This document shows positions 1-64,000 of a stretch of 64,000 nt of DNA, piece after piece. The notes below the pieces were generated by a model that saw only the letters and a program-made list of their open reading frames with translations, was not told the DNA's origin and made no database searches. Source of the stretch: Gemmatimonadota bacterium (GTDB taxonomy: Bacteria > Latescibacterota > UBA2968 > UBA8231); contig JABHFS010000110.1 in the NCBI GenBank assembly GCA_018672475.1, positions 1 through 64,000 of the forward strand, in the 5' to 3' direction. The number at the start of each line of letters is the position of its first letter. The first letter of the stretch is position 1. Position numbers and translations under genes: made by a program.

Positions 1-1
1 C

Positions 2-154
2 AAACTCGACATCCCCATCTACTTCGTCCCGGTCCATTGGCAAAACGCCGAGGGTTCGACCATCAATATCTGGCGTTGTATTGTCCAGGATCCGGTCGAC
101 ATGCTCCATATCCGCATCCGCGACAAACTCGGTCGTTATAGCCGCTCTTCTTGA
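2..154 (+). CDS. GT2 family glycosyltransferase, C-terminal fragment (ALG5/dolichyl-phosphate glucosyltransferase-like)
   Basis: Only the last 50 codons are in the window, read in frame 2 and ending at a TGA. This ORF is too short for the track. The tail has the pattern found at the end of polyprenyl-phosphate sugar transferases of the ALG5/DPM type: a strand 'IPIYFVPVHW', then 'NAEGSTI', then a segment 'DMLHIRIRDKLGRY'. In that family the pattern is P-V-x-W followed by G-S-K/T and a helix with L-x-I-R. Such enzymes transfer a sugar from a nucleotide sugar to a lipid phosphate at the inner membrane, which would fit the GT39 remnant that converges on it. The 3' end overlaps the TPR tail of the opposite-strand pseudogene by 19 bp. 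The family assignment rests on a short stretch. Confidence 0.5.
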   Translation, partial: KLDIPIYFVPVHWQNAEGSTINIWRCIVQDPVDMLHIRIRDKLGRYSRSS

Positions 155-1035
155 GTCCGCATCATCTCGCGGACCTGTCGCGCCTGTGACGAGTCCGGAT
201 AACGCTCGAGCACTCGCCGCAACCAACGCAAACCTTCGGACGGGTTCTTGCTGAGATTATAGGCGTTGGCCAAGTGACTATAGGTTTCGGCCGAATCCTC
301 ACCGGCGGCTATCGCCCGGTGCCATAAGGGAATAGCCGCTTGGTAATCGCGCAATTTGCGATATTCAATACCGATGTCATTGTAGATCGACGGATCCGCG
401 GCACGCATTGCCAATGCTTTTTGTAACAGGCGTCCGACGCTATCACTGTGCCGCCGATTATCGCGCCCGGGTATTTAGTCCCGCCCGCCCATAATCGCGC
501 ACCGCCTCGTTTTGCAGCAGACGCACCGCCGCCCATACCACCGCCACACACCAACAGGCCAACGACGCGTCGACCGACACCAACGACGCCTGCCGCACAT
601 GCACCACATCCACCGCAATAAACGCCGCCGCCGCCAAAGCTAAACCGGGACCGTACAAGCGCCGCGCCAATACCCCGACAAAAGCCACCGTGCCCGCAGC
701 AAAGGCCACGCTAGTCGCCTAGCCCAAACGAGCAACGCGTCCGGATCCCAAAAAATGTAATAGGCCGCGAACTCCACCCGCGACCAACCTGCGCCAAAAA
801 TATTTTGCAGTACGAAACATACGCCGTAGACCAAGCCGAGCAGATAGAAGTGCAATGTCGGATAATAGAAGCGATGTGGATTGAGGTCGCCGCTGAAAAA
901 CTCCAACGGAAAAACGACCATGAAAATTTCATCTGGATGACGCATAACCGGGGCGAGAATAGTCCCCCATAGGCGCAATCCCACGGCAAGGGCCATCAAC
1001 GCGGCAAGGGCGATGAGCCATGTTCTTTTTGACAT
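136..1035 (-). pseudogene. GT39 dolichyl-phosphate-mannose-type glycosyltransferase with TPR tail, multiply frameshifted
   Basis: Four consecutive minus-strand pieces lie in different frames. The first, from ATG 1035, reads MSKRTWLI, one TM segment, then 'RHPDEIF' and 'YYPTLHFYLLG', the N-terminal acidic motif region of GT39/ArnT-like membrane mannosyltransferases. Near 722-728 the frame shifts to 'VAFAAGTVAFVGVLARRLYG', more TM sequence. Near 490 it shifts again to 'GTKYPGAIIGG', a motif usual in this family. Near 430 a further shift enters a TPR segment 'KALAMRAADPSIYNDIGIEY' that continues to the stop at 136. Family members are usually 450-700 aa with many TM helices. Here about 300 codons remain, so besides the frameshifts a large internal deletion must have joined the N-terminal part to the TPR tail. 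The ORF-track entries at 136, 309, 458 and 640 are all pieces of this gene. Confidence 0.7.
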
Positions 1036-1130
1036 CGTGTCTCCACGACAGAATACGGTGCTGTTCAGTTGGTCGAAGTTTAATATATTCAAGGACGATT
1101 GATCACCCCACCTCTCGCGATGGACCATCC

Positions 1131-2988
1131 ATGCACAACCTGCGCCAATTCCTCGATATTCTACAACGCGAAGGCGAACTCGTCCGCATCGAAACCCCTG
1201 TCTCTCCCGCACTCAAGCTCGGCATGAAAACCAGTGCCAAAGGGCCCATCACCCAGCACGTGCAAACGCCACCCGACCTCTCGCGACTGCCGTTTTTAAA
1301 AACCTGGCCCGAGGACGGCGGCCACTTCATCACCCTGCCCTTGGTCTACACACAACACCCTGACACCGGCCACCATAATCTTGGCATGTACCGCATCCAA
1401 CGGCATGACGCGCAGCCCCTCGGCGTGCACTGGCAGATACAGAAGGGCGGCGGTTTCCACTACCACATCGCCGAACAGCGCGATGAGCCCTTCCCCCTGG
1501 TCATCTTCGTCGGCGGACCGCCGGCCCTGATGCTCTCCGCCATCGCGCCCCTACCCGAAGGACCTGCCCGAGCTAATCCTGGCCTCCCTACTGCAAGGCG
1601 AGCGCCTACAGCGCGTGACAAACCCCCATGGCGGCCTATCGTTAATCGCCGAAGCCGAGTCCATCCAGGGCATCGTGCCGCCGCACGTGCGCCAACCCGA
1701 AGGCCCCTTCGGCGACCACTACGGCTACTACTCGCTGCAACACGACTACCCCATACTGCAGGCCAGCCATCTTTACCACCGCAAAGACGCAGTATTCCCG
1801 GCGACCGTAGTGGGCAAACCGCCGCAAGAAGACATGTTCCTCGGCACCTACATACAGGAGCTGATGGCGCCCCTGAGCAAACGGGTAATGCCGGCGATTA
1901 AGGCGATGTGGAGTTATGGCGAAACCGGCTACCACTCGCTGTCGACCATCGTTGTCGAGGAGCGCTACCCGCGCGAGGCGATGAAATTCGCCTTCCGCAT
2001 CCTCGGCGAGGACGGCGGCCAGCTCAATCTCACCAAATTCCTGGTCGTCATCGATCGCCCCATGGACCTCGGCGACTTCCGCCAGGTACTCGCCTACGCC
2101 CTGGCCCGCGCACAACTCCAGACCGACCTTTTCATCATCGCCAACCTCGCCATGGACACACTCGACTACACCGGACCGGAGATCAACAAGGGCAGCAAGG
2201 GCAGCCTCATCGGCGTCGGCGAGCCCGTACGCGATCTGCCGCACGAATTCCGCGGCGACCTGCCCTACGGTGCCAACGCCGCCGCCGTTTACTGCGCCGG
2301 AGCCCTCGCCGTGCAAGACCCGACCTACGACGACGACCCCGACTACGCACAGCACCTCGCCGGCCACCGCGCCGTCACCGACTGGCCGCTGATCTTTCTC
2401 GTAGACGACGCCGACGTCGCCCACAAAAACATCAGCTTCCTCTGGAGCACCTTCACGAGATTCGAACCCGCCGCCGACACCTACGCCACCGATACCGAAT
2501 TGCGTCGGCACCACCCCTGCTATACGCCGCCCGTAGTCTTGGACTGCCGCATGAAACCCGGTTACCCGGACGAGCTAATCATAGATGAGAGTACTGCAAA
2601 GAAAGTCACCAACCGCTGGAGTGAGTATTTTCCCGCGGGCAATGTCGAGAGGCGAAGAAAACCGGATGGGCTACAAGGGTTTTTCCTTATTAGATTAGCG
2701 GCTACTTCCAGGGCGGTTGCTGGAGGGGCAGCGCTCCATCGCGACCACTCGCCCCGCAACCGCCCTGCCCTTAAAAATACCCGCCGCAGCCATCCCCTCC
2801 CCCTGGCCAACACCTGGGGTAAAAGAGGCTATGAATTCCCGAAACCACATCAACCCGTACACGCTACCATGTCTAAACACAGCTCTCCTGAGATAGCGGT
2901 CTGCTCCCATTGCAGCGAAGGCAGCCCCCTGACCCGTAGCGTCAGACGCACTCCAAAAACAAGGACCCTAGCATGGACGACTCCTTAG
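1131..2988 (+). pseudogene. UbiD-family decarboxylase, one frameshift and lost C-terminal stop
   Basis: UbiD proteins are prenylated-FMN (de)carboxylases of aromatic and unsaturated acids. The N-terminal half starts at ATG 1131 (MHNLRQFLDILQREGELVRI) and has 'NLGMYRIQ', 'GVHWQIQKGGG' and 'FVGGPPALMLSAIAPLPE'. The second half is in the next frame and has 'EGPFGDHYGYY', then the rest of the fold to 'DESTAKKVTNRWSEYFP', where homologues normally end. The break is at about 1556-1562; removing one G from 'cccgaaggacctg' restores 'LPEDLPELILASLLQGERLQRVTNPHGG'. Beyond about 2640 the open frame runs another 115 codons of unrelated sequence and overlaps the amidase start by 16 bp, so the normal stop also seems lost. 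It may be a true pseudogene or a sequence error at two points. If repaired it would be about 500 aa, normal for the family. The next gene is an amidase, possibly sharing an aromatic/amide catabolic role. Confidence 0.8.
2710..2766. repeat. 11-bp perfect inverted repeat after UbiD homology
   Basis: AGGGCGGTTGC at 2710-2720 and GCAACCGCCCT at 2756-2766 are exact complements separated by 35 nt, with a small internal hairpin (TGGAG/CTCCA). No T-run follows, so this is not a convincing terminator. It lies in the stretch where the UbiD frame reads on past its normal end, so this stretch was probably intergenic before the stop was lost. Confidence 0.35.
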
Positions 2989-4400
2989 CTTTCGCCCCCA
3001 TCACCGAACTCGCCACCCTAATCCGCCGCCGCGAACTCTCACCCATCGAACTAACCGACCTCTACCTGGAGCGTATCGAACAGTACGACTCCGCCCTCAA
3101 CGCCTATATCGCCCCCACAGCCGAACGCGCCCGCGCGCAAGCCCGCGCCGCCGAAGCGCAAATCGCCAGCGGCACCTATCTCGGCCCCCTGCACGGCATC
3201 CCATTGGCCTTCAAGGATCTCGTTGACGTCGCCGGCCTGCCCACGACCGGTGGTTCTATCCTGCTCGGCGACCAGCCCGCCACCACCGACGCGACCGTAG
3301 CAAGACGCCTCTTCGCCGCCGGCGCGGTACTGCTGGGCAAAACCCATATGGTCGAATTCGCCTTTGGCGGCACCGGCGTCAACCACCACTTCGGCACGCC
3401 GGTTAATCCCTGGGACCCCGAAATCCACCGCCTGCCGGGCGGCTCCTCCTCCGGCTCGGGCGTCGCCGTCGCGGCGGGCCTCGCCCCCGCCGCCCTCGGC
3501 TCGGACACCGGAGGCTCGGTCCGCATCCCCTCCTCTTTCTGCGGCCTCGTCGGCCTAAAACCGACTTTCGGCCTGCTGCCCAACACCGGCGTACTACCGC
3601 TCGATCCGACCCTCGACAGCATCGGCCCTCTGTGCCGCACGGCCGAAGACTGCGCCTTGTTGTACCAGGCGATGGTCGGGCCCGATCCGGCGGCGCCAGA
3701 AACCTACGGCCAAGTCTGCCATTCGATTATGGATGAATTAGAAGGCGAGGTCGCCGGTATGCGGCTTTGCTTTCCGCGCGAATATTTCTGGGTCGACGTC
3801 GATGCGGAGGTCGAAGCGGCGGTGCGGGCCTCGGCCCAAGTTTTCGCCGGGCTCAACGTACACGTCGACGAAATATCCCTCGAAGTACTCGACGACCTAG
3901 TCGCCTGGCGCCGCGGCGTGAATACCACCGCCGTCGAAGCTTATCGCTACCACCGCGAAAACCTCGAAAACCACTTCGACCGTTTTGATCCCATCGTCTC
4001 CGAACGCATGCTCGACGGACGCGAGACTTTGGCTTCCGATTTCCTGCAGCAGATCGACAGCCGCACTGCGCTGCGCCGCAAAGCACTCACCGCGCTCGAA
4101 AATGTCGACTTTCTCATCACCCCGACCACCCCCTTTGCCGCGCCAGTCTTAGAAGAGATCGACAGGGATGGCGTCTACTTCCCCGTCAACGCCCTCTGTC
4201 TGCGCAATACCATCGCCGTCAACGCCCTCGACCTGTGCGCCGTCTCGCTGCCCTGCGGCTTTACCCACGACGGGCTGCCGATCGGCCTGCAACTGATCGG
4301 CCACCCGCACGACGAGGCGCGCCTCCTGCGCCTGGCCCGTGCCTTCGAACAGGCCACCGACTTCCACCGCCAGACACCCGATCTTGAAGCGTTTATTTGA
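2973..4400 (+). CDS. Amidase signature family protein (GatA-like amidase)
   Basis: A 475-aa amidase-signature hydrolase that cleaves carboxamides or transfers ammonia. The Ser-cisSer-Lys triad is visible: Lys81 in 'LAFKDLVDV', the Gly/Ser loop 'GGSSSGSGVAVA' (cis-Ser near 158) and nucleophile Ser182 in 'GSDTGGSVRIP'. Length and layout match stand-alone amidases and GatA. No gatB or gatC is nearby, so a role as a tRNA amidotransferase subunit is not supported and a catabolic amidase is more likely. ATG 2973 is preceded by an 'AAGGA'-type ribosome site ('aaacaaggaccctagc'). The start lies inside the run-on frame of the damaged UbiD gene, which suggests the two were formerly separate cistrons of one transcript. 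Substrate cannot be told from sequence. Confidence 0.88.
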   Translation: MDDSLAFAPITELATLIRRRELSPIELTDLYLERIEQYDSALNAYIAPTAERARAQARAAEAQIASGTYLGPLHGIPLAFKDLVDVAGLPTTGGSILLGDQPATTDATVARRLFAAGAVLLGKTHMVEFAFGGTGVNHHFGTPVNPWDPEIHRLPGGSSSGSGVAVAAGLAPAALGSDTGGSVRIPSSFCGLVGLKPTFGLLPNTGVLPLDPTLDSIGPLCRTAEDCALLYQAMVGPDPAAPETYGQVCHSIMDELEGEVAGMRLCFPREYFWVDVDAEVEAAVRASAQVFAGLNVHVDEISLEVLDDLVAWRRGVNTTAVEAYRYHRENLENHFDRFDPIVSERMLDGRETLASDFLQQIDSRTALRRKALTALENVDFLITPTTPFAAPVLEEIDRDGVYFPVNALCLRNTIAVNALDLCAVSLPCGFTHDGLPIGLQLIGHPHDEARLLRLARAFEQATDFHRQTPDLEAFI

Positions 4401-4561
4401 CGTCGACAAGCGAAAGTACCAGTGCCACACCACCGACTCTTGGACAACGACTTAACTACGCTCAACAGAACGAATATTAGCGACAGGATTCATTCTCCCA
4501 CAAGCAGGCCAAACGTTAAAATACACCCCCAACACCAATTTTATTATGCGCAGTCCAGGGC

Positions 4562-4590
4562 TTGCCAATATTCAGGACGACTCCTATATT
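4562..4590 (+). promoter_or_regulatory. Sigma-70-type promoter of the tRNA-Glu gene
   Basis: TTGCCA at 4562-4567 and TATATT at 4585-4590 are separated by exactly 17 bp. The expected start, near 4597, is about 30 nt before the tRNA. The leader contains a perfect 8-bp hairpin (CATCGAGA/TCTCGATG, 4599-4620) just before the mature 5' end, which could help RNase P processing. Confidence 0.65.
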
Positions 4591-4626
4591 TCTTCCTACA
4601 TCGAGATTAAATTCTCGATGTTGTGT

Positions 4627-4701
4627 GCTCCCATCGTCTAGAGGTTAGGACCCAGGGTTTTCAACCCTGTAACCGGAGTTCAATTCTCCGTGGGAGCACC
4701 A
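4627..4701 (+). tRNA. tRNA-Glu (anticodon TTC), CCA encoded
   Basis: A complete cloverleaf. The acceptor GCTCCCA (4627-4633) pairs with TGGGAGC (4691-4697). The anticodon stem CAGGG/CCCTG encloses loop TTTTCAA with anticodon TTC, which reads GAA/GAG. The T arm is 'CGGAGTTCAATTCTCCG'. Discriminator A and a genome-encoded CCA end the gene. It stands alone as a single-tRNA transcription unit with its own promoter and terminator. Codon ambiguity is not an issue because the anticodon loop is unambiguous. Confidence 0.97.
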
Positions 4702-4735
4702 TTTTTTTGTACATTTCGCCGTGAATGCCCGATTT

Positions 4736-4763
4736 AAAAGGCCCTCTTAAGAGGGCCTTTTTG
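4736..4763 (+). terminator. Rho-independent terminator of tRNA-Glu
   Basis: AAAAGGCCCTCTT/AAGAGGGCCTTTT is a perfect 13-bp palindrome followed by further Ts, 35 nt after the tRNA CCA end. The symmetry means it could also act on the minus strand. Confidence 0.9.
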
Positions 4764-4794
4764 TCAGCCCCGCAACGCTAAACGCAGCAAGTAC

Positions 4795-4827
4795 AAAAAA
4801 AGGGCGCAGACCCTTCGGTTCGCGCCC
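4795..4827 (-). terminator. Terminator of the coiled-coil gene on the minus strand
   Basis: On the minus strand GGGCGCGAACCG-AAGG-GTCTGCGCCC forms a stem (with an internal mismatch) followed by seven Ts, 26 nt after the stop of the 4853-5182 gene. Confidence 0.8.
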
Positions 4828-4852
4828 CATCACTCTTGCCTCAATCCAGCCT

Positions 4853-5182
4853 TTATTCCGCTGCTTGCTCTTCCTCCGCTTCTCCGTCCATAATCACCTT
4901 CAACGCCTCTTCGCGCTGGCGCAACTCCGCTTTGAGCCCTTCGATCTGCAGTTTGAATTCACTTAGGTTCTCCGCCAGGTCCACCGCCTCGCCCGCGTTG
5001 AGCTTGGTGTAAACGGTTTCGCCCAAGTCGGCAAAGGTCGAGCGCAGCCGACGGCGAGTCGCGGCGATATCCGCCCGGACCTTGAGCGCCTGGGCCAACA
5101 TCCGGCCGCGCTCCCGCACATTGACGAACTGCGTCCTGATCGCCTGGGTGAGTTCTTCTTTCGTCCGCATCATGCCCACCAT
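4853..5182 (-). CDS. Small hypothetical coiled-coil protein
   Basis: A 109-aa, highly charged, predicted mostly helical protein with no recognised domain. Residues 5-60 carry heptad-like spacing (TKEELTQAIRTQF; RADIAATRRRLRSTF) and the region 60-100 is a second helix rich in Glu/Lys (EFKLQIEGLKAELRQREEALKV); the end is acidic (GEAEEEQAAE). No signal peptide or TM segment is present, so it is probably cytosolic. ATG 5182 has 'TAGGAG' immediately upstream; a second ATG pair 9-12 nt downstream (MMRTKEE) is at a better distance and may be the real start. It has its own terminator and is divergent from the BFN lipoprotein. Composition is like phasin or other small accessory coiled-coil proteins, but no function can be assigned. 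Confidence 0.7.
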   Translation of the reverse strand: MVGMMRTKEELTQAIRTQFVNVRERGRMLAQALKVRADIAATRRRLRSTFADLGETVYTKLNAGEAVDLAENLSEFKLQIEGLKAELRQREEALKVIMDGEAEEEQAAE

Positions 5183-5342
5183 TTCTCCTACTTGAGGTTC
5201 ACTTTATATAACTCATTTTTTCGCTAATGGTTTCCCACCACAAAAAACGCCCAATAATAATTGCACAATATAACGCATTGTCCATGTCGAATCGCGAAAA
5301 AACGACGACACCTTGGTCGGGTGAGGCTTTTATTAGTATCCT

Positions 5343-6383
5343 ATGCCGATGCTCAGTCTACTTATACCCTGCACCGTGCTACTGCTGCTAGCCTGCAGCG
5401 ATAGCAAAAAAGATGCGGCCCCGACCGCACCCGATCTCGGGGCCGTATCCCTCGCACTGATCGACATCGAATTCAGCGGCGACGCGGCGCGCGCCCTGTT
5501 CGACGGCCCAGAAAATACCCGCATCGTCCTACCCACGACCCCCTGTCAAAGCACGACGATAAACCTGCGTCTAGACGGTTTTGTCTTTCCCCGGCCCCTG
5601 ACCCAGGATTTGCTGATCAGCGCCGCCGACAGTCTCGGCTCACCTATTACCGAAGTCCTCTTCGAGTTCACCGACGGCATCCCCCACGCCCACCTTGCCC
5701 TCGGCGGCGACACGCCGGCCGAACTCGACGCGACCATCAGCGACGGGCTCGCCATCCATCAGTGGGCCGGCGTCCCGCTCTTGGCTACGCCGACGCTGAC
5801 GGCGGCCTATGCCGATACCACACCCGCCGGAAAGATCGCCGCGGCAACCGCCCCACGTACCGAAGAGCCACTGCATTTGCCCAGCGCACGCCTTGCGCAA
5901 AGCGATGGCTTCGTCGAGATGCGCATACTCGGCATCGGGCAGACCGAGGAGGAACTGGCCATTCTACTCGTCGACCTCGAAGACCGCCTGGTCTTTCCCT
6001 TCTTCGTCGGTCTTTGCCAGGCCGCCTCGATCAACGCGACGCTCAACCGCCTCAATAGGGAAGAGGCCAGCACGCACGCCCTCTTCCACGAATTACTGGT
6101 CACCTCCAAGGCGACCGTCACCCACGGCCGCATCACCGAGCTCAGGGAAAATACCTATATCGGCGCCGTCAGCCTTGTGCGCAAACAACGGGAAATCGTG
6201 CTCGACGCCCGCCCCAGCGACGCCGTCGCCCTGGCCCTGCGCGCCGGCGCGCGGATAGAGGTCGCCACGGACCTGCTGGCCAGCATCGGTGAAGAAGCTG
6301 GGCCCTATCTGGAGATCTTCGCAGCGGGGAAAACCGCTCAGCCCGATTTTTTTCCGCGCCTAGGGAACATTTCCCGTCCCTAA
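5343..6383 (+). CDS. Lipoprotein with C-terminal BFN (DUF151, bifunctional nuclease) domain
   Basis: 346 aa. The N terminus MPMLSLLIPCTVLLLLACS is a lipoprotein signal with lipobox LLAC, so the mature protein should be anchored in the envelope. Residues 190-320 match the BFN/DUF151 fold: 'FVEMRILGIGQTEEELAILLVDLEDRLVFPFFVG', 'ASTHALFHELL' and 'LDARPSDAVALALRAGARIEV'. The 'ARPSDAxALALR' block is the most diagnostic. An earlier region (35-170) has similar spacing ('VSLALIDIEFSG', 'RIVLPTTPCQSTTINLRLDG', 'ATISDGLAIHQWAGVPLLA') and may be a second, degenerate BFN-like copy. DUF151 proteins are usually soluble and 130-200 aa; a lipid-anchored long form is unusual. Nuclease activity is reported only for a few plant and Thermotoga relatives, so activity here is inference. 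Confidence 0.8.
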   Translation: MPMLSLLIPCTVLLLLACSDSKKDAAPTAPDLGAVSLALIDIEFSGDAARALFDGPENTRIVLPTTPCQSTTINLRLDGFVFPRPLTQDLLISAADSLGSPITEVLFEFTDGIPHAHLALGGDTPAELDATISDGLAIHQWAGVPLLATPTLTAAYADTTPAGKIAAATAPRTEEPLHLPSARLAQSDGFVEMRILGIGQTEEELAILLVDLEDRLVFPFFVGLCQAASINATLNRLNREEASTHALFHELLVTSKATVTHGRITELRENTYIGAVSLVRKQREIVLDARPSDAVALALRAGARIEVATDLLASIGEEAGPYLEIFAAGKTAQPDFFPRLGNISRP

Positions 6384-6678
6384 AGCGACCTTACTGCACA
6401 CAAGCAGAAAGTAATCGAACGGTGGACGCCATATGGGTCCACAACACCACCCCGGTGATCGCGTTAAAGCGTTCAGGATCCTCGGCAAAAGCGCCGATAG
6501 ATTCCGCTTACGGCACCCCAGCGGAGACCGCGCGAGCCGTCGCCCTCAGCCCGGGAGAGAAAATCCACACCAGTACGTTTTCAATCACGATCTACCCTCG
6601 TAACGAACCGATGGACACCCCATTCCCCCCGTTCTATATTTGCCTCGCCACTTAACCACAGCGGAGGCCATCTCACCC
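6384..6678. other. Intergenic region with a possible decayed coding stretch
   Basis: About 295 bp lie between the BFN lipoprotein and the PhyH gene. The plus-strand ORF at 6422-6655 has no recognisable family and no ribosome site. On the minus strand an open stretch reads like coding sequence ('ENVLVWIFSPGLRATARAVSAGVP', a TAA, then 'AESIGAFAEDPERFNAITGVVLWTHMAS'). That could be the remnant of a membrane-protein gene, but I cannot name a family. GGAGG at about 6662-6666 is the ribosome site for the next gene. Confidence 0.3.
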
Positions 6679-7431
6679 ATGCCCCATCTCACCCCCGAGC
6701 AAAAAAACGACTTTAAAGAAAACGGCTGCCTCATCATCCGCAATGCTCTCGCTCCCGAGCAAATACAAGCCGCACAGGACACCCTCTGGGCCGGCATAGA
6801 AGCCAATCGCAACGATCCCGAAACTTGGGTTGAGGCCGGACCCCGCAGCCCGGCTTCCACCAACGACCCCGCCATCCGAGCCACCGTGCACGAATCGCCG
6901 CTTTTCGCGATGATGGAGGAAATGGTCGGCAAAGACCTGCTTAACCCCGGTAGCGCCGGCCCCGCGTTCGTCTATCCGTCGAAGGACAAAAACTGGTCCC
7001 TGCCCGCCCGCGGTCACCTCGACGGTTATTACACGCCCACCAATGGCGTCGCCGAAGGCACCGTCGGCTATATGACCATGAATGTCACGATCTATGTCGA
7101 AGACATCGACGCCAAAGGTGGGTGTTTCACCTATTGGCCCGGCAGCCACCGTGTCGCGCACGAATATTTCAAGACACATTCGCTGCTCTCGGTGCAAGGC
7201 GGGGTCTCCAGCGACCTGTACCCGGAAGGCAAATTCCCCGAAGGCCAGCAATTCGTCGGCAAAGCCGGCGACGCCATCTTCTGGCACGGCCAGCTCTTCC
7301 ACTCTGGCTCCAAAAACGTCAACCGCAATATCCGCATGGCCCTGATCGGCCGCTTCTCGCGCAAAGACAGCAACGACATCCGCTTCGAGACCAACGACGA
7401 TCAATGGGCGACCTGGGAGGGCATCAACTAA
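6679..7431 (+). CDS. Phytanoyl-CoA dioxygenase (PhyH) family protein
   Basis: 250 aa from ATG 6679, chosen because GGAGG lies 12 nt upstream; the ORF-track start at 6640 adds 13 residues without support. The double-stranded beta-helix Fe(II)/2-oxoglutarate site is visible: H113-x-D115 in 'RGHLDGYY', distal His208 in 'FHSGSKNVNRN' and Arg219 for 2-oxoglutarate. These enzymes hydroxylate lipids, natural products or osmolytes; the substrate here is unknown. The stop overlaps the next ATG (TAATG), so the epimerase-like gene is translationally coupled. PhyH proteins beside sugar isomerase-like TIM barrels are common in Latescibacterota and Planctomycetes genomes (from memory) and suggest a small-molecule or sugar catabolic unit. 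Confidence 0.88.
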   Translation: MPHLTPEQKNDFKENGCLIIRNALAPEQIQAAQDTLWAGIEANRNDPETWVEAGPRSPASTNDPAIRATVHESPLFAMMEEMVGKDLLNPGSAGPAFVYPSKDKNWSLPARGHLDGYYTPTNGVAEGTVGYMTMNVTIYVEDIDAKGGCFTYWPGSHRVAHEYFKTHSLLSVQGGVSSDLYPEGKFPEGQQFVGKAGDAIFWHGQLFHSGSKNVNRNIRMALIGRFSRKDSNDIRFETNDDQWATWEGIN

Positions 7432-8201
7432 TGCAACTCGTCTTCAGCCCGACCCTCTGCCCCGACCTGCTGCTGCCCGACATAATCGACCTGACCAAGG
7501 CGGCCGGCTTCTCGCGCCTCGAACTCTTCCGCGCCCACACCGAGTCCACTCCGGTGCACGACGATTGGTCCGTACCGATGGTCCGCGAGGCCCTCGCCGA
7601 CGCCGGCCTCGCACTAACGAGCCTCAATATCCGCAACCTCACCGGCCGTAAAGCCGACGCCGATGAGCACAACCTCGCCTACAACCTGCGCCAGCTCGAA
7701 TGGGATATCCATCTGGGCCGCGCCCTCGGCCTCAGCACCATGAACACCAAGGGCGGTGAGCGCACCGACGAGGCACTCGCCGACCTTATCGAAGGCGTCA
7801 ACACTCTGCTCAAAAAAATCCCCGATATCTCCCTCAACCTCGGCAACCAAAAAGACAACCGCCTACAGACCCTAGCCGACTACCAAGCCGTCATGCCCGA
7901 GCTGTCCACCCGCGCCCACGTGCTGCTCGACACCGGGCACCTGCTCACCGCCGACGAACCCATCATGCCCTTCGCCGAAGCCTTGGCCGACCGCATCGGC
8001 CACGTCCACCTCCGCGACCAAAAAGGCGACAAACCCGTGCCCTTCGGCACCGGCGACCTACCCTTCGCCGAACTCATCACCCTACTCAAAGACAGCCACT
8101 ACGACGGCCTGCTCGTCATCGAACTGGAAGAAGTCGACTGGGCTGAACCCTTACCCGCCGCCATCGCCGCGCGTGAATATGTCGAAGGGCTCGTAGGCTA
8201 A
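7431..8201 (+). CDS. Sugar phosphate isomerase/epimerase-like TIM barrel
   Basis: 256 aa from ATG 7431, which overlaps the PhyH stop by one base; the longer ORF-track frame (7122) runs back through PhyH and is rejected. The AP-endonuclease-2/xylose-isomerase-like barrel is recognised from strand-end residues: 'AGFSRLELFRAH', 'LTSLNIRNLTG', 'LGLSTMNTKGG', 'HVLLDTGHLL', 'IGHVHLRDQKGDKPVPFGTGDLPF' and 'YDGLLVIELEEVDW'. The Glu, Asp-x-x-His, His-x-Arg-D and final Glu are the usual metal ligands. Such enzymes act on keto-sugars, inosose or similar polyols. It forms a two-gene coupled unit with the dioxygenase. Exact substrate unknown. Confidence 0.85.
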   Translation: MQLVFSPTLCPDLLLPDIIDLTKAAGFSRLELFRAHTESTPVHDDWSVPMVREALADAGLALTSLNIRNLTGRKADADEHNLAYNLRQLEWDIHLGRALGLSTMNTKGGERTDEALADLIEGVNTLLKKIPDISLNLGNQKDNRLQTLADYQAVMPELSTRAHVLLDTGHLLTADEPIMPFAEALADRIGHVHLRDQKGDKPVPFGTGDLPFAELITLLKDSHYDGLLVIELEEVDWAEPLPAAIAAREYVEGLVG

Positions 8202-8414
8202 ACTCAATTCCCCTTTAAGCAAACTCTTCCAAGCCAGTGCAGGGTCCAACTGCCAAATGGAACATCACTCCATTACCTTGCCAAGACGGGAGAACGTCGA
8301 GAGATCCGTCACAGGAAATATCACTCTCATCCCCCTCCCAACTATTTGCCTCCCTACCCCCGATTCCATAAATTCTCCCAGCCCAACACAGCGCCGCCCT
8401 TAGGAGCACACCCC

Positions 8415-10301
8415 ATGAAACGCATCGCCACCACCGACTTCCGCGACCACCTGCGCGACCGCTTCATCGATGCGCAGACCACCCCCTCCGCCCGCCTCGC
8501 CCCCACGCATTTCCTCACCAATGAAATGGGTGTCGACGGCGATATCCGCGAAGAGCTATCCCCCTCCGCGGCCGCGAAAGTCGAGTTCGACATCCCCTCG
8601 GCCAAGCTCAAGGGCGCCGAGCTGCTCTTCTACGTCAACGCCGACCGCACGACCGAAGACAAAATCATGCGGTTACAGGTCAACGGCCACGTGCTGACCC
8701 ACCGACAAAATCGCCAGCGCATGCTCACCGGCGGTTGGGACCGCAAAAAGATCGCCGCCAAATACCTCAAAGAAGGCCCCAACGAATTCGTCTTCTCGCA
8801 CAATGGCGTGCTACATATCGACCCCTTCCCCGGCGGCCTCGCCGACCAGCCCGAGAGCCATTCGTCTCGTAGCTACGACGGCGGCAAAACCTGGCACAAA
8901 GGCGCGTTGGGCGAAGCGCGCGCCATCAACGGCGAATACCTGGTGCGGCTGCGCCTCAAGGGCCACCCGTCGCGCGGCACGCTCTGTTCGCCGGTGATCG
9001 ACCTGACCGACGAAAAGGGCGAGGGCCGCATCGCCCCGCGTCTCGGGATCCGTCGCCTGCAACTCAAAACCCGTGCGCTCAAACCCAAAGGCACCCACAT
9101 CTGCTTCGAACTGCGCTCGGGCTCGACGCCCTCCTTCGACCCGCGCACCTGGACCAGCTGGGAGAAATCCACCGCGCTGGAATGGCCCGGGCGCTTCGCG
9201 CAATGGCGCGCCACCTTAGAGACGAACTCCGCCGACAAAACGCCGACGCTGCAAAGCGTCACCCTAGAAGCCGATATCAAAGAAGACGCCAAGAGCCTCG
9301 CCCCCTTCGAACTCGTCGACCTCGACCATCCAGAATTGGTCTACAGTTCCTACAACTTCGCTTACATGGGTCCGCACCCGCACCAAGAGCGTCTGCTCAA
9401 ACAATATCGCCTCGAAGAAGTCATCGCCAAGGGCCAGACCGAGCTCGAACAACTCGCCCTCTTGCGCGACTGGATCCACAGCCAATGGCTCGGCTGGCAA
9501 TCCGGCAAATACCCGCATTGCCCAACTTGGAGCCCCCTCGACATCCTCGACACCACCAAGGGCAATTGGGGCTACGGCATGTGCACGCACTACGGCGCGG
9601 TCTTCGCCGGCTGCGCCTCGGCGCTGGGCTGGGTCGCCCGTTCGATCGTCGTCGACCATCACTGCCTGGCTGAGGTCTGGTCGGAGGACTTGCAAAAGTG
9701 GATCCTCGAAGACGCCGGCCCAAACACCGAATTCGACGCCACCTACGAAATCGACGGCGTGCCGATCAACGCGCTCGAATTGCACTACGCCGCCGCCAGC
9801 AAAAAGCGCAAGAAGATTATGGCCAACAAGCTGCCGCAAAACAAAGCCGAACCAATGACGCAGTATATCGACGTCTTCTGCCGCTTCGGCATCCCACTGC
9901 GCAACACGCATCTAATCTTTGCGGAACCGGCCGAACTGCGCCACGGCAACGGACAGTACCATTGGGACGGCTATTTGTGGTGGTCCGACGGTATCGACCC
10001 AAAATACGCCGAGTATTCGCTGCAGACCTCGCGGCCCGGTGATTTTTATTGGTCCGTCAACCAAACGCGTATCTACCTGCAAGCCGCCGAAGACGGACAA
10101 AGTCTGCAAGTCGACCTCGAACACACCGCGCCCAATTTCTCGCATTTCCTCGTCCGCGAAAGCGGCGGCCAGTGGCGTGAAGAGCGCGAAGCGCGTTTTG
10201 TCTGGTCGCTCACCGCGAGCGAAAACCAGCTCGAAGCGCAGGCCGTCAATGTCTTCGGCAAGACCGGCCGCATCGCCACAGCGCGGGTAAATCTCATATG
10301 A
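8415..10301 (+). CDS. Transglutaminase-like cysteine protease-fold protein
   Basis: 628 aa; ATG 8415 is chosen because TAGGAG ends 8 nt upstream, while the track start at 8346 lacks one. The core at 360-440 is a transglutaminase-like domain: Cys390 in 'GYGMCTHYGAVFAGCASALG', His415/416 in 'VVDHHCLAEVW' and Asp433 in 'WILEDAGPN'. The N-terminal 300 residues look like beta-rich modules ('AAKVEFDIPSAKLKGAELLFYVNADR', 'SSRSYDGGKTW'), resembling carbohydrate-binding or sialidase-like repeats, and the C-terminal 150 residues are also beta-rich. No signal peptide is seen, so it may be cytosolic or use another route. It sits between two epimerase-like genes and overlaps the second by ATGA, implying a shared pathway. 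Confidence 0.8.
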   Translation: MKRIATTDFRDHLRDRFIDAQTTPSARLAPTHFLTNEMGVDGDIREELSPSAAAKVEFDIPSAKLKGAELLFYVNADRTTEDKIMRLQVNGHVLTHRQNRQRMLTGGWDRKKIAAKYLKEGPNEFVFSHNGVLHIDPFPGGLADQPESHSSRSYDGGKTWHKGALGEARAINGEYLVRLRLKGHPSRGTLCSPVIDLTDEKGEGRIAPRLGIRRLQLKTRALKPKGTHICFELRSGSTPSFDPRTWTSWEKSTALEWPGRFAQWRATLETNSADKTPTLQSVTLEADIKEDAKSLAPFELVDLDHPELVYSSYNFAYMGPHPHQERLLKQYRLEEVIAKGQTELEQLALLRDWIHSQWLGWQSGKYPHCPTWSPLDILDTTKGNWGYGMCTHYGAVFAGCASALGWVARSIVVDHHCLAEVWSEDLQKWILEDAGPNTEFDATYEIDGVPINALELHYAAASKKRKKIMANKLPQNKAEPMTQYIDVFCRFGIPLRNTHLIFAEPAELRHGNGQYHWDGYLWWSDGIDPKYAEYSLQTSRPGDFYWSVNQTRIYLQAAEDGQSLQVDLEHTAPNFSHFLVRESGGQWREEREARFVWSLTASENQLEAQAVNVFGKTGRIATARVNLI

Positions 10302-11113
10302 AGCTTTCGATCTTTACCGATGAAATAAGCCCCGAGCCCGCACGCGCCATAACATTGGCCGCCGAGTGGCAAGTGCCTTACGTCGAGCTGCGCGGCCTAA
10401 CCGGCGGCCGCTTCCCGAGAGTCTCGGACGACGAGTTGCACACTTTCCACCAGCTGGTCATAGACGCCGGCCTACAGGTCTCCGGCGTCTCGCCGGGCCT
10501 ATGCAAATGCCCGGTCGACGACCCCTCCGTCGAACCCGATCTCGCCGAGCTCCTACCGCGCGCCTGCGAGTGGGCCTTGCGTCTAGGCACCGACCAGGTC
10601 TCCGCCTTCGCCTTTCGCCGCAATGACGATGAGAGCGAGCCACCAGCCGCCGTCGCCGAGCGCCTGGGCGAAATGGCAGAAAAAACCGCCCAGCACGGCT
10701 GTCGGCTGATCCTCGAAAACGAAGCCGTCTGCTGGGGCGCCACCGGCGCCGAAGCCGCCGCATTAATCCGCCGCGTCGCCTCGCCGCATCTTTCGCTCTT
10801 ATGGGATCCGGGCAACTCGGCGATGGCCGGCGCGCCTTGCCCTTATCCGGACGAATACGCCGATCTCAAGGACCTCGTCACGCACGTGCATTTGAAAAAC
10901 TGCAAAGACAAACAGTGGGCGCTGATCGACGACGGCCCCATCGACTGGCCGGGACAACTGTCCGCACTCAAAGCCGACAGCTACAACGGATATATCGTCA
11001 TCGAAACCCACCTCAAGCAACGCCCGGAAGGCCGGCCGACCATCGCCGGCCTCAGCGAGCAAGAGGCCAATAGTCGCCACAATCTCGACTACATCCGTAC
11101 CCTCCTCTATTGA
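10298..11113 (+). CDS. Sugar phosphate isomerase/epimerase-like TIM barrel (second copy)
   Basis: 271 aa. ATG 10298 overlaps the stop of the transglutaminase-like gene (ATGA). The barrel is recognised from 'YVELRGLTGGRFP', 'GLQVSGVSPGLCKCP', 'CRLILENEAVCWGATG', 'LSLLWDPGNSAMAG', 'VTHVHLKNCKDKQWALIDDGPIDWPG' and 'YNGYIVIETHLK'. Glu-Asn-Glu, Trp-Asp-Pro, His-x-His-x-K and the last Glu match metal-dependent keto-sugar epimerases. It is only distantly like the 7431 gene, so this is a family pair rather than a recent duplication. Its stop overlaps the TTG start of the flippase. Confidence 0.85.
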   Translation: MKLSIFTDEISPEPARAITLAAEWQVPYVELRGLTGGRFPRVSDDELHTFHQLVIDAGLQVSGVSPGLCKCPVDDPSVEPDLAELLPRACEWALRLGTDQVSAFAFRRNDDESEPPAAVAERLGEMAEKTAQHGCRLILENEAVCWGATGAEAAALIRRVASPHLSLLWDPGNSAMAGAPCPYPDEYADLKDLVTHVHLKNCKDKQWALIDDGPIDWPGQLSALKADSYNGYIVIETHLKQRPEGRPTIAGLSEQEANSRHNLDYIRTLLY

Positions 11114-12549
11114 GCCCAACGCTTTCCCTGGCCACCCGCGCCCTGCGTGGCTTCCTATGGAATGGCAGCGCCTCCGCGATCCAGCTCTGCACTATGCTGG
11201 CGCTCTACTGGCTACTGCCGATCGACAAGCTCGGCCACTTCGAATGGGTGCTGACGATCGTGATGTTTCTGGCGATGATCGGCGACCTAGGCTTGAGCGC
11301 GGCCCTGGTGCAGTTGAAAGACGCCAACGACGCGCACTTCGACACCGCCTTCTGGACAAATCTGGTCTGGGGCTTGCTGATCACCGGCTGCATCTTCACC
11401 GCAACACCCATATTGGCCAGCCTGCTCGGCGGCGAAGATCCCGAGACCTTCGCCCGCGTCCTGCATATCTTCTGCCTGTTGATCCCCTTCGCCTCCGTAT
11501 CGGGCCTGTTCCGCGCCCGCCTGCAACGCGATCTCGACTTCTCCGCCATCGCCCTCTCCGAGCTCGTATCGGTCCTCACCTTCGGCCTATCGGTCAGTCT
11601 ACTATTTCTCCTACGCTCCGACCTCGGCGTGCTTGTCCCGGTCTTCGCCTCAGTCTGCCGCGAAGCCGGTCTGCTGTGCAGCTTGGCCTTTTCGGCCCGC
11701 TGGCGACCCCGCGCCCGTTTCCAACCTTCAGCCCTGCGCCAACTGCTTTCCTTCGCCCTCAATTTCACCGGTTCGCGCGCGGTCGCCTACGCCAACACCA
11801 AGATCGCCTATCTCTTCATCTTCGGCCCGCTCGGCGCCGCGGCGCAGGCCTACTATAGCCTCGCCGAACGCCTGACCTTACAGCCCCTGACTCGTCTGGC
11901 CACCACCATCCAACGCGTCTCCTTCCCCACCTTCGCCAGCATTCAGGACGACGACGAACAATTGCGCAGCGGCTACCTGCGTTCCGTGCAGGGCCTGATC
12001 CTGGCTATGGGGCCCGCGCTCGCGGGCATCTTCGTCTTCGCGCCGGAGATCGCCGCCCTGCTCGATAAAGCCCCGATCCTGCCGGTGCTGCGCTTTTTGG
12101 CGGTCGCGACACTGTTGAAAGTAATCGGCACCATGGTCGGTTCGATGTTTATGGCCAAGGGCAAGGCCAACTGGTCCTTCTACTGGTCGCTCTTCAGCAT
12201 GGCGGTGCTGATCCCCGCGATGTACTTCTACGGTCTGCCGCGCGGCGTCGAAGGCGTCGCGCAAGTGATCGCCGCCGCGTCGCTGCTCTTCCTGCTGCTT
12301 TCACAACACCTGGCCAATCGCCTGATCGGCCTGCCCTCGGCCACCTACCTCGCCGCGCTCGCCCGCCCGGTATTGCTCGTCGCCTGCGTTCTAGCCGTGC
12401 TCTGGCTCGCCCGGCCCCTGCTGCCCGGATCGCCATTGGCCGTACTCACCGCGGGCACCGCCCTCGGCATCATCGCCACGCTCGCCGCCCTGCCCCTAAT
12501 CGCTGGCGATCTCTGCCGCACCTATTGGAAAAGTGTGCGCGGCACCTAA
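11110..12549 (+). CDS. Polysaccharide/oligosaccharide flippase (Wzx/MOP superfamily)
   Basis: 479 aa, hydrophobic throughout with about 12-14 predicted TM helices. The first helices ('RGFLWNGSASAIQLCTMLALYWLL', 'GHFEWVLTIVMFLAMIGDLGLSAALVQ') are typical of Wzx-type lipid-linked oligosaccharide exporters, with the 'D-x-G-L-x-x-A-L-V-Q' loop seen in this family. The start is TTG at 11110 within TTGA, overlapping the previous stop, so translation is probably coupled. It would move a lipid-linked glycan across the inner membrane. Its place after the epimerases suggests these genes help make or modify a surface glycan, though no glycosyltransferase is present in this operon. Confidence 0.85.
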   Translation: MSPTLSLATRALRGFLWNGSASAIQLCTMLALYWLLPIDKLGHFEWVLTIVMFLAMIGDLGLSAALVQLKDANDAHFDTAFWTNLVWGLLITGCIFTATPILASLLGGEDPETFARVLHIFCLLIPFASVSGLFRARLQRDLDFSAIALSELVSVLTFGLSVSLLFLLRSDLGVLVPVFASVCREAGLLCSLAFSARWRPRARFQPSALRQLLSFALNFTGSRAVAYANTKIAYLFIFGPLGAAAQAYYSLAERLTLQPLTRLATTIQRVSFPTFASIQDDDEQLRSGYLRSVQGLILAMGPALAGIFVFAPEIAALLDKAPILPVLRFLAVATLLKVIGTMVGSMFMAKGKANWSFYWSLFSMAVLIPAMYFYGLPRGVEGVAQVIAAASLLFLLLSQHLANRLIGLPSATYLAALARPVLLVACVLAVLWLARPLLPGSPLAVLTAGTALGIIATLAALPLIAGDLCRTYWKSVRGT

Positions 12550-12574
12550 TTTTGTCCCAGATGAAAAGTCGGGT

Positions 12575-12603
12575 TTGTCCTTTGCGCGGGTGCAGCTTAT
12601 AGA
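12575..12603 (+). promoter_or_regulatory. Promoter of pdxS-pdxT
   Basis: TTGTCC (12575-12580) and TATAGA (12598-12603) are 17 bp apart, placing transcription about 28 nt before the pdxS ATG. A strong AAAGGAG ribosome site (12624-12630) follows. Confidence 0.5.
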
Positions 12604-12637
12604 ATATGTTCTAGGAGACTGCTAAAGGAGAATTGCC

Positions 12638-13540
12638 ATGAGCGACAACAATACCAATCACCAGACCGGCACCTTACGACTCAAGACCGGCCTAGCCGAA
12701 ATGCTCAAGGGCGGCGTCATCATGGACGTCGTCACCGCCGAGCAAGCCAAAATTGCCGAAGACGCCGGCGCCACTTCCGTTATGGCGCTGGAGCGCGTGC
12801 CCGCCGATATTCGCGCTGAGGGCGGCGTCTCGCGCATGTCGAGCATCGAAAAACTGCGCGAGATCATGGAGGTCACCTCCATCCCCGTGATGGCCAAGGT
12901 CCGCATCGGCCATTTCGCCGAAGCGCAGATGCTGCAGGCCTTAGGCGTCGACTATGTCGACGAGAGCGAGGTCCTGACCCCGGCCGACGAGCACTACCAC
13001 ATCGACAAATTAGCCTTCGAAGTGCCCTTCGTCTGCGGTTGCCGCAATCTCGGCGAAGCCCTGCGCCGCATCGGCGAGGGCGCAGCGATGATCCGCACCA
13101 AGGGCGAGGCCGGTTCCGGCAATATCGTCGAGGCAGTGCGCCATATGCGCACCGTCACCGACGAGATGCGCCGCCTGACCACCCTGCGTCCCGAGCAACT
13201 GATGGCGGCCGCCAAGGATCTCGGCGCACCTTATGAGCTAGTCCAATGGGTAGCACAAAACGGCAAGTTGCCGGTACCTAACTTCGCCGCCGGCGGTGTC
13301 GCCACCCCCGCCGATGCCTCGCTAATGATGCAACTGGGCGCTGAAGCGGTCTTCGTCGGCTCGGGCATCTTCAAGTCGGGCGACCCAGCTATCCGCGCCA
13401 AGGCCATTGTCGAAGCCACCACCCACTACGAAGACCCCGACGTCTTGATCCGCGTCTCGGAGAATCTGGGCGAGGCCATGGTCGGCATCAACATCGATAC
13501 CCTCGACGAGAAAGACAAGCTGCAGACGCGGGGCTGGTAA
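12638..13540 (+). CDS. pdxS: Pyridoxal 5'-phosphate synthase, PdxS subunit
   Basis: 300 aa, full length. PdxS condenses ribose 5-phosphate, glyceraldehyde 3-phosphate and glutamine-derived ammonia into PLP, as a dodecamer decorated by PdxT. Diagnostic stretches include '[14 protein letters not shown]', '[18 protein letters not shown]', the Schiff-base Lys in '[11 protein letters not shown]', '[14 protein letters not shown]', '[12 protein letters not shown]' and '[32 protein letters not shown]'. The start has AAAGGAG 7 nt upstream. pdxT follows after 81 bp containing a strong hairpin. This is the DXP-independent B6 route. Confidence 0.98.
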
Positions 13541-13564
13541 ACAACGAATCATAACAAACACAGC

Positions 13565-13599
13565 ATTGCCCCGTCTCTGATCTTAAGGGACGGGGCAAT
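13565..13599 (+). promoter_or_regulatory. Strong intercistronic hairpin between pdxS and pdxT
   Basis: ATTGCCCCGTC (13565-13575) and GACGGGGCAAT (13589-13599) form a perfect 11-bp GC-rich stem with a 13-nt loop. No U-tract follows ('actatatatggg'), so it looks less like a terminator than like a processing or stability element that could set the PdxS:PdxT ratio. Partial termination remains possible. Confidence 0.6.
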
Positions 13600-13621
13600 A
13601 CTATATATGGGACTGTAAACG

Positions 13622-14188
13622 ATGATCGGAATTCTCGGCCTGCAGGGCGACTACGCGGCCCATGGCAAGATGCTCGACGCACTCAACACCCCTAATCGCG
13701 TGGTCAAAAAAACCGAGCAATTGGCTGAAATCGACGGCCTGATCTTCCCCGGCGGCGAGTCCACCACACTGATCAAACTAATGGACGCCTGGGACTGGTG
13801 GCAGCCGCTTACAGACTTCGCCGCGAAAAAACCCGTCTTCGGCACCTGCGCCGGCATGATCCTCGTCGCAAAAAGCGTTGCCAACCCGCCGCAAAAATCC
13901 CTCGACCTCATCGACATCGATGTCGAACGCAATGGCTACGGTCGTCAGATCGACAGCTTCGAAGACACAGGGGCGTTTCGCCCCGATGGCCAGACGCGGG
14001 CGATGCCGATGATGTTTATCCGTGCTCCGCGTATTGCACGGTTAGGTGAAGGGGTTGAAGCGTTGGCCGAATGCCGGGGCGATGTGGTGATGGCACGGCA
14101 AGGGAAGGTGCTGGTGGCGTCGTTTCATCCTGAATTGACCGATGACCTGGGCGTGCATCGCTATTTTGCAGAGATGGTCGGCGTGTAA
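13622..14188 (+). CDS. pdxT: Pyridoxal 5'-phosphate synthase, glutaminase subunit PdxT
   Basis: 188 aa class-I glutamine amidotransferase that supplies ammonia to PdxS. The N terminus 'MIGILGLQGDYAAH' and the oxyanion motif 'GLIFPGGESTT' are typical. The catalytic triad is visible: Cys in 'VFGTCAGMIL' and His-x-Glu in 'ASFHPELTDD'. Length is normal. The gene follows pdxS on the same strand and ends before a strong terminator, so pdxST is a complete two-gene unit. Confidence 0.97.
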   Translation: MIGILGLQGDYAAHGKMLDALNTPNRVVKKTEQLAEIDGLIFPGGESTTLIKLMDAWDWWQPLTDFAAKKPVFGTCAGMILVAKSVANPPQKSLDLIDIDVERNGYGRQIDSFEDTGAFRPDGQTRAMPMMFIRAPRIARLGEGVEALAECRGDVVMARQGKVLVASFHPELTDDLGVHRYFAEMVGV

Positions 14189-14258
14189 GGACTCTCCGAA
14201 TAGAAGCGCTAGCGGATAAACGATCAATCATTAACAGATAAGAACCATTCGAAGACAC

Positions 14259-14303
14259 AGAAAGGGCCTGCTTCTCTCGCGGAAGCAAGCCCTTTCTGTT
14301 TTA
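14259..14303 (+). terminator. Terminator after pdxT
   Basis: AGAAAGGGCCTGCTTC and GAAGCAAGCCCTTTCT form a 16-bp stem with one mismatch and a loop TCTCGCG, followed by GTTTT. It lies between convergent pdxT and the 14321 gene and probably serves both strands. Confidence 0.85.
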
Positions 14304-14320
14304 GTGCTTTTTATCTCGCG

Positions 14321-14878
14321 CTAAAAATCCACCTGCACCTTCGCCGTAAACTTATTGATCTTGATCGTCTCGTCGGCGAAGATGAAATCGCGCTGAAAGC
14401 GCAAGCCCACCCGCAAGTGCTTGTGCAAAATCACTTCGGCGCCAACCCCGGGCACGATACCGAAGCGGTCTTCGCCGGCGCTCGGCGAGTAGAGCTCGGC
14501 GTCGAGCGAGAAATAATAATTAAACGGCTCGCGATTATACGCCGAGCGGATCCCGCCCGAATAGAGGTTAACATCCTGGTCGGAGATATGGCCGTAGCCC
14601 AGTTGAAAACCCAGCCAGTCCTCAATAATATAACCGGCATTGAGCCCGGCGAGAATATCGGTCCGCGAAAAATTGACCGCCCCTAACTTATCATCCTCGA
14701 AGTCCACCGTCGCCGAACCCATAAAACCTTCGACGTAAAAACGACCGTATTGCGTATTTTTCCAATAGCCGCCCTTGCCGTATTCGCTGCCCTCGGAGCC
14801 GTCCGTCCGACCGAGCTCGGGATCCGCAAACGCGCCGGTAGCCAACACCAGCGTCGCGATGAGTACAATAACTTTCAT
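14321..14878 (-). CDS. Small outer-membrane beta-barrel protein
   Basis: 185 aa with a Sec signal peptide (MKVIVLIATLVLATGAFA). The mature part alternates polar and aromatic residues as in 8-stranded barrels: 'YGRFYVEGFMGSATVDF', 'DILAGLNAGYIIEDWLGFQLGYG', 'FNYYFSLDAELYS', 'FGIVPGVGAEVILHKHLRVGLRFQRDF', ending in the aromatic residue F ('KVQVDF') as OM barrels do. It follows the LpoB-like gene by 13 bp and is the last gene of the minus-strand envelope block. No specific family name can be given; OmpA/OmpW-like barrel proteins are the nearest structural comparison. Confidence 0.75.
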   Translation of the reverse strand: MKVIVLIATLVLATGAFADPELGRTDGSEGSEYGKGGYWKNTQYGRFYVEGFMGSATVDFEDDKLGAVNFSRTDILAGLNAGYIIEDWLGFQLGYGHISDQDVNLYSGGIRSAYNREPFNYYFSLDAELYSPSAGEDRFGIVPGVGAEVILHKHLRVGLRFQRDFIFADETIKINKFTAKVQVDF

Positions 14879-14891
14879 AAGGCGCCCTTTC

Positions 14892-15494
14892 TCAGAACCC
14901 GATGCTCTTCTTCTTGAAGTGCTTGGTAATTTCCTTGTGGTCGATCCAGACGATTTCGGTGGTCGAGATATCGGTCAGCTCGAAGGTCGCCTTGTAGTAA
15001 ATGACCTTGTTCTTGCCCACCTGCTGCACGGTCGAAGTGATGGTCCCGCCCAAGAAATATTCGGCCGCCTTTTGCTTGCCCGGCCCCTTGGCCTCATCGG
15101 GGTCGACATATCCGGAGCCCTGGTATTCGTATTCCTCGGCGACCTCCTGCCGGGCCGCTTTGTCCAAAAAACTGAACTCCCCGCTCTGGATCAATGCGGT
15201 CTTGACGTGGTCGTAGAGCGCCGTCATATCGATATGCTCGGTGGTGCGGTTGCGCGGCATCTCAGGGATAACCACCGGCTTCTGGTCCACTCCCTGGGTG
15301 GCGACCCAAGTCTCCATCGAGCCGACCATCTTTTTGGCGATCAGCTGCATATCGTTCTGGTTCCACTTGTCGTCGAGCATCGAGATCTCTTCCGGATCCC
15401 CGTACTGGCCTTGTGTAAAAGCCCTCGGGCCACCGCAGGCCGCGAACCCCAAGGTCATCGTCAGGGCGACGGTCGCGAAAACATAGCGTCTCAT
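14892..15494 (-). CDS. LpoB-like penicillin-binding protein activator lipoprotein
   Basis: 200 aa from ATG 15494, chosen for AAGGAG 8 nt upstream and because MRRYVFATVALTMTLGFAAC is then a clean lipoprotein signal. Residues 50-190 match the LpoB/COG3417 fold: 'SMLDDKWNQNDMQLIAKKMVGSM', 'PVVIPEMPRNRTTEHIDMTALYDHVKTALIQSGEFSFLDK', 'YFLGGTITSTVQQ' and 'KATFELTDISTTEIVWIDHKEITK'. In Enterobacteria LpoB spans the periplasm and activates PBP1B; in other phyla the role is inferred. It lies in a block with a COG3014 lipoprotein, a partnership seen in many Gram-negatives (from memory). Confidence 0.85.
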   Translation of the reverse strand: MRRYVFATVALTMTLGFAACGGPRAFTQGQYGDPEEISMLDDKWNQNDMQLIAKKMVGSMETWVATQGVDQKPVVIPEMPRNRTTEHIDMTALYDHVKTALIQSGEFSFLDKAARQEVAEEYEYQGSGYVDPDEAKGPGKQKAAEYFLGGTITSTVQQVGKNKVIYYKATFELTDISTTEIVWIDHKEITKHFKKKSIGF

Positions 15495-15508
15495 TGCATA
15501 CACTCCTT

Positions 15509-16351
15509 TCAATCCCATTCGCACTGAAAATGCGTGCGCTCTAAATGCCAGCGGTTGGCCAACATCGCGTCTTGCCTATACAGCACCTGCAAATTGCAGA
15601 TGCGCTCCAGCGAGGAAGACGGATAGTCGAAGTCAAATTCCTGCACGCCCGCCCGATCTTTCTCGGGAATATCGGCCGAGGTGTAAATGTCCGGCTTAGT
15701 CGAGGTAAAGACCAGGACCTTCTTCGGGCCATAGGTCTTGAGCGGTACCTCGGCGGCGAAAGTGACGCGCCGCACCTTCTTCGGCAACAGCAAATCGGTC
15801 TGGTCCACCAGCGCGTCGCGCTGCCAACGGCCGGCGAGAATCGCTTGTAGATTGCCGATAAAGACGCGCTCCTTGTCGCCGTCGGGCACGATCAGATAGA
15901 GATAACCTTTGCGCGCCTCGTTCGACACGGCCGCCGCGCCGCCCAAGCCCTCAAAATCTAGCGAGATCATCAACCCGAACGAGCGGTTTGGCGGCAGCGA
16001 ATGCAGCGACACGGCCTGTATCACCTCTTCGGCAACGCCGGCTTCTTTTAGCGCCACCAGTGCATCGACCGAGGCATCGCAGGCGCAGCGCCGCTCTTCG
16101 AGCATCTTGGTGATCGCGCCGCTGCTGAACTTGCTCGCGCTCAATTTGCCGACATCCTCCAGGCTCATCGGCAACTGGTCCGAACGCTCGTAGCGCTGGG
16201 GCAGCTGGCCGCCGTCCCAATCGACGATATTGAAGATCTCGCCCTTGGCCAGCGGATCAACCGCTTTGCCCGTGGCCGGCGCGCTGCGTTGTGCCATCAG
16301 CGGCAAAGCGAACGCCAACGACAGGGCTATTGTGCATAGTTTAGCGTACAT
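15509..16351 (-). CDS. Secreted protein of unknown function in the LpoB block
   Basis: 280 aa with a signal peptide (MYAKLCTIALSLAFALPLMA-QRS). I do not recognise a family. Residues 60-115 look helical ('DVGKLSASKFSSGAITKMLEERRCACDASVDALVALKEAGVAEEVIQAV') and contain a Cys-x-Cys; this stretch resembles the 'sensitivity to change with gene position' type helix pair found in lipoproteins that precede a beta domain. The rest is beta-rich ('KGYLYLIVPDGDKERVFIGNLQAILAG', 'RRVTFAAEVPLKTYGPKKVLVFTSTKP') and ends with more Cys. It lies 14 bp after the COG3014 gene and 15 bp before the LpoB start, so it is almost surely co-expressed with them. Confidence 0.75.
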   Translation of the reverse strand: MYAKLCTIALSLAFALPLMAQRSAPATGKAVDPLAKGEIFNIVDWDGGQLPQRYERSDQLPMSLEDVGKLSASKFSSGAITKMLEERRCACDASVDALVALKEAGVAEEVIQAVSLHSLPPNRSFGLMISLDFEGLGGAAAVSNEARKGYLYLIVPDGDKERVFIGNLQAILAGRWQRDALVDQTDLLLPKKVRRVTFAAEVPLKTYGPKKVLVFTSTKPDIYTSADIPEKDRAGVQEFDFDYPSSSLERICNLQVLYRQDAMLANRWHLERTHFQCEWD

Positions 16352-16364
16352 GGCTTTATGCTCC

Positions 16365-17804
16365 TCAGCGAAATGTCCGAAAATTCAAAAAGACCTTCTG
16401 CCCGGCCCCAACCTGCACCTCCGGCAACGGTTCCACGAAGACGACCTGACCGCGGTCGTCGATAAACTCCAACGTCGGCGCGGCCATACCCCCGGTCACC
16501 GGCAAGCGCGCGATACGAATCGAGCGCGGCAGCGAAAGCCAACTGCGCGTATCGGCCGCTTCGGTCACCGCGCCAAACAGATTGACCAACCCCCCTAAAA
16601 CTTCACCCAAACCCTCTTTCGCCCATTTGTTTTTGTCTTTGTCGTAGTCATCGCTTTCAAAAGCCTTTTCGATGCTCTTTGACGCCAGATACTTGGCTAA
16701 ATTGCGCGCGACAGTGCGCAACATGATCGTATCGAATTTCTGCGCAAAGGTCCGCTGGGCGATCGCGTCTAAATCTTCGACCTCGGTCGCTATCGCGCTT
16801 TCTTCGCCCGCGCGTAACCGCACGCCGGCTACTTGCGAATTTACTTCGCGGTATTCGGGCAGCGCGACCTTTAGCCAATAATCGACGCGTCCCCGGTGAT
16901 ATACGCGCGGATGGTGGTAGCGGTGCACCGCGCGTTCCGATACCGTCCACAACGCCACCTTCTGCTCGCCTTCCATAATCGGCACGCTATATTCGACCTG
17001 GCGTTTACGCGGCACGAAACCGCTCTCGACAAATACCACAATCTCGCCGCCGGGCGCGGGTTTAAGTTCATCGGGACGCAGCCGATAGCGCTCGACAAAT
17101 TCGGCTACCTCATCGTCATAGCCCAGGCGCCTAGCCAGGCGCGCCAGATCGACCAGTAGCATGCGCGGCACTTGTAGGCCAAAGACCTCGTTGTAAGCGC
17201 GATAGCCCTTTAAAGCGTCTTTATACGAGATATACGCGTCGTTCCACTCGCCTTCGGCCTCGTAGAACAACCCGGTCATATACTGCAGGAAGGCGTCGTT
17301 CTTATAGCTGAGTTTGTATTCGGCCTTTTGCGCGTAGTCTTCGAGTTTCAGATTCGCCTTGCGACATTCGACCAGCGCCGCCTGGCGATCGCCCAAGCGC
17401 TGGTAGTTCATGGCGCGATAATAATGCACCAGCGCCAATTCGAACTCCTCGCCGCGATAAGCGATGACCGAATCGTTGGACAGCAGGGCCGCGACCTCGC
17501 GCGAAACCGAGCGCGTATAGAGCACGTCGCTCAAGCGTTCGGCGCGTTCGAATTCGAGATTCGACGCTTCGTATTGGCCCTGATAGTGCAAAATCAGCCC
17601 CTTTTCGAGGTAGTAGAGCAACTTATTCGTCTTGCTATCTGGCTTTTCAAGCTTGCCGAGCGCCCCTTCATAGTCGCCCTTTTCCAAGCGCTTGAGCGAA
17701 TGGGACATATAACCCGAGTAAGCGATTCCGCAGCCGTGTAAAAACAGCAACAGGACAAGGCCGACGGCCGAGCTTATATATTTGTGCTGGCGCGATCCCA
17801 TCAT
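16365..17804 (-). CDS. COG3014-type TPR lipoprotein
   Basis: 479 aa with lipobox at 'LLLFLHGC'. Residues 45-240 are TPR-like helices ('RLEKGDYEGALGKLEKP', 'LILHYQGQYEASNLEFERAERL', 'LVHYYRAMNYQRLGDRQAALVECRKAN', 'LFYEAEGEWNDAYISYKDALKGY'). The C-terminal half carries the block usual in COG3014 proteins: 'GEIVVFVESGFVPRKRQVEYSVPI', 'DLDAIAQRTFAQKFDTIMLRTVARNLAKYLASKS' and 'TRSWLSLPRSIRIARLPV'. These proteins co-occur with LpoB-like lipoproteins and are thought to act in envelope or peptidoglycan assembly, but no reaction is known. First gene of the minus-strand block 17804-14321. Confidence 0.85.
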   Translation of the reverse strand: MMGSRQHKYISSAVGLVLLLFLHGCGIAYSGYMSHSLKRLEKGDYEGALGKLEKPDSKTNKLLYYLEKGLILHYQGQYEASNLEFERAERLSDVLYTRSVSREVAALLSNDSVIAYRGEEFELALVHYYRAMNYQRLGDRQAALVECRKANLKLEDYAQKAEYKLSYKNDAFLQYMTGLFYEAEGEWNDAYISYKDALKGYRAYNEVFGLQVPRMLLVDLARLARRLGYDDEVAEFVERYRLRPDELKPAPGGEIVVFVESGFVPRKRQVEYSVPIMEGEQKVALWTVSERAVHRYHHPRVYHRGRVDYWLKVALPEYREVNSQVAGVRLRAGEESAIATEVEDLDAIAQRTFAQKFDTIMLRTVARNLAKYLASKSIEKAFESDDYDKDKNKWAKEGLGEVLGGLVNLFGAVTEAADTRSWLSLPRSIRIARLPVTGGMAAPTLEFIDDRGQVVFVEPLPEVQVGAGQKVFLNFRTFR

Positions 17805-17987
17805 ACTCGATCCCGTACATCCATTGCACTCCGCACCGTGGTCCGCGGCGGAAAAGCGTTTAGCATAGTGTCGCCCTGGATCCGCCAGATCGACCCTTCT
17901 CCATATAGAACTCCTGAGCCCGGGAAAAGTGTCACTGCTTGAAAAAATTCAGCCCGCGCGCAGGGCAAACGCGAAAATGAAGCCTCG

Positions 17988-18046
17988 CCGCAGCAAGCTG
18001 CGGGGTATCGAGTCGGCTATACGCGAATTTGCGCTGCAAGCAGCGC
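17988..18046. repeat. REP-like paired palindromes
   Basis: CCGCAG-CAAG-CTGCGG (17988-18003) and GCGCTGC-AA-GCAGCGC (18031-18046) are two short perfect hairpins 27 bp apart; each is followed by a GGTATC tract ('GGGGTATCGAG', 'GGTATCAGAACC'). Size and layout resemble REP/BIME units mobilised by RAYT transposases. They sit between two minus-strand genes in an otherwise empty 288-bp gap. Confidence 0.45.
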
Positions 18047-18092
18047 GGTATCAGAACCGAAAGGCTAAAATGACCATATGTGTTCATTGCTC

Positions 18093-18464
18093 TCACTCGA
18101 CCCGCTCGACCTTAATAGACGCCCCATCTACAACTTCAGTCAAAACGCGCGCATCGCCGTCAATCCGACCGAGCACATTGACCTCGCTTACCAACCGACA
18201 CTCGTCGCCCTGCGAGATCGGGGTCGGCCCATAGGGCAGGGCCAACGAGCGGCCTTCAACCCAAAAGCAGACCGTGCCCTTGTCGACGACTTGGCGGGCG
18301 TCGGGTTCCAACTCGGCCGTCACCGGCATCTCGAAGTAAACCTCCTCGCCCCAAGTGCTTGCCGAAGCGCTGCACGGCAGAGCTTGCCAAACCTTTTTCG
18401 CCGTCGGCGTCGAGCCTATAATCGCCTCGACAGCCCCGGTCTGCCAACTTATGCGAATGCGCAT
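18093..18464 (-). CDS. Cyclophilin-like fold protein (TM1367/COG2164 family)
   Basis: 123 aa from the second ATG (18464), because AAAGGAGG is 6 nt from it and only 3 nt from the first. The family signature is clear: 'MRIRISWQTGAVEAIIGSTPTAKKVWQALP', 'WGEEVYFEMPV', 'GTVCFWVEGRSLALPYGPTPIS' and 'VNVLGRIDGDARVL'. Members are small soluble proteins with a cyclophilin-like barrel but no shown peptidyl-prolyl isomerase activity. It is divergent from the oxidoreductase gene at 18563. Function unknown beyond the fold. Confidence 0.85.
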   Translation of the reverse strand: MRIRISWQTGAVEAIIGSTPTAKKVWQALPCSASASTWGEEVYFEMPVTAELEPDARQVVDKGTVCFWVEGRSLALPYGPTPISQGDECRLVSEVNVLGRIDGDARVLTEVVDGASIKVERVE

Positions 18465-18562
18465 CATCTGCCTCCTTTAGAATTTGCCCAAATCTTTGAC
18501 AGGCCTTAATATAAGAACCCATTAGACAGCCTCCAAAATGCCCGGCTACAGGTAAAACTACT

Positions 18563-19600
18563 ATGGAAAAACCCAATGTCGTCGTGATCGGTTATGGCTT
18601 TGCCGGCCGCTGTTTTCACGCCTATCTGGTCGGCCTCGCCGATGGGCTCAATCTCTATGGTATCGCCACTAGCCGCGCCGAAGCTCGCACAGAAATCGAA
18701 CGCGACCTAGGCGTAAAAACCTTCGACAACTTTGACGCAGTACTCGCCGATCCGGCCGTCGATCTCGTCGTTCTGGCCACTCCCAACGACCTGCACGCCC
18801 CGCATGCGATCCAGGCGATGCAGGCCGGCAAACACGTCGTCACCGACAAACCGATGTGCCTTAGCCTGGCCGAAGCCGACCAGATGATCGCCGCCAGCCA
18901 ACAACACGACCGCCTGCTCAGTGTCTTCCAAAACCGCCGTTGGGACGGCGACTTTTTGACGGTGAAAAAACTGATCGCCGACGGCCGCCTTGGTCATCCC
19001 TTTATGTTTGAATTGTTTTGGGGCCAATACGGCAAACCGCGCGGCTGGCGCAGCGAGGCGGCGCACGGCGGTGGTAAGTTTCTCGACCTGTGTACCCACA
19101 TGGTCGACCAGGCCCTGCAACTGGTCGACTCGCCGCTCGAACAGGTCTACGCCAGCTTCCACTCCGGCGCGGTGCTCGACCTCGATGTCGAAGCCCACGC
19201 CCTCGCCGTCTATCGTTTTGCCAATGGCGTCGAAGCCCGTGTCGAAACCTCGTCGCTGACCTGCCAGCCCAAACCGCGCTGGTATGTGCTCGGCACCGAG
19301 GGAGCCGTGGTCAAAACAGGCCTCGACCCGCAGGAAAAGGCGATGATCGCCGGTGATATAGACTCCGCCATCGAAGCACCCGAAAACTACGCGCGGCTCT
19401 ATGGGCCCGAAGAAGAAACCATCATCGAACCGATACCGGGCCGTTGGCGTTCCTACTACGAAAATATCGCCGACGCCCTAACCGGCCGTGCCGAACTGGC
19501 CGTCACTGCGCAGAGCGTGCGCCAGACCCTGGTCGCGATCGAAGCAGCCCGCCTATCCGCGGCCGAGCGCCGCGTGGTAACCCCTAGCGAAATCGCGTGA
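18563..19600 (+). CDS. Gfo/Idh/MocA family NAD(P)-dependent oxidoreductase
   Basis: 345 aa. The N-terminal Rossmann fold is seen in 'VVVIGYGFAGRCFHAYL', then 'DLVVLATPNDLHAPHAIQAMQAGKHVVTDKPMCLSLAEADQMI' with the conserved D/E-K-P motif. The C-terminal domain has 'HGGGKFLDLCTHMVDQALQLV'. These enzymes oxidise or epimerise sugars, inositols or sugar acids. The phrase 'GYGFAGRCFH' is typical of YdgJ/YhhX-like members. The stop overlaps a GTG start of the methyltransferase gene (GTGA). With two TIM-barrel epimerases and Ino1 in the window, a polyol substrate is possible but not shown. Confidence 0.88.
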   Translation: MEKPNVVVIGYGFAGRCFHAYLVGLADGLNLYGIATSRAEARTEIERDLGVKTFDNFDAVLADPAVDLVVLATPNDLHAPHAIQAMQAGKHVVTDKPMCLSLAEADQMIAASQQHDRLLSVFQNRRWDGDFLTVKKLIADGRLGHPFMFELFWGQYGKPRGWRSEAAHGGGKFLDLCTHMVDQALQLVDSPLEQVYASFHSGAVLDLDVEAHALAVYRFANGVEARVETSSLTCQPKPRWYVLGTEGAVVKTGLDPQEKAMIAGDIDSAIEAPENYARLYGPEEETIIEPIPGRWRSYYENIADALTGRAELAVTAQSVRQTLVAIEAARLSAAERRVVTPSEIA

Positions 19601-20187
19601 AACTAAAGCCGGGCAACTACGGCAAGGAAACCAGTTTCGAGGTCCGCAACTTCGACGCTGAAATGTCCCTCGACGAATACGCCCGCCTACCCAAACACCC
19701 GCTGTATCTGGTGCTCGACAATTTGCGCAGCGCCTTCAATGTCGGTTCGATCTTCCGTGCCGCCGACGCCGCCCGCCTCCAGGGCATCTATACCTGTGGC
19801 TACACTGCCCATCCGCCCCATCCCAAGCTCGACAAAACCGCCCTGGGCACACTGGACTATATCGAAACCCGCCACTTCGCCACGACGCTTGAGGCCGTCG
19901 AAAACCTACGCCAACGCGAGATACCGGTATGGGCGCTGGAAACAACCTCCCAGAGCCGCTGCTATACCGCAATAGACTACCCACGCCCGCTCGCCCTGGT
20001 CGTCGGCAACGAAGCGTTGGGCATTGACCGCGCCGTGCTCGACCGCTGCGACGAATTAATCGAAATCCCCATGTACGGCTATAAGAACAGCCTCAATGTC
20101 GCCGCCGCCAGCGCGGTCCTCGCCTTTGAGGTCCTGCGCCAATGGCAGACAACCGGCGCAACCGGCGAACCCACGGCCCGTGCCTGA
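19597..20187 (+). CDS. TrmH/SpoU family RNA 2'-O-methyltransferase
   Basis: 196 aa with GTG start inside GTGA. The SPOUT knot motifs are visible: motif 1 'LVLDNLRSAFNVGSIFRAADAARLQGIYTCGYT', motif 2 'ALVVGNEALGIDRAVLDRCDELIEIPMYGYKNSLNVAAASAVLAFEVLRQW'. The Arg in 'NVGSIFR' and the 'N-E-x-x-G-I' loop bind SAM and RNA. It lacks an N-terminal RNA-binding extension, so it resembles TrmH-like members that modify tRNA or rRNA; the exact target is not known. It is followed with an 8-nt overlap by the ClC gene. Confidence 0.9.
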   Translation: MKLKPGNYGKETSFEVRNFDAEMSLDEYARLPKHPLYLVLDNLRSAFNVGSIFRAADAARLQGIYTCGYTAHPPHPKLDKTALGTLDYIETRHFATTLEAVENLRQREIPVWALETTSQSRCYTAIDYPRPLALVVGNEALGIDRAVLDRCDELIEIPMYGYKNSLNVAAASAVLAFEVLRQWQTTGATGEPTARA

Positions 20188-22012
20188 AGCCACTCCGGCC
20201 CATCGCGGCCTTTTAACCCGTTTTTTCCACGACTGGCTCGGCTTCGAGTTCGTCTCCCGCATCTATCTCTACAGCGTGCTAATCGGTATCGTCTCGGGCC
20301 TAGGCGCCGTATTATTCACCTACGGCCTCGAATTGGCCAAGTTTCTGCTGACCGAAAAAATCGCAGGTTTCCACCTCTACCACTTACACGGTGAAGTGCG
20401 TTTCGACTTCTCTTTTTTCGCTACGCCCACCTATACCGAACATCTGTGGCTATTGCTGCTATTACCAGCCATCGGCGGCCTAGCCGGCGGCTACCTCGCC
20501 CACCGCTTCGCCCCCGAAGCCGAAGGGGCCGGCACCGACGCAATGATCGACGCCTTCCACAACAACCGCGGCCAGATTCGCCCCATCGTCGCCCCGGTCA
20601 AGGCGCTGACGACGATCATCACCCTGGCTTCGGGCGGGGCCGCCGGCCAACAGGGTCCACTGGTGCAGATCGGCGCGAGCCTCGGATCGTGGCTCGGCGC
20701 AACACTCAAACTCTCGGCCAGCCAGCGGCGGATTCTATTGCTGGCCGGCACCGCCGGGGGCTTGGGCGCGATCTTCCGCGCACCACTAGGCGCGGCCATC
20801 GCCAGCGTCGAGGTGCTCTACCGCGAGGATTTCGAAAGCGACGCGCTGATCCCCTGCGTCATCAGCTCCTTCGTCGCCTACTCGATCTATATGGGCGTCT
20901 TCGGTTTCTCGCATCTCTTTATCCTGCCCGACCTGCTCTTTACCGATGTGCGCGAACTGTTCTTCTATTTGATCCTCAGCGTGCTCTGCGCGACGGTCGG
21001 CATTTTCTACGTCAAAACCTTACGCGTCACCCGCGACCTCTTCAATCGCCTGCCCTTGCCGCGCTACTGGATCGCCTGCTGCGGCGGACTGCTATTGGGG
21101 CTATTGGCCTTCGTCGATACGCGGGTATTGGGCGCGGGTTTCGGTCTTTTGCAACAGGGGCTCGACGGCGAACTCGGGCTGCGCACCTTTTTGGCGTTGG
21201 CCCTGCTCAAGATCCTCGCTTCCAGCTGCACCATCTCCAGCGGTAGTTCGGGCGGCGTCTTCGGTCCCTCGCTCTTTATCGGCGGTATGCTCGGCGGCGC
21301 GGTGGGCCTGCTCGGCCAACAGTACTTTCCCGATATCGTGCAACAGCCGGCCGCCTATATCGTCGTCGGCATGGCCTCGTTCTTCGGCGCGGTCGCCAAT
21401 ACACCGCTGGCGGCGCTGATCCTCGTCATCGAGATCAGCGGCAGCTACCACCTACTGCCCCCCCTGATGCTCGTCAGCACCCTAGCATTGATCTTCGCCC
21501 GCAACTTCTCGATCTACGAAAACCAAGTTCAGAACAAATTCCACTCCCCCTCGCACATGAAAGACTTCACCGTCAACGTCCTGAAAAATCTGCAAGTCCA
21601 AAAGATCCTGTCCCTGATACAGAACACGTCCGAGGCCATCGTCAGCAACAAGCTCTCCTACTTCTCTCTGAGCGCGTTGAGCAAGAAATTGGGCCACCTG
21701 CACTTCGTCGTCCTTGACGCCGAAGGCCATCTGCGCGGCATGATCGGCCTCGAAGACCAGGAGCTTCCCGATGACGATATGCTGCACAGCTTGATCCTGA
21801 TCGAGGACATGGTCGTCAACGACGTCAGCCCGATCGCCGCAGAGGACAATCTGCACGAGGCATTGCAAAAGCTATTGGATTCGGATTACGACAAATTGCC
21901 AGTGATGCGCACGACGGAGGGAGAGCACGACGAATTCTTGGGCTATATCATGTATCTGGATCTGATGCGGGTCTACAACGAGGAGATTACCAAGTTCGAG
22001 CAGCAAGAATAA
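20180..22012 (+). CDS. ClC-family chloride channel/transporter with C-terminal CBS region
   Basis: 610 aa from GTG 20180 (8-nt overlap with the previous stop); the track start at 20096 is inside the methyltransferase and gives a non-membrane prefix. The ClC core has 'GLAGGYLAHRFAPEAEGAGTDAMI', 'GGAAGQQGPLVQIGASLGSWLG', 'AIFRAPLGAAIASVEVLY' and 'SSGGVFGPSLFIGGMLGG'. Gln158 stands where nearly all ClC proteins have the gating glutamate (GREGP), and Val212 replaces the internal proton glutamate, suggesting an uncoupled chloride pathway. Residues 480-610 form a CBS-like module ('LGHLHFVVLDAEGHLRGMIGLEDQ', 'MVVNDVSPIAAEDNLHEALQKLLDSDYDKLPVM'), probably a nucleotide sensor. Confidence 0.9.
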   Translation: MPEATPAHRGLLTRFFHDWLGFEFVSRIYLYSVLIGIVSGLGAVLFTYGLELAKFLLTEKIAGFHLYHLHGEVRFDFSFFATPTYTEHLWLLLLLPAIGGLAGGYLAHRFAPEAEGAGTDAMIDAFHNNRGQIRPIVAPVKALTTIITLASGGAAGQQGPLVQIGASLGSWLGATLKLSASQRRILLLAGTAGGLGAIFRAPLGAAIASVEVLYREDFESDALIPCVISSFVAYSIYMGVFGFSHLFILPDLLFTDVRELFFYLILSVLCATVGIFYVKTLRVTRDLFNRLPLPRYWIACCGGLLLGLLAFVDTRVLGAGFGLLQQGLDGELGLRTFLALALLKILASSCTISSGSSGGVFGPSLFIGGMLGGAVGLLGQQYFPDIVQQPAAYIVVGMASFFGAVANTPLAALILVIEISGSYHLLPPLMLVSTLALIFARNFSIYENQVQNKFHSPSHMKDFTVNVLKNLQVQKILSLIQNTSEAIVSNKLSYFSLSALSKKLGHLHFVVLDAEGHLRGMIGLEDQELPDDDMLHSLILIEDMVVNDVSPIAAEDNLHEALQKLLDSDYDKLPVMRTTEGEHDEFLGYIMYLDLMRVYNEEITKFEQQE

Positions 22013-22092
22013 GGCCTGCGGCAAGGAACCAACACTGGCCGTGCTATGATTTTCCAAAGGGACTGCCCTGACCATCCCCCTCCTCCCTTCCT

Positions 22093-23265
22093 CTACTCTT
22101 CGCCCTCTCGATAAGCCGCCCGCAAATACCCCTTCGCCTTTTTACGACTCCCCGCATAATCGGGCAAATCCCGCACCCGCTCGTAGCACGCGACCGCTTC
22201 CTCTCGCCGCCCCTGCAGATCGCGGATCTGCCCCAACAGCAAATTGGCCAGCGCGGCGTAGGCTCGATCGCGCTCGCGCTCGCTATCGCCGACAAGACGA
22301 TCCACCACGGCAAAACGCTCAGCCGCTTCGGGAAGGCGCCGTTTGAAATAGGCGTATTTGCCCAGATAATATTCCGCCTCGATGCGGCCATGGCGGTGGT
22401 AACCCGCCTGGTCGGCCAAATTGCGGCGCACGTATGCTTCGTAGAGCGTCGAACCCCGCCGCCAGCGGCCTAGCTCGACCAATAAGCGCGCAGTATATTG
22501 ATGGAAAAGCGCGTTGTCGGGATAACGAGCATAAAGTTTCTCAAACCAGGGCAACGCTTGGTGGTTGTCTTCTTCGAACATGCGGTAGATCTGGGCGAGG
22601 AAATAGGCGGCCTCGGTGCGCGCGTAGACGCCTTCGCGGGCGACCTCTTCTAACTGTTGCAAACCCAATGCGCGATCGCCATCGGGCAAGAAGACCATCA
22701 TAGGCCGAATGATTCTATGCTCTTTCGGCATCACCTCGGCGAAATAGTGGTAGACCGCCTGACCAAAGAGGATATCTTTGTTCGTCGGGTCCAGTTCGCG
22801 GCTTTTTTCCAAGAGCGGTAGACAACGCAAACCATCGCGCGCCGCTTTCAAATACTGCCCTCGGTCACCGCGCAAACGCCCGCGAAAACCGATCGCGCCG
22901 CCCTTGAAGAGAATCGCATCGAAGTCCATCGGATCTTGTTCCAACCTCCGATCGCAGACATCGACGCACTCCTGCAGCGCCCGATAAAAGGCCTCGTCGT
23001 GCGATTCGTCATCCAGATCTACGAGCACCCGCCACCAGACGACCATCGCGCGAAAAAAATACCCCAGGGGATTGTCCGGCGCCGCCTCGATCACCGCCTG
23101 GAAGTGGCGCTCAGCCTCGACAAAGCGCAAATTGTAAATCAGGTCTACGCCCTGTTGGATACGCGGATCGAAGCCGCGTATGGTATACTCCGACTCCTCG
23201 CCCCGGGCGGGGACACAGAGCATAATGCAGAGCGCTGCAACGCGTATGGTGTGGGATGTATTCAA
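22093..23265 (-). CDS. Secreted TPR-repeat protein
   Basis: 390 aa from TTG 23265, preferred because GAGG lies upstream and LNTSHTIRVAALCIMLCVPARG is then a signal peptide; the ATG at 23325 in the track would put this signal 20 residues inside and overlap the opposite gene. About eight TPR-like helix pairs follow: 'GVDLIYNLRFVEAERHFQAVIEAAPDNPLGYFFRA', 'ALPWFEKLYARYPDNALFHQYTARLLVELGRWRRG', 'EAAERFAVVDRLVG', 'GQIRDLQGRREEAVACYERVRDLPDY'. It probably acts as a periplasmic scaffold. Similar long TPR proteins are common in FCB and delta-type genomes; no specific role can be given. Confidence 0.75.
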   Translation of the reverse strand: MNTSHTIRVAALCIMLCVPARGEESEYTIRGFDPRIQQGVDLIYNLRFVEAERHFQAVIEAAPDNPLGYFFRAMVVWWRVLVDLDDESHDEAFYRALQECVDVCDRRLEQDPMDFDAILFKGGAIGFRGRLRGDRGQYLKAARDGLRCLPLLEKSRELDPTNKDILFGQAVYHYFAEVMPKEHRIIRPMMVFLPDGDRALGLQQLEEVAREGVYARTEAAYFLAQIYRMFEEDNHQALPWFEKLYARYPDNALFHQYTARLLVELGRWRRGSTLYEAYVRRNLADQAGYHRHGRIEAEYYLGKYAYFKRRLPEAAERFAVVDRLVGDSERERDRAYAALANLLLGQIRDLQGRREEAVACYERVRDLPDYAGSRKKAKGYLRAAYREGEE

Positions 23266-23307
23266 GTCATTGACCTCAGGCCAATAGAGTATGGTGAAAA
23301 TAAAATT

Positions 23308-24690
23308 ATGGGAAATATGAAACACGACATCGCCATCATCGGCGGCGGTTCAGCAGGCTATGCCGCGGCGCGCACCGCCCACGAGACCGGGGCTAACGTC
23401 GCCGTCATCGACCACGGCCCCTGGGGAGGGCTTTGCATCCTGCGCGGCTGCATGCCCAGCAAGGCCATCCTGCGCTCGGCCGAAATCGCCGCTCACCTCG
23501 AACGCGCCGCCGAGTTCGGCCTGGCGCCAGTCGAAGTGAGCGCCGACCTCTCTGCCATTATCGACCGTAAAGCGCGGCTGATCGGTGAATTCGCCGACTA
23601 CCGCCGCGAGCAATTGCACGACGGCCGCTTCACCCTCTACGAACAACGCGCCAGCTTTCTCACGCCACAGACGCTCCAGGTCGGCGGCCAGGTCCTCGAA
23701 GCCGATCGTTTTATTATAGCCACCGGCTCCTCCATCCGCCACGTCTCCATTCCGGGCCTGGACCAAGCCGGCTATATCACCAGCGACGAAGCCCTGGAGC
23801 TACGCGAACAGCCCGAGAGCATGATTGTGCTCGGCGGCGGCCCCATCGCCGCCGAACTCGCGCAATTCTTCCAGCGTATTGGCACGAAGGTCAAACTGAT
23901 CCAACGCAGCCACCACATCCTCTCCACCGGCGACGAAGACCTCGCCCGGCCGGTAGAAGAGCGTTTTCGCGCCGAGGGCATGGAGGTCTACACCGCGACG
24001 CAACTGCACAAATTCACCCGCGACGAAGACGGCCTCGCCACCGCGCATTTTTCCCACAATGGCGCAGAAAAAATGGCCTCCGGCCATGTGATTCTGCAAG
24101 CCCTGGGCCGCCGTCCCAATACCGAGGGGCTGGACCTGGACAACGCCGGCGTCGAGACCAACCACGGCCGGATCGTAGTCGACGGCGCTATGCGCACCAA
24201 TCAGCCGCATATCTACGCCGTCGGCGACGTCAACGGCGAGCACGAGATCGTGCACATCGCCATCGAGCAGGGCGAGATTGCCGCTTACAACGCCACGCAC
24301 CCCGACCGCCCTGAACACCGTTTTGACGAACGGCTCAATACCTTAGTCGTCTTCACCGACCCGCAGGTCGCCAGCGTCGGGCTGTACGAAAAGGACTGCC
24401 AGGACGAGGACCGGCCCTATCTGGTCGCCAGTTATCCCTTCGACGACCACGGCAAATCGATGACCATGGGCGAAACCCTCGGCCACGTGAAAATCCTCTG
24501 CGACCCGCGCTCAGGCGAGATTCTCGGCGCGCATATCGTCGGGCCCGAAGCCGGTGAACTGATACACGAGCTGGTCGCGGTAATGTATTTCCGTGGCACG
24601 GTGCAGGATCTGGCCAAAATCCCCCACTACCACCCGACCCTAGCCGAAATCCTCACCTATCCGGCCGAAGAACTGGCCGAACAGCTCTAA
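23308..24690 (+). CDS. FAD-dependent disulfide oxidoreductase (dihydrolipoamide dehydrogenase/mercuric reductase-like)
   Basis: 460 aa from ATG 23308 (MGNMKHDIAIIGGG); an ATG nine nt later is equally possible. The class-I disulfide reductase fold has FAD motif 'IIGGGSAGYAAARTAHE', redox pair Cys43/Cys48 in 'GGLCILRGCMPSKA', NAD motif 'MIVLGGGPIAAELAQFFQRIG', second FAD motif 'HIYAVGDVNG' and C-terminal His in 'HYHPTLAEIL'. No lipoyl domain, E2 or E1 gene is nearby, so it is probably a stand-alone reductase rather than the E3 of a dehydrogenase complex. The 'G-G-L-C-x-x-x-G-C-M-P-S-K' form is seen in poorly studied members. Confidence 0.88.
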   Translation: MGNMKHDIAIIGGGSAGYAAARTAHETGANVAVIDHGPWGGLCILRGCMPSKAILRSAEIAAHLERAAEFGLAPVEVSADLSAIIDRKARLIGEFADYRREQLHDGRFTLYEQRASFLTPQTLQVGGQVLEADRFIIATGSSIRHVSIPGLDQAGYITSDEALELREQPESMIVLGGGPIAAELAQFFQRIGTKVKLIQRSHHILSTGDEDLARPVEERFRAEGMEVYTATQLHKFTRDEDGLATAHFSHNGAEKMASGHVILQALGRRPNTEGLDLDNAGVETNHGRIVVDGAMRTNQPHIYAVGDVNGEHEIVHIAIEQGEIAAYNATHPDRPEHRFDERLNTLVVFTDPQVASVGLYEKDCQDEDRPYLVASYPFDDHGKSMTMGETLGHVKILCDPRSGEILGAHIVGPEAGELIHELVAVMYFRGTVQDLAKIPHYHPTLAEILTYPAEELAEQL

Positions 24691-24817
24691 TGAAGAGTGC
24701 CTCGCGGCACCACTGCGCCACATGGCGCACAATTTCTTCTTCGACCAGATCCTGACATTGCGGCCCAATGCCGACGGAGAAACAATCTTAAAAGTTTCCA
24801 GACACCTCATAGAACGC

Positions 24818-24853
24818 AAAGGCCCCGAGCGCCGACAGGCACCCGGGGCTTTC
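24818..24853. terminator. Bidirectional terminator between converging genes
   Basis: AAAGGCCCCGAG and CCCGGGGCTTT form a GC-rich stem with loop 'cgccgacaggca' between the disulfide reductase and the converging myo-inositol-phosphate synthase. It ends in TTTCT on the plus strand and TTTGC on the minus strand. Confidence 0.65.
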
Positions 24854-24872
24854 TACATAGCGCACCAACCGT

Positions 24873-26186
24873 TTAGTCGTAATACTCCTGCCCCAGATGC
24901 GTAATCAAATCCTCACCTTGCAAAAAGCGCAGCGTATTCTTGAGCTTCATCAATTGAATAAAGAGATCGTGTTCGGGATAGAGGTCGGGCGATGTCATCG
25001 GGCTCTTAAAATAAAACGAGAGCCACTCCTGGATCCCCGACATGCCCGAGCGCTGCGCCAGATCGGTAAAGAGCACTAAGTCGAGCACCAGCGGCGCGGC
25101 CAAAATCGAATCGCGGCAGAGGAAATCGATCTTGATCTGCATCGGCATGCCCAACCAACCGAAGATGTCGATATTGTCCCAACCCTCTTTTTCGTCACCG
25201 CGCGGCGGATAGTAATTGATGCGCACTTTGTGGTAGATGTCACCGTAGAGCTCCGGGTAGAGGTCCGGTTGCAGAATATATTCTAACACGTCGAGCTTGC
25301 TGACTTCCTTGGTCTTGAAGGATTCGGGATCGTCTAGCACCTCGCCATCGCGGTTGCCGAGGATATTGGTCGAAAACCAACCGCGCACGCCGAGCATGCG
25401 GGCCTTGAGCCCTGGGGCCAACAAGGTCTTCATCAGGGTCTGGCCCGTCTTAAAGTCCTTGCCGCCGAGACATACGCCCTGCTGCTTGGCCAACTCGACC
25501 ATCGCCGGTACGTCGACCGTCAAGTTCGGTGCGCCATTGAGAAAGGGCACGCATTCTTGCAACGCGGCGTAGGCGTAAATCATGCTCGGGGGAATCGCCT
25601 GGTGGTTTTCCTTAATTGCCTTTTCGAGGCTTTCGATCGTATTGTGCACCTCGTGCGGGGCCATGTAGATCTCGGTGCTGCCGCACCAAATCATTACCAG
25701 ACGCTCGCAGCCATTGTCGGCCTTGAAGCGTTTGATATCGTCGCGCACTTCTAGCACCGCGTCCCACTTGCTCTTCATGCTCTTGACATTTGAGCCTTCC
25801 AGACGCTTGACGTAATTGCGGTCAAAGACCGCTGGCATAGGCTTGACGGTCTGCAATTTGTCCTTGATCTGGTCGAGCTGATCTTTGGGCAAAACTCCAG
25901 CGTGTATGGCCGAATCGTAGGCGTCGTCGGGAAAGACGTCCCAACCGCCGAAGACCAAGTCGTCGAGACCAGCTAAAGGCACAAAGTCCTTGATCAGCGG
26001 CGAACGGCCGTCGGTGCGCTTGCCCAAGCGAATGGTGCCCATCTGCGTCAGCGAGCCAATGGGTGCGCCAATGCCAGCTTTAATCGCCTCAACACCGGCA
26101 ATAACGGTTGTAGCCACGGCACCCATACCGGGCATCAAAACGCCGAGTTTGCCCGAGGCGGGGGCGATAGTTGTGGATTGATTCAC
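24873..26186 (-). CDS. ino1: Myo-inositol-1-phosphate synthase
   Basis: 437 aa. It converts glucose 6-phosphate to 1D-myo-inositol 3-phosphate using NAD. The N-terminal NAD-binding loop 'KLGVLMPGMGAVATTVIAGVEAIKAG' and 'GSLTQMGTIRLGKRT' are family hallmarks. 'LEGSNVKSMKSKWDAVLEVRDDI', 'CLGGKDFKTGQTLMKTLLAPGLKARMLGVRGWFSTNILGNRDGEVLDDPESFKTKEVSK' and 'HKVRINYYPPRGDEKEGWDNIDIFGWLGMPMQIKIDFLCRDSILAAPLVLDLVLF' carry the substrate-binding Lys residues and domain closure. GTG start with AAGGAG 11 nt upstream. It probably supplies inositol for lipids or osmolytes; it stands alone, with an operator-like palindrome upstream. Confidence 0.95.
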   Translation of the reverse strand: MNQSTTIAPASGKLGVLMPGMGAVATTVIAGVEAIKAGIGAPIGSLTQMGTIRLGKRTDGRSPLIKDFVPLAGLDDLVFGGWDVFPDDAYDSAIHAGVLPKDQLDQIKDKLQTVKPMPAVFDRNYVKRLEGSNVKSMKSKWDAVLEVRDDIKRFKADNGCERLVMIWCGSTEIYMAPHEVHNTIESLEKAIKENHQAIPPSMIYAYAALQECVPFLNGAPNLTVDVPAMVELAKQQGVCLGGKDFKTGQTLMKTLLAPGLKARMLGVRGWFSTNILGNRDGEVLDDPESFKTKEVSKLDVLEYILQPDLYPELYGDIYHKVRINYYPPRGDEKEGWDNIDIFGWLGMPMQIKIDFLCRDSILAAPLVLDLVLFTDLAQRSGMSGIQEWLSFYFKSPMTSPDLYPEHDLFIQLMKLKNTLRFLQGEDLITHLGQEYYD

Positions 26187-26549
26187 GGGTAGATCTCCTT
26201 TTCAGGTCAAATTTTTGTCGTTGATCTAAAATCGGGGGAGATCATCTATTCGACAAATTGATTATTATTATACGGTCTATAGGAAATTTCTATAGGTGCG
26301 ATTTTATTCTTGTTATGCCTTTTTCGCATTCCCTTGGGAACGCTGGTCGATCTTTTGGTCGGGATCCTGCGCCATCGGTATGGGGACCGTGGTTTATTTA
26401 TGGCGAGCCACAATTAAGACGCAGCGAAGCGAATAACCGGCCAAGGCACCGATGCAAGGTTTGCGCACAGACATCAAACGCATTCCCAAGCAACTAGTGC
26501 AAGATGAAATACGCTACAGGATTTTTTGTAAGGTCCCGTGGTCTTTTCC
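26187..26549. other. Intergenic region upstream of ino1
   Basis: 363 bp hold no convincing gene; the 79-aa ORF at 26258 has no family and no ribosome site. The only structure is the TATAAT box and palindrome of the ino1 promoter, listed separately. The rest, to the stop of the 787-aa protein, contains no clear terminator for that gene. Confidence 0.4.
26267..26295 (-). promoter_or_regulatory. ino1 promoter -10 box with operator-like palindrome in the -35 region
   Basis: On the minus strand a consensus TATAAT (26267-26272) faces ino1. Its -35 position, 17 bp upstream, is CTATAG, a poor -35 but one arm of the near-perfect palindrome CTATAG-GAAATTT-CTATAG (26277-26295). A weak -35 covered by a dyad suggests regulator-dependent transcription, with the start about 74 nt before the GTG codon. 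Confidence 0.4.
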
Positions 26550-28913
26550 TCAATAGGCTACGGGCAAAGTGCGCACTACCACGGCGTCCCCCGCTTCAGC
26601 CCCGGCGTCAATATGACAAAGGTAGACCCCCGGTTGCACTACCTTCCCATCTGTACCGCGCCCCGACCAAGTGTAGGTCTTAATATCCGTCCCCTGCGGC
26701 TGATCGAGTTCGGCTACCAATCGGCCGGCCAAATCGAAGATCCGTACGCTGGGGTTGGCCAGGGTCGCTTTTAACAGAGCAAAGCGGATTTCCACTTGCT
26801 CATTGATGCCGTCGCCATTGGGCGTGAAAACCGGCGGGGCGATCAACAGATCGCCGATTAGTTGGCTACTGCCTACCAGATCCGGCAGAAAGACGATATT
26901 CGCACGGCGATCGGCCGCGTCAACCGACTGCCAGAGCCCCGGCTGCTTACTATGCCCGAGGTCAACGGCAAATAATGTGGCATTGCGCAACACCCGGGTG
27001 GTAAATTCGATCTGCACCGAATCGGTAAATACGAGTTCAGACATCGTTATATAGAGTAGCGAATCGCCTTCGACGCGCAACGCGCTCGGCTGCACTGTTG
27101 TCGCACCAACCCGCACGGCCACACCGTCGGTATCCACTGAGCTGGGCAACCTGATACGCAGTTGGTCAAAACCCGCATCAAGGGCGTCTGCGCTGGGCCA
27201 TAGCGAATAAATGAAACGAGTATCTTCGTTCACTGCGACACTGCGTGGCAGCAGACGTCCTCTGGCCTCCTGGACCAAGGCATTTTCGAATTCAATCGAA
27301 AGAGAGTGTATAAGCGGCGCGACCTTGGGGTCTTCGGTGGAGGCGATCAGCTCGAGCTGGATGAAACGCCGTGGTGTCTCCGACTTGAATAGCTCATTCG
27401 AGGACTGATAGAAATTACTCCATTCACCCCAGTCGCCGCCGGCGACGATTGTTGTGTCTACCGGCCCCCGGATCACTTTCGGCAGCCCTTCCCACTGGGT
27501 TTCGGAAACCTGCTCGCCCTTCTTGTCGAAAAAGGTGTAATCCTCTTGCAGCGTGTTGCCCGAGCGCGAACGCAACTGCAACCGAGTGGCAGGCGGCGTG
27601 TCCCCCTGCCATGAGAGCCCCTTGATCGCCTTGGGACGACCATCCCCCACCAGATCGCCCAGGTTGATGAAGTCCGAACTAATAGTCACCTGCGCCGGGT
27701 AGCCGGGCGAGAAAAGCATCATCTCCATCGGGTGCGAGTACCAACCCTGGTCGGTCAACGCGTGAAAGAATAAGTAGCGGACTTTGCGCGGCGCAAAGAT
27801 ATAGCGGAAATGCCGCAGCTCCCTTTCCCGCCCTGTCTCGCCATTGGGCTGTTCGAGCAATGGCCCATAGTCAATTTCACCTGCAATCGTCCGCTGCCCT
27901 TCCGAAGAGAGCACCGCATAGCCCTCGCCGTAATTGAACCGGTCGGAGAGGAAAAAAGAGAGTGCCTCACCCTGGGTTTTATAATACAGGAAGAGCTCAT
28001 CAACCCAGAACAACGCCCCCAAATCCCCCTCCCACCACACTCCGCTCTCCTTCCACCCGCCTTTCGACTTAACAGTGAAGATATTGCTGAAGGTATCCAT
28101 ATTGCCGTCGAACATATTCTGTGGCTCGCGCGCCAACAGCCCGTTGCCGAAGGAACCGCCCCGCTGCAGCGTGCCCAGGCTCACATTATCGCCGGCGGCG
28201 ATCACTTCTATCTCGGCGAGTCCGGCATCCGCCTGCAATTCATCCACTATGATGCGCACGAACTGAATGGCAAAATGATGGTTGACATCCTCTTGCACGA
28301 TCGCCGTACCCGGGTCGAGGATATAGGTGGTATCCCTGGAGTCGGAAACCTGTATGCTAATGAAGTCTTCTTCGTTGGGCTGGGTGGTGCGATGGACCAG
28401 GTTGTATTTGAATACGTCATCGCTCACTTTGATGCGCGCACCCGTAGCCACGAAGACGCTAAACTGCCGGAACGGCCGCGCACCCTCCCGGTCGGGAAAG
28501 TGCAGACGGATCTCCTCGGCCAATACCGTTCGACCCAAGTCGATCTCCACCACCCATTCGGTCACATGGTCATTTTCGTCCGGCTGCCAAATGGTCTGCA
28601 GGTCGCCGTCAATGACGTGGTCCGCCGTTTCGGCCGCACTGCCGGCCAACCAGATCCCGCCGTTCACATCGCCGCGCGCCTGGGTCGAGTGGCTGAATAA
28701 ATGCGCGTCTTCCACCGCGTCGATCTGTTTGCGGAATTTCTTCAACTGCAGTTGGCCTTGCTCGTTCGGCTCTACAACCCCTATGGGGAATTGCCAGCTC
28801 GACCATTCCTCCGGAGTGTCGAAAGTGAACACCTCCGCATGCCCCCCACCCGTGCCTGCCATGAGTAGGGCACACAGCAAGAATGTCGTACAACCGCGGT
28901 TGTTACCAAGCAT
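26550..28913 (-). CDS. Large secreted protein with discoidin-like domains and C-terminal FlgD-like Ig domain
   Basis: 787 aa with signal peptide ('TTFLLCALLMAGTGGGHA'). Residues 75-240 look like an F5/8 type C (discoidin) sandwich: 'ETADHVIDGDLQTIWQP', 'VVEIDLGRTVLAEEIRLHFPDR', 'FVRIIVDELQADAGLAEIEVIA'. A second such segment begins at 'EPQNMFDGNMDTFSNIF'. Later residues form beta-rich modules, and the last 90 are a FlgD-like Ig domain: 'APPVFTPNGDGINEQVEIRFALLKATLANPSVRIFDLAGRLVAEL', 'YTWSGRGTDGKVVQPGVYLCHIDAG'. Such C-terminal domains serve in FCB bacteria as surface-protein tails, some exported by type IX-like routes. It stands alone with its own promoter. Confidence 0.82.
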   Translation of the reverse strand: MLGNNRGCTTFLLCALLMAGTGGGHAEVFTFDTPEEWSSWQFPIGVVEPNEQGQLQLKKFRKQIDAVEDAHLFSHSTQARGDVNGGIWLAGSAAETADHVIDGDLQTIWQPDENDHVTEWVVEIDLGRTVLAEEIRLHFPDREGARPFRQFSVFVATGARIKVSDDVFKYNLVHRTTQPNEEDFISIQVSDSRDTTYILDPGTAIVQEDVNHHFAIQFVRIIVDELQADAGLAEIEVIAAGDNVSLGTLQRGGSFGNGLLAREPQNMFDGNMDTFSNIFTVKSKGGWKESGVWWEGDLGALFWVDELFLYYKTQGEALSFFLSDRFNYGEGYAVLSSEGQRTIAGEIDYGPLLEQPNGETGRERELRHFRYIFAPRKVRYLFFHALTDQGWYSHPMEMMLFSPGYPAQVTISSDFINLGDLVGDGRPKAIKGLSWQGDTPPATRLQLRSRSGNTLQEDYTFFDKKGEQVSETQWEGLPKVIRGPVDTTIVAGGDWGEWSNFYQSSNELFKSETPRRFIQLELIASTEDPKVAPLIHSLSIEFENALVQEARGRLLPRSVAVNEDTRFIYSLWPSADALDAGFDQLRIRLPSSVDTDGVAVRVGATTVQPSALRVEGDSLLYITMSELVFTDSVQIEFTTRVLRNATLFAVDLGHSKQPGLWQSVDAADRRANIVFLPDLVGSSQLIGDLLIAPPVFTPNGDGINEQVEIRFALLKATLANPSVRIFDLAGRLVAELDQPQGTDIKTYTWSGRGTDGKVVQPGVYLCHIDAGAEAGDAVVVRTLPVAY

Positions 28914-29058
28914 ACCGGTGCTCCATTTGAGAATACACGACAGGTCCTAAGATTAGCCGCTCGATGTGGCCGTGAAAAACCTCGTCGCACATAAAAACCA
29001 AGGCCGCGGTTTTGCCCATGCGCTCCACCCGTCGGGATAAACACATGCAAGACACTAT

Positions 29059-29088
29059 ACATTACATTGTTTTTGCAACCTCAGTCAA
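29059..29088 (-). promoter_or_regulatory. Promoter of the 787-aa secreted protein
   Basis: On the minus strand TTGACT (29083-29088) and TAATGT (29059-29064) are separated by 18 bp. The predicted 5' UTR is about 140 nt. No riboswitch-like structure is evident in it. Confidence 0.4.
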
Positions 29089-29123
29089 GCACGCGCCGCA
29101 CCATCACTCGGGAAAACCGACGA

Positions 29124-29624
29124 TCAACTTAAACGCAGCAGCGGCGGATCGACTTGCTCAGCAACAGCGAGCGCACTTTCCACTTCACGGATGAAAGCCG
29201 CTATCCGCAACCCCATATAAACGGGGTTTTCCCCATCCACCCGCTCCAATTTTATCCGGGCCTGACCGCCGAGCTTCTCCACCCCGCGCCGATTCCCCTC
29301 GCGCCATTTTACCAAGGCCGCAGCCATCTGGATCAAACCCTGCAAATACCCCCGGCACAACGACCGTTTATCCTCCTGCCCCCACAACCCTTCCCACGCT
29401 TCGTGTGCCTCCCACCAATAACCGTAGTTAAACAGATCTACACCGTATAGATACGCTTGATTCTCACGCCAATTTTCCATCGTCAACGGTGGACCGGCGT
29501 ATTCCTCGGTGTTATAGCTGTGCCCATCGGGGTGCTTGCGCGGATGCGGCGTCCGGCCGGGCGCATGGCGATAGGGCGGAAAGGGAGTGTTGGGAGCGTA
29601 ACGCGCAGGGTCGGGCGCCCCCAT
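29124..29624 (-). CDS. DUF309 family protein
   Basis: 166 aa. Residues 55-120 carry the DUF309 signature: 'YLYGVDLFNYGYWWEAHEAWEGLW', then 'LCRGYLQGLIQMAAALVKWREGNRRGVEKL'. The His-Glu-x-x-Glu pair is the most conserved part of this small helical family, whose function is unknown. The first 50 residues are Pro/His/Arg-rich and look disordered. ATG overlaps the dusB stop (ATGA), so it is coupled to a tRNA-modifying enzyme, which may hint at RNA-related work but proves nothing. Confidence 0.85.
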   Translation of the reverse strand: MGAPDPARYAPNTPFPPYRHAPGRTPHPRKHPDGHSYNTEEYAGPPLTMENWRENQAYLYGVDLFNYGYWWEAHEAWEGLWGQEDKRSLCRGYLQGLIQMAAALVKWREGNRRGVEKLGGQARIKLERVDGENPVYMGLRIAAFIREVESALAVAEQVDPPLLRLS

Positions 29625-30619
29625 CAGGCGGCGATGCGCTCCGGGTCGGTCTCGCGCAATTCTTCGAGGCGGGCCAGCAGGGGGTCAAATTCTTTGTAAG
29701 ACGACAGCTCGGCCCTGAGCTGCGAAGCGCCGCGCACGCCGCGGAAATAACCGGCGTAGTGGCGGCGCATGCCGATCAGCGCGTATTTCGCGCCGTCGTG
29801 CTCAACGGCGAGGTGCAAGTGCTTGATGCACAGTTCGGCGCGCTCTTTGAAGGTCGGCTCGGGCAATAACTCATCGGTCTGCAAATAATGCTGCGCCTCA
29901 CGGAAAACCCACGGGTGGGTAATCGCGCCGCGGCCGATCATCACCCCGTCGCACCCCGTGCTATCGAAGGCCTCTTTGACGATCTGCGGCGAGACCACGT
30001 CGCCGTTGAGGATAATCGGGATCGACACTGCCGCCTTGACCTTGGGGATCCAATCGTAGTCCACCGCGCCCTTGTGGCCCTGCGAACGCGTGCGGCAGTG
30101 GATCGCCAACGCCTGCACGCCAATATCCTCGAGCATTTTCGCGACCTCGACGATGCGAATGCTCTCCTGGTCCCAGCCCAAACGCGTCTTCACCGTCACC
30201 GGCAGATGCGTAGCGCCGATAACCCGCGACACAACCTCCTTCATCTGCGGTAGGTCACGCAACAGCCCAGCCCCCGCACCGCGCAACGCCACATTGCTGA
30301 CCCAGCAACCGCAATTGATATCGATAAGATCGGGATTCTGTTCGGAGGCGATCTCGGTGGCCTTTTCCATCGACAGCGAGGTGGCGCCGTAGAGCTGTAT
30401 GGCCAACGGCCGCTCTTCGGGCAAAAAACGCAGTTTGTTAAAGGTACGTCGCGGGCCTTCGGGGTCTTCGCGCAATAACCCCTCGGCGTTGACGAACTCG
30501 GTGTAGAGCATATCGGCGCCTAGTTCCTTACAGATCAGGCGGAAAGGCAATTCCGAAACGTCTTCCATCGGCGCCAGCAGGATACCTGGATCGACGGTTA
30601 TAGGACCGATTTTTAGCAT
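29624..30619 (-). CDS. dusB: tRNA-dihydrouridine synthase
   Basis: 331 aa flavin-dependent reductase that makes dihydrouridine in tRNA. The FMN barrel begins 'GILLAPMEDVSELPFRLICKELGADMLYTEFVNAEGL', continues with 'PLAIQLYG', the catalytic-Cys loop 'DLIDINCGCWVSNVALRGAGAGLL', 'PVTVKTRLGWD', 'ALAIHCRTRSQGHKGAVDYDWI', 'PIILNGDVVS' and 'GVMIGRGAITHPWVF'. The Cys loop normally reads N-x-G-C-P; here it is N-C-G-C-W, with the same Cys. GAGGGA precedes the ATG. Assignment to DusB rather than DusA/C rests on overall pattern. Confidence 0.92.
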   Translation of the reverse strand: MLKIGPITVDPGILLAPMEDVSELPFRLICKELGADMLYTEFVNAEGLLREDPEGPRRTFNKLRFLPEERPLAIQLYGATSLSMEKATEIASEQNPDLIDINCGCWVSNVALRGAGAGLLRDLPQMKEVVSRVIGATHLPVTVKTRLGWDQESIRIVEVAKMLEDIGVQALAIHCRTRSQGHKGAVDYDWIPKVKAAVSIPIILNGDVVSPQIVKEAFDSTGCDGVMIGRGAITHPWVFREAQHYLQTDELLPEPTFKERAELCIKHLHLAVEHDGAKYALIGMRRHYAGYFRGVRGASQLRAELSSYKEFDPLLARLEELRETDPERIAA

Positions 30620-30698
30620 GGCAATTCCCTCATCATCTATAAGAAAATAGACGATGACCCGCGCATTTACTACCCCCGCGCGACAATGCCTGCACGAC

Positions 30699-31013
30699 TT
30701 ATTTCAACGTCGAATAGGGCAACGACTTCATTACCCGTACTTCGCGGCGCTTTATCAGCGGCCGGATCTCGTCGACAATCTTGGCCCATTCCGGGCTGCC
30801 GTAATACGCCTCGACAGATTTGTCGCGGGCTTTGGCATTCGGGAAGGAGCGGATCCAGATGAACTCGTCGTCGCGATCGGGGTTTTCCCAGGCGGCGACG
30901 AAGGTCACCCCGTACTTCTTCATAAAACGGCGCGCCTTGCTAAAACCGGCGAGGAATTTCTTCTTGCTATCTTTGACCTTGTGAAAACGATAGATGCGTA
31001 ACTCGTAAATCAT
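30699..31013 (-). CDS. NIPSNAP family protein
   Basis: 104 aa. The NIPSNAP fold (ferredoxin-like alpha/beta) is recognised from 'MIYELRIYRFHKVKDSKKKFL', 'KKYGVTFVAAWENPDRDDEFIWIRSFPNAKARDKSVEAYYGSPEWAKIV' and the C-terminal strand 'REVRVMKSLPYS'. Members are of unclear biochemical role, some in polyketide or dioxygenase contexts. Its ATG overlaps the stop of the cyclo-ligase gene (TAATG), so the two are one transcript, probably by convenience. Confidence 0.85.
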   Translation of the reverse strand: MIYELRIYRFHKVKDSKKKFLAGFSKARRFMKKYGVTFVAAWENPDRDDEFIWIRSFPNAKARDKSVEAYYGSPEWAKIVDEIRPLIKRREVRVMKSLPYSTLK

Positions 31014-31606
31014 TATATAGCTCCTTGATAAGTCGCGGTCTGCGCCACGACGATATCCATCGGCACATCGTGCGGCTCGTTGGGAATTTCCTGCAAAATC
31101 AGATCGTCATAACACAAACCCACTTTGACCACTTGCACATTGGCCAGAAAGCGGTCGTAAAAACCACCACCGAAGCCGATGCGGTGCCCCCGGCGGTCAA
31201 AGGCGATACCCGGCACCACGACGAGGTCGATCTCCTCCTGCTTTTCGAGCAAGGTCGCCTTGGCGGGGTCCGGCTGGGCCAACCCCCACGGGCCGTCGAC
31301 TAACCCGTCTAGGCTCTCGATCAACGCGTGCGCCATGGTCTTTTTGCCCTGTTCTATCACCGGCACCGCCACGCGCTTGCCTTGCTCCAAGCTGATATCG
31401 ATCAACGCGCGGGTGTCCACCTCGTTCTCCCTACTGGAGATATAGGCGTGGATCAACGTCGCCCGGCGATACGCCTCCAGGCCCAGTACGCGCTCTAATA
31501 TCGCCTGTGCGCCGATTTCGACCTGATCCAACTCCAACGCTTCGCGCGTCGCCAAAACGCGCGCCCTGAGCTTCTCTTTCTTACCGCTTATCAATGTCTT
31601 TGTCAT
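31013..31606 (-). CDS. 5-formyltetrahydrofolate cyclo-ligase
   Basis: 197 aa from ATG 31606. It converts 5-formyl-THF to 5,10-methenyl-THF with ATP. Typical segments are 'KEKLRARVLATREAL', 'LIHAYISSRENEVDTRALIDISLEQGKRVAVPV', the 'PW-GLAQPDP' loop, and the nucleotide/folate loop 'IDLVVVPGIAFDRRGHRIGFGGGFYDRFL'. The ATG used here lies 7 nt after a perfect TATTAT box, which favours this start over the longer frame in the track (31657), whose 5' part lies in the promoter. No Shine-Dalgarno is present. First gene of a pair with NIPSNAP. Confidence 0.92.
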   Translation of the reverse strand: MTKTLISGKKEKLRARVLATREALELDQVEIGAQAILERVLGLEAYRRATLIHAYISSRENEVDTRALIDISLEQGKRVAVPVIEQGKKTMAHALIESLDGLVDGPWGLAQPDPAKATLLEKQEEIDLVVVPGIAFDRRGHRIGFGGGFYDRFLANVQVVKVGLCYDDLILQEIPNEPHDVPMDIVVAQTATYQGAI

Positions 31607-31613
31607 AAACCGC

Positions 31614-31642
31614 ATAATACAAGCACCGAGAACAAGTGTCAA
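31614..31642 (-). promoter_or_regulatory. Consensus promoter giving a probably leaderless cyclo-ligase mRNA
   Basis: On the minus strand TTGACA (31637-31642), a 17-bp spacer and TATTAT (31614-31619) form a near-ideal sigma-70 promoter. Seven bases (GCGGTTT) then separate it from the ATG at 31606, so transcription should begin at or next to the start codon. Confidence 0.75.
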
Positions 31643-31706
31643 GCGCATCTGGCACAATGAGAACGGGCTTTTAGCTTCCTTGACGAATCTGAAGCCAGCC
31701 CCTAGA

Positions 31707-31735
31707 TTGGCATAACTTAACTCAGATCCTACAAC
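31707..31735 (+). promoter_or_regulatory. Candidate promoter of uppS-cdsA-rseP-queG
   Basis: TTGGCA (31707-31712), 17-bp spacer, TACAAC (31730-31735), about 20 nt before the uppS ATG. The -10 box is weak. No other candidate is seen in this 150-bp gap. Confidence 0.4.
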
Positions 31736-31757
31736 GCCTTACACGATCCGAACTACT

Positions 31758-32564
31758 ATGAGCTCCCCGGCGCTGCCGCTGGAAATTCGTCCTAAAGAAT
31801 ACCAACCGGTAAAACCCCTCGACCCAGCCGAGGACTCCCAGATCCAACAGCGTCTAAAGGACGAGGGCAACCTACCCAAGCATATCGCCATTATCATGGA
31901 CGGCGACCGGCGTTGGGCCGTTGAGCACAATATGCCCAAGACCGACGGGCACCGCTTCGGCCGCGAATCGGTGCGCGATATCGTCCGCGCCTGCGGCCAG
32001 CTCCAGCTCGAGGCGCTGACCCTCTACACCTTTTCCACCGAGAACTGGTCGAGACCCGAGATAGAGGTCAAGACGCTGATGAAGTGGCTGCACGAGAGCC
32101 TGCGCGACGAAATCCCGGAACTTCACAAAAACAACGTGCGTCTCAACGCCATAGGCCGCACCAACGAATTGCCAAAAACGGTGCAATTGGCGCTTAGACA
32201 CGCCCTCGACAAGACCAAGAACAACACCGGCCTCAGACTCAACCTGGCGCTCAATTATGGGGGCCGTAGCGAGATCGTCGACGCCGTCCGCAAATTGGCC
32301 GCTGATGTCGCAGCCGGCAAGCTCAAGCCAGAGGATATCGACGAAGCACAAATCAGCGACACGCTCTATACCGCCGACCTACCCGACCCGGACTTATTGA
32401 TCCGCACCAGCGGCGAAATGCGTTTGAGCAATTTTTTGCCCTGGCAGATGGTCTATACCGAGATCCGCTTCGTCGGCGACGTACACTGGCCCGATTTCCG
32501 CCGCCAGCACCTTTACGAGGCTATCGCCGCCTATCAGCAGCGGCAGAGGCGTTTTGGCGGCTGA
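31758..32564 (+). CDS. uppS: Isoprenyl transferase (undecaprenyl diphosphate synthase)
   Basis: 268 aa cis-prenyltransferase that makes the C55 carrier lipid for peptidoglycan and surface glycans. Motifs: 'HIAIIMDGDRRWA' (Mg2+-binding Asp kept), 'GHRFGRESVRDIVRACGQL', 'LTLYTFSTENWSRP', 'LALNYGGRSEIVDAVR' and 'DPDLLIRTSGEMRLSNFLPWQMVYTEIRF'. The first motif usually reads MDGNGRWA or MDGNRRWA; here the Asn that helps diphosphate release is Asp. A 30-aa N-terminal extension is present. It overlaps the cdsA frame by 11 nt, as in the conserved uppS-cdsA-(dxr)-rseP string; dxr is missing here. Confidence 0.95.
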   Translation: MSSPALPLEIRPKEYQPVKPLDPAEDSQIQQRLKDEGNLPKHIAIIMDGDRRWAVEHNMPKTDGHRFGRESVRDIVRACGQLQLEALTLYTFSTENWSRPEIEVKTLMKWLHESLRDEIPELHKNNVRLNAIGRTNELPKTVQLALRHALDKTKNNTGLRLNLALNYGGRSEIVDAVRKLAADVAAGKLKPEDIDEAQISDTLYTADLPDPDLLIRTSGEMRLSNFLPWQMVYTEIRFVGDVHWPDFRRQHLYEAIAAYQQRQRRFGG

Positions 32565-33408
32565 CACAGCGAAGAACGCTTCCAACCTGCGGCTGCGCGT
32601 ACTCTCTGCCATCGTATTCGTGCCGGGGGTCTTATTCTTGGTAGAGGCGACCGAATGGACCCTCTACTTTCTTGTGCTGGGGGTAGCGGCCCGTTGTTCC
32701 TGGGAATTCTACCAAATTCTCGAGGAGGCCGGTTATCGCCCCCTGCGCCTGCCGGGGTGTATCCTGGCCATGGGCGTGTGCAGCTATTTCTGGCGACTAG
32801 GCAAGGGCGAAATGCCGGCGGGGGACTTGATCCCCCTGCTGATGGCAGTCACAGTACTGGTGATGGCCTGGACCTTGCACCAGAGCGGCACCGAGCGCTA
32901 TACAGCCAATGCCTTTCTGACGTTGGGCGGCGTGTTATTTTTTGGGATCCTGGGCGGCGCACCGTTGCTACTGGTGCAAACCGCAGGGCAAGGCGAGGAA
33001 GCCCGCCATCTCGTGGCCGCGTTGTTTCTCTGTATATGGTTCGCCGATTCCGGAGCCTACTTCAGCGGCCGCCTGTGGGGTAAAACCAAGCTCGCCCCGA
33101 CCATCAGCCCGGGCAAAACCAGGGTCGGATTCATCGGCGGCATAGTGGGCAGCATGAGTCCGCTGGCCTTGGGATTTCTCCTGCCTTCTTTTTCGCCCTG
33201 GGCGCTTGCAGGACTCTTATTGGTCGCTGGCGTCGGCGGCCAACTAGGCGACCTTGTCGAATCGGCTTTCAAACGCGATATGGGCATCAAGGACGCACCG
33301 CCGCTGATTCCGGGCCACGGCGGCCTGCTCGATCGTTTCGACTCGTATTTTTTCGCCTTTCCGCTGGCCTATCTCTATGTGGATATGCTAGCCATCTTTG
33401 AGCCTTAG
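32554..33408 (+). CDS. cdsA: Phosphatidate cytidylyltransferase
   Basis: 284 aa membrane enzyme that makes CDP-diacylglycerol from phosphatidate and CTP. About eight TM helices are visible. The family signature is complete near the C terminus: 'GDLVESAFKRDMGIKDAPPLIPGHGGLLDRFDSYFF', with the two Asp residues for Mg2+. A further 'WFADSGAYFSGRLWGKTKLAPTISPGKTRVGFIGG' region is typical. TTG 32554 is the start, overlapping uppS; 11 bp separate it from rseP. Confidence 0.95.
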   Translation: MAADTAKNASNLRLRVLSAIVFVPGVLFLVEATEWTLYFLVLGVAARCSWEFYQILEEAGYRPLRLPGCILAMGVCSYFWRLGKGEMPAGDLIPLLMAVTVLVMAWTLHQSGTERYTANAFLTLGGVLFFGILGGAPLLLVQTAGQGEEARHLVAALFLCIWFADSGAYFSGRLWGKTKLAPTISPGKTRVGFIGGIVGSMSPLALGFLLPSFSPWALAGLLLVAGVGGQLGDLVESAFKRDMGIKDAPPLIPGHGGLLDRFDSYFFAFPLAYLYVDMLAIFEP

Positions 33409-33419
33409 ACGGACTATAT

Positions 33420-34733
33420 ATGTTTGATACCCTGAATACTATTGCTTCCTTTCTCATCGCCTTGGGCGTGCTGGTTTTCGTGCACGAACTGGGCCACTTC
33501 CTGGTCGCCAAATGGTCGGGGATCAAAGTCGAGCGTTTCTCATTGGGTTACCCGCCCAAGATGATCGGCTTTACCTACGGCGAGACCGAATACTGTCTTT
33601 CCTGGGTCCCCTTCGGCGGCTATGTCAAAGTCGCCGGCATGGCCGACGTCGGCAACGAAGACGCCACCGGTGAGCCCTGGGAATTCCCCTCGAAGTCCGT
33701 GGCGATCCGCATGGCGGTTATTGCCGCCGGCCCCATTATGAATTTCCTATTCGCCTTCGTGGCCCTGATTTTTCTCTTTAATTCCTATGGGGTCGACACC
33801 TTCGACAGCACGCGCGTCACCCCCATGGAAAATTCGTTAGCCAGCCAGACCGGCCTGGTGCGCGGCGATCGCGTGCTCTCGGTCGGTGATCAATCCGTCA
33901 CCAATGCACACGAACTGATCGGCGCACTCGACGAAGTTGCGGATCAGGGTTCCAGCCTGGTCATCGAACGCGACAACACGACCCTGACACTCAACCTACC
34001 AGCCGCCGGTGAAGACGGCTACGGCCTACTGCTCATGCGCCCGACCACTGTCGGGCAGGTTGTACCCGACATGCCCGCCGACAGCCTCGGTCTGCAAGAC
34101 GGCGACATCATTCTCGCCGTCGGTGGGACCACGGTGGTCAGCTGGGCCGAAATGAGCACTGAAATCCGCCGTTACCCCGGCGAGACGGTCCCATTGGTTT
34201 GGGAGCGCGACGGGCAACGCATGGAGCACCAAGTGACCCCGGCCACTCACGCCGAAGGCGACACCGCCTTGGGCCGTATCGGCATTAGCCCGCACACCTC
34301 ACGCCATACCGTCGACTTGGGGCGGGCAGTGGTCCTCGGCGCGTTGGGCGTCTACAATTCTTCTTGGATGATCCTCGAATTCCTCGGCGAGCTCCTTCAG
34401 GGCGACCGCTCGACCGACGAGTTGGGCGGCCCCTTGCGCATTGCGCAACTCGCCGGACAGACGGCCGAGCAGGGCCTGTACTCCTTTATCAGCTTCCTGG
34501 CCATGCTCAGCGTCAACCTCGCCATCATCAACCTGTTGCCCATCCCGGTGCTCGATGGCGGCCATCTGACCTTCCTCACCCTAGAGGCGATCATGCGCCG
34601 GCCGCTGTCGCCACGCCAGCGCGAGGTCTTCCAGCAGATCGGCCTGGCCATCATGCTCTGCATCATGGTGCTGGTCATGTTCAATGATCTCAACCAGATG
34701 GTCTTCCACCACATCACGAAACTCTTCGAATAA
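33420..34733 (+). CDS. rseP: RseP-type site-2 intramembrane metalloprotease
   Basis: 437 aa. Zinc site motifs are HELGH in 'VFVHELGHFLVAKWSG' (TM1) and 'PVLDGGHLTFL' near the C terminus. Between them lie 'PFGGYVKVAGM', an N-terminal membrane-associated loop, and two PDZ domains (about 120-205 and 205-290: 'NSLASQTGLVRGDRVLSVGD', 'ADSLGLQDGDIILAVGG'). In proteobacteria it cleaves anti-sigma factors and leftover signal peptides. Four TM helices. It shares a transcript with cdsA and queG. A second, PDZ-less M50 protease is in this window at 59244. Confidence 0.95.
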   Translation: MFDTLNTIASFLIALGVLVFVHELGHFLVAKWSGIKVERFSLGYPPKMIGFTYGETEYCLSWVPFGGYVKVAGMADVGNEDATGEPWEFPSKSVAIRMAVIAAGPIMNFLFAFVALIFLFNSYGVDTFDSTRVTPMENSLASQTGLVRGDRVLSVGDQSVTNAHELIGALDEVADQGSSLVIERDNTTLTLNLPAAGEDGYGLLLMRPTTVGQVVPDMPADSLGLQDGDIILAVGGTTVVSWAEMSTEIRRYPGETVPLVWERDGQRMEHQVTPATHAEGDTALGRIGISPHTSRHTVDLGRAVVLGALGVYNSSWMILEFLGELLQGDRSTDELGGPLRIAQLAGQTAEQGLYSFISFLAMLSVNLAIINLLPIPVLDGGHLTFLTLEAIMRRPLSPRQREVFQQIGLAIMLCIMVLVMFNDLNQMVFHHITKLFE

Positions 34734-34760
34734 CACTTCGTAGCAACGGCCGCCCGATAT

Positions 34761-35882
34761 ATGTCGCTGACAACGCAGATCCGCCGCAAAGCCCGCGACC
34801 TCGGTTTCACCGCCATCGGCTTCACCCCAGCCACCCCGTTGGCAGGTGCCCAGTTCTACGCTCACTGGGTCGCCATGGGTTATGCCGGGCAGATGCACTA
34901 CCTCGAAAAGTACCTCGACAAACGCGAAGACCCCCGCAAACTAGTACCCGGTGCCCGCACCGCCATTTGCCTGGGGATGGACTACTACCAGCCCTCGCCG
35001 GAAACCGAGCCCCTACACGGCCAGATCGCCTGTTACGCCCGCGGTGACGACTACCACGAGGTCATCAAAAAACGCCTCGCCGAGCTATGGGGATTTATGC
35101 TCAAAACAGCGGGCGCCGATACACAAGGTCGCTACTTTGTCGATACCGCCCCGGTCCTCGAACGCGAATTAGCACAACGCGCCGGCCTGGGGTGGTGGGG
35201 CAAAAACACCTGCCTGATCGATAAGCGCCGCGGCTCATATTTTTTTCTCGCCGAAATCATCACCGACCTCGAACTCGACTACGACGAACCCGCCCCCGAC
35301 CACTGCGGCACCTGCACCCGTTGCCTTGACGCCTGCCCCACCGACGCCTTCCCCGAACCTTATGTGCTCGACGCCACCCGCTGCATCTCCTATCTCAGCA
35401 TCGAGCTCAAAGAATCGATTCCCCGCGACCTGCGCCAGGGCATGGGCAACTGGATCTTCGGCTGCGACATCTGCCAACAAGTCTGCCCCTGGAACCGCAA
35501 ACCCGAACCGGCCCCGGAACCCAGCTACAAAAGCCGCCCCACCCTCGATAACCCCTCGCTCTTGGACCTGATCCAACTCGACCACGACGCCTTCAACGAT
35601 CTCTTCCGGCGCAATCCCGCAAAGCGCCCCAAGCGCAAGGGTTTCCTGCGCAATGTCGCTGTAGCCCTAGGTAATTCGGGGGCGCAAGAGGCGATTCCCG
35701 TTTTGATCGCAGCGCTCGACGACGAAGAACCTTTGGTGCGCGCGCACGTAGCTTGGGCGTTGGGGCAGCTTGGAGGGAGCGAAGCTAAAGAGGCGTTGGT
35801 GCGGAGGTTAACAACAGAGGAAGAAGCGGAAGTGCGCGTGGAGCTCGAAGAGGCGTTGACTATATTTCAAAAGTCATCATAA
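34761..35882 (+). CDS. queG: Epoxyqueuosine reductase QueG with C-terminal HEAT-like repeats
   Basis: 373 aa cobalamin- and [4Fe-4S]-dependent enzyme for the last step of queuosine synthesis in tRNA. Cobalamin-binding region: 'FTAIGFTPATPL', 'YFVDTAPVLERELAQRAGLGWWGKNTCLI'. Iron-sulfur ligands: 'CGTCTRCLDACPTDAF' and 'CDICQQVCPWNRK'. Residues 310-373 carry two HEAT-like repeats ('GAQEAIPVLIAALDDEEPLVRAHVAWALGQLGG', 'EAKEALVRRLTTEEEAEVRVELEEAL') that occur in many QueG proteins and help bind tRNA. tgt, an earlier pathway enzyme, is at the end of the window. Confidence 0.95.
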   Translation: MSLTTQIRRKARDLGFTAIGFTPATPLAGAQFYAHWVAMGYAGQMHYLEKYLDKREDPRKLVPGARTAICLGMDYYQPSPETEPLHGQIACYARGDDYHEVIKKRLAELWGFMLKTAGADTQGRYFVDTAPVLERELAQRAGLGWWGKNTCLIDKRRGSYFFLAEIITDLELDYDEPAPDHCGTCTRCLDACPTDAFPEPYVLDATRCISYLSIELKESIPRDLRQGMGNWIFGCDICQQVCPWNRKPEPAPEPSYKSRPTLDNPSLLDLIQLDHDAFNDLFRRNPAKRPKRKGFLRNVAVALGNSGAQEAIPVLIAALDDEEPLVRAHVAWALGQLGGSEAKEALVRRLTTEEEAEVRVELEEALTIFQKSS

Positions 35883-35924
35883 CATTCGAAAGACATTGAC
35901 TACGACAAAAGTATAGAGGCCAAT

Positions 35925-36620
35925 ATGAAAACCATCGACATCCCCATCCGCTACTACCGCGACCACCCCGATGCCTACGACTACGGCTACGAAAACCTCC
36001 CCCTCTCATTCGAACAGAGCGCCTTCCTGTTAGTCGACGTCGACGGCAAAACACCCAACGCTACCACGCAAAACTTCATCGGACCTGCCCTCGCCGCCGC
36101 CCGCAATGCCGAGATGCACGTCGCCTATGTGCACAACGACCTGCGCCTAGTAGCCGACCCCGGCAATATAGTCGGCGAAGTTTGGGGCCGCACCAAGTGC
36201 CTCGAAGGCCCCTATCTCGATTACTGGAATATGAAGGATTACCAAGCCGAATACCTCGACTGCGTCGCTCCGCAAGAAAACGAGCGCAACTTCCCCAAAT
36301 GGATCTGGAGCGGCTTCCACGACACCTTCCTCGATCAGCACCTGCGCAGCCACGACATCAAGACGCTCTTCGTCGTCGGCTACAGCCGCCGCGCCTGCCT
36401 GCATTACACCTGCGCCGAAGCCGTCGGCCGCAACTATCGGGTCATACTGTTGAGGGACTGTTCGAACGCGCCGGGCGAAATAGAAATGCCCGACACCCTG
36501 GATGCCAGCCTACCTGAAGGCGGTTGGATCAACCGCATTACCCTGCGCAACTTCGAACACCTCATCGGCTACACCACCACCTCCGCCGAATTCGTCGAAG
36601 CCTGCCAAGCTACCGCATAA
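35925..36620 (+). CDS. Isochorismatase-like cysteine hydrolase
   Basis: 231 aa. The alpha/beta fold of the isochorismatase superfamily is seen in 'AFLLVDVDGKT' (catalytic Asp), 'NFPKWIWSGFHDTFLDQHLRSHDIKTLFVVGYSRRACLHYTCAEAVGRNYRVILLRDC' (Lys in 'PKW' and Cys in 'RACLHYT'). The triad Asp-Lys-Cys is therefore intact. Members hydrolyse N-carbamoyl amino acids, nicotinamide, isochorismate or ureidoacrylate; a 40-residue N-terminal lead ('DIPIRYYRDHPDAYDYGYENLPLSF') is usual in a little-studied group. It lies 42 bp after queG but probably serves a different function. Confidence 0.85.
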   Translation: MKTIDIPIRYYRDHPDAYDYGYENLPLSFEQSAFLLVDVDGKTPNATTQNFIGPALAAARNAEMHVAYVHNDLRLVADPGNIVGEVWGRTKCLEGPYLDYWNMKDYQAEYLDCVAPQENERNFPKWIWSGFHDTFLDQHLRSHDIKTLFVVGYSRRACLHYTCAEAVGRNYRVILLRDCSNAPGEIEMPDTLDASLPEGGWINRITLRNFEHLIGYTTTSAEFVEACQATA

Positions 36621-36829
36621 CACCGAGACCAGTGATCAACCGTTGGGTTTGGGGGGTATGGCGCAGCGTATTTTTCGGGCGACGGTGGAGGGAAAGGGCC
36701 TGGTGGGGATAGTGCGGTGGGAGTGGTCGTGAAGACGAGCCAAGGGGTTACGGCCCGGGGGACTTAAACATATGCGGAGACGCACCCCCCGAAAAAAAGC
36801 CCACCACCCCAGCACCTCACCACGCTCTA
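36621..36829. other. G-rich intergenic stretch
   Basis: 209 bp without a gene between converging isochorismatase and ftsY. The plus strand at 36640-36730 is unusually G-rich (GGGTTTGGGGGG; GGG-AAA-GGG-CCTGGT-GGGG-N10-GGG). No terminator-type hairpin is clear for either gene. Confidence 0.4.
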
Positions 36830-37765
36830 TCACTCAGCAAACAAAGCCTTGGCAAACGCCGCCCCGTCAAAAGGCTGCAAATCATCCACCCCCTCGCCGA
36901 CGCCGATCAACTTCACCGGCAAATCCATCTCCCGCCGCAACGCCACCACGATTCCCCCCTTCGCCGTCCCGTCCAACTTGGTCAACGCGAATCCCGTCAA
37001 CTCGGTGGCCTGGTTGAATTCCCGCGCCTGGATGAGTGCGTTCTGGCCACTGGTCCCGTCGAGCACCAACAAGGTCTCGTGCGGAGCGCCCAAGTCGTGT
37101 TTGGCCAACGAACGGCGGATCTTCTTGAGCTCCTCCATCAAGTTGACCTTGTTGTGCAAACGCCCGGCTGTGTCCACCAGCAACACGTCGGCCCCGCGTG
37201 CCTTAGCCGCCTCAAGCGCGTCGAAAGCCACCGCCGCCGGATCGGCACCGTGCTGTGCCCGCACGATATCGGCGCCGGCGCGCTCGGCCCAAATTTCGAG
37301 TTGCGGGATCGCCGCGGCGCGAAAAGTATCGCAGGCGGCAATCACCACCTTCTTACCAGCATCGGTGTAGCGCTTGGCCAGTTTGCCGGCGGTCGTGGTC
37401 TTGCCAGCGCCGTTGACACCGACGATCAATACCACATAGGGTTTGCCCGGCAACACACCTTCGAGCGGCAAAACGCCTTCCTCGCCGAGAGCGACCATCG
37501 CGGCGACCTGTTCCTCGAGCACCCGCATCACGCCCGCCGGACCGTCCTCCAACTGTTCGCTTCTAAGCCGCTTACGCAATTCGTCGACGATTTCGGTGGA
37601 CGTCTCCAACCCCATGTCGGCGCCGATCAGCGCCGCCTCGATATCGTCGATCGCGTCATCGTCCAAACGGGTGCCGATCGGTACTATGGCGGCGATCGTC
37701 TCCGTCATCGCCGCCCGGGTTCGGGAGAGGCCTTCTTTTACTTTGTCAAAAAACTTACTAAGCAT
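36830..37765 (-). CDS. ftsY: Signal recognition particle receptor FtsY
   Basis: 311 aa. The short N domain starts at 'KFFDKVKEGLSRTRAAMTETIAAIV' and lacks the long acidic A domain of E. coli, as in many phyla. GTPase motifs are complete: G1 'VGVNGAGKTTTAGKLA', 'DTFRAAAIPQLEIWA', G3 'VLLVDTAGRLHNK', G4 'ALTKLDGTAKGG', and closing 'GVGEGVDDLQPFDGAAFAKALF'. It targets SRP-bound ribosomes to the SecYEG translocon. It follows the HD-GYP gene by 22 bp on the minus strand. Confidence 0.97.
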   Translation of the reverse strand: MLSKFFDKVKEGLSRTRAAMTETIAAIVPIGTRLDDDAIDDIEAALIGADMGLETSTEIVDELRKRLRSEQLEDGPAGVMRVLEEQVAAMVALGEEGVLPLEGVLPGKPYVVLIVGVNGAGKTTTAGKLAKRYTDAGKKVVIAACDTFRAAAIPQLEIWAERAGADIVRAQHGADPAAVAFDALEAAKARGADVLLVDTAGRLHNKVNLMEELKKIRRSLAKHDLGAPHETLLVLDGTSGQNALIQAREFNQATELTGFALTKLDGTAKGGIVVALRREMDLPVKLIGVGEGVDDLQPFDGAAFAKALFAE

Positions 37766-37787
37766 AAATGTACATCTTTCGGAATGG

Positions 37788-38831
37788 TTATTTTTTGAGG
37801 ACGCCCTCTGCGATGGCCGGGTTGACGATATAGACCATCGGCTCTTCCTCCAGTATCATTTGCCGGGGCGGCTTCTGCGGCCGCCCGCGCGAATCCAACA
37901 GAATTTCGACTTTGGGCCGGGTCGGGTGCAAGTGGCTAGTCCCGATCACCCGGCCGATTTCGTTGTTGTTAAGCTTAACCAGGCTGCCCAACGGGAAGAT
38001 CGAAACGATGTTGATAAGCGCCTTGACCAGCTTGGTGTCAAAGATCGTCCGGCGCATATCTATAACTTCCTTCAATACGTTGTAAACAACCAACGCCGGG
38101 CGGTCGGCGCGCGGGTGGGCCATCGCCAGATAAGTATCGGCCAGACCGACGAGTTGGGCGATCTCGTGCACCTCTTCACTGCTCAACCCCCGTGGGTAAC
38201 CGCTGCCATCGCGCCGCTCGTGAACCTGCACCACAATGCGTCCGACCCAAGCAAAAGCTGGACCGAAGTCCTCGAGGATACGCTGCGATTCGCTGGGATG
38301 GCGCTTCAGCAATTCGATCCCAGCTTCATCGAGCCTCTTTCCCCGGATAGCTTCTTCGGACACCTTCAACATCCCGAGATCGTGCAGCAAGCCACAGAGC
38401 CCCACCGCCAGACAACGCTTGTCGTCCGCCGCTAGCTCCATTGCCAGACGCATCGAGAGAATCGCCGAATTGGCTCCACGCTCGGCCAGGTCGGGCACCC
38501 CCTGGTGTTGGCGCATCGTCTCAACCAGCAGCGCCTCGCCCTCGCGCAACTTGCCCATGCAGGCGCGCAAAATACTGATAATGGTGCTTTCTTTCGGGGG
38601 GGGTCCCGTGCGGGCGGCGGCGAAGACCTCTTCCGTGACCTTGACCAGGCACTGGTAGATCTCTAGGTCGGTGCGCACGACGGCGGGGGCTGCCGCGGCG
38701 GATAACTCCTCCGGCACCGGCTCCTCCCGCACCTTCTTCTGCGCGGGCAGCACGTCCTTCTTTTTCGCTTTGGGGCGAGTGCTGCGCACGTCCTCGGACG
38801 AGCGCAGCATCTGACTCATCCTAAGGGCCAT
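37788..38831 (-). CDS. HD-GYP domain protein (putative c-di-GMP phosphodiesterase)
   Basis: 347 aa. The N-terminal 50 residues are charged and flexible. Residues 120-260 carry an HD-GYP-type domain: 'LAVGLCGLLHDLGMLKV' (HD), 'GIELLKRHPSESQRILEDFGPAF' (H-P), 'VVQVHERRDGSGYPRGLSSEEVHEIAQLVGLADTYLAM' (H-E-R-x-D-G-x-G-Y-P and D). The metal-binding His/Asp residues are kept. The last 80 residues have a beta barrel ('LGSLVKLNNNEIGRVIGTSHLHPTRPKVEILLDSRG') usual in HD-GYP proteins without a receiver domain. No receiver domain is present. The start overlaps the ATPase stop by 11 bp; a second ATG at 38819 is possible. Confidence 0.88.
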   Translation of the reverse strand: MALRMSQMLRSSEDVRSTRPKAKKKDVLPAQKKVREEPVPEELSAAAAPAVVRTDLEIYQCLVKVTEEVFAAARTGPPPKESTIISILRACMGKLREGEALLVETMRQHQGVPDLAERGANSAILSMRLAMELAADDKRCLAVGLCGLLHDLGMLKVSEEAIRGKRLDEAGIELLKRHPSESQRILEDFGPAFAWVGRIVVQVHERRDGSGYPRGLSSEEVHEIAQLVGLADTYLAMAHPRADRPALVVYNVLKEVIDMRRTIFDTKLVKALINIVSIFPLGSLVKLNNNEIGRVIGTSHLHPTRPKVEILLDSRGRPQKPPRQMILEEEPMVYIVNPAIAEGVLKK

Positions 38832-39630
38832 TGCCGCCTTCAGCCTGGATCAGCCTTTTAACCCAGTCCGCATCAATATGCTTGAGCTTACGGCTAAATC
38901 CGACAACCAGGGCGACATCGCAGATGTTATTGACCTTGCGGGGAATGCCCTCGGCATACTGATCGACCAACTCTATGGCCCCCTCGGTGAAAATTGATTC
39001 CGTGCGCCCGGCGATCTTCAGGCGGTGTTCGATATACTTGCGCACTTCTTCGACCGAGAGCGGTTTGAGGTGGCCACGTGTGACGACGCGCTGGTCAAGC
39101 GGCGGAAAATCGCGGATCTGCTGGCCTAGCCCCGGCTGGCCGACCAGCAGCAAGGTGACGAGGAAGGCGTCGTTAAGTTGGTAATTGAGCAGCAGCCGCA
39201 ATTCTTCGAGTACGGCCGGGTCTTTCATTAACTGGCCCTCGTCAATAAGCACCAGGGTATTCTTGCCAGCCTCAAAATTCTCGTAGAGCACTTCGTGCAG
39301 CCGGTGTACGATCTGGGCCCGTTCGGTGAGCTCCTCCTCATGGCCGAGCTCATAGAGAATTTCGCTAATAAATTCCTCGGGCGTCCAACGCGGGTTGGTC
39401 AGCAGGGCGATTTCGGTCTTGGCAGGATCCAAGTCCTGGATCAGCGCGCGCGTGACGAGCGTCTTGCCGCATCCCGAATCCCCGGTAAGCAGCGCCGCGC
39501 CGCGATTATTCTCCAGCGCATAATGTAGAAGCCTATAGGCAACGGCACCGCCACCAGACTGGTAGAGAAAACGTGGATCGGGTGTATTTTCGAATGGTTT
39601 TTCTTGCAGTCCCCAATAGGCTTCGTACAA
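38821..39630 (-). CDS. ExeA/GspA-like AAA ATPase
   Basis: 269 aa from TTG 39630, chosen since GGGAG lies 6 nt upstream and the protein then begins 'LYEAYWGLQEKPFENTPDPRFLY', the usual ExeA start. Walker A is 'LLTGDSGCGKTLVTRAL', Walker B 'NTLVLIDEGQLM', and 'LRLLLNYQLNDAFLVTLLLVGQP' and 'LDQRVVTRGHLKPLSVEEVRKYIEHRL' follow, with the sensor-2 region. Such ATPases act in type II secretion assembly (with GspB), in transposition (TniB-like) or in polysaccharide export. The neighbour is an HD-GYP protein, which suggests control by cyclic di-GMP. No peptidoglycan-binding domain is fused. Confidence 0.87.
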   Translation of the reverse strand: MYEAYWGLQEKPFENTPDPRFLYQSGGGAVAYRLLHYALENNRGAALLTGDSGCGKTLVTRALIQDLDPAKTEIALLTNPRWTPEEFISEILYELGHEEELTERAQIVHRLHEVLYENFEAGKNTLVLIDEGQLMKDPAVLEELRLLLNYQLNDAFLVTLLLVGQPGLGQQIRDFPPLDQRVVTRGHLKPLSVEEVRKYIEHRLKIAGRTESIFTEGAIELVDQYAEGIPRKVNNICDVALVVGFSRKLKHIDADWVKRLIQAEGGNGP

Positions 39631-39803
39631 ACTAAACTCCCACAAACGAATAGAAAGTTATCGTATAGAGATAATAAAGGTAAAGAGGTAAGGCTAAATA
39701 CTATCTGCTGCGCGGCGTTTGTCAAGGGACTACAACAGGGAAGCAAAGAATACAACTCGTTGGCAAACAAAATCTTACAGCGAAAGTCTCTCTTGCCCTT
39801 ATC

Positions 39804-39832
39804 TTGACTTTTGTCGCGGCCCTGTATAGCTT
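39804..39832 (+). promoter_or_regulatory. Candidate promoter of the rib operon
   Basis: TTGACT (39804-39809), 17-bp spacer, TAGCTT (39827-39832). Transcription would begin just before the small secreted protein gene. No FMN-riboswitch-like structure is found downstream. Confidence 0.45.
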
Positions 39833-39850
39833 TTCTTTTTTCTCAGAAAG

Positions 39851-40186
39851 GTGCTACAAAAGGCCGTGCAGACCGCACTCCGCATAATGGGACGCCTTAG
39901 AGCACTGCTCACTCTCGCGCTCCTACCCCTATTCACTCCTTCGCTTGGCGCGCAATCCGTCGCGATCAGCGACCGAATCTCGGCCGTGCAAAAAGCCTAC
40001 TATACCGTCGACTACAACGACCCGCAACACCCAATCGGCCCGCTCGACGGCGTCTTCGACGGTCGCGACGAAAAAGCGCGCTTCACCGTTGAGGATCTGA
40101 CGCCGGGCGAACACGTGATCTCGGTGCAGGTCTTCGACCTGCTCGACAATGTCGGTGTACGGCAGATTGTCGTCGAGATCAAATGA
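39851..40186 (+). CDS. Small secreted beta-domain protein ahead of ribD
   Basis: 111 aa from a GTG start. The signal peptide begins at an internal Met ('MGRLRALLTLALLPLFTPSLGA', from 39887), which may be the true start. The mature 75 residues form one beta-sandwich-like module: 'AYYTVDYNDPQHPIGPLDGVFDGRDEKARFTVEDLTPGEHVISVQVFDLLDNVGV', the pattern seen at the end of multi-domain secreted proteins ('T-x-x-L-x-x-G-x-H-x-x-x-V-x-x-x-D-x-x-x-N'). It may be an orphan C-terminal domain. Its stop overlaps ribD (ATGA), placing it oddly at the head of the riboflavin operon. Confidence 0.6.
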   Translation: MLQKAVQTALRIMGRLRALLTLALLPLFTPSLGAQSVAISDRISAVQKAYYTVDYNDPQHPIGPLDGVFDGRDEKARFTVEDLTPGEHVISVQVFDLLDNVGVRQIVVEIK

Positions 40187-41280
40187 CCGACCACCTACAG
40201 TATATGCGCCGCGCCCTGCGCGTCGCGGAACGGGGTCGCGGTAAAGTCAGTCCCAACCCGCTGGTCGGCGCTGTCGTAGTCCGCGACGACCGCATCGTCG
40301 GCGAGGGCGCCCACCTGCAAGTCGGCGGCCCACACGCCGAGGTCAACGCCTTCGCCAAGGCCGGCGAAAGCTCACACGGCGCGGATCTCTATGTCACCTT
40401 GGAGCCCTGTTCCTTCCACGGCCGTACCCCCCCTTGCGCCGAAGCCGTGCTCGCCGCCGGCATCAGACGCGTCTACTGCGCGATGCAAGACCCCGATGAA
40501 CGCGTCGCGGGCAAGAGTTTTGCCAAACTCAAAGAAGCGGGCCTCGAAGTGGAAGTCGGTCTCTGCAAAACCGAAGCCCGCCGACTCAATGCCGCCTATA
40601 TCAAACACCGCACGCAAGGCTTGCCGCTCGTCCTGCTCAAACTGGCGCAAACCCTCGACGGACGCATCGCCGCACAAGGCGGTGACGCCCGGTGGATCAC
40701 CGGCGAAGAAGCCCGCCGCCACGTGCATCGTTGGCGTTCCTGGGTCGACGCGGTAATCGTCGGTGCCGGCACGGTGTTAGCTGACGACCCCCTTTTAACG
40801 GTGCGCCACGTGAAAGGCCGCGACCCGCGCCCCATCGTCATCGACGGCCGCTTGCGCACTTCGCCGGAAGCCCGGATCTACCGGCGTCCCGGCGCGATCC
40901 TCGTCACCTCGGAGCAAAATTCTACCGACAGGCGCCAAGCGTATGCGCACAAAGGGGCCGAGGTTTGGACCTTTCCCGCCGAGGATGGGCGTATCGACCT
41001 GCATCTGCCTCTTGCCCGAGCCGCACAAGAGGGCATGACCACCGTGCTGATCGAAGGCGGGGGCACACTGGCCGCCGCTGCCCTCACCGACCAGGTCGTC
41101 GATCGGGTCCAGTTCTACCTGGCCCCCCGCCTGATGGGCACAGGCGTCGAAGCCATCGGGGATTTGGGCGTCGAACGCGCCGCAGAGGCCATCGGCCTGT
41201 CAGAGGTCCGCACCCGGCGCCTGGGTCCCGACTTACTCTACACCGCCGAGGTGCAATACTCATGTTCACCGGACTCGTAG
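40183..41280 (+). CDS. ribD: Bifunctional riboflavin deaminase-reductase
   Basis: 365 aa. The N-terminal cytidine-deaminase-like domain removes the pyrimidine amine: zinc site 'HAEVNAF' and 'EPCSFHGRTPPC'. The C-terminal domain reduces the ribosyl group with NADPH: 'LKLAQTLDGRIAAQGGDARWITG', 'DAVIVGAGTVLADDPLLTVRH', 'VLIEGGGTLAAAAL' and 'RVQFYLAPRLMG'. Full length. ATG is in ATGA with the preceding gene. The stop lies 19 nt inside ribE, so the operon is tightly coupled. Confidence 0.97.
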   Translation: MTDHLQYMRRALRVAERGRGKVSPNPLVGAVVVRDDRIVGEGAHLQVGGPHAEVNAFAKAGESSHGADLYVTLEPCSFHGRTPPCAEAVLAAGIRRVYCAMQDPDERVAGKSFAKLKEAGLEVEVGLCKTEARRLNAAYIKHRTQGLPLVLLKLAQTLDGRIAAQGGDARWITGEEARRHVHRWRSWVDAVIVGAGTVLADDPLLTVRHVKGRDPRPIVIDGRLRTSPEARIYRRPGAILVTSEQNSTDRRQAYAHKGAEVWTFPAEDGRIDLHLPLARAAQEGMTTVLIEGGGTLAAAALTDQVVDRVQFYLAPRLMGTGVEAIGDLGVERAAEAIGLSEVRTRRLGPDLLYTAEVQYSCSPDS

Positions 41281-41903
41281 AAGAATTAGGGCGCGTGCGT
41301 CGCTTAGAACGCCAAGGCGTATTTCAGCGACTGGAGATCGCCGCCGCACACGTGTTATCCGACTTGGCCGTAGGCGACAGCATCAATATCGACGGGGCCT
41401 GCCAGACCGCCGTCGCTGTCGGCGCAGACGGCTTTGTCGTCGAAACCGTAGCCGAGACGCTCGCGCGCACCACGCTGGGCACTTTCCGCGTCGGGCAAGA
41501 GGTCAATCTGGAACGCGCGCTGCGCGCCGACCAACGGCTCGGCGGCCATATGGTCCTGGGACACGTTGACGGCATCGGTCAAATTCGCACGATCAGTGAA
41601 CAAGATCGGGAACATCGGATCGAAGTGGCCGCCCCCCCCGAAATCGTTCGCTATATCGCCGCTAAGGGCTCGGTTTGCCTCGATGGCATCAGCCTAACCG
41701 TTGCCGCGGTAACGCGCGAGGCCTTTACGGTTGCCGTAATACCTCATACATTTGATAATACTACTCTTAGCTATCGTCGCGCCAGTGATTCGATCAACCT
41801 CGAGGTCGACGTGATCGCCCGCTATGTCGAACGTTTATTTGGCGGGGAAGCCCCATCATCAACGGGGCTCAGCTTCGAGACTCTGCGCGATATGGGATAC
41901 TGA
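41262..41903 (+). CDS. ribE: Riboflavin synthase alpha chain
   Basis: 213 aa from ATG 41262; the track ORF start at 40965 reads through ribD in another frame. Two lumazine-binding repeats are visible: repeat 1 'MFTGLVEELGRVRRLERQG', 'VGDSINIDGACQTAVAV' and 'SETLARTTLG'-type ('AETLARTTLGTF'), 'LGGHMVLGHVDG'; repeat 2 'KGSVCLDGISLTVAAVTREAFTVAVIPHTFDNTTLSYRRASDSINLEVDVIARYVERL'. It dismutates two lumazines to give riboflavin. The C terminus has 15 extra residues. Two bp separate it from ribBA. Confidence 0.96.
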   Translation: MFTGLVEELGRVRRLERQGVFQRLEIAAAHVLSDLAVGDSINIDGACQTAVAVGADGFVVETVAETLARTTLGTFRVGQEVNLERALRADQRLGGHMVLGHVDGIGQIRTISEQDREHRIEVAAPPEIVRYIAAKGSVCLDGISLTVAAVTREAFTVAVIPHTFDNTTLSYRRASDSINLEVDVIARYVERLFGGEAPSSTGLSFETLRDMGY

Positions 41904-41905
41904 AT

Positions 41906-43177
41906 ATGCCCGGCTTCAACACCATAGAAGACGTTATCGAGGATCTGCAAAACGGCCGCATGGTGGTCCTTGTCGACGAGCGCGACACCGACATCGACGG
42001 GCAAGAAGCCGTCGGCGAGGGCGAATTGATGATGCTCGCCGAGCTAGCCACCGCCGACTCGATCAATTTTATGATGCGCCGCGCCGGCAACCCGCCGATG
42101 TTCACTGCCAGCAAAGAGCACCTCGAAGCACTTGAACTACACCAGACGACGCCCAGCGCACAAGGGCCGCGCGGGGCGTCGATCATGGTCTCCGTCAACG
42201 CCCGAGACATCGAAAACACAGGCGTCTCGGCGCAAGACCGCGCGCTGACCATCCGCAAGCTTTCCGACCCTGCCAGCACCCCCGAGGACTTCATCCAGCC
42301 GGGCCATGTCACACCCCTGCGGGCCCAGCCCGGCGGCGTATTGCGCCGCGCCGGGCACACCGAAGCCTCGGTCGACCTGGCGCAGATCGCCGATTCGAGG
42401 CCGGTGGCCGTGATCGCCGCCATTCTCGACGAGACGGGTAAATTGGCCGATACGCCGTATTTGCTCGACTTCGCGCACGAGCACGGTTTTAAGATCGCCA
42501 CCATACACGACCTAATCGCCCACCGCCGCCGCACCGAGAAACTGATCCACCTCGAAGCCAAATCGCCGATGCCCACCCGCTTCGGGGAATTCACCGTCTA
42601 CGCCTATCGCAGCCTCGTCGACAACAATCCCTATATCGCCATGGTCTATGGCGACGTCTCCTCCGGCGAGCCAACCCTCGTGCGTATGCACTCGGGCTGT
42701 CTGACCGGCGACGCGCTCGGCTCACTGCTGTGCGACTGCGGCGAGCAGCTCGAACGCTCCATGCGGCTCATTACCGCAGCAGGCAGCGGCGTTATCGTTT
42801 ATATACAACACCACGAGGGCCGCGGCATCGGCATCCTGCACAAACTCAAAGCCTACGAACTGCAACAGCAGGAGGGCCTGGACACCATTGAGGCCAATCA
42901 TGCGTTGGGCCATCCGATGGACTCCCGCGATTACGGCATCGGCGCCCAAGTGCTCTACGATCTGGGCCTGCGCCAAGTGCGTTTTTTGACCAACAACCCC
43001 AAGAAGCGCGTCGGCCTGGAAGCCTACGGGCTGACCGTAGTCGAACAAGTCCCCATCGAAGCCGACCCCAACCCACACAATATCCGTTACCTGGAAACCA
43101 AGCGCGACAAGATGGGCCATACCATCCTGCTCGAACGCGCATCCGCAGAGGACGAAAACCATGCCGAAAGTGCATGA
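41906..43177 (+). CDS. ribBA: RibBA: GTP cyclohydrolase II with a divergent DHBP synthase domain
   Basis: 423 aa. The C-terminal GTP cyclohydrolase II half is intact: '[25 protein letters not shown]' (three zinc Cys) and '[23 protein letters not shown]'. The N-terminal DHBP synthase half keeps '[12 protein letters not shown]', '[26 protein letters not shown]' and the C-terminal helices. But the acidic active-site loop, normally D-D-E-D-R-E-N-E-G-D-L, reads '[21 protein letters not shown]', with an insertion and without the R-E-N part. The 'G-I-V-C' loop is also replaced (GNPPMFTA). Activity of this half is doubtful. ribH starts 17 nt before its stop. Confidence 0.9.
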
Positions 43178-43643
43178 AGGACAACTCGACGCCAAAGGCC
43201 GTACATTCGGCATCGTCGTCAGCCGTTTCAACGACCTGGTCACCACTCGACTGCTCGACGGAGCCCTGGATTGCATCAAGCGCCACGGCGGCGACGACGA
43301 CAACATTGAGGTCGCCTGGGTCCCTGGTGCATTTGAACTGCCCATCGCCGCCCAAAAGCTGGCCACGACCGGGCGCTTCGATGTCGTTATGTGTTTGGGG
43401 GCCATCGTGCGCAGCGAAACCCCACATTTCGACTATGTCGCCGGTGAATCGGCCAAGGGCATCGCACGCGTCGGCCTCGACACCGGCGTGCCGGTGATCT
43501 TCGGTGTGATCACCGCCGATACCGTCGACCAAGCCGTGCAACGCGCCGGTATCAAAGCCGGCAACCGTGGCTGGGACGCGGCCATGAACGCCGTCGAAAT
43601 GGCCAGCCTGATGGCGAGTTGGGATAATGACCGAAGAGGATGA
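43161..43643 (+). CDS. ribH: 6,7-dimethyl-8-ribityllumazine synthase
   Basis: 160 aa. It joins the pyrimidine product and dihydroxybutanone phosphate, usually as a 60-mer or decamer. '[20 protein letters not shown]' binds the pyrimidine; '[15 protein letters not shown]', '[26 protein letters not shown]' (catalytic His; the usual GAVIRG-x-T reads GAIVRSET) and '[40 protein letters not shown]' follow. It overlaps ribBA and nusB by about 17 nt each. Confidence 0.96.
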
Positions 43644-44094
43644 CTTTTTCGGCGACGGCACCTCCGCCGACGAAGCGCCGCCCGACAACCGCCATGGCGC
43701 ACGCCAAGTGGCCCTGCAAGCGCTTTACTCGGCACAAAGCGCCGCCATTGATATTCGCATTGCCCTCGACGAGCTCTGCCAACGCTTCGCTCTTTCCGAC
43801 GAGGTCCGCGCTTTCGCCACAACTCTTCTACTGCACGCCACTGAACATGCAGAGGAGATCGATACGTCAGCGGCGGCGATGGCCAAAAACTGGAGTTGGG
43901 ATCGCATCGCCCGCATCGACCGCCTGATCCTGCGGCTGGCCCTGGCCGAAATGCTCTACATCGAGGAAATCCCGGTTCGGGTCTCAATCAACGAGGCCAT
44001 CGAACTGGCCAAGTCCTACAGCACCGATAAGTCGTATGCCTTCGTCAATGGCGTGCTCGACGGCGTCGTGCGTCAAAAGGGACTCGTCGTTTAA
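43627..44094 (+). CDS. nusB: Transcription antitermination factor NusB
   Basis: 155 aa. The RNA-binding all-helical fold is seen in '[21 protein letters not shown]', '[84 protein letters not shown]'. The R-I-x-x-I-D-R-x-I-L-R block and 'E-x-x-x-x-A-K-x-Y-x-x-x-x-S-x-x-F-V-N-G-x-L' are the most conserved parts. NusB with NusE binds boxA in rRNA transcripts. ribH-nusB pairing is widespread. Confidence 0.95.
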
Positions 44095-44109
44095 CAGGCC
44101 CCCGTTGCC

Positions 44110-44835
44110 ATGCGCCTCGCCCTGTTATCGGACATCCACGGCAATCTTGAGGCACTTGGCGCCGTAGTCTGTGAGGGGCGCGCGCGCGGCGTTGACGCCT
44201 GGGTCTGCCTGGGGGATATCGTCGGTTATGGCGCCAATCCAAAGGCCTGCTTGCACGCGGTACAGGAGCTGAGCGATGAGGTGGTCCTAGGCAACCACGA
44301 CGCGGCCGCCATCGGACAGACCGACCTGGCGTATTTCAACCCTTACGCCCGCCGGGCCGCCGAATGGACTGCGGAACAGCTAGGCGAGTCAGAGCGTCGG
44401 TATTTGGCTTCGCTGCCCTTCGTCTTGCAGCGAGACGATGCCTTCTTCGTGCACGCCGAACCCCACCAGCCGTCACGATGGGGCTATGTGCACAACCGCG
44501 CCGAGGCAAAAAAGGCCCTCGACGCCATTGAACAGCGCTTCTGTTTTGTGGGACATTCGCACTGCCCTTTCGTCTGTATCGAGCGCGATGGCGGTGTGGA
44601 ATTGTTGCCGAAGGGCCCACAACCGATCCAGCCCCGATCGCGCTACTTGGCCAATATCGGCAGCGTCGGCCAACCCCGCGATGGAGATGCCCAAGCCTGT
44701 TTCGCCCTTTGGGACCAGGCGGCGGAGACCTTGGAGTTAGTGCGCTGCCCGTACGATATAACGACGACGCAATACAAGATTATCACAGCCGGTCTGCCCC
44801 CGGCCTTGGCCGAACGCCTGGCCCTGGGGCATTAG
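44110..44835 (+). CDS. Calcineurin-like metallophosphoesterase
   Basis: 241 aa of the YfcE/MJ0936-like class. The two-metal site is seen in '[16 protein letters not shown]', '[16 protein letters not shown]', '[10 protein letters not shown]', 'DAFFVHAEP' and '[11 protein letters not shown]'. Members hydrolyse phosphodiesters or diadenosine polyphosphates, or serve as diadenosine or RNA phosphatases; the exact substrate is unknown. It lies 15 bp after nusB and 23 bp before secA, so it is part of the same transcript. Confidence 0.9.
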
Positions 44836-44858
44836 TTCATAATTGTAGAGGATCCAGC

Positions 44859-47800
44859 ATGCTCAACTGGTTAATTTCATTTATAAAAAGACTCTTTGGC
44901 TCGCAGTCTGACCGCCAATTCAAGCGCACCATGCCACAGGTCGACGAGATCAACAAATTCGCGGCCCAGTACCAATCGCTCAGTGACGCCGATCTTCAGG
45001 CCAAAACCGCCGTCTTCCGCCAAGACCTGAAGATCCGCAACGCCGACAATCAGCAGCGCCTTGACGAGATCACCGAGAGCCTGCGCGGCGATCTCGATAT
45101 GGCCGAACGCGAACGCCTCAACGACCAGTACGACGAATTGGACAAGGCGATCCGCGACACCGAGGCCGCCTTCCTCGACGAGATCCTACCACAGGCCTTC
45201 GCGATGGTCGTCGATGCTTGCAGGAGACTTTTGGGCCGCAAGTGGGACCGCGCCGACGAGCCAATCGAGTGGGATATGGTTCCCTATGACGTGCAGATCT
45301 TCGGCGGCATTTCATTGCACGAGGGCAAGATCTCCGAAATGACCACCGGCGAAGGCAAGACCCTAGTCGCCTCGATGCCGCTCTTCCTCAACGCCATTCC
45401 CGGACGCGGCGTGCACCTGATCACCCACAACGAGTACTTGGCCCGGCGCGACGCGATGTGGATCGGACCACTGTTCAATTTCCTCGGGTTGTCGGTCGGC
45501 ATCATCCAGGACGTGCACCAGACCGGCGCCGACGCCTTCGTGCTCAACGTGCCCGACGGCCTACCGACCGAGTTCAATTGGGAAAAGACCGGCCACAAAG
45601 AGGGCTACGCCGCCGATATCGCCTACGCCACCTGCAGCCAAGTCGGCTTCGACTATTTGCGCGACAATATGAGCGTAAGGCTCGAAGAGTTAATGCAGCG
45701 CGAATTCAACTACGCCATCGTCGACGAGGCCGACTCAATCCTCATCGACGAAGCGCGAACCCCGCTGATCCTCTCCGGCGCAGTGCCCGACGCCACTAAC
45801 CAGTACAAAGAGATGAGACCGCTGGTAGAGAAGTTGATGAAGGCCCAGGCCAACCTAGTCAACAAGATCGTTGCCGAAGCCGAGAAGGTGGGCAAGGAAG
45901 GCGAGGAATACGACTACAACACCGGCATAGGGTTGCTCAGAGCCACCCGTGGCGCACCCGCCAACCGGCGCCTTGCCAAAGTGCTGCAGGAGGAGGGTGT
46001 TAAAAAGCTAATCAATCGCGTCGAAGCCGATTACATGCGCGACAAGAACCTCCAGGAAGTCGACGAGGGACTCTACTTCGTCGTCGATGAACGCAGCAAT
46101 ACCATCGACCTGACCGAAAAGGGCCGCGATCTGCTCTCGCCCAACGAGCAGGCTCTCTTCGTGTTGCCCGATATCAGCATCGATGTCGAAGTGATCCGCA
46201 CGGACGAAGACCTGAGCGACGAGGAGAAGACACTCAAGGAGGAAACGGCGCACCGCGAATATGCCGAGAAGAGCCAAGCGGTGCACAATATCAACCAACT
46301 GATGAAAGCCTATACCCTCTTCGAAAAGGACGTGCAGTACCTCGTCTCCGAAGACGGGCGGGTAGTTATTGTCGACGAGTCCACCGGCCGACCGCAGCCG
46401 GGGCGGCGCTTCGCCGACGGTTTGCACCAAGCACTGGAGACCAAGGAGGGAGTCAAGCTGCAGAACGAGACCCAGACGGTCGCCACCATCACCCTGCAGA
46501 ATCTCTTCCGCATGTATCACAAACTGGCCGGTATGACCGGCACCGCTGAAACCGAAGCCGGCGAATTGTGGGAGATCTACAAGCTCGACGTCGCGGTCAT
46601 CCCCACCAACCGACCCATTCGCCGCTTTGACCAGCAGGACCAGATCTACCGCACCAAACGCGAAAAATACAACGCCCTCATCGAAGAGGTAGACCGGTTG
46701 CATCAACTCGGCCTGCCGGTATTGGTAGGCACGATATCGGTCGAAATCTCCGAGCTGTTGAGCCGCATGCTGACCCGTCGCGGCATCAAACACGAGCTGC
46801 TTAACGCCCGCCACCACGACCGCGAGGCCCAGATCGTTACCGACGCGGGCCAGATCGGCGCGGTGACCATCGCCACCAATATGGCCGGGCGCGGCACCGA
46901 TATCAAACTCGCCCCCGAAGTCGTACGCATCGATCGCGCGATCGTCGAATCCGGCCTCACGCTCGACGACAAGCTGCCCGCCGGCCAGGTCATGCGCAAA
47001 CACCTGGAGGAGAACCCGTCCGGCCTGCAAGTCATCGGCACCGAGCGCCACGAGGCCCGGCGTATCGACCGCCAATTGCGCGGTCGTTCGGGCCGCCAGG
47101 GCGATCCGGGCTCCTCGCGTTTCTACCTCTCGCTCGAAGACGACCTGATGCGCCTCTTCGGTTCAGAGCGCATTGGCGCTGTCATGGACAAGCTCGGCGC
47201 CGAAGAGGGGGAGGTCATCGAAGCCGGCATGGTCACCAAATCGATCGAACGCGCACAAAAAAAGGTCGAGGGACGCAATTTCGAGATGCGCAAACACGTG
47301 CTCGAATACGACGATGTCATGAACCAACAACGCCAGGTCATCTACAACCGCCGCCGCGACGTGCTCGAACGCGAGAGCGCACAGGATCAGATCGAGGAGA
47401 TGATCGAAGAATCCCTCGACGCCGTATTGGCCCCCTATGTCGATCCAAACGACATCCCGGAGGAATGGGACTGGGAAGGCCTGCAGAACGAATTCAGCAG
47501 TAACTTCTTCCTCGGCTTTACCGTCTCCGAGTCCGAGCGCGCCGAGATCGGCGCCGTCGCGTTGCGCGAGCAATTGCGCGAGACGATCCAAGATGCCTAC
47601 GAGCGCCGCCTGACCACCGTCGGCGAGGAGGTCTTCCGCGAGGTCGAAAAAGCCATCGCCCTGCACACCATCGACACCTGTTGGCAGGAGCACCTGCACG
47701 AGATCGACGAGCTCAAAGACGGCATCGGCTTTGTCGGTGTCGGCGGCAAAAACCCCCTGATCGAATACAAGAAGGGGGCCTACGAAATGTTCGAAAGTCT

Positions 47801-48143
47801 GATCGGGCGCATTGCCCAAGAGACCTTGCGCAATCTCTTCCAACTGCGCATCGATACCGGCGCCGACTCGCTGCAATCTAGCGCGCAACCCGGCCGCATC
47901 AGCGCGGTGCACCGCGACGCTACCAATATGGGTTTCCGCGGGGTCGAGCAGGCGCCGACCGGAGGAGCCCCCGGCCAACCGGTCAACAGCCCGTCGCAAC
48001 TGCGCGGCTCCGGCGGCGGCAGCGACGAGAGCCCGACAGCGCGCCAACCGATCGTCCGCGAGCAGCCAAAAGTCGGCCGCAACGCCCCTTGCCCTTGCGG
48101 CAGCGGCAAAAAATACAAACAATGCCACGGCGTCAACGGATAG
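44859..48143 (+). CDS. secA: Preprotein translocase ATPase SecA (long FCB form)
   Basis: 1,094 aa from ATG 44859, with GAGG 8 nt upstream; the track start (44709) extends into the phosphoesterase. Motor motifs: '[20 protein letters not shown]', '[18 protein letters not shown]', '[12 protein letters not shown]', '[14 protein letters not shown]' and '[27 protein letters not shown]'. E. coli SecA is 901 aa. Extra sequence lies after '[15 protein letters not shown]' (about 25 residues), in the PPXD region (about 80 residues around '[16 protein letters not shown]') and after 'LAPEVVR' in NBD2, a layout typical of Bacteroidetes and relatives. The C terminus carries the zinc-binding SEC-C tail '[15 protein letters not shown]'. 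Confidence 0.98.
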
Positions 48144-48215
48144 GCCAGATGCAACCCTTCTGCGCCGGAGCGCATCTTACGGGGACACGAACCTATAGAA
48201 CGAGGCCCTACTGAT

Positions 48216-49712
48216 ATGGAATTCTGGCAAATCCTCTGTCTGGTAACTTATTGTTTTATCATCGCCTTTTTGGGCATATACGGCTTCCATCGCTACCAGC
48301 TTTTACGCCTCTTCTATCGGCACCACTCGACCCCGACCCCGGAACCGGACCGCTTCGAGGCACTGCCCGCCGTCACCGTACAACTGCCCCTCTACAACGA
48401 ATACCACGTCGTCGACCGCCTGCTCAATGCCGTTGCGCAAATGGACTATCCGCGCGACCGTTTTGAAGTCCAGGTCCTCGACGACTCGCAAGACGAAACC
48501 CGCGACAGGGCTCGTCAGACGGTTGGACGCCTGGCCGCCGAAGGGCTGGACATCGACTATATCGGCCGAACCGACCGCCATGGTTTCAAAGCCGGCGCCC
48601 TCGCCGCCGGACTCGAACGCTCCCGGGGCGAATTCGTGTTGGTGCTCGACGCCGACTTCGTGCCACCCCCCGATATCCTACAACAGGCCATCCACCATTT
48701 CACCGACGATTCGATCGGAATGGTGCAGATGCGCTGGGGCCACCTCAACCGCTTTTATTCCTTACTGACCCGCATCCAGTCGATCTTCCTCGACGGCCAC
48801 TTCGTCGTCGAACACACTGCCCGCAACCGCTCCGGCCGCTTCTTCAACTTCAACGGCACAGGCGGCATCTGGCGCAAACAAGCCATCTACGACGCCGGCG
48901 GCTGGCAACACGACACCCTCACCGAAGATCTCGACCTGAGCTACCGGGCCCAATTGGCCGGCTGGCAATTCCGCTATCTGCCCGAGATCGAGATCCCCGG
49001 CGAAATTCCCATCGAAATCAATGCCTTCAAGTCGCAACAACACCGTTGGACCAAGGGCGCGGTGCAAACCGCCAAAAAAGTCCTACCCAAAATCTGGCGA
49101 TCTTCGCTGCCGGCCAAGATCAAAATCGAGGCGACCTTCCATCTGACGGCGAATCTCTGTTATATCATGATGCTGTTGATGGGCTTGTTGACTCTGCCGG
49201 TGCTCTCGATCCGCTCGCAATTGGGCTGGGAGCGAATCTTTATCATCGACTTGCCGCTGTTCTCCTTCGCCACCATGGCGATCTCCGGGTTTTATATCAC
49301 CTCGCAGCGCGTGCTCTACCCCGACTGGAAACGGCAGATCAAATACCTGCCGATACTGATGGCCGTCGGCATGAGCCTCTGTATCAACAATACCCGCGCG
49401 GTGATCGAAGGGCTCGTCGGCCACGAGAGCGGTTTCCTGCGCACGCCTAAATACGGCGTCACCGGCAGCCAGGCCCAACACCTGCCGCGCAAATACTCCA
49501 GCCGCTGGACCCTGCTGTCCCTCGGCGAGTTGGGCATGGCACTCTATTTCGCGGTCGCCCTCTACTACGCCTGGACCACGAGCCTCTATTTAGGACTGCC
49601 CTTCCTATTGCTCTTCCACGCCGGCTTCCTCTACACCGGCCTGCTCTCCAGCGGCCAGAGCTGGCTGCACCAATTCAAGACGCGGCAGCCCAGCCCGAGT
49701 ATCGCCGCCTAA
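48216..49712 (+). CDS. Processive GT2 glycosyltransferase (cellulose synthase/CslA-like)
   Basis: 498 aa. One N-terminal TM helix, a cytosolic GT-A domain with 'VTVQLPLYNEYHVVDRLLNAV', DDS in 'VQVLDDSQDET', 'LDADFVPPPD', TED in 'TEDLDLSYRAQLAGW' and 'QQHRWTKG' (the Q-x-x-R-W motif of processive synthases), then four or so C-terminal TM helices. The pattern is closest to bacterial beta-mannan/glucan synthase-like proteins. 'GHESGFLRTPKYG' after TM helices is also usual there. No BcsB or PilZ partner is near. It probably extrudes a polysaccharide. Confidence 0.88.
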   Translation: MEFWQILCLVTYCFIIAFLGIYGFHRYQLLRLFYRHHSTPTPEPDRFEALPAVTVQLPLYNEYHVVDRLLNAVAQMDYPRDRFEVQVLDDSQDETRDRARQTVGRLAAEGLDIDYIGRTDRHGFKAGALAAGLERSRGEFVLVLDADFVPPPDILQQAIHHFTDDSIGMVQMRWGHLNRFYSLLTRIQSIFLDGHFVVEHTARNRSGRFFNFNGTGGIWRKQAIYDAGGWQHDTLTEDLDLSYRAQLAGWQFRYLPEIEIPGEIPIEINAFKSQQHRWTKGAVQTAKKVLPKIWRSSLPAKIKIEATFHLTANLCYIMMLLMGLLTLPVLSIRSQLGWERIFIIDLPLFSFATMAISGFYITSQRVLYPDWKRQIKYLPILMAVGMSLCINNTRAVIEGLVGHESGFLRTPKYGVTGSQAQHLPRKYSSRWTLLSLGELGMALYFAVALYYAWTTSLYLGLPFLLLFHAGFLYTGLLSSGQSWLHQFKTRQPSPSIAA

Positions 49713-49722
49713 CACAAAAAAC

Positions 49723-49752
49723 TCCCGACCTTACAAGGCCGGGAATTTTTAA
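49723..49752 (+). terminator. Terminator after the GT2 synthase
   Basis: CTCCCGACCTT-aca-AGGCCGGGAA forms a stem with one mismatch followed by TTTTT. It ends the long block from 39.8 kb. Confidence 0.8.
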
Positions 49753-49862
49753 TATTTCGCAACAAATCTGACGATCAATCAGCCGAAGGCCACACCAGCG
49801 GATAAGGATCGCTTATCTTCTGCCACAACCACAAAATATCGGTACCATTTTTAGAACCGATA

Positions 49863-49951
49863 GGACTTCCGAACGGCTTCCTCTCTAGCGGCCAGCGCTA
49901 GCGGCACCCGTTCAAGACCTGCATACCCTCCCCAGGCCTGGACTCCCTAAA
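49863..49951 (+). pseudogene. Degraded duplicate of the 3' end of the GT2 synthase gene
   Basis: From 49875, 'GGCTTCCTCT', 'AGCGGCCAG', a 'TTCAAGAC' tract and then CCTAA-ACACAAAA-CCCCCGAC parallel, in order, the end of the synthase gene (GGCTTCCTCT 49624; AGCGGCCAGA 49651; TTCAAGACGC; CCTAACACAAAAAACTCCCGAC). There is a 13-bp gap and many substitutions. The copy runs into its own hairpin (49956-49986), which therefore looks like a copy of the synthase terminator. Confidence 0.6.
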
Positions 49952-49955
49952 CACA

Positions 49956-49986
49956 AAAGCCCCCGACCACTGGGGCCGGGGGCTTT
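49956..49986 (-). terminator. Terminator of the 50010-50486 lipoprotein gene
   Basis: AAAGCCCCCG and CGGGGGCTTT pair across loop 'accactggggc'. On the minus strand it is followed by TTTTGTGTTT, 24 nt after the lipoprotein stop. It may derive from a duplicated copy of the synthase terminator. Confidence 0.75.
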
Positions 49987-50009
49987 CGCTTGCCAAAAAA
50001 TCACATAGA

Positions 50010-50486
50010 TCACTCGGGCCAATCGAGTGGGAAGTCCGTCAATTTGTGGCGTTCCCACAAGATGGACATGCCATTGTAATGGCGTTCGGTAAATCTTGCG
50101 ATGTGTTTCACGCCAATGGCCACATTGCTCTTCTCGCGCTTCATCTCGCGCCCCTTGTCCCCCGACAACTCAACAGCCTGCGAGACCTTGTCGACGTAGA
50201 GGTTGTGGGTCACGCGCAGTTCGCGGTACGAGACATCTCGGGGGAACATGGTTTGCACATCAGACACGTAGCTATTGATGAGCTCTCGTGCCTCGACCAA
50301 ATCCTGTGCAGATATCTTATCAATGGGCTTTCTCAGATGTTTAATAGACTCGACAATCTGCTTATTTTTGTCGGCCAATTTCGTCATCTCATTGATATAT
50401 TGAACCAGCATTGCCTTATCTTCGTTCTCGGTGCTACACCCACTCAGGCCCGCCACCAGAGCCAGTATAGCCAGATTACGTAACAT
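50010..50486 (-). CDS. Small lipoprotein of unknown function
   Basis: 158 aa from ATG 50486, selected for GGGAGG 8 nt upstream; the longer frame in the track runs into intergenic repeats. MLRNLAILALVAGLSGCS is a lipoprotein signal. The mature protein is helical and charged: 'DKAMLVQYINEMTKLADKNKQIVESIKHLRKPIDKISAQDLVEARELINSYVSDVQTMF', followed by 'YRELRVTHNLYVDKVSQAVELSGDKGREMKREKSNVAIGVKHIARF'. No family is recognised. It has its own terminator. A role in the envelope is all that can be inferred. Confidence 0.75.
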   Translation of the reverse strand: MLRNLAILALVAGLSGCSTENEDKAMLVQYINEMTKLADKNKQIVESIKHLRKPIDKISAQDLVEARELINSYVSDVQTMFPRDVSYRELRVTHNLYVDKVSQAVELSGDKGREMKREKSNVAIGVKHIARFTERHYNGMSILWERHKLTDFPLDWPE

Positions 50487-50538
50487 ATGGACCTCCCTGA
50501 AGGATAATGACTTCGTCAGTTGATTGTAAATATCAGAA

Positions 50539-50580
50539 ATTCGCGAGGCCCGGACGCCAATTCGCGGGCCCCGGACGCCC
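50539..50580. repeat. 21-bp tandem repeat (two copies plus a partial)
   Basis: AATTCGCGAGGCCCGGACGCC (50539-50559) is followed immediately by AATTCGCGGGCCCCGGACGCC (50560-50580), two mismatches, and a partial third copy CATTCGTGCCCC. It lies in the gap between the divergent lipoprotein and purC genes. Confidence 0.75.
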
Positions 50581-50768
50581 CATTCGTGCCCCAAAATACG
50601 CCGTGGATGAACGAAAATCAAGCAATCTCTACGCTATCGTGTATTGACGGGACACTTATGCGCTAATAATTTTGCTCATAATTCAACCGCGCCTGCGGGG
50701 CCTGAGGCGGGCTCCATGGGTAACTTATCCGCATTCGTGCCGTCCCTGCCGGAGGAACCCATACCACC

Positions 50769-51737
50769 ATGATCACCCGCGAACAGATCCAATCTCAGCT
50801 CGACAATTGCCTCATGGAGGCCAAATTCCCCCAGTGGGAAGCCCAATACAAAAAGGGCAAAGTCCGCGATATGTATCTGCTGAAGGACAAGCGCGTCCTT
50901 ATCACCACCGACCGCCAGTCCGCCTTTGACCACGTGCTCGGCGCCATCCCACTCAAGGGCCAAATACTCAACCGCATCGCGCAATACTGGTTCGAGCAAA
51001 CTGAGGATATCGCCCCAAACCAGATCCTCTCAGTGCCCGACGCCAATGTCACCATTGCCCGCGAGCTGGAAATATTGCCCGTGGAGATCGTCGTGCGCAG
51101 ATACATGACCGGCAGCTCCGACACCGCGATCTGGACGCATTATAACAATGGCGTGCGCCAATATTGCGGTCATACGCTGCCCGAAGGCATGATCAAAAAC
51201 CAGCCCTTTGACGCGGCCATTATCACGCCCACCACTAAGGACGAGGTGCACGACGAGCTGATTTCGCGCGACGAGATCCTCGCCCAGGACCTAGTGGCTA
51301 AGGATACCTGGGAAAAAATCGAGGACATCGCGTTCAAACTCTTCGCCCGCGGCGAAGAATTGGCCGCCAAACAGGGCCTAATCCTCGTTGATACTAAATA
51401 CGAAATGGGCCTCGACCCCGACGGCAATGTCACGCTCGCCGACGAGGTGCACACGCCCGATTCATCGCGCTTCTGGGTTCTGGATAGCTACGCCGACCGC
51501 CATGCCAATGGCGAAGAGCCCGAGAGCCTCGACAAGGAGTTCCTGCGGCTCTGGCTGCGCGACAAAGGCATCTCCGACACGCATATCCCCGAGCTCGATG
51601 ACGATATCCGCATCCAGGTCGCCGAGCGCTATATCGACTTGTTCCAGCGCGTCACGGGAACGGAGTTCGAAGCCGAAATCAGCGATTTGCCCATATTAGA
51701 GCGAATCGAGGAGCGGATCGCGGAGTTTATTGACTAA
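50769..51737 (+). CDS. purC: Phosphoribosylaminoimidazole-succinocarboxamide synthase
   Basis: 322 aa. It joins aspartate to CAIR in purine synthesis. Motifs: 'YKKGKVRDMYLL' (ATP loop), 'ITTDRQSAFDHVLGAIPLKGQILN', 'VVRRYMTGSSDTAIW', 'LILVDTKYEMGLDPDGN' and 'DEVHTPDSSRFWVLDSY'. The 320-aa length and the 'DRQSAFDHVL' form match the longer SAICAR synthases of FCB and some other groups rather than the 240-aa enzyme. GGAGG lies 10 nt upstream of the ATG. No other pur genes are near. Confidence 0.97.
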   Translation: MITREQIQSQLDNCLMEAKFPQWEAQYKKGKVRDMYLLKDKRVLITTDRQSAFDHVLGAIPLKGQILNRIAQYWFEQTEDIAPNQILSVPDANVTIARELEILPVEIVVRRYMTGSSDTAIWTHYNNGVRQYCGHTLPEGMIKNQPFDAAIITPTTKDEVHDELISRDEILAQDLVAKDTWEKIEDIAFKLFARGEELAAKQGLILVDTKYEMGLDPDGNVTLADEVHTPDSSRFWVLDSYADRHANGEEPESLDKEFLRLWLRDKGISDTHIPELDDDIRIQVAERYIDLFQRVTGTEFEAEISDLPILERIEERIAEFID

Positions 51738-51754
51738 GCGACATCAGAACCTGT

Positions 51755-51792
51755 AAACAACCCCGCCGAACCGAGATCGGTGGGGTTGTTTA
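51755..51792 (+). terminator. Terminator after purC
   Basis: AAACAACCCCGCCGA and TCGGTGGGGTTGTTT form a stem with loop 'accgaga' and end in TTTATTT. Confidence 0.88.
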
Positions 51793-51883
51793 TTTGCTTA
51801 GGCGTAAAACCGAGCACGCGGAAATACACTTGCGCATGTACAGACAAAACCTCTCATTCATAAGATCTTAACGGCAGAGTGCT

Positions 51884-52069
51884 ATGCTAAAAAACCTATT
51901 CCGCGCCTTCTTGGTCTTCCGTCTCGAATTCCGCCAACCCTCGCTCGATTTTTCGGCGTTGCTCAGCTATTGGCGACGCACGCCTTTGATCCAGCAGGTG
52001 CTTGAGGAGGAAGGAGAAAAGCGCGGCTCCCCACTCATGCGCAAACTCGACGAGGTTTACCCCTTCTAA
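51884..52069 (+). CDS. Small hypothetical protein upstream of rhaB (61 aa)
   Basis: 61 aa with mixed charge: 'LFRAFLVFRLEFRQPSLDFSALLSYWRRTPLIQQVLEEEGEKRGSPLMRKLDEVYPF'-like layout, starting with a short amphipathic helix and ending with two acidic/basic helices. No signal peptide, motif or family is seen. It begins after an intergenic gap with the purC terminator and overlaps the next ORF by one base (TAATG). The coupling to a second unknown ORF and then rhaB is the main evidence that it is a real gene. Confidence 0.55.
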   Translation: MLKNLFRAFLVFRLEFRQPSLDFSALLSYWRRTPLIQQVLEEEGEKRGSPLMRKLDEVYPF

Positions 52070-52347
52070 TGCTGCATCGCCAGCTCCGCAATGCCCTCGA
52101 GGATATCTTCGGTGCCCCCTTTATCAGCGAGGCGCTCGAGAACCCGCAAGTCGCACAAAAAATCCTTTACGAACGCCCCGACGAATTCAAATCGACCGTG
52201 CGCGGATTCCAACGGCTCAACTATCAGGACGAGCATACTTCCTACGCGGCCGGCCTAGAGCACGATCTCGGCATAGCGCTGATTTGCGCCCTGCTCGACG
52301 GCAATACCCGCGAACTCGTCTCCGACCTGGGACTCAACTATTTATGA
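52069..52347 (+). CDS. Small hypothetical protein coupled to rhaB (92 aa)
   Basis: 92 aa, soluble, acidic and helical: 'LRNALEDIFGAPFISEALENPQVAQKILYERPDEFKSTVRGFQRLNYQDEHTSYAAGLEHDLGIALICALLDG'. No family is recognised. Its ATG shares a base with the previous stop, and its stop overlaps the rhaB ATG (ATGA). Such double coupling over three genes suggests that the two small proteins work with the kinase, perhaps as regulators or partners, but that is inference. Confidence 0.6.
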   Translation: MLHRQLRNALEDIFGAPFISEALENPQVAQKILYERPDEFKSTVRGFQRLNYQDEHTSYAAGLEHDLGIALICALLDGNTRELVSDLGLNYL

Positions 52348-53813
52348 GCAAGCTGCTCGCCTTCGACTTAGGGGCCGAAAGCGGCCGTGCACTCGTCGGC
52401 CACTTCGACGGCAAACGCCTAGCCTTAGAGGAACTGCATCGCTTTGCCAATGGTCCAGTGCAAATCTTCGACCGCCTCTACTGGGACCCACTGCGCCTCT
52501 TCGCCGAAATGCAGCAGGGCCTGTCGCTCTTCGCCCGCGATCACGGCAAAGACCTCGCATCCATAGGCGTTGACACCTGGGGCGTCGACTTTGCGCTCTT
52601 GGGCCCGGACGATGCGCTTTTGGACAACCCGCGCAACTACCGCGACCCGCGCACCGCCGGCATGCTCGAAGAGGCTTTTTCCCGCATGCCGCGCGAAGAG
52701 ATTTTCTCACATACCGGCGTGCAGTTCATGAAGCTCAACAGCCTCTACCAGCTCTTAGCGATGCGCGATTCCCCGCTATTGCAATCGGCAAACACCCTGC
52801 TGCTGATGGCCGATCTCTTTAACTTCTACTTCACCGGCAACAAGGTCTGCGAGTTTTCCAACGCCACCACCACGCAATTTTACGATCCGCGCAAAAACGC
52901 CTGGTCGACCGAGCTACTCACCGGCCTCGGGCTGCCGACGCATTTTCTACCCGAAATCGTGCAACCCGGCACCGAGGTCGGCAAGCTCCTGCCCTCCATT
53001 GCCTCGGCGACCGGCCTCAACGCCGTACCCGTCATTGCCCCGGCGACGCACGACACCGGCTCGGCGGTCGCCGCGGTGCCCGCCGAAACTCGCGACTACG
53101 CCTATATCAGTTCGGGCACCTGGTCGCTGATGGGCGTCGAACTCGACGAGCCCCTGATCTCCGACAAAGCTCTACAATACAATTTCACCAACGAAGGCGG
53201 CGTCGGGCCGAACTATCGCTTCCTGAAAAATATCATGGGGCTGTGGCTGGTACAAGAATGCCGCCGTGCCTGGCAGCGCGAAGGCCGCGATTTTTCCTAT
53301 GAGCAACTGACCGCCATGGCCCGCGACGCCGTGCCCTTTGTCGCGCTGATCGAGCCCGACGACGAGCGCTTTATCACCCCCGGCGATATGCCCGCCCGAA
53401 TCCGCGCTTACTGCGAAGAGACTAGTCAAAATGTGCCCGCCGACGAGGGGCAGATGATTCGCATCGTGCTCGAAAGCCTGGCGCTAAAATACCGCTACGT
53501 GCTCGAAAGCCTCGAGACCATCCTCGGCCGACGCCTCGAATGCATCCACATCGTCGGTGGCGGAATCCAGAATCGCCTGCTCTGCCAGTTTACCGCCTCG
53601 GCCGCCGGACGGCAGGTCATCGCCGGACCGCTCGAAGCGACCGGCATCGGCAACCTGCTGCTGCAACTTATCGGCCTGGGCCAACTCGCCTCACTGGCCG
53701 AAGCCCGCCAAGTCGTGCGCGACTCCTTTGATCCGGAGGTCTACCAGCCCGAGCAATCGGCGAACTGGGACGCCGCCTACGACCGTTTCCGCCGCCTATT
53801 GCCCCTCGTCTGA
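52344..53813 (+). CDS. rhaB: Rhamnulokinase-like FGGY carbohydrate kinase
   Basis: 489 aa from ATG 52344; the longer track ORF (52002) reads through the two small ORFs out of frame. The FGGY kinase fold has '[20 protein letters not shown]' (phosphate 1 loop), '[32 protein letters not shown]' (typical rhamnulokinase), '[37 protein letters not shown]', '[31 protein letters not shown]' and '[43 protein letters not shown]'. It phosphorylates rhamnulose (or a related ketose). No rhaA or rhaD is in the window. Confidence 0.9.
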
Positions 53814-53914
53814 CGCTAGCTGGAACCGCAGCAGCCCTTCCACCGTTCTATTTAAGAGTCCGCGTCCACCGCAGGGCGCACTATTCTCCCTTACGCCAAG
53901 CTTACCAACGAGTT

Positions 53915-54757
53915 ATGGCCAAAATAAATCCAGATGCGTCGGGCTCGGTAGAGTCCTATTGGCGCGATATCCAGGACTTCCAACCCCTAAGCCGCCAGCG
54001 CGAATCCGAGCTTACCGCCAGAGCCCGCGCCGGTGACGAGCACGCCATGCACCAAATGGTCGAAGCCAATCTGCGTTTCGTCGTCAGTATAGCCAAAGGT
54101 TATAATGGCCGAGGACTATCCTTTAGCGAGCTGATTTCGGAGGGCAATGTCGGATTGATAGAAGCGGTCAAGCGCTTCGACGAATCCCGCGGCTTTAAAT
54201 TCATCACTTATGCCGTCTGGTGGATCCGTCAGGCCATTCTCAAAGCCCTGGCCGAAGACAGCAAAATCGCCCGGCCGCCGATGAGCCAAGTCAACGATTT
54301 GCAAAAAATCGAGCGGAAAATGAGTGTTCTCGCGCAAGAGCTGGGCCGTTATCCGACCCTCGACGAGCTCTCCTATTCCGCCGAAATATCGCTGGACAGG
54401 ACACGTAACGCCCTCGATATCGCCCAGAGCGACGTCTCTTTAGACCTCCCCTCCTTTCCCGACGACAGCGAACCTCTGGGAGCCTCTTTTCCCGATACAG
54501 CGCCCGATCCAGCCGATTCCTTCGAGCGCACCGCACTCTCCACAACCCTGCGCGCCTGCCTCGACTTGCTCGACAACCGCGAGGATCTGATCATCCGCGC
54601 CTACTTCGGCCTCGACGACCAGGCCCCTCTGACCCTCGAGCAAATCGGCACGCAATTGAGCCTCACCCGAGAGCGGGTCCGCCAGCTCAGAGATCGGGCA
54701 CTAGAAAAAATGCGCGCCGGCTGTGGAGATTTGTTGATCGAACTCTCCAGCAATTAA
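53915..54757 (+). CDS. Primary-type sigma-70 factor (short, no region 1.1)
   Basis: 280 aa. Region 1.2 '[53 protein letters not shown]', region 2 '[48 protein letters not shown]', region 3 '[37 protein letters not shown]' and region 4 '[31 protein letters not shown]' are all present. Sigma factors of this size serve as the primary sigma in Bacteroidetes and relatives, and RpoS-like secondary sigmas also have this form, so housekeeping or secondary status cannot be decided. A 32-residue acidic linker precedes region 4. Confidence 0.92.
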
Positions 54758-54849
54758 GCGCTTGCAATCTATTTTATACCTTGTAGCGGCACCCTTGTGG
54801 CACTTTCGCCCCACATCGTGGGACGGCGAGGATCACAACCTAATTACAC

Positions 54850-54883
54850 TGCCCTTGATCAGGGGCACCAAAAAGCTTTTTTT
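54850..54883 (+). terminator. Candidate terminator after the sigma factor gene
   Basis: TGCCCTTGA-TCAGGGGCA is a nine-pair hairpin with one G-T pair, followed by 'CCAAAAAGC' and seven Ts. Confidence 0.5.
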
Positions 54884-54932
54884 ATAGCCATTCTCCGGAA
54901 TTGTCTATAGACCTATTCTTAAAGAGACCCCT

Positions 54933-55760
54933 GTGCGCTATAATTTAGCCGATCTTCATATGCATTCCTTTTGCTCCGATGGTTTGCGGACTCCGACCCA
55001 AGCAGTCGAGGAGGCCTGCGAAGCGGGCTTACAAGCGATTAGCTTAACCGACCACGATACGGTCGAAGGTATTCCGGAGGCCACCGAGGCCGGAAAACGT
55101 CTGGGCATGGAAGTCATTCCCGGCACCGAGCTCAGTGCCCATGTCCGCGAGCGCGAAGTCCATATCCTCGCCTATTGCATCGATTGCAGCGACGACCAGT
55201 TCGGCACCAATCTCGAAAAGGCCTTCGAGTCGCGCTATCAGCGCGGCGTCGCAATCGTCGAAAAACTCAACGGCCTAGGCCTGGACGTCAGTCTCGACGA
55301 AGTGCTAGAACAAGCCAACGGCAGCCCGCTCGGGCGGCCCCATATCGCCGCCGCATTGGTCAAAAAAGGCCTGGTCGCCGACAAGAACGAAGCCTTTAAC
55401 CGCTATATCGGCGATCGTGGGCCCGCTTTCAAAGCGAAACCCTATACATCCGCCGAAGACGTTATCGCCCTGATTCACCGCACCGGGGGTGTCGCGGTAC
55501 TCGCCCATCCCGGCGCCAGCCTGCACGAGGGCATTATCCAACAACTCGTCTCCTTCGGGCTCGACGGCGTCGAGGTCTTCCACCCCGCCCACCAACCACC
55601 GCAAATCGACTTCTACAACCAACTCGCCGATCGCCATGGGCTGCTCAAGTCCGGTGGCTCCGACAGCCACGGCAATGTCGACGGCACGCGCATCGGCGAC
55701 TACGGTGTCGGCTACGAGGTGATCGAAGCGATGCGCGAACGGGCTGCCACCTATGTTTGA
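54933..55760 (+). CDS. PHP-domain phosphoesterase (RNase AM/YciV-like)
   Basis: 275 aa, GTG start with AAAGAG upstream. Metal-binding motifs of the PHP fold are complete: 'NLADLHMHSFCSDG' (H-x-H), 'ISLTDHDTVEG', 'VIPGTELSA', 'VHILAYCID', 'RPHIAAALV', 'VAVLAHPGA', 'DGVEVFHPAHQPPQ' and 'SGGSDSHGN'. E. coli YciV of this type trims the 5' ends of rRNA and degrades short RNA and 3'-phosphoadenosine phosphates. It lies 39 bp before the surface cassette and may share its transcript. Confidence 0.92.
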   Translation: MRYNLADLHMHSFCSDGLRTPTQAVEEACEAGLQAISLTDHDTVEGIPEATEAGKRLGMEVIPGTELSAHVREREVHILAYCIDCSDDQFGTNLEKAFESRYQRGVAIVEKLNGLGLDVSLDEVLEQANGSPLGRPHIAAALVKKGLVADKNEAFNRYIGDRGPAFKAKPYTSAEDVIALIHRTGGVAVLAHPGASLHEGIIQQLVSFGLDGVEVFHPAHQPPQIDFYNQLADRHGLLKSGGSDSHGNVDGTRIGDYGVGYEVIEAMRERAATYV

Positions 55761-55799
55761 ACCACTCCGCACCCGGCACGAGGTAAAAATAAGCGCTTG

Positions 55800-57467
55800 A
55801 TGATATCTCTCTCCCGATTCAACTATATCTCCGTCTTTTTTTCGCTTTTCATCCTTATTTCGCTGCATATCTCGCCTGCCCACGCGGCACGCCCCCAGCG
55901 CTTTCACCAAAGCTCCGAACCGATTCGCGGCCTCTTCGGCGCCGAAATCGGCGATGTGGTCTGGAGCGGGCGCTATCTATGGGTCGGCACCGAAAGCGGG
56001 GTCGCTCGTCTCGATCCGGCGGTAAGCAGCGGGCTCAGCGCCTCTGACTGGGTCACCTTTACCGCCCTCAATGGCCTTGGTCGCGGCGCGATCAGCGCGC
56101 TCGACGCTAGCGGCGACACGGTGTGGGTCGCGACCCTGATCGACACCACCATCACAGGACAAGGAACGGCCCAAGCCGGTACCGGGCTGAGTTTTTCCCA
56201 CGACGGCGGGCGCTCTTGGAGCCATATCTCCAACGAGTTTATCTTCGATCCGAGCAAACCCGGTTTTGAGCGCAGCCCCGGCACCACTATTCTCAATGGT
56301 TGTTTCGATCTCTCGCTCGACGGCGAGGCCATCTACGCGGCCTTTTTCGCCGGCTCGACGGTCCGCTCGCTCGACCAAGGCCAGACCTGGCAACCCTTCA
56401 TACCCGGCGGTGCGACCAAGCTCGTCTACTTCGCCGGCGAAACCGCCGCCGACAGCCTGCAGATTCTCGCCGACAGCCTCGCACGCGAAAGCGGCGACCC
56501 AGCCCTTATCGCTGAATTGCGCGTCGGCGCCGACAGTCTCGCCAGTCTAGAGCTTTTGCACCGCACCTTTTCGGTCGTCGCGCACGGCGACACCGTCTGG
56601 ATCGGCACCTCCAGCGGCATCTCCTTTACCTTGGACGGTGGCCAAAGCTGGAAGAACGCCAAGGTGCGCTTAGATGAAACGGGCAACCCACTACCGGGCA
56701 ACCCGTCGGGCAATTGGGTCGTGGCGATGGAGCGCATGGTTCTTCCCGACGGCTCCACCGCACTTTGGGCCGGCACCAACACCACTCCCTTACCCGGCCA
56801 GACCCAAGCCATCAGTGTTAGCCGCGATCTCGGCCAGACCTGGGCCCACACCGGTCCGACCTTCGCCTGGGATTTCGCCTTCACCCCCAACTTCGTCTGG
56901 GCCGGCACGGCCCAAGGGCTTCTAGCCAGCCGTGACCCGGCCTTGCCGCTCGACGCTGCACGCGACTGGGAAAGTATCGAAGTCGCCGATGGGCAACCGC
57001 TAGAAGGCACCTTTGTAGGGCTCGAACGCGTCGGCGACGTGCTGTGGGCCGGTGCCGAAAAGGGTTTGGGACGCTCTGAGGACGAAGGCGGCACCTGGCG
57101 CATTATTCGCGACCTGATCCGCACCCGATCAATCGACACCGGCAACTTCGTCGGCACCGGCGGCGTCCAGGATAGTACCGCGCGGACCTACGCCGCACCC
57201 AATCCCTTCGCCCCTTCGCGTGATACGGCAACTCTCGTCTTCAGCCTGGAAAAAGAAGCCGATGTCTCCATTGCCATTTACGATTTCGCCAGCCGTTTAG
57301 TTCGCGACCTGATCTCGGCCGAGCCCTTCGCCGGCGGCGCCGACCACCGTGTCGCCTGGGACGGCACCGACCAAGACGGCCAGGCCGTCGCCAATGGCAC
57401 GTATTTTTATCGCATCCAACTCAGCACCGGCCAAATGGCCTTCGGCAAAGTAGTGGTACTCGATTGA
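55800..57467 (+). CDS. Secreted beta-propeller protein with C-terminal FlgD-like Ig domain
   Basis: 555 aa from ATG 55800 (the track begins at a TTG one codon earlier). Signal peptide up to 'ISPAHA'. Residues 45-450 are a BNR/sialidase-type propeller with repeats such as 'SFSHDGGRSWSHI', 'SLDQGQTWQPF', 'FTLDGGQSWKNA', 'SRDLGQTWAHT' and 'EDEGGTWRII'. The last 85 residues are a FlgD-like Ig tail: 'APNPFAPSRDTATLVFSLEKEADVSIAIYDFASRLVRDLIS', 'HRVAWDGTDQDGQAVANGTYFYRIQLSTGQMAFGKVVVL'. Its stop overlaps the TTG start of a PorV-like barrel, the key link of the surface cassette. Confidence 0.87.
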   Translation: MISLSRFNYISVFFSLFILISLHISPAHAARPQRFHQSSEPIRGLFGAEIGDVVWSGRYLWVGTESGVARLDPAVSSGLSASDWVTFTALNGLGRGAISALDASGDTVWVATLIDTTITGQGTAQAGTGLSFSHDGGRSWSHISNEFIFDPSKPGFERSPGTTILNGCFDLSLDGEAIYAAFFAGSTVRSLDQGQTWQPFIPGGATKLVYFAGETAADSLQILADSLARESGDPALIAELRVGADSLASLELLHRTFSVVAHGDTVWIGTSSGISFTLDGGQSWKNAKVRLDETGNPLPGNPSGNWVVAMERMVLPDGSTALWAGTNTTPLPGQTQAISVSRDLGQTWAHTGPTFAWDFAFTPNFVWAGTAQGLLASRDPALPLDAARDWESIEVADGQPLEGTFVGLERVGDVLWAGAEKGLGRSEDEGGTWRIIRDLIRTRSIDTGNFVGTGGVQDSTARTYAAPNPFAPSRDTATLVFSLEKEADVSIAIYDFASRLVRDLISAEPFAGGADHRVAWDGTDQDGQAVANGTYFYRIQLSTGQMAFGKVVVLD

Positions 57468-58384
57468 AAAGCCTCTGCACTCTTCTGCTCTGTTCGCTTG
57501 TCACGACCGCGCAGGCGGCCGATTTCGCCGCCGCCTTTCTCGAAACGGGCCTGGGTACCCGCGGCCTGGGGATGGGCGCCTTCGTCGCCACGGTCGACGA
57601 CGCCTCAGCCCCCTACTGGAACCCCGCCGGCCTTGCCCGTTCGCGTGGCAGCACGGTCCAGTCTTCGCTCCAGTCACTTTCACAAGACCGCCTGCAAAAT
57701 AGCGCATCTTTCGCGCTCAACCCCCGCGGTGACATGGGTTTCGGCATCGCCTGGTCGCACGCTTCCGTAGATGGGATCGAAGGCCGCACCTCCAATGGCC
57801 AATTCACCGGCTCCATCGAAGACGGGGCCAATGCCTTTATCGTCGCGGTGGGCCGCACCGTAGGGCCGCGCCTGTCCGTCGGTTTTGCGATGAAGATCTT
57901 CAACCAGACGATTGATACCCCTTTCTCGTCGGCGGCCACCGCCAATGGCAGCGGTTTCGACCTCGGTGCCCAGTTCCGCGTTTCCGAGCGCACCTGGCTT
58001 GGCGCCGGCGTCCGCAATCTCGGCGCCAAACTCGATTGGAAAGTTCCCCGGGCCAATCAGCAGTCGAGCGCCACTGAAGACCAACTACCGCGCGTCCTAC
58101 TGCTCGGCGCCTCGCACCAGCCCCTAACCGGGCTGACCTTGGCCGCCGAATTCCGCGCCGACGACGAGCAGAGCGCCACTCTAGGCGCCGAATGGACCCT
58201 GAGCCCCCTGCTCACCTTGCGCGGCGGCCTCAACCGCCTGGGTACCGAAGACGGCAGCCTGCTTTCCGCCGGGCTGACCCTGCGCCCGATGCGCATCAAG
58301 ACCCTGCAATTCCACTACGCCTACCTCGCCGACCCCCTCGAAGCCGGGGGTCGCACGACCATCGGCCTGGCGCTGGCGTTCTAA
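57464..58384 (+). CDS. PorV/PorQ-family outer-membrane beta-barrel (1)
   Basis: 306 aa, TTG start overlapping the previous stop (TTGA). Signal peptide 'LLCSLVTTAQA'. The N-terminal motif 'AAFLETGLGTRGLGMGAFVATVDDASAPYWNPAGLA' is the hallmark of PorV/PorQ/UPF0164 proteins, and the rest alternates as a 14-strand barrel ('DMGFGIAWSHA', 'RLSVGFAMKIFNQTID', 'GFDLGAQFRVSERTWLGAGVRNLG', 'GLTLAAEFRADDEQSATLGAEWTL'), with a final F. PorV is the outer-membrane shuttle of the type IX secretion system in Bacteroidetes. No porU is in the window. Confidence 0.85.
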   Translation: MKSLCTLLLCSLVTTAQAADFAAAFLETGLGTRGLGMGAFVATVDDASAPYWNPAGLARSRGSTVQSSLQSLSQDRLQNSASFALNPRGDMGFGIAWSHASVDGIEGRTSNGQFTGSIEDGANAFIVAVGRTVGPRLSVGFAMKIFNQTIDTPFSSAATANGSGFDLGAQFRVSERTWLGAGVRNLGAKLDWKVPRANQQSSATEDQLPRVLLLGASHQPLTGLTLAAEFRADDEQSATLGAEWTLSPLLTLRGGLNRLGTEDGSLLSAGLTLRPMRIKTLQFHYAYLADPLEAGGRTTIGLALAF

Positions 58385-58392
58385 GGAGCCCT

Positions 58393-59247
58393 ATGCGTCT
58401 CTTGTTCGCCGTGCTTTTGGCCTTACCCGTCACCCTGTCCGCCACTGGGCTGCCCTCGTTGCGCCTTAGCGGCGGCGCGCGCGCCGCCGCGCTGGCCGAA
58501 GCCGTCACCGCCCTCCCCGATGCGCAGGCCCTCAACCCGGCCGCCCTGCAATCGCGCGGACAAAGCGCCGCCTTCAGCCACGCCACCTGGATACAGGGCA
58601 CCCGCCAAGATTACCTGCACCTGGCCTGGGCCCGCGGACAAAGCGTCTGGGGACTCTCCGGCCAGCTCTGGCAGACCGACGACCTCGAACGCCGTACCGG
58701 CCCTTCCACCGCCCCTCTGGGCCATTTCGGCGTCTATGAGGGCGCCGCCGGCCTTAGTTACGCCCGCCGTATGGATCGCTTGCGCGTCGGACTGCGCTTG
58801 AACGTCATCCGCCAATCGATCTCCACCGACAACGCCAGCGGCGCAAGCGCCGATTTCGGCCTGATCTACGCCATCGATCCGCGCCTGCACTTCGGGGCGA
58901 GCCTGCGCAACCTCGGCAGCATGGGCAAACTCAACCGCCAAGCGACCGATCTGCCGCTCGAAGCCCGCCTCGGCGCCGCCTACACCGGCCTCACCGACCT
59001 TCTAATCACAGTCGAAGCGCAACAAGCCCGCGACGGAGACCTCACGTTCCATCTAGGCGGCGAATACCACGCCGGCGAGCGCTTGCGCTTGCGCACGGGC
59101 TATCAGCATACGGAAAACCGCAATCTCTCGGCCGGCCTCGGCCTAGTGACCGGGCGCTGGATCATCGACTACGCCTATGTGCCCTTTAGCTCGGGCCTCG
59201 GCGACGCACACCGGATCACCCTGCTGCTCGAAAGCCCTTCCTTGTGA
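58393..59247 (+). CDS. PorV/PorQ-family outer-membrane beta-barrel (2)
   Basis: 284 aa from ATG 58393 with AAGGAG 6 nt upstream; the track start (58192) lies inside the previous gene. Signal peptide 'LFAVLLALPVTLSATG'. The motif 'LRLSGGARAAALAEAVTALPDAQALNPAAL' is a PorQ-like version of the first gene's. Barrel strands include 'DYLHLAWARGQSVWGLSGQLWQ', 'LSYARRMDRLRVGLRLNVIRQSI', 'SADFGLIYAIDPRLHFGASLRNLG' and 'WIIDYAYVPFSSGLGDAHRITLLLE'. The pair of barrels is divergent in sequence, so each may have a distinct client. GTG of the next gene overlaps its stop. Confidence 0.83.
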   Translation: MRLLFAVLLALPVTLSATGLPSLRLSGGARAAALAEAVTALPDAQALNPAALQSRGQSAAFSHATWIQGTRQDYLHLAWARGQSVWGLSGQLWQTDDLERRTGPSTAPLGHFGVYEGAAGLSYARRMDRLRVGLRLNVIRQSISTDNASGASADFGLIYAIDPRLHFGASLRNLGSMGKLNRQATDLPLEARLGAAYTGLTDLLITVEAQQARDGDLTFHLGGEYHAGERLRLRTGYQHTENRNLSAGLGLVTGRWIIDYAYVPFSSGLGDAHRITLLLESPSL

Positions 59248-60230
59248 ACTTCTGGCGCAAAACCGTCCCCCTGCTGCCGCCACCGGCCACCGAATTGGCG
59301 CCGCTCGGACAGTCGATCTGGACTCCAACCGCCCCCGCCAAAAGCAGCATCTCTCGCCCTTGGGTCCACCTACTGCTCTTTGCCCTGACCATGTTTTCGA
59401 TGACCGCCGCCGGAGCCATGCAACAAGGCGTCGACCCCCTGAGCAGCATACAAGCATTGGTCCACCTCGTCGAAGGCCTGCCCTTCGCCGCGACTCTGCT
59501 CTTTATCCTCACCGTACACGAGTTCGGCCATTATTTTGCCGCGCGTCACTGGGGCGTCAAAGCTTCATTGCCTTACTTCCTGCCCCTGCCCTATATCTCC
59601 TTCTTGGGTACCCTGGGCGCCGTCATAAAAATCCACTCCCCCATCCCGCACAAAAGGGCTTTGCTCGATATCGGCGCCGCCGGGCCGCTGGCCGGTTTCG
59701 TCATCGCGCTCATCGCCTGCTTCGCGGGGCTGGCCCATTCATCCATCGTCTCGACCGATGCCTTCCACGTCTACCCCATCGAATTGGGGTCGCCACTGCT
59801 CTTCAGTGGGATCGCGGCCTTAGTCCTGCCCGAAATAGGCCCCAACCAATTGGTGCTCCTGAACCCGGTGGCCTTCGCCGGCTGGGTCGGCCTTTTTATC
59901 ACCGCCTTCAACCTCTTCCCCATCGGCCAACTCGACGGCGGACATATTGTCTACGCGCTCTTCGGGTCCTGGCACCGCCATATCGCCCGCACCGCCTACG
60001 CGATCTTGCTAGGCATGGGGGTCTATGGTATTTTATCACTGATATGGGAACTACCTCAAGGCTGGCCGGGCTGGTTGGCATTGGCCTTTTTTCTCGCGAT
60101 TTTCGGCAAAAATCATCCAGCCCCCTACGACACCTTTACCTCACTGGACCCCCGGCGACGCCTGGTCGGCTATCTCTGCCTGCTAATCTTCGTCGTCTGT
60201 TTCGCCCCCGTCCCCTTCGCCACCTCTTGA
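59244..60230 (+). CDS. Site-2 protease family membrane metalloprotease (M50)
   Basis: 328 aa, GTG start in GTGA. Zinc motifs: 'LTVHEFGHYFAARHWGVK' and 'FPIGQLDGGHIVYALFG'. About seven TM helices; no PDZ or CBS domain. This architecture resembles the plant-chloroplast EGY-like and bacterial sll-type S2P group ('PYFLPLPYISFLGTLGAVIKIHSPIPHKRALLDIGAAGPLAGF') rather than RseP. It would cleave a membrane-bound or lipoprotein substrate. Within this cassette it could process a surface protein or regulator. Confidence 0.9.
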   Translation: MNFWRKTVPLLPPPATELAPLGQSIWTPTAPAKSSISRPWVHLLLFALTMFSMTAAGAMQQGVDPLSSIQALVHLVEGLPFAATLLFILTVHEFGHYFAARHWGVKASLPYFLPLPYISFLGTLGAVIKIHSPIPHKRALLDIGAAGPLAGFVIALIACFAGLAHSSIVSTDAFHVYPIELGSPLLFSGIAALVLPEIGPNQLVLLNPVAFAGWVGLFITAFNLFPIGQLDGGHIVYALFGSWHRHIARTAYAILLGMGVYGILSLIWELPQGWPGWLALAFFLAIFGKNHPAPYDTFTSLDPRRRLVGYLCLLIFVVCFAPVPFATS

Positions 60231-60994
60231 AAACTTTAGCGCTGCGACCACTGCCCTATCTGCTCTTAATCGTTTTTGCCGGCTGCGGTCTCGGCGACAG
60301 CGAGTTAGTCGACTGCCGTTGCGCGCCCGATACCAGCGCCCTGCTCTTCCCGCATTGCGACACTGTCGACAACCAGACAGCGCGCTCCGACGCCACGAGC
60401 CCACTGTCGACACAAGTCCCCGACTGCCCCAGCGGCCAACAGCTCTTCCTGCTCGAACGCATCCGGCCCGAGTCGGTACTGGCCAATCTCCGTTCGATCT
60501 TCCAGGCCCAGCCCGAAACCCGCAGCCCCGAACAGTATATGGACCAGTTCGCCCCCGATTTCACCTTCATCCCCGACGCCGAAGACATCGATCTGCACCC
60601 CGAGATCTACGACGCCGGCCGCGATACGCTCTGGGGCGCGGAACAGGAGCGTAGCTTCGCCCGCGCGATCCTCGACCCGGAGCGCATCCAGAGCGCGCGT
60701 TTCGCCCGTTGGTTTTCGGCCTCCAGGGACGAGCGCATCCCCTCCGAAGACCAGTTGAACGAAACGTTTATTTTTCCTTACGAGGTCGAGTTTGTAGAGT
60801 TGGTGGCTGCCGCGGAGGGCGACACGACGGGCACGACGCTCAACATAATCGGCGTCAAGGGGTTTATGGAGGTAGATCTGGTGACACCGACAGTGGAGAA
60901 TCCGGTGTGGACGGTGAAAGCTTGGCGGGATCAGCGCGATCGGGCTTCGGCGAAGTTCTCTTGGGGAGAGTTGCGGGCGATTTTTGCGCGGTAG
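60227..60994 (+). CDS. Lipoprotein, end of the surface cassette
   Basis: 255 aa from TTG 60227 in TTGA; the ORF track shows it only inside a longer frame (59177) that starts within the preceding genes. 'LPYLLLIVFAGCGLGD' is a lipoprotein signal. The body has the layout seen in a group of FCB lipoproteins: 'PESVLANLRSIFQAQPETRSPEQYMDQFAPDFTFIPD', 'GAEQERSFARAILDPERI' and 'VKAWRDQRDRASAKFSWGELRAIF', an NTF2-like pattern. The lipoprotein at 61358 has a similar core ('TPEILLDNLARAMRDRDKDLYETLL'). No activity is known. Confidence 0.75.
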   Translation: MKTLALRPLPYLLLIVFAGCGLGDSELVDCRCAPDTSALLFPHCDTVDNQTARSDATSPLSTQVPDCPSGQQLFLLERIRPESVLANLRSIFQAQPETRSPEQYMDQFAPDFTFIPDAEDIDLHPEIYDAGRDTLWGAEQERSFARAILDPERIQSARFARWFSASRDERIPSEDQLNETFIFPYEVEFVELVAAAEGDTTGTTLNIIGVKGFMEVDLVTPTVENPVWTVKAWRDQRDRASAKFSWGELRAIFAR

Positions 60995-61357
60995 CGGTTC
61001 TCCCGCAGTTCTTAATGAGAAAACTTGGAGGCGGTAGAAGAAGATTCATGGGCCCGGATGAACGCTGCGCTCAGCGAGTTAGGCCGCACGACAAGACCAT
61101 CGCCATAACAGCAAGCTCCTCATCCACTCCCAAGCCCAAAACCAAGGTTGCCTGCAACCACTTTCCCTCTCAAAACTGAGTGTTGACCAGCGAGAGGGTC
61201 GCCGCGCAGCGCACACCCCACTCCAAACTTTTGATAATAATCCGCCCACTTAGTACTTTTATATAGCTATGGCCAACTCGCCTGATTTATGTGATATATA
61301 AAACTTAGATACAAAGACTTAAACAAAGCCGTTTCCGCAACAAAATACGGAGAAACA
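60995..61357. other. Intergenic region before the second lipoprotein
   Basis: 363 bp contain no supported gene. A 7-bp inverted repeat (CCCTCTC 61165-61171/GAGAGGG 61192-61198) lies mid-way and is too weak to call a terminator. A candidate promoter is at 61231-61259. Confidence 0.4.
61231..61259 (+). promoter_or_regulatory. Candidate promoter of the 61358 lipoprotein operon
   Basis: TTGATA (61231-61236), 17-bp spacer, TACTTT (61254-61259), followed by an A/T-rich stretch. The 5' UTR would be about 90 nt, with ACGGAG as ribosome site before the ATG. Confidence 0.45.
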
Positions 61358-62020
61358 ATGACGTCATTCACGCGCTACGCCACCTGCGCCCTACTCTTAG
61401 GCCTCTGCGCCTGCGCCAACCCCTTCGCTCCCGAAAAACACACGCCCGACGGCGGCACCGAACTGCCGCCCGCGCTCGAAGCCACTACACCCGAGATCCT
61501 GCTCGACAACCTCGCCCGCGCCATGCGCGACCGCGACAAAGACCTCTACGAAACCCTGCTCGACCAGAATTACTGGTTCACCGAAACCGACTGCCTCGGC
61601 GATCTGGTCTTGGCCAATGGCTTCGAAGAAGAGTTGGAGATCATGGGCGGCAGCCGCGACGGTTCGCAGGCGGGCATTTTCGACATCTTCCGCACCTTCG
61701 AATACGACTTCGAGCTAATCCGCCGCTCGCAGGAACTCGGCCCCGAATTTCCCAAACGAGACGAAAACGACCCCGACGGCCATCCCGACGAGGACTGGGA
61801 CGTTTTCCGCGGCCGGGTCGAAATGCTGCTGCTCGACGAAAACGGCGACGGGTTTCGCGTCGACCAAATCATGACCTACAAACTGCGCCTCGATGAAGAG
61901 GCCCTGTGGAAGATCACCCGTTGGATCGACGATCCGCTCAGCGGCGACTGTGGCGGCGCCGGCAAACGCCCGGTTGGCGTGCATAGTTGGACCGCACTGA
62001 AACAACAGACCGCACCCTAA
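61358..62020 (+). CDS. Lipoprotein (NTF2-like family)
   Basis: 220 aa with lipobox 'LLGLCAC' then 'ANPFAPEKHTPDGGTELPP'. The core 'TPEILLDNLARAMRDRDKDLYETLLDQNYWFTETDCLGDLV' and 'FRGRVEMLLLDENGDGFRVDQIMTYKLRLDEEALWKITRWIDDP' resembles NTF2-like folds and the 60227 lipoprotein. Ribosome site ACGGAG. It is separated from the next gene by only 4 bp. No reaction can be assigned; its place beside a deacetylase suggests an envelope role. Confidence 0.75.
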   Translation: MTSFTRYATCALLLGLCACANPFAPEKHTPDGGTELPPALEATTPEILLDNLARAMRDRDKDLYETLLDQNYWFTETDCLGDLVLANGFEEELEIMGGSRDGSQAGIFDIFRTFEYDFELIRRSQELGPEFPKRDENDPDGHPDEDWDVFRGRVEMLLLDENGDGFRVDQIMTYKLRLDEEALWKITRWIDDPLSGDCGGAGKRPVGVHSWTALKQQTAP

Positions 62021-62024
62021 GCAT

Positions 62025-64000
<1,976 letters not shown>

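Follow-up and report, generated by a model that had tools for sequence, protein, structure and literature searches.

The five co-directional genes at positions 55800 to 60994 of the window (the whole 64,000-nucleotide stretch of DNA that was analysed, from a Latescibacterota MAG) probably encode a previously undescribed accessory of the type IX secretion system (T9SS), not a separate secretion system. We lean towards a reading in which a T9SS-exported propeller protein is held on the cell surface by its own pair of PorV/PorQ-type barrels, working like PorZ–PorQ. By sequence comparison, the block is conserved in at least four bacterial phyla, and its gene order lies far above chance expectation.

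Open reading frames, the sequence itself and domain scans verified the five genes, all on the + strand. The first (55800..57467) encodes a propeller protein of 555 aa with a Sec signal peptide, BNR repeats and a FlgD_ig tail; a TTG at 55797 stands before its ATG at 55800. It is followed by two PorV_fam outer-membrane proteins, barrel A (57464..58384) and barrel B (58393..59247), an M50 site-2-type membrane metalloprotease without a PDZ domain (59244..60230), and a lipoprotein with the lipobox FAGC (60227..60994). Stop/start overlaps of 4 bases each join the propeller to barrel A (TTGA), barrel B to M50 (GTGA) and M50 to the lipoprotein (TTGA), and an 8-base gap separates barrel A from barrel B. 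The original prediction had described the five-gene set and its overlaps exactly, and the domain models below bear out its two PorV-like barrels and PDZ-less protease; however, it took in only part of the block and left the conserved flanking genes unnamed. In Latescibacterota the block is larger, taking in a sigma factor and a PHP-domain phosphoesterase on its upstream side and, downstream, a second lipoprotein and a divergent polysaccharide deacetylase (Polysacc_deac_2). On the + strand of the window these neighbours comprise the phosphoesterase (54933..55760; PF02811, 49 bits), whose place is supported by the order in relatives, the second lipoprotein (61358..62020), found at the same place in 19 relatives, and the deacetylase (62025..63155; PF04748, 241 bits). 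The propeller gene starts 39 bp after the phosphoesterase gene; the two are probably co-transcribed, and a role of the phosphoesterase in the module is doubtful. A promoter scan found no site exceeding shuffled controls.

The propeller, barrel A, barrel B and M50 proteins are single-family orthologues, encoded in identical order in all complete Latescibacterota-type loci compared. In a survey of 50 genomes, barrel B lies 838-1073 bp downstream of the propeller in 23 of the 25 propeller-bearing genomes, and in the remaining two the propeller sits at a contig end. Of the 15 loci holding both genes, 12 have a propeller/barrel A overlap of -4 or -1, and the 4-base barrel B/M50 overlap is retained in most of the nearest loci. 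Propeller orthologues were found in four phyla. Ignavibacteriota, Rhodothermota and several Bacteroidota-labelled MAGs carry the rotated order M50–lipoprotein–propeller–A–B. The Latescibacterota propeller profile scored 122-232 bits on distant propellers, the barrel B profile reached 140-179 bits on distant barrel B proteins but did not exceed 43 on the distant barrel A proteins, and hhalign gave a probability of 100% for the propeller, A, B and M50. The window lipoprotein, which matches neither Pfam nor NCBIfam, belongs to a Latescibacterota-specific family; it is conserved across an alignment of 18 relatives, in which the Cys pattern is invariant. A single family uniting the lipoproteins of both arrangements was rejected, with zero hmmsearch matches; hhalign of the two gave 12% over 21 columns, within the signal-peptide region. 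On these alignments, the window lipoprotein is lineage-specific and not homologous to the block lipoprotein of Ignavibacteriota and Rhodothermota. Thus, when the predicted five-gene order was checked in relatives, its first four genes proved conserved, but the lipoprotein did not extend beyond the lineage.

One Neomarinimicrobiota genome has lipoprotein–propeller–A shortly downstream of sprA, in a single series of same-strand genes that overlap or are closely spaced and encode SprA, an M28 peptidase, the lipoprotein, the propeller, barrel A and a deacetylase, the last being a neighbour common to the Latescibacterota and Neomarinimicrobiota blocks. The second barrel there only weakly resembles barrel B (60 bits) and has no NCBIfam match. 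The cassette was absent from three Cytophagales genomes tested. We put forward only tentatively the broader proposal of a second PorZ-PorQ-like T9SS subassembly, composed of a one-propeller protein and two dedicated PorV-family barrels, which would span Latescibacterota, Ignavibacteriota, Rhodothermota and Neomarinimicrobiota, be absent from the three Cytophagales, and carry a tail subtype read by its own barrels only.

The genome encodes a T9SS elsewhere, recognised by its SprA translocon (contig C49) and by PorU with an adjoining PorV (C163), the latter identified by its PorV_fam score and its place beside PorU, with 170 of the 250 bits of the PorV equivalog. The cassette was rejected as the genome's own PorZ/PorQ pair, since better candidates exist: a PorQ-like barrel on C4 (165 bits to the PorQ model) and, on C74, a PorZ-like protein that matches most of the PorZ model at 173.5 bits. 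The GldM motor model matched neither this genome nor any control. SprA is encoded by all 50 of the 50 Latescibacterota genomes and by 11 of 13 distant genomes that bear the cassette; the other two MAGs gave no SprA match, perhaps owing to incompleteness. Half of the SprA-bearing Latescibacterota genomes lack the propeller, which is therefore not essential for T9SS. A full T9SS elsewhere in the genome, named in the original prediction as evidence against a simplified, dedicated export unit, is largely what these contigs reveal. A self-contained miniature export-and-processing system, with the M50 as its processing protease, would fit the tight barrel B/M50 overlaps in most Latescibacterota loci, as well as the M50 gene adjoining the block in Ignavibacteriota and Rhodothermota; yet the locus holds no translocon, only FadL/PorV-type barrels, and the M50 and the propeller can occur apart, as described below. 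RseP/S2P-type M50 proteases act in the inner membrane, whereas processing of the tail would take place outside. Moreover, the presence of SprA in every Latescibacterota genome surveyed already argues against such a system. With T9SS outer-membrane parts encoded elsewhere in the genome, a self-contained exporter was rejected as extremely improbable.

The domain scan placed FlgD_ig on the propeller C-terminus at 34.6 bits (cut-off 27). The AF2 model (mean pLDDT 84.5) comprises a single beta-propeller and a FlgD/CTD-like tail at about residues 461-555, with seven predicted strands between 461 and 553. The protein is thus predicted to bear the structural mark of T9SS CTD cargo, a C-terminal seven-strand Ig-like domain; T9SS CTDs are likewise seven-stranded (PMC11285876). 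The curated sorting-domain models stayed below threshold on the propeller (type A TIGR04183, 17.0 of 23 bits; type B TIGR04131, 14.1 of 35), as did the PorZ model NF052228, which spans both propellers and the CTD and gave 19.3 of 260 bits, on the tail only. PorZ 5m11 is the best PDB fold match (E 1.6e-15), at a TM of only 0.35. The tail is better conserved than the propeller part (mean identity, 37.7% versus 25.5%).

Both barrels exceed the 90-bit cut-off of the PorV/PorQ family model NF033709 (A, 101.3; B, 131.0), and fall below the PorV equivalog NF033710 (27.4 and 34.9 of 250 bits) and the PorQ equivalog NF033711 (53.2 and 55.5 of 220 bits). The profiles of both match PorV 6h3i_F, from the SprA-PorV structure 6h3i, barrel B at 7.9e-20, and the AF2 model of barrel B is a 14-strand FadL-like barrel (pLDDT 86). 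In the barrel tree, clades A (support 99/98) and B (97/91) stand apart from the genome's other barrels; judged from this tree, the two clades are separate and older than the phyla bearing them.

The genome contains 142 FlgD_ig matches, with about 140 FlgD-tailed proteins besides the propeller. This abundance favors the view that the propeller is ordinary T9SS cargo served by the housekeeping PorV, its barrels being FadL-type channels unrelated to it that operon inertia has kept close by; the resemblance of the barrel fold to FadL transporters, and two further PorV-family barrels of the genome (on C86 and C122), each adjoining FlgD-type tail proteins, point the same way. However, the propeller tail is unlike all 40 sampled FlgD tails of the same genome (135.9 bits; next best, 68.5), and the propeller orthologue, present in one copy (rarely two), has in several phyla kept the same two barrels beside it despite rearrangement of the block. 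We therefore consider ordinary cargo unlikely. Because the tail differs from the genome's other FlgD tails, a dedicated barrel/tail pairing is plausible; this much of the predicted unit for a FlgD-tailed cargo stands, whereas a simplified, dedicated export unit is not supported.

A tail signature (DF...NG) is present in the held-out propellers L206 and L097 and partially in L207. In two genomes (loci L082 and L107), the barrel-adjacent propeller copy has this tail and a second copy an ordinary one, as might be expected if barrels A and/or B were a specialised shuttle reading only the propeller tail and delivering the propeller to a fixed site; such a pairing would be a PorV-family analogue of that between type B CTDs and neighbouring PorP/SprF shuttles (PMC12618676). 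On the other hand, the barrel-linked propellers of f5, f6 and f8 Latescibacterota (L122, L124-L127) bear G-type tails, so the signature fails to track the pairing everywhere, and we regard the shuttle as quite unlikely. The signature was rejected as a mark common to all such blocks, since these deep Latescibacterota loci lack it. The shuttle overlaps with the surface-retention reading; the two part on whether the barrel takes part in export or serves as an anchor only.

The M50 protein matches PF02163 above cut-off (86.9 bits) and has no PDZ match in the domain scan; its HEFGH and QLDGGH columns, carrying the HExxH and LDG motifs, are invariant across 23 M50 sequences. The RseP model TIGR00054 gave 26.9 of 147.55 bits. 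The block protease belongs to a broad PDZ-less family with members in Chlorobium, Rokubacteria and cyanobacteria that lack the cassette. Propeller and M50 do not always occur together: loci of the Latescibacterota families f3/f4 (L117-L120) keep barrel B-M50-deacetylase without the propeller or barrel A, f7 (L121) has these three with a transaldolase-like gene, and no M50 lies beside the propeller block in Neomarinimicrobiota or f6 L124. The idea that the protease releases or regulates the cargo is thus unsupported, and barrel B must have some propeller-independent role, since f3/f4 keep it with M50 in the absence of the propeller. The f3/f4 and f7 loci, together with a TldD/TldE pair inserted into f6 loci L124 and L127, also favor an older envelope-maintenance operon of barrel B and M50 (and the deacetylase), in which propeller-barrel A was inserted or lost and linkage reflects envelope co-regulation only. 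Propeller-A-B without an adjacent M50 indicates that the other half also coheres, and we judge this origin very unlikely.

Under the preferred reading, retention by a dedicated barrel pair, the Sec pathway would carry the propeller through the inner membrane, and the SprA translocon would take it across the outer membrane by way of the FlgD/CTD-like domain at the propeller C-terminus. Both barrels, A and B, would then receive it and retain it at the cell surface, by analogy with PorQ for PorZ and PorV for PorU. The propeller would probably be a resident surface component, binding glycan, LPS or another CTD protein, and not a released enzyme. The M50 and lipoproteins would be tied to the envelope pathway without forming its core, the protease most likely clearing or regulating an inner-membrane or lipoprotein substrate of the locus.

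To our knowledge, work on T9SS attachment and shuttling has drawn almost entirely on a few Bacteroidota, and a search of open-licence papers yielded no relevant literature linking T9SS to Latescibacter, PorV to FlgD, or T9SS to an intramembrane protease. A conserved propeller-two-barrel block, lying by sprA in one phylum, points to a T9SS accessory outside the model lineages. It provides a testable case of barrels of one family dividing labour among well over 100 similar tails per cell, where one tail has, by gene linkage, its own barrel pair; cultured relatives (Melioribacter, Longimonas) make the block checkable.

Among known systems, RseP and other site-2 proteases resemble the block M50 as membrane proteins with HExxH and LDG motifs, but the latter is PDZ-less and outside the RseP model. 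Barrels A and B share the PorV_fam family with the PorV shuttle of the SprA-PorV translocon and align to its structure, although they score far from the PorV equivalog and the PorU-adjacent PorV is a different gene. As with type B CTD cargo and PorP/SprF in Flavobacterium johnsoniae, a cargo gene encoding a tail unlike that of most cargo precedes an outer-membrane barrel gene (PMC12618676); here, however, the barrel and tail families are others, there are two barrels, and the pairing is putative. A further parallel is the Porphyromonas gingivalis T9SS attachment complex, in which PorU:PorV and PorQ:PorZ sub-complexes are known and PorQ anchors PorZ (PMC5562754); the CTDs of PorU and PorZ stay uncleaved (PMC11285876). 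Unlike PorZ, which has two propellers, the block protein has one, its locus holds two barrels, and the genome has separate PorZ-like and PorQ-like proteins. Like PorQ-PorZ, the block combines a putative surface propeller bearing an Ig-like CTD (PMC5562754, PMC8545088), with PorZ as its top fold match, and a PorV/PorQ-family barrel as the likely anchor.

The five-gene block lies at positions 55800-60994 of the forward strand and encodes a secreted propeller with a FlgD_ig tail, two PorV/PorQ-family barrels (A and B), a PDZ-less M50 membrane protease, and a lipoprotein. The three 4-base overlaps within it are exactly as originally predicted. Genes for a sigma factor and a PHP phosphoesterase lie 5′ of the block, and those for a second lipoprotein and a divergent polysaccharide deacetylase lie 3′ of it. 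A further FlgD-type tail is encoded inside the window at 26595-26840 on the reverse strand. The window's MAG comprises 6.6 Mb in 210 contigs; its closest relatives are Candidatus Latescibacterota, the top one being DQLG01000174 (96% identity across the M50 protease).

The observation of the coupled gene set is borne out, and more strongly than had been claimed. The nine-gene order of the window is kept across the Latescibacterota-type loci L036-L055 (counting those of sufficient length, a few with an end gene cut off or unmatched), with propeller identity down to 47%; some of these loci carry a Gemmatimonadota label in their records. Through distant M50 relatives, a rotated order, M50-lipoprotein-propeller-barrel A-barrel B, was found in Ignavibacteriota, Rhodothermota, and several Bacteroidota-labelled MAGs. 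Profile comparison showed that the propeller, both barrels, and the M50 protease are orthologous between the two arrangements and that their lipoproteins are not. In a maximum-likelihood tree of 77 barrels, barrels A and B of all these phyla formed two clades (support 99/98 and 97/91), and the remaining PorV-family barrels from the window's genome fell outside both, the exact placement of several outgroup barrels being unsure because of long branches. A DUF1207 protein, Pfam-confirmed in L066 only, seems to be kept directly 5′ of M50 in the Ignavibacteriota arrangement (L066:7136-7963; same place in L058, L061, L072, L091, and L094). Two barrel B orthologues carry one in-frame stop (G010:C12:125960-126808 and G016:C261:1941-2783) and are pseudogenes or assembly errors.

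Among 50 genomes of the phylum, all encode SprA and 25 the propeller. In 23 of these 25, barrel B lies 838-1073 bp 3′ of the propeller on the same contig, a distance that can accommodate barrel A; the remaining two have the propeller at a contig end. Families f3 and f4 retain barrel B-M50-deacetylase without the propeller. In family f6, propeller-A-B is followed by a TldD/TldE (PmbA) metallopeptidase pair (L124:5577-8236 and L127:4908-7566), which separates barrel B from the M50/lipoprotein genes; M50 comes after the pair in L127. SprA was also found in 11 of 13 distant cassette-bearing genomes. Neither SprA nor the propeller was found in six M50-only genomes (Chlorobium-type, Rokubacteria, and cyanobacterial), and three Cytophagales genomes have SprA with no propeller found.

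The original prediction saw in the block a possible simplified, dedicated export-and-processing unit for a FlgD-tailed cargo. The reading as a stand-alone export unit fails, since outer-membrane parts of a type IX secretion system (T9SS) are encoded elsewhere in the genome: SprA on contig C49, PorU on C163, a PorV-family barrel directly after PorU (258 bits to PorV_fam, 170 to the PorV equivalog), a PorQ-like barrel on C4 (165 bits to the PorQ equivalog), and a PorZ-like protein on C74 (173.5 bits to the PorZ equivalog). The PorV, PorQ, and PorZ candidates each score under the curated equivalog cut-off, as might be expected from the phylum's distance. Thus, the cassette is a set parallel to the basic attachment complex and distinct from it, and it does not serve all 142 FlgD_ig matches of the genome. 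Two more PorV-family barrels directly adjoin large FlgD-type tail proteins (L010 and L012, on contigs C86 and C122), which may point to a general pairing of cargo and barrel in this genome. At C89:11529-15605 (L025/L034), the genome encodes another PorU-like protein, of C25 type and with a FlgD tail (211 bits to the PorU model across its middle).

The most direct tie of the cassette to the T9SS is a gene run in one Neomarinimicrobiota genome, in which sprA is followed by genes for an M28 peptidase, an Ignavibacteriota-type lipoprotein, the propeller, barrel A, a weak barrel B-like protein, and a deacetylase of the same family as the window's. In this run (L206:1737-9001), the M28 peptidase encoded between sprA and the propeller block is a secreted one.

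We compared, in one alignment, 32 cassette tails and 40 further FlgD tails from the window's genome; because the cassette tails are orthologues and not independent, the counts show how well a feature is conserved and not how many times it arose. One position is F in 32/32 cassette tails, and F is absent from the most frequent residues there in the others; a G present in 40/40 others is absent from the cassette tails. In the (N/S/P)G.Y motif, N precedes G in 30/32 cassette tails, whereas S or P does so in 36/40 others, and nearly all cassette tails end in G-K versus R-K in most others. The cassette tail profile scored its own member at 135.9 bits and the next tail at 68.5, and the DF...NG-type motif was absent from the next-best tails that were readable. 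A held-out check was mixed: the signature was present in L206 and L097 and partial in L207, and the tails of L122 and L124-L127 are of the G type, the majority of them with NG and GK ends. Unlike the copies linked to the barrels, second propeller copies lying away from them, between M50 and the lipoprotein (L082:11043-12626 and L107:9007-10599), have an ordinary FlgD/type A-like tail. Across 17 distant members, identity to the window protein averages 37.7% in the tail and 25.5% in the propeller, making the tail the more conserved part.

Barrel B is a predicted 14-strand FadL-like barrel (pLDDT 86), and in sequence searches both barrels match the PorV chain in the SprA-PorV structure. A single propeller and a tail of seven strands make up the propeller model (pLDDT 84.5); PorZ ranks first among its PDB matches, the TM-score being low since the two differ in the number and arrangement of their domains. 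In sequence, the protein resembles Ycf48, BT4663-type sensor domains, and other propellers of the Asp-box/Reg_prop kind, a similarity at the fold level only. The M50 catalytic motifs are kept in all aligned members. M50 is tightly linked to the block in two arrangements yet separable from the propeller; therefore, the releasing or regulating role proposed for it is not retained, and we assign it no part in propeller processing.

Altogether, the cassette is best read as a conserved T9SS accessory block, apparently undescribed in open-licence PMC papers. From anatomy and linkage, and by analogy with known T9SS, SprA would export the propeller, and barrels A and/or B would hold it. In known systems, C-terminal domain (CTD) proteins pass from SprA to PorV, PorV holds PorU and PorQ holds PorZ, and the CTDs of PorU and PorZ stay uncleaved (PMC5562754, PMC11285876). 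PorZ is reported to deliver anionic LPS (PMC8545088); the adjoining deacetylase would weakly fit a glycan as the propeller's ligand. Type B CTDs have specialised shuttles, encoded beside their cargo (PMC12618676).
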